Positions 1 through 19,799 of a DNA stretch of 19,799 bases are shown piece after piece; the first letter of the stretch is position 1, and every line of letters starts with the position of its first letter. The notes under the pieces were generated by a model that saw only the letters and a list, made by a program, of their open reading frames with translations, was not told the origin of the DNA and did not search any database. The position numbers and the translations under genes are program-made. The DNA is from an uncultured Oscillospiraceae bacterium (GTDB lineage Bacteria > Bacillota > Clostridia > Oscillospirales > Acutalibacteraceae), in assembly GCA_900546735.1 (NCBI GenBank), contig URDW01000019.1, positions 1 through 19,799 on the forward strand, given 5' to 3'.

Positions 1-17
1 CAAAAGACAAAAAGCGC

Positions 18-43
18 AAAAACCGCACCACTGTGCGGTTTTT
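18..43. terminator. Intrinsic terminator, bidirectional
   Basis: The stem CCGCAC/GTGCGG is flanked by A5 and T5 that extend the pairing, with a 4-base loop. The T tract on the plus strand would end transcription entering from the left. The A tract makes it usable from the other side too. Confidence 0.7.
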
Positions 44-163
44 CTGCTTTTAAAGTGCTTGATTTTCTTTAGAGAGCAAGATGCTTTTCTGCTTGAGAAA
101 AATAGCAGTCTATTTTCAAAATTTTTTTCTACGCGCGGTCCAACCGGCTTTTTCGACAGTCTC

Positions 164-191
164 AAGCGCTTCGTTTTCCGAAGCGCTTTTT
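164..191 (+). terminator. Terminator-like hairpin just upstream of licD
   Basis: A perfect 10-bp stem AAGCGCTTCG/CGAAGCGCTT with a TTTTC loop is followed by a short T run. It lies only 50 bases before the licD start, so licD must use a promoter squeezed into 190-235 or depend on read-through. I see no clear promoter there. Confidence 0.6.
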
Positions 192-240
192 GCTTGCATT
201 TTACCGCGCCCGCGCGCACATAATAATGCCGGAGGCGCTT

Positions 241-1092
241 ATGAAAAAACTGACGATTTTAGAAGTGCAGGCCATGGAGCTGGAGATGCTGCGCCAGCTT
301 TTGGCCTATTTTAAAAAGCACGGCATCCGCTGCTACACCGGCGGCGGCACCACGCTGGGCTCGGTGCGCCACGGCGGCTTCATTCCGTGGGACGACGACA
401 TCGACCTGCTTTTGCCGCGTGCAGATTACGACCGGCTGCTTGCGCTTACAAAAACAGAGCCGGTCGGGCCGAACATCCGCATCTGCCGCCCGGGTGAAAA
501 GGACTACATTTTCCCCTACGCCAAGGCCTGCGACACGCGCACGGCTGTGTTTGAGCCAAGCGTGCGCGGCACAAAATACGCGACCGGCGTGTTTGTGGAC
601 CTGTTTCCGCTCGACACGCACCGGCGCACACGCGCCGGAAACGTGCTGCTGATCGCCAAAATGAGATGGTACCGCAGTTTGCTGGAAACGGCGTCGCACC
701 AAAAAAACCTGAGCCGCCCCGGCTCATTTGCCTGGGCAGCAAAAGCGGCGCTGCGCACGCTGCAAAAGCCGCTGTGTGCCTTTTGGTGCGTGGAAAAAAT
801 CACAGCGCACATGGACGCCATAGGCCGCCGCGTTTCGCAGAAACCGACCGGCATCACCGGCAACCTGATGACAACCGTCAACTGGCGCGACTATTACGAC
901 GTGCGTGTGTTCGGCCGCGGCAAAGCCGGGAAATTTGAAAACCTGACCGTCACAAACCCGGCCCAGACCGACTTTTACCTGCGCAGCCTGTACGGCGACT
1001 GGCGAAAGCTGCCGCCGCCCGAAGCGCGCCGCGCGCACGACATGGACGTTTGGCTGCTGCAGGATGGAGAAGACCCTGACGGCCGCACCTAA
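241..1092 (+). CDS. licD: LicD-family phosphotransferase
   Basis: This is a LicD-type protein of 283 residues. The family transfers phosphocholine or related phospho-groups to teichoic acids and other surface glycans, using a nucleotidyltransferase-like fold. The family signature is near the N-terminus: a GGGTTLGSVRHGG segment at 34-46 followed by PWDDDID at 49-55, whose aspartates are the expected metal ligands. The ATG at 241 is chosen because GGAGG lies at 231-235 with 5-base spacing. An upstream in-frame ATG at 190 overlaps the preceding hairpin. No signal peptide or membrane segment is visible, so it should act in the cytoplasm. Glycosyltransferases nearby (1928-4260, opposite strand) fit a surface-polysaccharide role. 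The exact donor and acceptor cannot be read from the sequence. Confidence 0.9.
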   Translation: MKKLTILEVQAMELEMLRQLLAYFKKHGIRCYTGGGTTLGSVRHGGFIPWDDDIDLLLPRADYDRLLALTKTEPVGPNIRICRPGEKDYIFPYAKACDTRTAVFEPSVRGTKYATGVFVDLFPLDTHRRTRAGNVLLIAKMRWYRSLLETASHQKNLSRPGSFAWAAKAALRTLQKPLCAFWCVEKITAHMDAIGRRVSQKPTGITGNLMTTVNWRDYYDVRVFGRGKAGKFENLTVTNPAQTDFYLRSLYGDWRKLPPPEARRAHDMDVWLLQDGEDPDGRT

Positions 1093-1113
1093 ACGCATTC
1101 TGCCGCAAAAAAG

Positions 1114-1140
1114 CACCGCCGAAATCAGCTTTCGGCGGTG
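1114..1140. terminator. Bidirectional terminator between licD and the RHH gene
   Basis: A perfect 11-bp stem CACCGCCGAAA/TTTCGGCGGTG has a 5-base loop. It is followed on the plus strand by TTGTTTT and on the minus strand by CTTTTTTG. It therefore serves both licD and the convergent regulator gene, whose TGA stop lies inside the loop (1125-1127). Confidence 0.85.
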
Positions 1141-1313
1141 TTGTTTTCGTTTTCGGGCATATGTTCCAGCGCATAGGCGATGCACTGGTTGATGAATGCG
1201 CTGCGGCTCAGATTATATTTCGCAGCCATTTTGTCTATCTGTTCTAACATTTTAAAATCTATGCGAATGGTGATGGGGTCTTTTTTGTACGTTTTTGGAA
1301 TAAAATCAGCCAA
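1125..1313 (-). CDS. Ribbon-helix-helix (CopG/Arc-type) DNA-binding protein
   Basis: This 62-residue protein has the pattern of a small ribbon-helix-helix regulator. A short beta segment ITIRIDFKMLEQID at 14-27 is followed by two helices (about 22-34 and 38-51) with an NLSRSAFINQ turn. Such proteins bind DNA as dimers through the beta ribbon, usually as autorepressors or antitoxins. The start is TTG at 1311-1313, supported by AGAGGTGAG about 7 bases upstream; no ATG fits. It is divergent from the YpsA/SLOG-family gene. The 91-base gap between them contains a perfect inverted repeat (1348-1383) that is a likely operator. It could be an antitoxin, but the neighbour does not look like a toxin. 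Confidence 0.75.
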   Translation of the reverse strand: MADFIPKTYKKDPITIRIDFKMLEQIDKMAAKYNLSRSAFINQCIAYALEHMPENENNTAES

Positions 1314-1327
1314 TACAAACTCACCTC

Positions 1328-1383
1328 TTGCATTAGTATATGCTTTATTGTATTCTAAATATAGATTCGTAAATAGAATACAA
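1328..1383 (+). promoter_or_regulatory. Promoter and palindromic operator between the RHH and SLOG genes
   Basis: TTGCAT (1328-1333), a 17-base spacer and TATTCT (1351-1356) form a plausible plus-strand sigma-A promoter. Over the -10 lies the left arm of a perfect inverted repeat, TTGTATTCTA (1348-1357), with its partner TAGAATACAA at 1374-1383. A third related half-site, CAGAATAC, occurs at 1386-1393. A ribbon-helix-helix dimer bound here would block both divergent genes. That the neighbouring RHH protein is the binder is inference from position. Confidence 0.5.
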
Positions 1384-1404
1384 ATCAGAATACGAGAGGC
1401 TGCT

Positions 1405-1896
1405 GTGAAAACGCAAACATGTTGTTTTACAGGCCATAGGCAAATTCCGCCGCAACAGAACCTGAAAATTTATAAATGTCTGAAAGCGGAAATTACAAAC
1501 TTGATCGAAAACGGCGTCGTTAATTTTGTGACAGGCGGTGCTTTGGGTTTTGACACGCTGGCTGCACAGGCCGTTTTGGAATTGCGCCAGCGGTATGCAC
1601 ACATAAAACTGCAGTTGATTTTGCCGTGCAAAAATCAGACAGCCAAGTGGCGTACGGCAGATCAAATCGTATATGAAAACATAAAAAAGGCATGTAACGG
1701 ATATATTTATGTTTCTGATCTTCATACGCAGGGCTGTATGCAAAAGCGCAATCGGCGTTTGGTAGAATGCTGTGCATACTGTATCTGCTATTTGACTGAA
1801 CCTTTTGGCGGCACAGCATATACGGCCTTTTGCCAAAAAGAACGGCCTGGAAATCATCAATTTGGCGCAGAAAACGGCAAGATAAACGATACATAG
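1405..1896 (+). CDS. YpsA/SLOG-family (DUF1273-like) protein, C-terminus frameshifted
   Basis: The protein has the signatures of the SLOG superfamily branch around Bacillus YpsA, a Rossmann-like nucleotide or ligand-binding fold. These are TGHR at 9-12, GGALGFDTLAA at 44-54, LPC at 73-75, GCMQKRNR at 110-117 and GGTAYT at 135-140. The start is GTG at 1405 with GAGAGG five bases upstream. After F142 the reading frame diverges from the family. Removing one T from the TTTT run at 1828-1831 restores AFAKKNGLEIINLAQKTAR and a stop at 1883-1885. As it stands, the frame ends at 1896 with an unrelated tail. This is a recent frameshift, a sequencing error, or less likely +1 slippage on UUU-U. Function in this branch is poorly known. 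Confidence 0.8.
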   Translation: MKTQTCCFTGHRQIPPQQNLKIYKCLKAEITNLIENGVVNFVTGGALGFDTLAAQAVLELRQRYAHIKLQLILPCKNQTAKWRTADQIVYENIKKACNGYIYVSDLHTQGCMQKRNRRLVECCAYCICYLTEPFGGTAYTAFCQKERPGNHQFGAENGKINDT

Positions 1897-1927
1897 CCGT
1901 CTGAAAAAGGCGCTTTGCACTTTTACA

Positions 1928-3052
1928 CTATTTTGGATTTTGCCTTCCGTTTTCACCGGGCGGGGGCGCTTCCAAATAAAGGCTTTCCAGCGTCTGCACC
2001 GATCTTTCGATCGAAAAGGCGGCGGCGCGCTTTTTGGCCGCCGCCGCATACGCCCCCAGACCGCCCGTGCTGTAAAGCTGCCACACATGCGCAAGCGTGC
2101 GGCTGAGCGCGCGGTCTGTTTTTTCCGGCACCAGAAAGCCGCAGACGTTGTCCTCGATCAGTTCCGGCGACGCACCGCAGGCAAACGCCACGCACGGCAG
2201 GCCGGAGGCCATGGCCTCTACCAGCGTAATGCCGAAGCCCTCCGGCGCCGTGGCCGGGTGCACAAACACATCTGCCCCGGCGTAAAGCGCGGCCGGGCTG
2301 CGCGTTTCGCCGGCAAAAAACACGCGCTCCTGCAAGCCGCCGTCGCACACCAGCCGCTGCAGATACGCCAGATAATCCGGCGCGCCGCCGCCCACCACCG
2401 TAAAGCGAAAGTCAACGGCATCCGGCAGCATGGCCAGTGCACGGATGGCCGTATCGAGCCCCTTGACCGGCGCCAGGCGGCCGACGTAAAGAATTTCCAT
2501 AGGCGTACCCAGTTGCGCCGGCAGTGCGTAAAAATCCGAAAGGCAAACGCCGTTGTAAACGACCTTCAGCTTTTCCGGCGCAAGGTGCAGCGCGGCGAGC
2601 CAGCTTTGGCGCACCGACTGCGAAATGGCCGCGCCGAAACAGCTTTTTCGGTACGCCAGGCGGCAGACGCCATCGGCCAGCGCGCCGGCCGCCCCGCCCG
2701 GGCGCAGCAAGGCGTTGGAATGGAAGTAGACGATGCGCACGGCGCCCGGCAGCACGCGCGCCGACGCGGCCAGAAAACCGCGTGTAATGACGGAGCCGGC
2801 ATGGCTGATGATGACGTCCGGCTTCTCCCTTTTACAAAAGCGCAAAAAGCGCCAAAGCCCGGGCAAAAGCGTTTGCTTTTTTTCACCGGCCACAACGACC
2901 CGACCGCCGCAGCGTTCGATCTCCTGCGCCATCACCCCGCCGGAATAGACCAGGTAAAACACATTTTCATGCCCGGAAAACCGCGCCAGGTCGCGGCAGA
3001 ACACCTCAATACCGCCGACGCCGCCGCCCATCAGCAAATGCAGCACCTTCAC
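1928..3052 (-). CDS. Glycosyltransferase, GT4 family
   Basis: This is a 374-residue GT-B fold glycosyltransferase. The N-terminal domain starts MKVLHLLMGGGVGGIE, with the glycine-rich loop of GT4 enzymes. The C-terminal donor domain begins near 186 with ILYVGRLAPVKG. It carries the retaining-enzyme EX7E motif as E271 and E279 (EGFGITLVE), followed by MASGLPCVA. It would transfer a sugar from a nucleotide donor to a growing surface glycan in the cytoplasm or at the inner membrane face. No transmembrane segment is seen. Its ATG overlaps the end of the upstream glycosyltransferase by four bases (3049-3052), so the two are translationally coupled. Donor and acceptor cannot be predicted. No clear terminator follows. 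Confidence 0.92.
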   Translation of the reverse strand: MKVLHLLMGGGVGGIEVFCRDLARFSGHENVFYLVYSGGVMAQEIERCGGRVVVAGEKKQTLLPGLWRFLRFCKREKPDVIISHAGSVITRGFLAASARVLPGAVRIVYFHSNALLRPGGAAGALADGVCRLAYRKSCFGAAISQSVRQSWLAALHLAPEKLKVVYNGVCLSDFYALPAQLGTPMEILYVGRLAPVKGLDTAIRALAMLPDAVDFRFTVVGGGAPDYLAYLQRLVCDGGLQERVFFAGETRSPAALYAGADVFVHPATAPEGFGITLVEAMASGLPCVAFACGASPELIEDNVCGFLVPEKTDRALSRTLAHVWQLYSTGGLGAYAAAAKKRAAAFSIERSVQTLESLYLEAPPPGENGRQNPK

Positions 3053-4260
3053 CGGAGCACACCGCCTTCATAAAGTGTCTCCACCTTTTCGCAATACGCG
3101 TCCGCGTTTAAAAAGGACTGACCGGCGCACGCCGTGTACATCCGTGTGCGCAGCACCCCGTCGTCATACACCCGGCGGATGCAGGCGGCCATGGCCCCGG
3201 CGTCGCCCGGCGCAAACAGCAGCCCGGTCCGCTCCGGTTCGATCAGTTCCGGCGTGCCGCCGTGATTTGCGCCGATGACCGGCGTGCCAAGGGCAATGCT
3301 TTCCAGCACGGACAGAGGGCAGTTTTCGCGGCAGCGGCTGGGACAGAGCGTGAGAGCCGCGCCGCTGATGGCCTTTTGCAGCGTCTGGCCGGACAAAAAG
3401 CCGGCCATGTGCACGTTTTTGAGCCCGTGAAAATGCACGGTGCCCGGCCCGTCGCCGGCCACGGCAAACGGGATGTCCGGCAAAAGGCGCGCGGCCTCGG
3501 CCACCAGGTCCACGCCCTTTTCCGCGTCCAGCCGGCCGAAATAAAGCACATAGCGCCCGCGCGGTACCGGCACCGGCGTCAGCGGCAGGACAAAGTTCTG
3601 CAAAAAAACGGCCTTGCGCGCAAAGCGCGGCACGGTGCAGAACTTTTTAAACATATACCGGCTGGGGCAGATGATGGTGTCGATGCGGTCGTAAAGCATG
3701 CTGAAACGGTAAACGGCCGCTTCGGCCGCCGCCAGCAGGCTTTTGGCGGACGACCCATGGATGCACCGGTTGCGCGCACAGTGCATGGGCGAGCCGTGCA
3801 GGCATTTTTCGCACACGCGCGCCGCGTGCGGAATGTAAAACAGATGGTCCGGGCACAAAAGCTGGCTGTCGTGCGCCGTGTAGAGGAGCCGTATTTTTTT
3901 GCCGCGCGCCCGGCCGGCGTCGCGCACGGCGGCAATGACCGACGGCGTGAGCTGAAAATTAAAGTTGTTCAGGTGCACCACGTCCGCGTCAAACACAGCG
4001 AGCACACGGCGCATTTTTTTATACGCTTCGCGCGAATAGATGATTTTAAACGGGTACGCCGCCTGCTTCAGCCCCGGCGTGCGGAAATCGAGCGGGCGCA
4101 CATAGAGCCCGGCCGAATTGCCGGCGGCACGCTCCGGTGAATCCATGCCGAAATACTCCACGCGGTGGCCGCGACCGGCCAGTGCGCGGCCAAGCTCCAG
4201 CGTGTACGTTTCGGCGCCGCCGCGCCGCGTCAGGAATTTATTGACAAGCAAAATGTTCAT
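3049..4260 (-). CDS. Glycosyltransferase, GT4 family with cysteine-rich insert
   Basis: This is a 403-residue GT4-type enzyme. The N-terminus MNILLVNKFLTRRGGAE carries the GG loop. The C-terminal domain starts near 237 (YVLYFGRLDAEKG) and has EX7E as E312 and E320 (ENCPLSVLE). Between 126 and 175 lies an insert beginning LLYTAHDSQLLCP with cysteines at 136, 150, 153, 161 and 166, a possible metal-binding patch. I recall similar inserts in polysaccharide-biosynthesis GT4 enzymes. The ATG at 4258-4260 is preferred: GGGGGCGG sits five bases upstream, and an upstream in-frame TTG (4273-4275) would place that SD inside the gene. It is the first gene of a two-gene unit with the downstream glycosyltransferase. 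No obvious promoter is seen in 4261-4320. Confidence 0.92.
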   Translation of the reverse strand: MNILLVNKFLTRRGGAETYTLELGRALAGRGHRVEYFGMDSPERAAGNSAGLYVRPLDFRTPGLKQAAYPFKIIYSREAYKKMRRVLAVFDADVVHLNNFNFQLTPSVIAAVRDAGRARGKKIRLLYTAHDSQLLCPDHLFYIPHAARVCEKCLHGSPMHCARNRCIHGSSAKSLLAAAEAAVYRFSMLYDRIDTIICPSRYMFKKFCTVPRFARKAVFLQNFVLPLTPVPVPRGRYVLYFGRLDAEKGVDLVAEAARLLPDIPFAVAGDGPGTVHFHGLKNVHMAGFLSGQTLQKAISGAALTLCPSRCRENCPLSVLESIALGTPVIGANHGGTPELIEPERTGLLFAPGDAGAMAACIRRVYDDGVLRTRMYTACAGQSFLNADAYCEKVETLYEGGVLR

Positions 4261-4320
4261 AAAAGCCGCCCCCAAAAGACAATGCTATACGATTAGCCTT
4301 TGCAAAATGGGCGATTTTAT

Positions 4321-4348
4321 AAAAAAACGCCCTGCTGTACGCAGGGCG
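4321..4348 (-). terminator. Terminator of the GPH symporter gene
   Basis: The perfect 8-bp stem CGCCCTGC/GCAGGGCG, 5-base loop and T7 on the minus strand (A run 4321-4327) form a classic intrinsic terminator. It separates the symporter transcript from the glycosyltransferase pair downstream. Confidence 0.85.
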
Positions 4349-4455
4349 AAAAATGATGGGCTCTTTTCGTTTTTCGTTTTCAAAAGATAAATATATTCCT
4401 GTTTGGCCGAAAAAGCGCGGCGGGCACGGCGGTTTCGGCCGGTTTCTGCAAAGTC

Positions 4456-5913
4456 TTATTCTGCGCGCTCCTGCGCCTGCCCGGCGGCATTTGCCGCATG
4501 GCGTTCGGCCAGCTCCGCCTCTATCTTCTGCTTTTCGGCCTTATTGTCCTTAATGAACACGAACGGGATCAGGTACAAAAACGACGCCAGCGCCGGCAGC
4601 AGCATGAAAAGCGGCCACTGTGCATTCAAAAAGGTTTCGGTCTGCCGGGGCAGCTCGGCGTCAAAATGCAGCGCCGTAAAAATTGCGCCGAACAAAAAGC
4701 TTTTGAGCGCCTCGGTCATTTTGCTGGTCAGGTTCTGCAGCGAGAACGTGATGCCCTCCTTGCGCTTGCCGGTCTTCCACTCCATGTAGTCGATGGAGTC
4801 GCTCAAAAGCGCCTTTTGCGCAATGCCGATCAGCGTGATCGGAATGTTGCCGACGGCCATCAGCGCAATGACAAAAAGCATCTGCGCCGGCGTGTCAAAC
4901 CCGATGAAATACGCAATGACGCGCAGAAGCACGTTGCCGCCCTGCGCCAGGATGACAAGCTTTTTCATGCTGCCGACACGGTCGGCGATGCGCACGGCGA
5001 AAAACATGCTGACCGCGCCGAAAACATTGATCAAAATGCCGTAGACCGTCTGCGCCGTTTCGCCGTTCATCGTAAACGAGCCGATGTTGACCTCTACACA
5101 GTATTTGAAATAGTAGATCCACGGGATCGCGCCGGAGATGGAATTGCTCAGCTGCGCCAAAATCAGAAGCAGCAGCGTGCGGTTGTAACGGATCTCTTTC
5201 AGATCCTCGAGCAGCGACTGCCTTTCGGGCTGCACAAACGCCACGCGCTCCTTGGTTTTCATGGCGAGGATGGAAACCAGCTCACCGCCGAGGCCGAAAA
5301 GAATGGCGCAAAGCAGCAGCATCTGCCGCTCGCTCATGCCCACAGCCGTGCGCAGGCCGAGCAAAAACGGCACGGCGCCCACGATGGCCCCGCCGGCGCT
5401 GGCGCCGATATTGATCCACTGCGACACGCGCGCCCGCTCGCCGGAATGCGGCGTGATGAGCGACATCATGCCCCACAGCGCCACATCCTGGAACGAATAC
5501 GTCATGTCCCACGCGATGTAAACGAAAAAGATCAGCAAAAGCGCGGCCGTTTCGTTCAGGCCGAAATCCACGAACAGCAGCGCCGTCAAAAGCCCGATGA
5601 CGACGGCCAGTTTGCCCAAATACGGGTGCAGCTTGTTGCCGTTTTTAAACTTGTGCCGGTCGATCAGCGTGCCCACGACCGGGTCGTTGACCGCGTCCCA
5701 CACGCGCACCACGCCCATAACCGTGCCGGTTTTGCCGGAAGAGATGAACAGCACGTTCGTCATAAAATAGTTCAGCCACTGGCTGACCATGCCGAACGAG
5801 GCGTTTTGCCCGAAGAGCGCCGCCGAGTAGGCAAAGAGCTCGCGGTTCGGCACATAGCCGTCCTCCGCCTCCTTGCTGAAAAAGAAGCGGATGGGATTTT
5901 GCAGTTTTTTCAT
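4456..5913 (-). CDS. GPH-family (MelB-like) sugar:cation symporter
   Basis: This roughly 485-residue protein is strongly hydrophobic, with about 12 membrane segments, and belongs to the glycoside-pentoside-hexuronide:cation symporter family within MFS. The family landmark WDAVNDPVVGTLID lies near residues 72-85, with the aspartates equivalent to the cation/sugar site of MelB. A DSIDYMEWKTGKRKEG loop is also typical of the family. The C-terminus is charged and Ala/Glu/Lys-rich. ATG at 5911-5913 is taken as the start, with AAGGAAGGCGG upstream; GTG at 5917-5919 is an alternative two codons earlier. It has its own promoter (5960-5988) and terminator (4321-4348), so it is a single-gene unit. The transported sugar cannot be named. 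Confidence 0.92.
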   Translation of the reverse strand: MKKLQNPIRFFFSKEAEDGYVPNRELFAYSAALFGQNASFGMVSQWLNYFMTNVLFISSGKTGTVMGVVRVWDAVNDPVVGTLIDRHKFKNGNKLHPYLGKLAVVIGLLTALLFVDFGLNETAALLLIFFVYIAWDMTYSFQDVALWGMMSLITPHSGERARVSQWINIGASAGGAIVGAVPFLLGLRTAVGMSERQMLLLCAILFGLGGELVSILAMKTKERVAFVQPERQSLLEDLKEIRYNRTLLLLILAQLSNSISGAIPWIYYFKYCVEVNIGSFTMNGETAQTVYGILINVFGAVSMFFAVRIADRVGSMKKLVILAQGGNVLLRVIAYFIGFDTPAQMLFVIALMAVGNIPITLIGIAQKALLSDSIDYMEWKTGKRKEGITFSLQNLTSKMTEALKSFLFGAIFTALHFDAELPRQTETFLNAQWPLFMLLPALASFLYLIPFVFIKDNKAEKQKIEAELAERHAANAAGQAQERAE

Positions 5914-5959
5914 AGACACGCCGCCTTCCTTTAAAAAAGTATGCAGTTACCCGATTTTT

Positions 5960-5988
5960 ATTTTAAAGGATTTACAGGAGATTGTCAA
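5960..5988 (-). promoter_or_regulatory. Sigma-A promoter of the GPH symporter
   Basis: On the minus strand TTGACA (5983-5988), a 17-base spacer and TAAAAT (5960-5965) give a near-consensus promoter. The predicted transcript starts near 5952, about 40 bases before the gene. Confidence 0.85.
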
Positions 5989-6174
5989 TTTAAAAACTAA
6001 TTTTTGCTGTGCGCCGTGCAAAAAAAGCCGGCGGCACATACAAGACCCGGCAGAAAGCATATGCAGCCGCAAAACAAAAAGGTGTAATGACAACAAATTA
6101 TACGATCTGACACGCTGAAAAACTGCCAAAAAGACGAGTTGAATTTTGTATTTTGCGAGGCGGTGTCGTCATCC
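5989..6174. other. Intergenic stretch without recognisable feature
   Basis: I find no gene, strong promoter or hairpin here. Short open frames exist on both strands but lack ribosome-binding sites and family resemblance. Confidence 0.5.
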
Positions 6175-6284
6175 AAATGCACGCCGATACGTTCGCAACC
6201 GCCTTTTGAATGATTTTTTGCGGCGATTGCTCACTTCCAGCGTGCATTTCTCCTCTCCCCAAAAAGCCATATGACTTTTGGAGA
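6175..6284 (-). repeat. Structured intergenic repeat, diverged copy (unit 1)
   Basis: Read on the minus strand, an imperfect hairpin (6257-6284) is followed by GGGGAGAGGAG. Then comes an outer stem AAATGCACGC/GCGTGCATTT (6240-6249 with 6175-6184) enclosing an inner stem (6222-6230 with 6195-6203). This is the same order as the array at the right end of the window, but both stems have different sequences. In the inner stem one pair is C-A on the plus strand but a G-U pair in a minus-strand RNA, so the minus strand is the likely sense strand. Confidence 0.6.
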
Positions 6285-6314
6285 CCCCCTAGGTACTGCC
6301 CCCGAACAAAGACA

Positions 6315-6360
6315 AAAAACGCAGAAAAACCGCGCAGCTGTGCGGTTTTTCTGCGTTTTT
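6315..6360. terminator. Long near-perfect palindromic terminator
   Basis: The 46-base segment is almost a perfect palindrome centred at 6337/6338. Arms begin AAAAACGCAG and end CTGCGTTTTT, with an inner ACCGC/GCGGT stem. T tracts lie on both strands. It terminates in both directions and is the first good minus-strand terminator after the gene ending at 6515. Confidence 0.8.
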
Positions 6361-6471
6361 ACTTGTTCTGTAAGTAAGAATGACGCGCCAGTATGTTTTG
6401 TAAGAACGACAACAGATGTTTTTTTTCTGTTTTATGTTCTGCGCGCTCCGGCCAGCTTTTTCGACAGTCTG

Positions 6472-6502
6472 ACACCCGCAGACGATAAACGCCTGCGGGT
6501 GT
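6472..6502. terminator. Hairpin 3' of the surface-protein gene
   Basis: A perfect 10-bp stem ACACCCGCAG/CTGCGGGTGT with an 11-base loop lies 12 bases beyond the minus-strand gene ending at 6515. Neither side has a proper T tract, so it may stabilise the 3' end rather than terminate. Confidence 0.5.
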
Positions 6503-6514
6503 TCTACTTTACTA

Positions 6515-7408
6515 TTATGTATTGCAAACGGCTTTTACGCCATACACCTGCTGCCCAAGCATGGTCGGCAGCCAAAACGTGAAGCCGCTTTCCATATCGG
6601 TAACGGTCACGCCCGAAAACAGACTGTTTGGCCGGCCGTACGAAAAGCCGCTGCGCACGCCGGCCAGATACTTGCCGGCCACGGCCGGCACATCCCACTC
6701 GGTCTCGCGGTACTTGGAAAAATCGACTTTCTGCCCGGCCGGCTGCGAAGTGCCGGCCGTCAGGTCGTAAAGCATCAGATCGCCGCTTTCGTCATCTGTG
6801 TACAGAAACTGCGTTTCGTTTAAAAGGACCGGCTCACCGCCTGCAACCAGTGCCTGCAGCTGCCCGCCCTGGTAGCGGTAAAGCCGCGGCACATTGTCGC
6901 GGCCGATACCGCCAAGCAGCACCGTGCGGCCTGCGGCGCAAAGATACGTCGGATAGTTTGTTTGCTCAGCCGGCAATTCGCTGACCTGCGCATTTTCAAA
7001 ATCGGCAAACAGCATTTTTACGTTCTCGCCGGTAAAGCACGAGGCATAAAGTCCACCGTCTGCGGCATACATCTCATCCACATGCCCGCCGCTGCCGAGT
7101 GTCTGCACGGACAGTTCGCCGCACACCCGGCCACCCTGCACCAAAACAAAATAGCTTTGCCCGCCCTTTTCGGCGCAGGCGTACCAGCCGCCGTCGAACG
7201 GCGTGACCAAGGAGACGTTTTCATACCCGGGCAGCTCGATCTTTTGGCGGACGCCGGTTTTCGTCTGCACCTGCCAGGCCGCGCCGTCGGACGCGTTGTA
7301 GTAAACCGTCAGATCCGGCATACAGGCAAAGTAGACCGCGGCTGCCCCGGCCAAAACGACCAGCACGGCGGCCACGGCCAGCGCGATCTTCTTTTTTCTC
7401 TTTTTCAC
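6515..7408 (-). CDS. Membrane-anchored surface protein of unknown function
   Basis: I do not recognise a named family. The protein is 297 residues. Its N-terminus is very basic (KKRKKK), followed by one hydrophobic segment at about 8-29, so it is a signal anchor or uncleaved signal. The rest would be outside the cell. That part has repeated short beta-like blocks (GGWYACAEKGGQSYFVLVQGG, YRYQGGQLQALVAGG, LYDLTAG) suggesting a beta-propeller-like fold of the kind seen in DUF5050-type proteins; this is inference. The start is GTG at 7406-7408, with CAGGGCAGG about 9 bases upstream; another in-frame GTG at 7429 would bury that site. A good promoter lies at 7450-7478. It appears to be a single-gene unit. 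Confidence 0.75.
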   Translation of the reverse strand: MKKRKKKIALAVAAVLVVLAGAAAVYFACMPDLTVYYNASDGAAWQVQTKTGVRQKIELPGYENVSLVTPFDGGWYACAEKGGQSYFVLVQGGRVCGELSVQTLGSGGHVDEMYAADGGLYASCFTGENVKMLFADFENAQVSELPAEQTNYPTYLCAAGRTVLLGGIGRDNVPRLYRYQGGQLQALVAGGEPVLLNETQFLYTDDESGDLMLYDLTAGTSQPAGQKVDFSKYRETEWDVPAVAGKYLAGVRSGFSYGRPNSLFSGVTVTDMESGFTFWLPTMLGQQVYGVKAVCNT

Positions 7409-7449
7409 GGCAAAACACCTGCCCTGCACAAAAGTACTTTTCTGCTTCT

Positions 7450-7478
7450 ATCTTATAAAAACGCGCGCATTTGGTCAA
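7450..7478 (-). promoter_or_regulatory. Sigma-A promoter of the surface-protein gene
   Basis: The minus strand reads TTGACC (7473-7478), a 17-base spacer and TAAGAT (7450-7455). The distance to the GTG start is about 40 bases. Confidence 0.8.
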
Positions 7479-7590
7479 GGAATATCTTTGAACCGGGTGT
7501 GAACTTTTCAAAAACAAAAGGCCGGATAACTGCGCTGCGGCAAAACACCTGCAGGCACAGGTGCTGCCCGCCCGCAGTTGCGCCGCAAAA

Positions 7591-7616
7591 CAAAAAGCCC
7601 GCAAAATGCGGGCTTT
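7591..7616 (-). terminator. Terminator of the rubrerythrin gene
   Basis: The perfect 10-bp stem AAAGCCCGCA/TGCGGGCTTT has a 3-base loop and runs into a T-rich tract on the minus strand. It begins just after the rubrerythrin stop at 7622. Confidence 0.85.
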
Positions 7617-7621
7617 GGTTT

Positions 7622-8155
7622 TTAATAATTTTCCTTGCGGACTTCGAAGAAGCTTTGCGGATGTGCGCAGACGGGGCAGACCTCGGGCGCTTTTTTGCCG
7701 ATGACCAGGTGGCCGCAGTTGCGGCATTCCCACATCGTCTCCTCGCTTTTTTCAAAGACCTGCTGCATTTCCACATTGCTCAGCAGGGCGCGGTAACGCT
7801 CCTCGTGCGACTTTTCGATGTCGGCCACCATTCTGAACTTGGCGGCCAGCTCGGTAAAGCCCTCTTCCTCCGCCTCTTCGGCAAAGGTCTTGTACATGTC
7901 GGTCCACTCGTAGTTCTCGCCCTCTGCGGCGGCAGCCAGGTTTTTCGCCGTGTCGCCCAGCTCGCCGAGCGCTTTGAACCACATTTTGGCATGCTCTTTT
8001 TCGTTGTTCGCCGTCTGCTCAAAAATGGCAGCGATCTGCTGGAAGCCCTCTTTCTTTGCAACGCTGGCAAAGTAGGTGTATTTGTTTCTGGCCTGGCTCT
8101 CACCGGCAAACGCCGTGAGCAGATTGGCCTCGGTTTTTGTGCCTTTCAGTTCCAT
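7622..8155 (-). CDS. rbr: Rubrerythrin (ferritin-like domain first, rubredoxin domain last)
   Basis: This is a 177-residue classical rubrerythrin, a cytoplasmic non-haem di-iron peroxidase that reduces hydrogen peroxide in anaerobes. The ferritin-like domain covers about 1-135. Its di-iron ligand motifs are E19, the E52-x-x-H55 pair and the E114-x-x-H117 pair, with an EEAEEEG segment at 93-99. The C-terminal rubredoxin-like domain has cysteines 144 and 147 (CRNC) and 160 and 163 (CPVC). The ATG at 8153-8155 is chosen because AGGAAG precedes it and the family begins MELKGTKTE. The upstream region is unusual: a structured hairpin (8179-8214) ends about 24 bases before the start. It belongs with the perR-like gene and second rubrerythrin to the right, all on the same strand. 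Confidence 0.95.
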
Positions 8156-8178
8156 AATACTTCCTGATTCCTCCCCTG

Positions 8179-8214
8179 CACACAAAATTTTTGCAAAGCA
8201 AACCTTTTGCGTGG
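8179..8214 (-). repeat. Repeat-family hairpin at the rubrerythrin ribosome-binding region
   Basis: On the minus strand this reads CCACGCAAAAGGTTTGC, then a variant of the second arm ending TTTTGTGTG, then CAGGGGAGG. It is a diverged copy of the CCACGC-type hairpin at 19247, 19523 and 19762. In each case a purine-rich GGAG stretch follows. Here that stretch lies about 15 bases before the rubrerythrin start, so the repeat may form the gene's 5' leader. Confidence 0.55.
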
Positions 8215-8292
8215 TTTTTAGACAACCGGCGTGCTGTTATTCTGCTAAAAAGCAATCGCCAAGCCGTTTGCCAAATCAAAGATTTGGAGCGC

Positions 8293-8333
8293 GCGAACAA
8301 GAGACGAAGCCCTTACGGCAGTCCCTTGTTCGC
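8293..8333. repeat. Hairpin in the rubrerythrin intergenic region
   Basis: The 9-bp perfect arms GCGAACAAG (8293-8301) and CTTGTTCGC (8325-8333) enclose a 23-base loop. It lies between the rubrerythrin fragment (8348-8395) and the next rubrerythrin gene. The role is unknown. Confidence 0.5.
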
Positions 8334-8347
8334 CTGTTCACTCTTGT

Positions 8348-8470
8348 TTATTCGCCGAAATATCTTTTCAAAAGACCCTCAAAAGCCTTGCCGTGGCGTC
8401 GTCGGCGCAAGTTCCATATCATTCGCGATGCCTTTTGTTTATACTTAAGCAAAAGGCATCTCTCATTCAC
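8348..8470 (-). pseudogene. Rubrerythrin C-terminal fragment fused in frame to a repeat-encoded start
   Basis: Minus-strand translation of about 8348-8395 gives [15 protein letters not shown] and a stop. These are exactly the last 15 residues (164-178) of the rubrerythrin at 8570-9106. Five codons differ in bases (Gly, Glu, Leu, Leu, Lys) and all five changes are silent. Reading upstream in the same frame, the open frame passes through the structured repeat to a GTG at 8468-8470. That GTG has GGAGAGGAGG nine bases before it, giving a 40-residue frame starting MNERCLLLKYK. The simplest view is the tail of a former rubrerythrin paralogue overwritten by the repeat. A small expressed fusion peptide cannot be excluded. 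Confidence 0.6.
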
Positions 8471-8522
8471 TCCACTGCGCCTCCTCTCCCCAAAAAGCTT
8501 TGCTGCGCAAATCTTTTCGGGG
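8404..8522 (-). repeat. Structured intergenic repeat (unit 2)
   Basis: On the minus strand the unit has a palindromic hairpin (8488-8522, arms CCCC...GGGG) and the linker GGAGAGGAGG (8480-8489). Then comes outer stem P1 GGCGCA/TGCGCC (8476-8481 with 8404-8409) and an 11-bp inner stem P2 GATGCCTTTTG/CAAAAGGCATC (8450-8460 with 8427-8437). Order and spacings match the units at 19377-19497 and 19523-19632, while both stems differ by compensated changes. It sits between two rubrerythrin genes. Confidence 0.75.
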
Positions 8523-8569
8523 ACCCCGCGAAGCCCGCACTGGGCCTTTTAGCTATTTACGCTTTTTAA

Positions 8570-9106
8570 TTATTCGCCGAAATATCTCTTCAGCAGACCT
8601 TCAAAAGCCTTACCGTGACGGGCTTCGTCTCTTGCCATTTCATGCACGGTGTCATGGATGGCGTCCAGACCCTCTTCCTTTGCACGCTTGGCAAGGTCGG
8701 TCTTGCCCTGGGTCGCGCCGTTTTCAGCGGCAACGCGCATTTCCAGGTTCTTTTTCGTAGAATCGGTCAGCACTTCGCCGAGCATTTCCGCAAATTTGGC
8801 AGCGTGCTCCGCCTCTTCATAAGCGGCCTTTTCCCAATAAAGACCGATTTCCGGATAGCCTTCGCGGTGCGCGACTCTGGCCATGGCCAGGTACATGCCG
8901 ACTTCAGAGCATTCGCCGTTGAAGTTGTCGCGCAGACCCTGCACGATGTCCTCCGGCACGCCGTCGATGATGCCGACTTTATGCTCAGCAGCCCAAACGG
9001 TCTGGCCGGCTTCGCGGACCTTCATTTTTGCTTTGCAGATCGGGCAGATCTCGATCGGTTCGTCTGTTTCGTACCCGCAAACGGGGCAATAGTATTTTTT
9101 CGCCAT
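8570..9106 (-). CDS. Rubrerythrin with N-terminal rubredoxin domain (reverse rubrerythrin)
   Basis: The 178-residue protein has the two rubrerythrin domains in reverse order. A rubredoxin-like knot comes first (C7, C10, C21, C24) and a ferritin-like domain follows (about 40-178). The di-iron motifs are E65 in the first helix, E98-x-x-H101 (EEAEH) and E161-x-x-H164 (DEARH). Such reverse rubrerythrins act as NADH-linked peroxidases in clostridia and are typically PerR-controlled. The ATG at 9106 has AAAGGAG eight bases upstream. It starts 22 bases after the perR-like gene stops, so the two form an operon. Its last 15 codons are duplicated at 8348-8395. No strong terminator follows; a weak GCCC/GGGC hairpin lies near 8531-8546. 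Confidence 0.93.
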
Positions 9107-9128
9107 GATAAAAACTCCTTTAAAATAT

Positions 9129-9533
9129 TTATTTTTGTCTGCATGCGGCGCAGATGCCGCTGCAGCTCAAATCCTTCATTTGAATTTCAAACCCGGCCAG
9201 GTCGGCAAAATCCTGCTCGCCGGCATGAAAATCGTAAACCCTTTTGCACTTTGTGCAGAAAAAGTGCCCGTGAAACGACGTGTCCGCATCGTAGCGCACG
9301 CGACTTTCGTCCGCCAAAAGCGGCACGACCAGGCCGCTGCCGATCAGTGAGGAAAGCGCGTTGTACACCGTGGTTCTGGAAAAGGACGGGTTGTCCTGCC
9401 GGACGGCGTCGTACACCTCGCCGGCGCTTGGATGCACACGGTTTTCACACAAAAAGCGGTAAACCGCGATGCGCTGCGGCGTTGCGCGCAGCTTTTTTTC
9501 GCGAAAGACCGACAAAATTTTTTCATTGTCCAT
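9129..9533 (-). CDS. perR: Fur-family peroxide regulator, PerR-type
   Basis: This 134-residue Fur-family repressor has a winged helix containing [12 protein letters not shown] at 52-63 and a metal-binding dimerisation domain. Structural zinc cysteines are C93/C96 (CTKC) and C128/C131 (CAAC). The regulatory site ligands are recognisable as H34 ([11 protein letters not shown]), D82, H88, H90 and D101 (VYDFH). Aspartate at the last position is the PerR-like choice, where Fur has glutamate, so peroxide sensing by iron-catalysed histidine oxidation is likely. The ATG at 9531-9533 follows GAAGGGCGG. A longer in-frame start at 9623 would run through the promoter and is rejected. A PerR-box-like site overlaps its own promoter, so autoregulation of this gene and the following rubrerythrin is expected. 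Confidence 0.9.
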
Positions 9534-9594
9534 AAATTTCCGCCCTTCTGTTTTGAAAATGCTGTGCGTGGCAATTTTTGTAATCGTTTTTATT

Positions 9595-9609
9595 TTGTAC
9601 TGATTACAA
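9595..9609. promoter_or_regulatory. PerR-box-like operator
   Basis: The 15-base 7-1-7 palindrome TTGTACTGATTACAA agrees with the Bacillus PerR consensus TTATAATNATTATAA at 11 of the 14 defined positions. A further half-site TTGTAATC (9578-9585) forms a perfect 8-bp inverted repeat with GATTACAA (9602-9609). The box covers the predicted transcription start, as expected for a repressor site. Confidence 0.75.
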
Positions 9610-9613
9610 TATA

Positions 9614-9642
9614 GATATACCATATCTTATCCGATTTGTCAA
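9614..9642 (-). promoter_or_regulatory. Promoter of the perR-rubrerythrin operon
   Basis: The minus strand carries TTGACA (9637-9642), a 17-base spacer and TATATC (9614-9619). The start is predicted near 9607, inside the PerR-like box, leaving a leader of about 75 bases. Confidence 0.75.
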
Positions 9643-9656
9643 TATGTTTTGGGATT

Positions 9657-9680
9657 ATTTTTTGACGGATCTCAAAAAAT
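9657..9680. repeat. Perfect AT-rich inverted repeat
   Basis: ATTTTTTGA (9657-9665) and TCAAAAAAT (9672-9680) are perfect 9-base arms around CGGATC. The site lies between the perR promoter and the small plus-strand gene at 9725. It could be an operator for either direction. Confidence 0.5.
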
Positions 9681-9724
9681 AAGACTGCAAAGCGATTTGC
9701 AAATTCATAAAAGGAGCCTGGAAA

Positions 9725-9901
9725 ATGAATAAAAAACAGCAAAAGATCATGCGCGGCGTCGGCATTGCCATGGCGGTCGGTTCGGTCGTGGCGGCGTCAG
9801 CCTCGGCCATGAGCGGCCCGTCGAACAAAACGAAAAAAGCCGTGAAAAAAGCAGCGAACACCGCCATGCAGATCGTGGACAGCGTTTCGTCCATGATGTA
9901 A
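9725..9901 (+). CDS. Small basic membrane-associated protein, unknown function
   Basis: This 58-residue protein has an ATG at 9725 preceded by AAAGGAG with 8-base spacing, which makes the start convincing. The sequence opens with a basic MNKKQQKIMR, followed by a hydrophobic, Ala/Gly/Val-rich stretch at about 11-29 (GVGIAMAVGSVVAASASAM). Then comes a lysine-rich helix (KTKKAVKKAANTAM) and an end MQIVDSVSSMM. It is probably a single-pass or secreted small protein with an amphipathic tail. Short proteins of this plan occur in clostridia, but I cannot name a family. It is divergent from the perR operon, and a strong hairpin follows directly. Confidence 0.7.
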   Translation: MNKKQQKIMRGVGIAMAVGSVVAASASAMSGPSNKTKKAVKKAANTAMQIVDSVSSMM

Positions 9902-9906
9902 AACAA

Positions 9907-9936
9907 AACGCGCTGCGCCGCATGGCGCGGCGCGTT
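9907..9936 (+). terminator. Hairpin after the small protein gene
   Basis: A 13-bp GC-rich stem (AACGCGC-T-GCGCC pairing with GGCGC-G-GCGCGTT, one U-G pair) with a GCAT loop starts five bases past the stop. The T tract is short (TTACAT), so termination efficiency is uncertain. Confidence 0.55.
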
Positions 9937-10051
9937 ACATACTGCCACAGCTGTTATGATTTCATTATAATGAATGCAAACGGGACCTGCAAGCAAAATT
10001 TGTAAATTTTTTCCAAATACGAACATTTTTTCCTACGATTTTACCACCGGC

Positions 10052-10080
10052 TTGCAGACGCGCGCATGAACCTGTATAAT
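10052..10080 (+). promoter_or_regulatory. Promoter of the DUF4430 lipoprotein gene
   Basis: TTGCAG (10052-10057), a 17-base spacer and a perfect TATAAT (10075-10080) are present. The predicted start is near 10087, about 50 bases before the gene. Confidence 0.85.
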
Positions 10081-10135
10081 ATATACATTATAATACCACA
10101 CGATACAGGCGGCCGAGCCGCCACGGAGGCACGAT

Positions 10136-10861
10136 ATGAAAAAACTGAGCGCACTGCTGCTTTGCGCCGCGCTGGCGCTGAGCTTTGCCGGGTGCAGTGA
10201 AAAAGCACAAACAAACGACGCGGCAGCAACGGCCGCCCCAGACACCGCCCTGGACGGCACGCAGCAGGCGGCGCCGGACGACGCCGGGGACGCTGCCCAG
10301 CCGCAGGCAAACGGCAGCGAAAACGAAAGCACGCAGGCGGCAGACGCCGGCGGCACAGACACAGGCGAGGGCACCACGCCGGCTGCAGACCGCACCGGCC
10401 GGACGACGACCGCAAAAAGCGATTCCTCCCGGACAACGGAAAAACAGACGACAGCAGAAAACAAAACGCTTACCTGCACCGTTATGATCGAATGCACCGA
10501 TATACTGCGCCATATGGACGAGCTGGACAAAAGCGCCGCGCGCCACCTGCCCGACGACGGTGTTTTGCTGCAAAGCGTGCAAATCAGCGTGAAAAACGGC
10601 GACAGCGTGTATGACGCGGTGGAAGCGGCCTGTAAAAAAGGCGGCGTGGCCATCAACGCCCAGAAGTCCATTTACGGCACATACATAGCCGGCTTCGGCG
10701 GCATCAATGAAAAGTGCTGTGGCGCCGGCAGCGGCTGGCTGTACTTTGTAAACGGCGAAAGCCCGTCTCTTGCCTGCTCGGCCTACAAGGTGAAAAACGG
10801 CGACAAGATCGAATTTCGCTTTGCATGCGATCCGCCCGATCCTGCCGATTATTCCAGTTAA
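10136..10861 (+). CDS. Lipoprotein with C-terminal DUF4430 domain
   Basis: This is a 241-residue lipoprotein. The signal peptide MKKLSALLLCAALALSFAGC ends in a clear lipobox with the lipidated cysteine at 20. Residues 21-110 are a low-complexity Ala/Thr/Asp/Gln linker that would hold the domain away from the membrane. Residues about 145-230 match the DUF4430 pattern: GDSVYDAVEAACK, YGTYIAGFGGINE, GSGWLYFVNGE and a final YKVKNGDKIEFRF. This domain resembles the C-terminal part of cobalamin carriers (transcobalamin-like), so small-ligand binding at the surface is plausible but unproven. The adjacent cysteines C194/C195 and C214 could form disulfides. GGAGG lies nine bases before the ATG. It is separately promoted from the following LRR gene. 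Confidence 0.88.
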   Translation: MKKLSALLLCAALALSFAGCSEKAQTNDAAATAAPDTALDGTQQAAPDDAGDAAQPQANGSENESTQAADAGGTDTGEGTTPAADRTGRTTTAKSDSSRTTEKQTTAENKTLTCTVMIECTDILRHMDELDKSAARHLPDDGVLLQSVQISVKNGDSVYDAVEAACKKGGVAINAQKSIYGTYIAGFGGINEKCCGAGSGWLYFVNGESPSLACSAYKVKNGDKIEFRFACDPPDPADYSS

Positions 10862-10926
10862 CAGACAAAACCCCTTTCTTTTCGTCGCAAATAATTTGTA
10901 TTTTCGCGTAAAGTTTTTGTGCACTA

Positions 10927-10955
10927 TTGACAATCCGCGCCAACTCATGTACAAT
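10927..10955 (+). promoter_or_regulatory. Promoter of the LRR protein gene
   Basis: A consensus TTGACA (10927-10932) is followed by a 17-base spacer and TACAAT (10950-10955). The predicted start near 10962 leaves a leader of about 80 bases that contains the hairpin at 10989-11009. Confidence 0.85.
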
Positions 10956-10988
10956 AATCTTGCAATGTTGAATTGTTAAAAAATGGTG

Positions 10989-11009
10989 AACGCCCGGCGT
11001 GCGGGCGTT
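10989..11009 (+). promoter_or_regulatory. Leader hairpin before the LRR gene, terminator-like
   Basis: An 8-bp stem AACGCCCG/CGGGCGTT with a 5-base loop is followed by TTG. It lies between the predicted promoter and the ribosome-binding site, so it may act as an attenuator or mRNA stabiliser. It could also be the terminator of the preceding lipoprotein gene. Confidence 0.55.
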
Positions 11010-11040
11010 TTGCCGAAAAAAAAAGAAAGGATGAACCCCT

Positions 11041-11871
11041 ATGAGCAAAACCAAAAAACTGCTTTGCCTGCTGATGAGCATCGTTATGGCTTGCACCATC
11101 TTCGGCGGCACCGTTTCGGCTTTTGCGGCAGACACCACCAAGGTCTCTGGCTCCTATGTTTATGAACTGACGGAGGACGGCAAGGGCGCCCGCATTGTGG
11201 AATACACCGGCAACAGCGCCGTTGTTTCGATCCCGTCCAGAATCGCCGGCAAGCCGGTCAAAGCCATCGGCTCCTATGCCTTTGCCGGCAAGACCCGTGT
11301 GGCCAACGTGTACCTGCCTCTGTCGCTTGAAGCAATTGAAGACCATGCTTTCTACGAATGCAATCGCCTTGCTTTTATGACCGTTACTTCCAAGGTCGAC
11401 GTAATCGGCGACTATGCCTTTGCCGGCTGCGGCCGCTTGGAATGGATCACGATCTTCAGCGGTCTTCAGGAGATCGGCGACTATGCCTTTGCTGAGTGCG
11501 GTCGCCTGGGCAGCATCAGTCTGCCGAAGACCGTTAAATCTGTCGGCGACGGCGCTTTCTGGAGTTGCGGCCGTCTGACTCGCGCCAGCCTGACCGGCGT
11601 GGAAACGATCGGTGCACTTGCGTTCTCAGCCTGCAACCGCCTGGACAAAGTTCACTTCGGCAAATCCATCCAGTCGATCGGCGACGGCGCTTTCAGCGGC
11701 TGCCCACGCCTGGACAAATTGTATTTTGACGGCAACGCCCCCGAACTTGGCAACGGCGTATTTGCCCTGAGCCAGACTGACACCCTGTACCACAAGTCCG
11801 GCAACAACACTTTTAAGGGCGGCGAATGGAATCTGTTTGATCAGAAAACATTCCTGATCTGCCTGTTCTAA
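11041..11871 (+). CDS. Secreted BspA-like leucine-rich-repeat (LRR_5) protein
   Basis: The 276-residue protein begins with a signal peptide of about 30 residues (basic MSKTKK, hydrophobic core, AFA-ADT cleavage). After a short beta segment it has about seven LRR_5/BspA-type repeats of 22-23 residues between about 74 and 235. Each follows the plan xxIGxxAFxxCxRLxxIxL, for example IGDYAFAGCGRLEWITI and IGDGAFSGCPRLDKLYF. The Cys-x-Arg-Leu core is unusually regular from repeat to repeat. Such proteins are surface adhesins or ligand binders in gut bacteria. No LPXTG or surface-layer anchor is seen, so it may be released. GAAAGGATG provides the ribosome site. A strong terminator follows at 11890. 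Confidence 0.9.
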   Translation: MSKTKKLLCLLMSIVMACTIFGGTVSAFAADTTKVSGSYVYELTEDGKGARIVEYTGNSAVVSIPSRIAGKPVKAIGSYAFAGKTRVANVYLPLSLEAIEDHAFYECNRLAFMTVTSKVDVIGDYAFAGCGRLEWITIFSGLQEIGDYAFAECGRLGSISLPKTVKSVGDGAFWSCGRLTRASLTGVETIGALAFSACNRLDKVHFGKSIQSIGDGAFSGCPRLDKLYFDGNAPELGNGVFALSQTDTLYHKSGNNTFKGGEWNLFDQKTFLICLF

Positions 11872-11889
11872 CAACTATACAAACTACAA

Positions 11890-11918
11890 AAAACACCGGC
11901 CGGCGGCCGGTGTTTTTG
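11890..11918. terminator. Terminator of the LRR gene
   Basis: A perfect 9-bp stem ACACCGGCC/GGCCGGTGT with a 3-base loop is followed by T5. The A run on the other side makes it work in both directions. Confidence 0.9.
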
Positions 11919-11948
11919 CATATCAAAAATATAACCGTACGATACGCC

Positions 11949-11980
11949 AAAATCCCTGCAGCTTTTGCTGCAGGGATTTT
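11949..11980 (-). terminator. Terminator of the glycan-utilisation locus
   Basis: A perfect 13-bp stem AAAATCCCTGCAG/CTGCAGGGATTTT with a 6-base loop lies 17 bases past the stop of the minus-strand DUF5054 gene. Together with 11890-11918 it insulates the convergent genes. Confidence 0.8.
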
Positions 11981-11996
11981 GCTGTATAAGCAAAGA

Positions 11997-14057
11997 TCAC
12001 CCGGCGTTTTCCGGCTGCGCCGTGACCTCAAAATGAAACGCAGCGTTTTCGCCGTACCAAAGCGGGAAGTTGGTGCCCCAGACGTTGTCGTGCAGCACAT
12101 AGGTGATGCCGTCTTTGGCCGGGTCCTCAAAGCGGTTGTCATACTCCAGGATCTTGCCGCGGCCGACCGACAGAAGCGGCGCGTGGCGGTTGACGAAACG
12201 GAAGCGGCCCGCCTGTGTTTCCAGCGCCGTTTCCTGCACGGCATGCAGGTTTCGCCCGCCCATGGAAACGACATCGTCCGGCGCGACCCATTCGCCAAGC
12301 TTGCGCATACGCAGACGGCCGGCAGCCGGGAACAGGTGCAAAAACAGTGCTTCGCTCAGCCGGCCGGCGTCCTTGCCGAACCACTGCACATCGAACTGCA
12401 GCCCCTGCGGCGTAAGCGTGTACAGCAGACGGATCTGCCGCGGCGCGCTTTGGGCGGTACAAAGGTCGCGGTCGCAGCGCAGATCGGCACAAAGGCGCAC
12501 GCGCTGCGCCGTCTCCTCCACACAGACGGCCTGCACCACGCGGTAGGGGAAGCGGCCGGCACGGTACTTGCCGCGCACATATTTCAGCAGCGGCCGGCCG
12601 AAATCGGCCACCGCCCACGAAAGATTTTCCTGCAAATTGCGCGAGTAGTTTTGCAGCCAGAAGTCGTAATCCCGGTCGTCATAAACGCGGTACTCGACGG
12701 CCGGTTCGTCGTTTTCACGCACAACGGCCGTGTCGCCGCAGGCAAGGTAGCCGACGCCGCCGAAGCGGTTTAAGCGAAAACGCCAGTCGCCGCAGCGAAA
12801 GAGCTTTTCCGTATCCGCCGTGCCGCGAATTTTTTCCGGCTTTGCCGGGCGCAGGCGGGCAAGCGCCGACTGTGCCTCTTGCCGGTGCGCGGGCGACAGC
12901 GCCGCAAGCGCCTTATCGATATACGCACGCTGCTCCGCCCAGCTTTGCTCGATCACGCGGTAGGAGCCGGGGCGGTACGCGCCGGTCAGGCGGTTGTAAA
13001 GCGTAAACACATTTTGCGGAAAATCGCGCAGCGGGTGGCGCATATGCACGCGGTCGGCCCGGCGCGCGCGGGCAAAATCGGCTTTCAGATAGTTTTCAAA
13101 ATCGGCGAAGTACATTTTCACATCCATGCCGCAGGTGTGCTCGGCCACGCACAGCAGGTTGTCCGAAAAGCCGACGTATTCCGGGCTGCCCTTTTGCAGC
13201 GAACCGTCGCGCAGCCAGTTTGCTTTCAGCGCCATCAGTTCGCGCAGAGCCGCCGATTTGTACGGGTCGGCCGCGGCGCCGTGGATCCAGCTGTCGCCGA
13301 TCTCGCCGGTAACGACGGGCAGCGAAGCACGCTTTTCCCAAATCACGTCAGCAAACTCGTCCATCGTGCCGGCCTCAACGGTGTAGCCGGGATACTGCTT
13401 TTCCAGTTCCTGCAGGTGCGCAAGCATTTTTTGGGGCGACGGCGCGCCGTGGTTGTCGCGCGTGTGGTCAAAATAAAGGATTTCCTCCAGAAAATCGCAC
13501 GAAAACGCGCCGCCGTAATCGCCGGAATAGATCACCACGACTTCATCGCTGCCGCAGCGCCACAAAAAGCACGGCGGCACTTCGGGCACAGCGGAAGCGC
13601 CGTTTACACCGATGTGCAGCAGCTTGACGCCGCGGCGCGCCAGCAGATGCACCAGGCCGCGCGTGTGCCCCGGCACATCGGTCATTTTGGCCGCCACCGT
13701 TTTGCGGCCGCGCAGCTTGTCCAGCTCGTCCACGATCGAAAGGCCGTACTCGAGCGTATCTTCATCCAGCAGCTCCGTGTGCGTGGTAAACGGCAGGGCG
13801 TGCGGCGCCACATCGCCGTTTACAATGGCCTGGCGCAGCGCCGTGCGCTGTTCGGGCGTGCCGTGCGCCAGCGCCTCCTTTAAAAGCCAGGCGCCGGTCG
13901 TCCAAACAAAACGCTTGTGCGCAGGCGTGTTGACCTGACGGGCCAGCGAGACCGCGTCCGGAATAAATTCGTTTATGTAAGTTTGGCGGATATTTTCCGC
14001 ATAGTCCGTAAAGCCCAGATCCAAATGTGTTTTTGAAACGACAATAACCTTTTTCAT
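11997..14057 (-). CDS. DUF5054 protein, GH38-like (alpha-mannosidase-type) N-domain
   Basis: This 686-residue protein of the DUF5054 type has an N-terminal domain resembling GH38 alpha-mannosidases. Possible metal and catalytic positions are H11 and D13 in KTHLDLGFTDYA, D127 and H131 in MTDVPGHT, and D255 and H259 in GDSWIHG. The C-terminal half (about 420-686) looks like a beta-sandwich of the kind that follows GH38 catalytic domains. No signal peptide is present, so it should act in the cytoplasm on imported oligosaccharides. AGGAGG lies four bases before the ATG. It is the last gene of the ROK-GH30-GPH cluster. The specific glycosidic linkage is not predictable. Activity is inferred from the fold and residues only. 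Confidence 0.82.
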   Translation of the reverse strand: MKKVIVVSKTHLDLGFTDYAENIRQTYINEFIPDAVSLARQVNTPAHKRFVWTTGAWLLKEALAHGTPEQRTALRQAIVNGDVAPHALPFTTHTELLDEDTLEYGLSIVDELDKLRGRKTVAAKMTDVPGHTRGLVHLLARRGVKLLHIGVNGASAVPEVPPCFLWRCGSDEVVVIYSGDYGGAFSCDFLEEILYFDHTRDNHGAPSPQKMLAHLQELEKQYPGYTVEAGTMDEFADVIWEKRASLPVVTGEIGDSWIHGAAADPYKSAALRELMALKANWLRDGSLQKGSPEYVGFSDNLLCVAEHTCGMDVKMYFADFENYLKADFARARRADRVHMRHPLRDFPQNVFTLYNRLTGAYRPGSYRVIEQSWAEQRAYIDKALAALSPAHRQEAQSALARLRPAKPEKIRGTADTEKLFRCGDWRFRLNRFGGVGYLACGDTAVVRENDEPAVEYRVYDDRDYDFWLQNYSRNLQENLSWAVADFGRPLLKYVRGKYRAGRFPYRVVQAVCVEETAQRVRLCADLRCDRDLCTAQSAPRQIRLLYTLTPQGLQFDVQWFGKDAGRLSEALFLHLFPAAGRLRMRKLGEWVAPDDVVSMGGRNLHAVQETALETQAGRFRFVNRHAPLLSVGRGKILEYDNRFEDPAKDGITYVLHDNVWGTNFPLWYGENAAFHFEVTAQPENAG

Positions 14058-14108
14058 GCTTCCTCCTAAAACGCACCGGCCGCAGACGCGCCGGCGTCCT
14101 GTTGCAAA

Positions 14109-14140
14109 CGGCTGCGCCGGGCAAAAGCCCGGTACAGCCG
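14109..14140 (-). terminator. Hairpin between the small lipoprotein and DUF5054 genes
   Basis: A composite stem, CGGCTG/CAGCCG plus CCGGGC/GCCCGG with an AAAA loop, begins two bases after the lipoprotein stop. Only TTTGC follows on the minus strand, so it is probably a partial terminator or processing site allowing read-through. No separate promoter for DUF5054 is visible. Confidence 0.5.
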
Positions 14141-14141
14141 C

Positions 14142-14333
14142 TCATGATTTTACGCTGTAATCCCAGATCTCCTCGCCGTCGTCCACCAGCACCTCGCCCG
14201 AATCGTTGTAAATATAGTCATAGGTGCTGTCGCTGCTGTCATCGTCCGCCAGCGCGGCCGTGTCAAAGCTGCAGCCGGCGGCACAAAGCGCGAACAAACA
14301 GATGAAAAGTAAAATCTTAAAAAAGCGCACCAC
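14142..14333 (-). CDS. Small acidic lipoprotein, unknown function
   Basis: This short lipoprotein has about 63 residues. A hydrophobic signal (about 4-20) ends in ALCAAGC, where the cysteine at about 21 would be lipidated. The mature part is strongly acidic (ALADDDSSDSTYDYIYNDSGEVLVDDGEEIWDYS) and without any family I recognise. No ATG is available. GTG at 14331-14333 is preferred, seven bases after GGGGGC; GTG at 14328-14330 is equally possible in frame. It sits between the GPH symporter and DUF5054 genes on the same strand. That suggests a role at the cell surface in this locus, such as binding a cation or sugar, but this is inference. Confidence 0.65.
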   Translation of the reverse strand: MVRFFKILLFICLFALCAAGCSFDTAALADDDSSDSTYDYIYNDSGEVLVDDGEEIWDYSVKS

Positions 14334-14453
14334 TGCAAAAGCCCCCAAAAGATTTTCGGTTCTGCAGCAGTCTATGCAGCAAAGCAGCAGGCCGTTCCGA
14401 TACAGCGCCTGCCGCCCCTTTGGCCGCCGTATAACGCACGCCGCACCGCACGC

Positions 14454-14491
14454 GTCATAAAAAGCGACACAAAAGCGCCGCTATTTATGAC
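14454..14491. repeat. Inverted repeat after the GPH symporter gene
   Basis: The perfect 8-base arms GTCATAAA and TTTATGAC (14454-14461, 14484-14491) enclose a further AGCG/CGCT stem. It begins 14 bases beyond the symporter stop. It lacks a T tract, so it may be a weak terminator or a 3'-end stabilising hairpin. Confidence 0.5.
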
Positions 14492-14504
14492 GAACGATGA
14501 TTTT

Positions 14505-16094
14505 TTATGTGCCCGACGCGCCGTTTGCACCGGCTGCCTCGGCCTTGGCCGCTGCGGCAAGCGCATTCAGCTCTTCGGCCTCTTTTCTGGCCTTTTCCTC
14601 GCGGAAAGCCTTCAGTTTGGCCGCCTGAGATTTTTCGTCGAACTTATAGAAAAACATCGGGATAGTCTGCAGCAGCAGTCCAATGGCGCCGAACGCCGTC
14701 AGCAGGAAGAAGATGACGTTCAAAAGCATGGTGTAATCCACACCGCCGGAGACGAACGACTGGGTGGGGCTTTGGATCAGCGGCTGGGTCAGGTTGTTCG
14801 TAAGCGCCGTCATTTTGTCCACATTGTAGCCGAACGCATCGACCACATTCAGAAGCAGCGCGTTGAACAGCGCCACCGAGATCTGGCTAATCAGGCTCTG
14901 GAACGAGAACACGGTGCCCTCCAGGCGCTTGCCCGTGCGCATTTCCAGGTCTTCCACCACATCGGAGAACATGGCGACGGTCAGCACCGTCATGATGCCC
15001 ACCGGGAAGTTGGTGAAGAAGCGCAGGATCATGTAAGTGACCGCGCCGGCAAACGTGTTGTACGGCACGATCCAGATGCCGATCACAAAGCAGAGGATGT
15101 CGGCCGCAATGCCGATGACAGAAGTGCCGATCCACAGCGTTTTCTTGTCCATCTTTTTCAGGAACAGCGGAATAAGCGCCATCGACAGCATGTACGAAAT
15201 GCCGCTGCCGATCTGCAGAAGCGGGGTCAAAAGGCCCTCGCTCGTCAGCTGCAGCGAAATGCCGAACGTGTTTTGGATCCAGGCACACAGTTCGTCAATG
15301 GGCAGCACGCCGATGCAGTTCCACTTCGCAAAATACGGCAGGAACATGGCGCCGATGTTGACGATGGACGAAAAGAACATGGCGATCGTCAGAACGATGA
15401 ACTTTTTGTCCTTGAACACGACCTTCAGGCCCTCGGTATACTTTTCTTTCTTCGGGGGGAGCTTGATCTTTTCCTTAAAGCCGAAGGCCGAAAAGAACAT
15501 CGGCACCGCACCGAGCGTGGCAAAAATCAGCGCCGAGAAGAAGTAGCCCTCTTTCTGCTGCTCACGCCCCCAGAGGCCGGCCACCGTAAAGAACAGCAGC
15601 GACGGCAGAATGGAGCCGAGCGAGCCGAGGATGTTGCTCCACGACAAAGCCTTTACACGCAGCTTATCCTCCGGGAACACGAGCGGCGCAAGGCCCTTGT
15701 TCGGAATGTCGAGCGCCGTATAGATCGTGTAGTACAGCAGGTACGCAACAATGGCATAGATGAAGTTGCCGGTCTCGCCGAAATCGACCGGCGCAAACAG
15801 CAGCGCCGTGACCAGGATCAGCGGGCCGGACATCCAAAACACATACGGCCGGCACTTGCCCCAGCGGGTGTTCGTTTTGTCCACGATCATGCCCATCAGC
15901 GGGTCGTTGACCGCGTCCCAAACCTTGGTGACGGCCAGCATGATGCCCGTCATCGACAGCGACAGACCGAGCACGTCGGTAAAATACATGTTCAGCGCCG
16001 TACTGATGATGCCGTAGACCGTGCTCATGCCGAACGGCAAAAGCGAGTAGGCAAGGATCTCGCGCGTGGATTTCATTTTAAATATGTTCTGCAA
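14505..16094 (-). CDS. GPH-family (MelB-like) sugar:cation symporter
   Basis: The 529-residue protein has about 12 hydrophobic segments and the clear GPH signatures. These are VWDAVNDPLMGMIVDKT at 58-74 (D60, D64), followed by RWGKCRPY at 77-84, and EMRTGKRLEGTVFS in the second half. A long charged, Ala/Glu/Lys-rich C-terminal tail would lie in the cytoplasm. No ATG has a ribosome site. TTG at 16092-16094 is chosen because GAGGGGG lies seven bases upstream; the ATG at 16074-16076 is 25 bases away. It lies between the GH30-type hydrolase and the lipoprotein in a same-strand cluster, so it is the likely importer for the glycan degraded by this locus. Confidence 0.93.
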   Translation of the reverse strand: MQNIFKMKSTREILAYSLLPFGMSTVYGIISTALNMYFTDVLGLSLSMTGIMLAVTKVWDAVNDPLMGMIVDKTNTRWGKCRPYVFWMSGPLILVTALLFAPVDFGETGNFIYAIVAYLLYYTIYTALDIPNKGLAPLVFPEDKLRVKALSWSNILGSLGSILPSLLFFTVAGLWGREQQKEGYFFSALIFATLGAVPMFFSAFGFKEKIKLPPKKEKYTEGLKVVFKDKKFIVLTIAMFFSSIVNIGAMFLPYFAKWNCIGVLPIDELCAWIQNTFGISLQLTSEGLLTPLLQIGSGISYMLSMALIPLFLKKMDKKTLWIGTSVIGIAADILCFVIGIWIVPYNTFAGAVTYMILRFFTNFPVGIMTVLTVAMFSDVVEDLEMRTGKRLEGTVFSFQSLISQISVALFNALLLNVVDAFGYNVDKMTALTNNLTQPLIQSPTQSFVSGGVDYTMLLNVIFFLLTAFGAIGLLLQTIPMFFYKFDEKSQAAKLKAFREEKARKEAEELNALAAAAKAEAAGANGASGT

Positions 16095-16195
16095 CTGGAT
16101 TCCCCCTCTGAAAATCAGCCCCGCGCCGCCGGACAGCAGCGTGCAGCCATTCAAAACGCCCGGGTGCAGCCGGTGCGTAAAAAACCAAAAAGCTT

Positions 16196-16217
16196 TGCGG
16201 CAAACGCGTTTGCCGCA
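16196..16217. promoter_or_regulatory. Perfect palindrome between GH30 and GPH genes
   Basis: TGCGGCAAAC and GTTTGCCGCA form a perfect 10-base inverted repeat around GC. On the minus strand an AAGCTTTTTGG tract follows, so it can terminate GH30 transcription. Its sequence also resembles the palindrome in the ROK leader (18708-18726). Both share TGCGGCAAA, CGCG and CCGCA, so it may instead be an operator for the symporter gene. Confidence 0.5.
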
Positions 16218-16244
16218 TGTTTTTACACCAAAGGCACTTCTGCT

Positions 16245-17612
16245 TTACGCCGTGCCTGAAAACAAAAGCGTGCAGACCGATTTTGCCGGCAGGGTGACGG
16301 CGGCCGGGTCGACCCGGCGCTGCTGCAAATTGACATGCGCGTCAGTGACCACAAGCTGCGCAGCCGTGCCCAAGCCGGCAAACGACACCGCTTTTTCGGC
16401 CGGCATGTCGTTGATCAGAAGCACGACCGTGTTTTCGCCCTGCACAAAGGCCAGCGCTTTGAGCGCCGGGTCGCCGGTGTGCACGGCCACACGCACGGCG
16501 CCGTGCGGAATGTACTTGGAAAAATTGCCGGCTGCGTAATACCGCTTGGTGCACTGGAACGACTGCTTTTCCAAATCGATATAAAGCAGTCCGTCGCAGT
16601 AATCGACCTCTGACACCGCCACCCAGTGCTGCCATGCGGTCACGTTCAGCACCGAAAGGTCCTCATAGATCACGTTCGCCATAACAAGCGCCGAGTCCAT
16701 GCCGTAGTCGCGGCCGGGCTGCATATGCGTCCACTCGCTCATTTTGACCGGCACGCCGGGATAATGCTTATCCATCCACCGGCGAAAACGGCGCAGGTAC
16801 GAGACGCGGTCGTTGAAAAACGGCACCGACACCGGCAAAAGGAAATAGCTGTGCACATCCACACTGTCCACATGGCGGCGGACCAGACTGTCGCGCAGCA
16901 GGCTATTTGTATAAGTTTTGTTAAACCAGCGGATGTCGCCGTTTTCCAGCCCGGCCAGCTTCAGGCCCTGCAGCGCCGGCCGGTTTTCCAGCTCACGGGC
17001 AAAAACGCGCAGCACCTGCCGGCAGCGGCGCGGACTGTAATGGCAGCCCTCCTGCCCGCCCGTCCACCGCCAAAGCGGCTCGTTGATGGGCGACAGGTAG
17101 CGCACCGGCAGCCCTTCGGCCAGAAAATGGCCGGCCACATCCAGGCAGTAGCGCACAAACGCGCGGTCGTTTTTCGCCGGCAGGTTGCTCCAGTGCAGCT
17201 TGCTGCCGTGCGCTTTGCCGTTTCCGGTAAGCCGTTCGATCGGCGAATTGACGAAAAGCACGACTTCGCCGGCGCCGTCGTGCACGGCGCGGCGCATCAT
17301 GTAGACTGCGCCCGCATCGCGCGCAAAATCGTACCGGCCGGGCGACGTCTCGAACATTTCCGTGCGGCGAAGCGGATTTGGGAAATCCCCCTTGCCGGAC
17401 ACAGAGCCGCCGCCGATGTTGTAGCGGTAGGTGCGCAGCCCAATGCCCTGCTCCCGGCTGAAAAGCAGCTGCGAAATGCGGTCGCGCACCGCCATGCCGC
17501 TGGCCGGGTCGGTATTTGTCCAGCCGCCAACGGCCTTCGCCCACCAGGCGCCGCTGGCGCCGAAGCCCTCGAACGTCTGGTAGGTCACGTTTTTGTCCAC
17601 CGTAATATACAA
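16245..17612 (-). CDS. GH30-type glycoside hydrolase (clan GH-A)
   Basis: This is a 455-residue TIM-barrel hydrolase. The N-terminus YQTFEGFGASGAWWAKAVGG (11-30) is the GH30 opening. The acid/base is E178 in SPINEPLWRW and the nucleophile is E293 in MSEWTHM, spaced as in clan GH-A. A short C-terminal beta domain (about 370-455) is also typical of GH30. The overall look recalls the beta-1,6-galactanase branch, but substrate cannot be assigned. The start is TTG at 17610-17612, with GGGGGA six bases upstream; no ATG fits. There is no signal peptide, so it should act inside the cell on sugars imported by the neighbouring GPH symporter. The ROK regulator lies directly upstream. Confidence 0.88.
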   Translation of the reverse strand: MYITVDKNVTYQTFEGFGASGAWWAKAVGGWTNTDPASGMAVRDRISQLLFSREQGIGLRTYRYNIGGGSVSGKGDFPNPLRRTEMFETSPGRYDFARDAGAVYMMRRAVHDGAGEVVLFVNSPIERLTGNGKAHGSKLHWSNLPAKNDRAFVRYCLDVAGHFLAEGLPVRYLSPINEPLWRWTGGQEGCHYSPRRCRQVLRVFARELENRPALQGLKLAGLENGDIRWFNKTYTNSLLRDSLVRRHVDSVDVHSYFLLPVSVPFFNDRVSYLRRFRRWMDKHYPGVPVKMSEWTHMQPGRDYGMDSALVMANVIYEDLSVLNVTAWQHWVAVSEVDYCDGLLYIDLEKQSFQCTKRYYAAGNFSKYIPHGAVRVAVHTGDPALKALAFVQGENTVVLLINDMPAEKAVSFAGLGTAAQLVVTDAHVNLQQRRVDPAAVTLPAKSVCTLLFSGTA

Positions 17613-17716
17613 AATAAATCCCCCAAAACGCACGGTAAAGCACAGCATTGGCGCAGGCGGACAGACACGCGTGCCGGCAGCCGCCAGACACTATAAAATG
17701 CTTTTTTCAGACGCGA

Positions 17717-18691
17717 TCAATCCGCGTCATCCCTGCGTTTGAAATAACCGTTTTGGTCGGTCAGGCAGAACAAGCCGGCCACAATGTCCTGCAGGTACTG
17801 GTCGGAAACTGCGTAGTCGGGCACGGCATAATCCGGCAGGCCGCGCACCGCCTCCTCAAAAATCTTCTGAAACCGGTTCTGGCGCGCCGAATGGTAAAAA
17901 ATGATCTTCTGCGGATTGATGCAGATAATGACGCTGCGCACGATCTTGGCCAGGTAAGCCGTGCTGCGGATGTCTTTGCGAACATCCTGTATGTAACCGA
18001 CCTCGCCGGCGAAACCGGCTGTGCCCTCCAGGACCGTACGGCCCACCATTTCGCCCACGCCGATGCCGTTGTGGCCAAACTGTGCCGTGACCAGATTTTG
18101 CAGCTGCGCATTTTCCGAACGGGCAGACGCACCGAGCACGCTGAGCTTCATGCCGTTTTGCACGGCAACGTGTACGCCGAAACGCGCTTTGAGCGCCGCG
18201 CCGATCGCCATGCCCTGCAGCGCAGGATTGTAATACCACTCTATGATTTTCCCATCTTTCACAACGCACGGCAGCGAAAGGCACAGCGTGCCCACCGGAT
18301 AGCGTTTTAAAAACGCGCCCACCGTTTCGCACAGCGCGGTGTAAAAAGACGGCATGGCAAACGGTTTTTTGACCTCTTCCACCAAGCGTCTGTTAAAATC
18401 GTACACCTTGCAGACCAAGTCGTTGTTGTCTGTAAGGATCATCAAGAAATACTGGTACTGCGCATTGAGCAGAAACTGCCGGGCCTTGCGGCCGCCGGTG
18501 GAATCGGCTGTTTCGCCGCACAGGATCATGCCGCAGCGCACGCCCTCTTCCACACATTTATTGACCGTTGTCAGCCCCACGTCCATGCCCTGCGTGATCT
18601 GCGCCAGACTGCATGTGCCGGCTTTGCGCATGACGGCAAGCAAATTGGCAAAATTGTGGATACGGATCTGTTCCAGCGGTGTCTGATGCAA
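17717..18691 (-). CDS. ROK-family transcriptional regulator
   Basis: This 324-residue ROK repressor has an N-terminal winged helix-turn-helix at about 15-77, ending in GGRKARQFLLN. The ROK sugar-kinase-like domain shows LPCVVKDGKIIEWYYNP, then FGHNGIGVGEMV at 205-216 and GTAGFAGEVGY at 223-233. The kinase catalytic aspartate is replaced: the usual N-D pair reads N179-G180. The zinc-binding cysteine cluster of many ROK proteins is not seen, so it is a regulator without kinase activity. The start is TTG at 18689-18691, with GGAGGTG six bases upstream. It heads the cluster GH30-GPH-lipoprotein-DUF5054 on the same strand and presumably controls it in response to an imported sugar. Confidence 0.9.
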   Translation of the reverse strand: MHQTPLEQIRIHNFANLLAVMRKAGTCSLAQITQGMDVGLTTVNKCVEEGVRCGMILCGETADSTGGRKARQFLLNAQYQYFLMILTDNNDLVCKVYDFNRRLVEEVKKPFAMPSFYTALCETVGAFLKRYPVGTLCLSLPCVVKDGKIIEWYYNPALQGMAIGAALKARFGVHVAVQNGMKLSVLGASARSENAQLQNLVTAQFGHNGIGVGEMVGRTVLEGTAGFAGEVGYIQDVRKDIRSTAYLAKIVRSVIICINPQKIIFYHSARQNRFQKIFEEAVRGLPDYAVPDYAVSDQYLQDIVAGLFCLTDQNGYFKRRDDAD

Positions 18692-18707
18692 AGCGCACCT
18701 CCAAACC

Positions 18708-18747
18708 TGCGGCAAAACGCGCCGCAAAACTGTGATGTTTTATTATA
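18708..18747 (-). promoter_or_regulatory. ROK gene promoter -10 and possible operator
   Basis: A perfect TATAAT lies on the minus strand at 18742-18747 without a good -35, about 50 bases before the TTG start. Downstream of it is the inverted repeat TGCGGC/GCCGCA (18708-18713 with 18721-18726). It lies over the early transcript, a position suited to autorepression. Confidence 0.5.
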
Positions 18748-19045
18748 CCGAAACGCGCGCGGATGCGGCCGTGCCCCGGTGCGGCGCAGCACGCCGAACC
18801 ATCCGGCCCGGAAAAGGTCAGGCGATCGTTCCGGTGCGGCGTGACCGCATAAGACCGGTAAGATCGCCAAAACAAAAACCGGCGACACAGCAAAAAGTGC
18901 GCTTCATCACCTTGGCCGGCGGTGACCTCTCTGAAGGCCACGCGCAAAACGCGAAACAGATGTGTCATGCAACTTTTATCACACAGTGTCAAAAGTAATT
19001 ATACTGCTTGTACTCTGTGCCGTCAATCCCTGCCGGGCAAACTTT
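18748..19045. other. Intergenic stretch left of the repeat array
   Basis: No gene is supported here; short frames on both strands lack ribosome sites. The only candidate signal is TTATCA, an 18-base spacer and TATACT (18976-19005, plus strand), a weak promoter that would read into the repeat array. Confidence 0.4.
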
Positions 19046-19097
19046 GTTTGGCACACCGCACAAAAAAGACGCCCGTTTTTTGTGCGATATGCCAAAC
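19046..19097. repeat. Long two-part hairpin at the edge of the repeat array
   Basis: The outer arms GTTTGGCA/TGCCAAAC (19046-19053, 19090-19097) and inner arms CGCACAAAAAA/TTTTTTGTGCG (19057-19067, 19076-19086) are both perfect. They are separated by symmetrical 3-base internal loops around an 8-base loop. No gene ends here, so it is not obviously a terminator. Confidence 0.7.
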
Positions 19098-19215
19098 GCA
19101 TCTGCAAAAATTGTGCAGCAAAGCTTTTTGGGAAAAGGAAGCGCGGCAAAGCGAGCGGGGAACGCCTTTTACACAAAAATAAAAACGCAGCTACGATAGC
19201 CTGCCGAAACAGGGA
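19098..19215 (+). repeat. Degenerate repeat unit
   Basis: AGCAAAGCTTTTTGGGAAAA, then GGAAGCGCGGCAAAGCGAGC and later CTACGATAGCCTGCCG follow the order of the intact units to the right. Too many differences remain to draw both stems. I read it as a decayed unit. Confidence 0.4.
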
Positions 19216-19246
19216 GTTTTTTAAACGAGCAAATAGAAACGAAAAA

Positions 19247-19364
19247 CCACGCAAAAGGTTTGCACAGCAAAGATTTTGCGTGGAGAGGAGGCGCGACGGC
19301 GTGAGTGAGAGACGACTTTTCGTTTCAGTATAAAAAAAGTCGTCGCGAACGATACAAAGTCCGT
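19247..19364 (+). repeat. Structured intergenic repeat (unit 3)
   Basis: The hairpin CCACGCAAAA...TTTTGCGTGG (19247-19283) has an inner TTTGC/GCAAA stem. It is followed by GGAGAGGAGG (19282-19291) and a linker ending GTGAGTGAGA. Inner stem P2 is GACGACTTTT/AAAAGTCGTC (19311-19320 with 19335-19344), followed by CGCGAACGATAC. The outer stem is degenerate in this copy. The loop shares AGTATAAA with unit 2. Confidence 0.75.
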
Positions 19365-19376
19365 AAAAAACGGAGC

Positions 19377-19497
19377 CCCCAAAAAAGTTTGCTTCGCAAA
19401 CTTTTTCTGGGGAGAGGAGGAACAGTGGAATGAGCGCACTTCCGACTTTTTTCAAAAATAAAAAAGTCGGAACAAGCGATATGGAACTTGTTCCGAC
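19377..19497 (+). repeat. Structured intergenic repeat (unit 4)
   Basis: The hairpin CCCCAAAAAAGTTTGC/GCAAACTTTTTCTGGGG (19377-19412) is followed by GGAGAGGAGG (19411-19420). Outer stem GGAACA/TGTTCC (19419-19424 with 19489-19494) encloses a 13-bp inner stem TTCCGACTTTTTT/AAAAAAGTCGGAA (19440-19452 with 19460-19472). The 3' arm of P2 can also pair with 19487-19497, giving a mutually exclusive fold. Confidence 0.8.
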
Positions 19498-19591
19498 GAT
19501 GGAGTGGCTGTCTTTAGCAATGCCACGCAAAAGGTTTGCGCAGCAAAGATTTTGCGTGGAGAGGAGGAACAGTGGAGCGAGCGAGAGATGA
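19430..19591 (+). CDS. Doubtful 53-residue open frame starting inside repeat unit 4
   Basis: The ATG at 19430 lies nine bases after GGAGAGGAGG, a good ribosome site by spacing. The frame gives MSALPTFFKNKKVGTSDMEL and continues through the next hairpin to a TGA at 19589-19591. The same frame restarts at 19720 in the shortened copy with MSALPTMEWLSLAMPRKRF and runs off the window. The protein is basic and without a recognisable domain, and its bases are fully accounted for by the repeat hairpins. I think it is more likely a by-product of the repeat than a gene. Confidence 0.2.
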   Translation: MSALPTFFKNKKVGTSDMELVPTMEWLSLAMPRKRFAQQRFCVERRNSGASER

Positions 19592-19632
19592 CTTTTGTAA
19601 AAAGTCATCTCGAACGATACGGAACTTGTTCC
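19523..19632 (+). repeat. Structured intergenic repeat (unit 5)
   Basis: The hairpin CCACGC...GCGTGG (19523-19559) and GGAGAGGAGG (19558-19567) are followed by outer stem GGAACA/TGTTCC (19566-19571 with 19627-19632). A perfect 12-bp inner stem GAGATGACTTTT/AAAAGTCATCTC (19585-19596 with 19600-19611) has a 3-base loop. Spacings between stems match unit 4 to within about two bases. Confidence 0.8.
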
Positions 19633-19664
19633 GACGAAGCGATACGGAACTTGCAAAAAACGGG

Positions 19665-19799
19665 GCCCCGGGGAAAGTTTGCACCGCAAACTTTTTCTGG
19701 GGAGAGGAGGAACAGTGGAATGAGCGCACTTCCGACGATGGAGTGGCTGTCTTTAGCAATGCCACGCAAAAGGTTTGCGCAGCAAAGATTTTGCGTGGA
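19665..19799 (+). repeat. Structured intergenic repeat (unit 6, inner part deleted) and start of unit 7
   Basis: A CCCC...GGGG-type hairpin and GGAGAGGAGG (19701-19710) match unit 4, as do the bases to 19736. Compared with unit 4, exactly 51 bases are then missing between two copies of TTCCGAC. This removes the inner stem and the 3' side of the outer stem. The following 63 bases (19737-19799) are identical to 19498-19560 and contain the next CCACGC hairpin (19762-19798), where the window ends. Confidence 0.8.

Follow-up and report, generated by a model that had tools for sequence, protein, structure and literature searches.

A folded, dispersed repeat of Oscillospiraceae and related Clostridia, probably mobile and similar in kind to CGTC-tagged REPs and MITEs

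The analyzed stretch of 19,799 nucleotides from an uncultured Oscillospiraceae bacterium (contig URDW01000019.1, here called the window) carries copies of a structured element of about 115 bases, which is too short to carry an enzyme. A repeat search located the 5' hairpin of this element at seven places (about 8179, 8488, 19248, 19377, 19524, 19667, and 19763), and the following units and one further piece were delimited, with scores from the covariance model R1:

8179–8214, minus strand: unit 1, 5' hairpin only
8399–8527, minus strand: unit 2, complete element (R1 75.2 bits, 8399–8489)
19247–19373, plus strand: unit 3, 5' hairpin (19247–19283) and core (19282–19373) with a decayed outer stem (R1 38 bits)
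19372–19499, plus strand: unit 4, GGAG, then 5' hairpin (19376–19412) and core (19411–19499) ending GACGA (R1 69.7 bits)
19523–19637, plus strand: unit 5, 5' hairpin (19523–19559) and core (19558–19637) ending GACGA (R1 79.4 bits)
19638–19653, plus strand: piece AGCGATACGGAACTTG, abutting the GACGA of unit 5 and matching an inner stretch of unit 4
19667–19738, plus strand: unit 6, 5' hairpin and 5' half of the core (R1 23.8 bits)
19762–19799, plus strand: unit 7, 5' hairpin only, truncated by the window end

A sequence-only reading of the array had assigned one plan to every unit. The full plan was recovered by R1 in three units (19558–19637, 8399–8489, and 19411–19499), but not in the others: the outer stem of the unit at 19247 has decayed, that at 19667 has lost its 3' half (in comparison with unit 4, the part between two copies of TTCCGAC), and those at 8179 and 19762 consist of the 5' hairpin only. 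The same reading had correctly seen in the sequence that stems differ between units yet still pair, both sides changing together: P1 is GGAACA/TGTTCC in the units at 19376 and 19523 and GGCGCA/TGCGCC in the minus-strand unit at 8399–8527, and the arms of P2 change between units as it had described. The termini of unit 2, written on the plus strand, are GGGGACCCC at 8519–8527 for the 5' end, GGGG(T)CCCC, and TCGTC at 8399–8403 for the 3' end. Positions 19491–19560 and 19730–19799 are 100% identical; part of the array is a recent tandem copy, and the window units are therefore not all independent. RNA folding of four units gave z-scores of −4.9 to −6.9 relative to dinucleotide shuffles, single-stranded DNA folding of three units gave −7.2 to −8.3, and the linker pattern, with up to 3 mismatches, matched the window 4 times against a chance mean of 0.00. 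The array had no match in the plasmid and phage collections searched. Two other repeats lie in the window: a 50-base repeat (2–51 and 6309–6358, 80% identity) with a GCGGTTTTT stem, probably terminators, and a 68-base repeat (4706–4773 and 14869–14936, 75%) between two long minus-strand frames resembling transporter paralogues.

Further copies were fetched with the pattern GGAGAGGAGGNNCAGNGGANNGAG, which returned 3 loci from viral contigs and at least 120 from genome contigs; among the 80 titles displayed for the latter, the majority named Oscillospiraceae or other Clostridia. Of 124 pattern matches in the fetched loci, 101 had a recognizable right half (93 distinct copies and 8 repeats) and 23 did not, several of the latter being chance matches in unrelated organisms (L024, L025, L040, and L076 among them). 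Complete rows numbered 92, two of them window copies, and alignment A2 comprised 62 of 76 references. Conservation is partly by construction, since loci were fetched by an exact 5' pattern and rows were kept by a 3' pattern; in the 62-row alignment the fetching pattern dictates its own letters but leaves its N positions and the 3' side free.

One strand of the element forms two hairpins: a 5' stem-loop of free sequence followed, after AGAGGAGG, by a long irregular hairpin with tandem G.A steps between its helices. The order of parts is GGGGYCCCC (in most copies) and the 5' hairpin, AGAGGAGG, GGNNCAGYGGANNGAGYGAG, an inner hairpin, CGARNGATNNGNARCTTGNNCC, and a 3' end of GACG (CGTC on the other strand). 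GACG comes directly after P1 in 87 of 93 distinct copies, in a count that did not demand it. The 3' terminus is sharp; the 5' edge is looser and A/T-rich. P1 begins with a G-C pair, then has paired bases or a tandem G.A; several genomes instead have C-G as the outermost pair, both sides having changed (AGAGGACGAGC and GCGAGGACG). Beside this closing pair, at positions 10,11/82,83, the 62 aligned copies have GA/GA (26), GC/GC (20), GA/TC (12), GG/CC (3), or GC/GT (1), that is, tandem G.A in 26 and pairs in 36 (one with a G.U); among the 93 distinct copies, the same positions are tandem G.A in 47, paired in 43, and neither in 3. At 26,27/64,65 there is a second tandem G.A (47 of 62 copies have GA/GA), and every one of the 62 has G.A at 22-69 and A.G at 23-68, where the fetching pattern fixes the left partners. 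A reading of AGAGGAGG and a following ATG as Shine-Dalgarno sequence and start codon was rejected: the bases of the supposed start codon covary as part of a stem (AT, GT, AG, GG, GC, AC). In one genome (G007), one and the same additional hairpin interrupts the 5' hairpin loop at three loci (L206, L212, and L214), and copies in that genome are interspersed with other repeats (GTAGGGGCGGAT...ATCCGCCC and GTGGGGCGCGACGACC).

Covariation in the 62 cores bears out the suggestion of the sequence-only reading that structure is under selection. A 20-pair structure accounted for the alignment with 91.5% of cells paired, and 237 pair cells were changed on both sides, far beyond shuffles (80.2, sd 6.4), of which 0 of 500 reached that value; none of 500 reached the 49 further pair types either. 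The number of pairs with any double change (14) was not beyond shuffles in these copies, 63 of 500 reaching it. Structures slid by 1 to 3 columns left 33 to 47% of cells paired and 19 to 46 cells double-changed, and RNAalifold alone arrived at a closely similar set of helices that lacked pairs 10-83 and 11-82. With those two pairs excluded, G.U occupied 88 cells and A.C only 25 in the 62 copies, and the plus strand folded better than the minus strand in 62 of 62; the G.U excess and the better-folding plus strand show selection on one strand, either as RNA or as DNA in single-stranded form. These data show a fold kept by covariation and suited to one strand, in an alignment whose rows from related genomes are not independent events.

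The element is widespread in the family of G004, the genome of locus L036 (titled Flavonifractor): 79 of 120 sampled genomes had an R1 match at an E value of ≤1e-4, with up to 35 per genome, and in a sample of the phylum 5 of 299 genomes had a match, among them G004 and G080, which were also in the family sample; for these counts no more than 40 candidates were scored in each genome of the family (16 in the phylum sample), and R1 E values are rough. Eleven genomes chosen as locus holders had 3 to 28 pattern matches with up to 2 mismatches and none to the reversed pattern. The element was also carried by two phage scaffolds from human faeces (L259 and L260) and by RepA-MobV elements typed as conjugative or mobilizable, and at the phage locus L003 it lies between the portal and protease genes. 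Its orientation relative to the coding majority was 45:45 over 90 loci, counted with simple, uncurated open frames of which many are spurious, and relative to GC skew it was 50:36 over 86 loci.

Ten RNase P RNA genes contained the element (L036, L047, L054, L121, L157, L159, L160, L165, L166, and L167, with a weak match of 35 bits plus a weaker inverted piece in L165), on the same strand in all ten. It lies there between ACCGCC and GGTAAGGGTG, in a loop that we take to be P12. Of the long RNase P genes in the family sample, 20 were fetched (405 to 543 bases, compared with about 345 to 360 in many others); six had element matches and one more was borderline. The STRR repeats inserted in P12 of cyanobacterial RNase P RNA are short tandem heptamers; the likeness is that repeats are tolerated in the same loop of this RNA, whereas the element described here is structured and dispersed. 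Several unrelated insertions occupy the P12 loop of RNase P genes in the family of G004 (L155 to L174), and in L159 and L165 two inverted part copies face each other and would form one long BIME-like hairpin. In the three loci scanned next to tRNA genes (L027, L103, and L118), the bases after GACG are TGG, which is complementary to an encoded CCA and leads into the tRNA gene on the opposite strand. Five loci outside that scan (L051, L052, L065, L073, and L123) resemble these by appearance. At L072, a tmRNA begins at the base directly after the element.

Rfam had no match in the window and only RNase P and tRNA in 15 loci, so that, as to Rfam, the element belongs to no recognizable family, as had been supposed; a search of the element region of L043 at E values up to 5 returned only two lncRNA matches far below the gathering threshold. 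Among small repeats, BOX is of the MITE type, and the GTAG REPs and REPINs, with RAYT transposases, are tagged palindromes with many dispersed copies and one-strand hairpins. In size, lack of genes, dispersion, and folding the element resembles the MITEs ERIC, RUP, NEMIS, and BOX; unlike classical MITEs, it ends in GGGGYCCCC and GACG without terminal inverted repeats. As to short target duplications, its phage site has none. It differs from IS200/IS605-derived elements in having no fixed target tetra- or pentanucleotide beside one end. Like GTAG REPs and REPINs, it is tagged, dispersed, and able to form one-strand hairpins, but it lacks the GTAG tag, and no fetched Y1 gene was flanked by it. 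A paper by Di Nocera, De Gregorio, and Rocco (2013; PMC3733652), which lists ERIC, RUP, and NEMIS as MITEs, describes CGTC-tagged REPs, including Rickettsia RPE-4 and RPE-6 and Neisseria dRS3: these have stems of 8 to 9 bp, nearly always with A-T pairs first, loops of 4 to 5 bases, and mostly a CCA tail; they are reported from five phyla, in a text that contains neither the word Firmicutes nor “Clostridi”; and they are without a dedicated transposase, the tyrosine transposase genes of their carriers not being flanked by the repeat (PMC3733652). Shared with them are a palindromic repeat with CGTC at one end, complementary stem changes, occurrence as singles, dimers, and clusters, and copies within genes, whereas the body here is about 75 bases (GGNNCAGY.../...RCTTGNNCC) with tandem G.A steps, and a second hairpin and GGGGYCCCC are added. 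CGTC thus stands at the end of a stem-loop in both, but the 8- to 9-bp A-T-first stem, the loop of 4 to 5 bases, and a CCA-like tail are absent from the element. Because the tag agrees while stem, loop, tail, and reported host range differ, we regard it as similar in kind to the CGTC-tagged REPs and not as a member of them. No description of such a repeat in Oscillospiraceae or Clostridia was found among the matches listed from the open-licence PubMed Central literature.

Two carrier sites have relatives without the element. Eight relatives of the phage site in L003, about 77 to 83% alike, lack it; the insertion point lies between CTTCTG and AAAAATGCGGG, with no visible target loss or duplication, to within a base at such likeness. 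In a RepA-MobV element, one copy is present in each of four loci (L064, L066, L082, and L099), and another lies about 20 bp away in opposite orientation in a Subdoligranulum plasmid stretch (L256); a Campylobacter plasmid stretch (L258) is an empty site, and L257, which has a small deletion of its own, also lacks the element. On the GGGG side of this site, 6 to 8 bases of the empty site are apparently replaced by 5 to 7 others. The candidate target site GACGA was rejected, being absent from the empty RepA-MobV site. Such empty sites in relatives argue that the element inserts, and the comparison of copies and empty sites on which this rests suggests a mobile element. Within G007, copies stand in several flanking contexts that switch near GGGG and GACGA; elsewhere, groups of copies lie within longer composite repeats that reach about 390 bp. 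Further empty sites were sought through a protein of L006 (no confirmed match), for L002 in phages (no match), and for L018, L033, and L007 in plasmids (one partial record each, nothing usable). Flank base counts revealed no fixed target sequence beside either end (54 and 23 copies on the 5' side, 88 on the 3' side). A target duplication is absent at the phage site, bases are replaced at the RepA-MobV site, and copies of gene ends of 51 to 103 bp occur elsewhere; one insertion mechanism does not yet explain all sites.

The copied gene ends adjoin the 3' terminus. In the window, 8348–8398 (minus strand) is a second copy, 88% identical, of the 3' end (8570–8620, minus strand) of a rubrerythrin-like gene at 8570–9106; it starts at the 3' terminus of unit 2, at a boundary that is ambiguous by 5 bases because the gene itself has GACGA there. 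Among the 120 rubrerythrin relatives listed, four have 96 to 99% identity and those from Clostridiales and Eubacterium 85 to 91%, which places the host in Clostridia. Using blast, a direct repeat between the two flanks was found for 8 of 68 copies and for 3 of 64 control splits, a count that is weak on its own; in 5 of the 8, the repeat starts at the first base past the element, and in those 5 the bases before the repeat in the left copy differ from the element end. With the match forced to start at the first base after the element, 5 of 73 copies scored at least 20, and mismatched control pairs gave 0. A second control (the copy's own right flank from base 25 on) scored at least 20 in 4 of 73, and at score 8 it gave 11, versus 9 observed and 2.9 expected; long copied blocks are expected to give it high scores, so it is no test of the precise starting point. 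The cases come from five gene contexts: L005 and L112 (same gene end), L009, L016 (with L029, same gene), L107, and L017, the last of which lay outside the forced-start test. In these cases the copied block is the gene end including the stop codon, with a terminator-like stem in several, and the element's 3' terminus is the breakpoint throughout. The order in L107 (gene end, element, gene end, element start) indicates a tandem copy of the gene end plus the element, and in L016 and L029 the flank before the element is duplicated too, so that insertion into a spare gene end fits equally. Because copied gene ends start at the 3' terminus in the window as well as in five gene contexts, this end of the element looks active.

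Structure and dispersion are established, and the element is probably a dispersed, non-autonomous mobile repeat of Oscillospiraceae and related Clostridia, of a new kind like CGTC-tagged REPs and MITEs. A mobilized non-autonomous repeat was one of three options offered by the sequence-only reading, and it is the best supported of them (many copies per genome, empty sites, and no orientation preference). The folded single strand, DNA or RNA, would be the form recognized by a mobilizing enzyme encoded elsewhere, the 3' GACG end would be the one joined to the target, and copies would persist in tolerant places: intergenic gaps, RNA loops, and gene ends. A bolder proposal, quite unlikely in our estimate, is that a folded parasite uses its 3' end to move: a single-stranded copy, whether RNA or DNA, would be joined to the target by its GACG terminus, with a preference for the 3' ends of tRNAs and genes and an ability to drag along or duplicate a gene end. 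We know of no SINE-like or one-ended mechanism for small bacterial repeats.

No autonomous copy, with a gene between two halves, was seen in loci L001 to L124, and two enzymes were considered. Mobilization in trans, on single-stranded DNA, of a REP by a Y1 (HUH) transposase of the RAYT or IS200/IS605 type would be a sub-case of the non-autonomous repeat that names the enzyme; we think it unlikely. The hairpin near each end, the strand-specific fold, and the phage-site insertion without target duplication favor it, as does the occurrence of Y1 genes in 35 of 79 element-bearing against 11 of 41 element-free genomes (Fisher p 0.08, uncorrected), but none of 41 fetched Y1 loci (30 plus 11 added, a few overlapping, a subset of the listed Y1 matches) carried the element within about 1.5 kb, neither end adjoins a fixed target, and only three of nine genomes with at least 20 copies had a Y1 match (E value ≤0.001), leaving six without in assemblies that may be incomplete. 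A SINE-like retroposon, in which reverse transcription of an RNA copy would begin at a nick from the 3' end of that copy, would account for a precise 3' and a loose 5' junction such as those observed and could copy neighboring sequence, as where duplicated gene ends begin at GACGA. Twelve copy-rich genomes, hand-picked from the family sample, held 132 matches to the 3' half and 114 to the 5' half (reversed-pattern controls, 0 and 6), but this difference may be due simply to the sensitivity of the patterns. In G034 and G107, two of these twelve, half-pattern matches were almost absent, although R1 gave 34 and 35 matches. Of the 79 element-bearing genomes, 30 had RVT_1 reverse transcriptase genes, as did 8 of the 41 element-free ones (p 0.04, uncorrected), an association that, like that of Y1, is probably confounded with genome size and kinship, and as an indication of the enzyme it was rejected as weak and confounded. 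Six of the nine genomes with at least 20 copies had no RVT_1 match (three had one), and no poly-A or other known retroposon tail was seen in the copies inspected; a retroposon is accordingly highly improbable. Neither Y1 nor RVT_1 was found in 9 of 20 genomes with at least 10 copies, which is weak evidence because assemblies may be incomplete.

Two other explanations were weighed. Old copies might have multiplied, with no present transposition, only by tandem duplication, unequal exchange, and phage or conjugative transfer; the arrays in the window, L112, and G103, the tandem copy of gene end plus element in L107, and the composite repeats that G057 and G099 carry (about 380 bp) are all consistent with this, and yet the differing flanks of copies within G007, the presence of the element in the L003 portal gene and its absence from eight relatives, and the opposite-orientation insertions in one RepA-MobV element make it a very improbable account. 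A structured RNA acting in place, either a cis element of mRNAs (terminator, processing, or stability) or a small RNA, multiplied because it is useful, would fit the strong one-strand covariation, the G.U bias, and the same-strand position inside RNase P RNA (10 of 10 genes checked). We nevertheless hold it to be very doubtful: orientation to coding strands is even (45:45), Rfam has no match, and flanks vary within one genome, switching near GGGG and GACGA, so that no shared promoter was seen to travel along.

If the element is the mobile repeat that it appears to be, the Oscillospiraceae, a major group of gut bacteria, gain an abundant mobile repeat that is absent from Rfam and that is found in essential RNAs, phages, and conjugative elements. 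The question left in 2013 (PMC3733652) of how CGTC-tagged repeats move without a transposase is revived and becomes testable, and the 3'-end mechanism, if true, could explain orphan CGTC repeats without transposase in other phyla. The covarying structure, the sharp 3' end, and the up to dozens of copies per genome define what a mobilizing enzyme must recognize.
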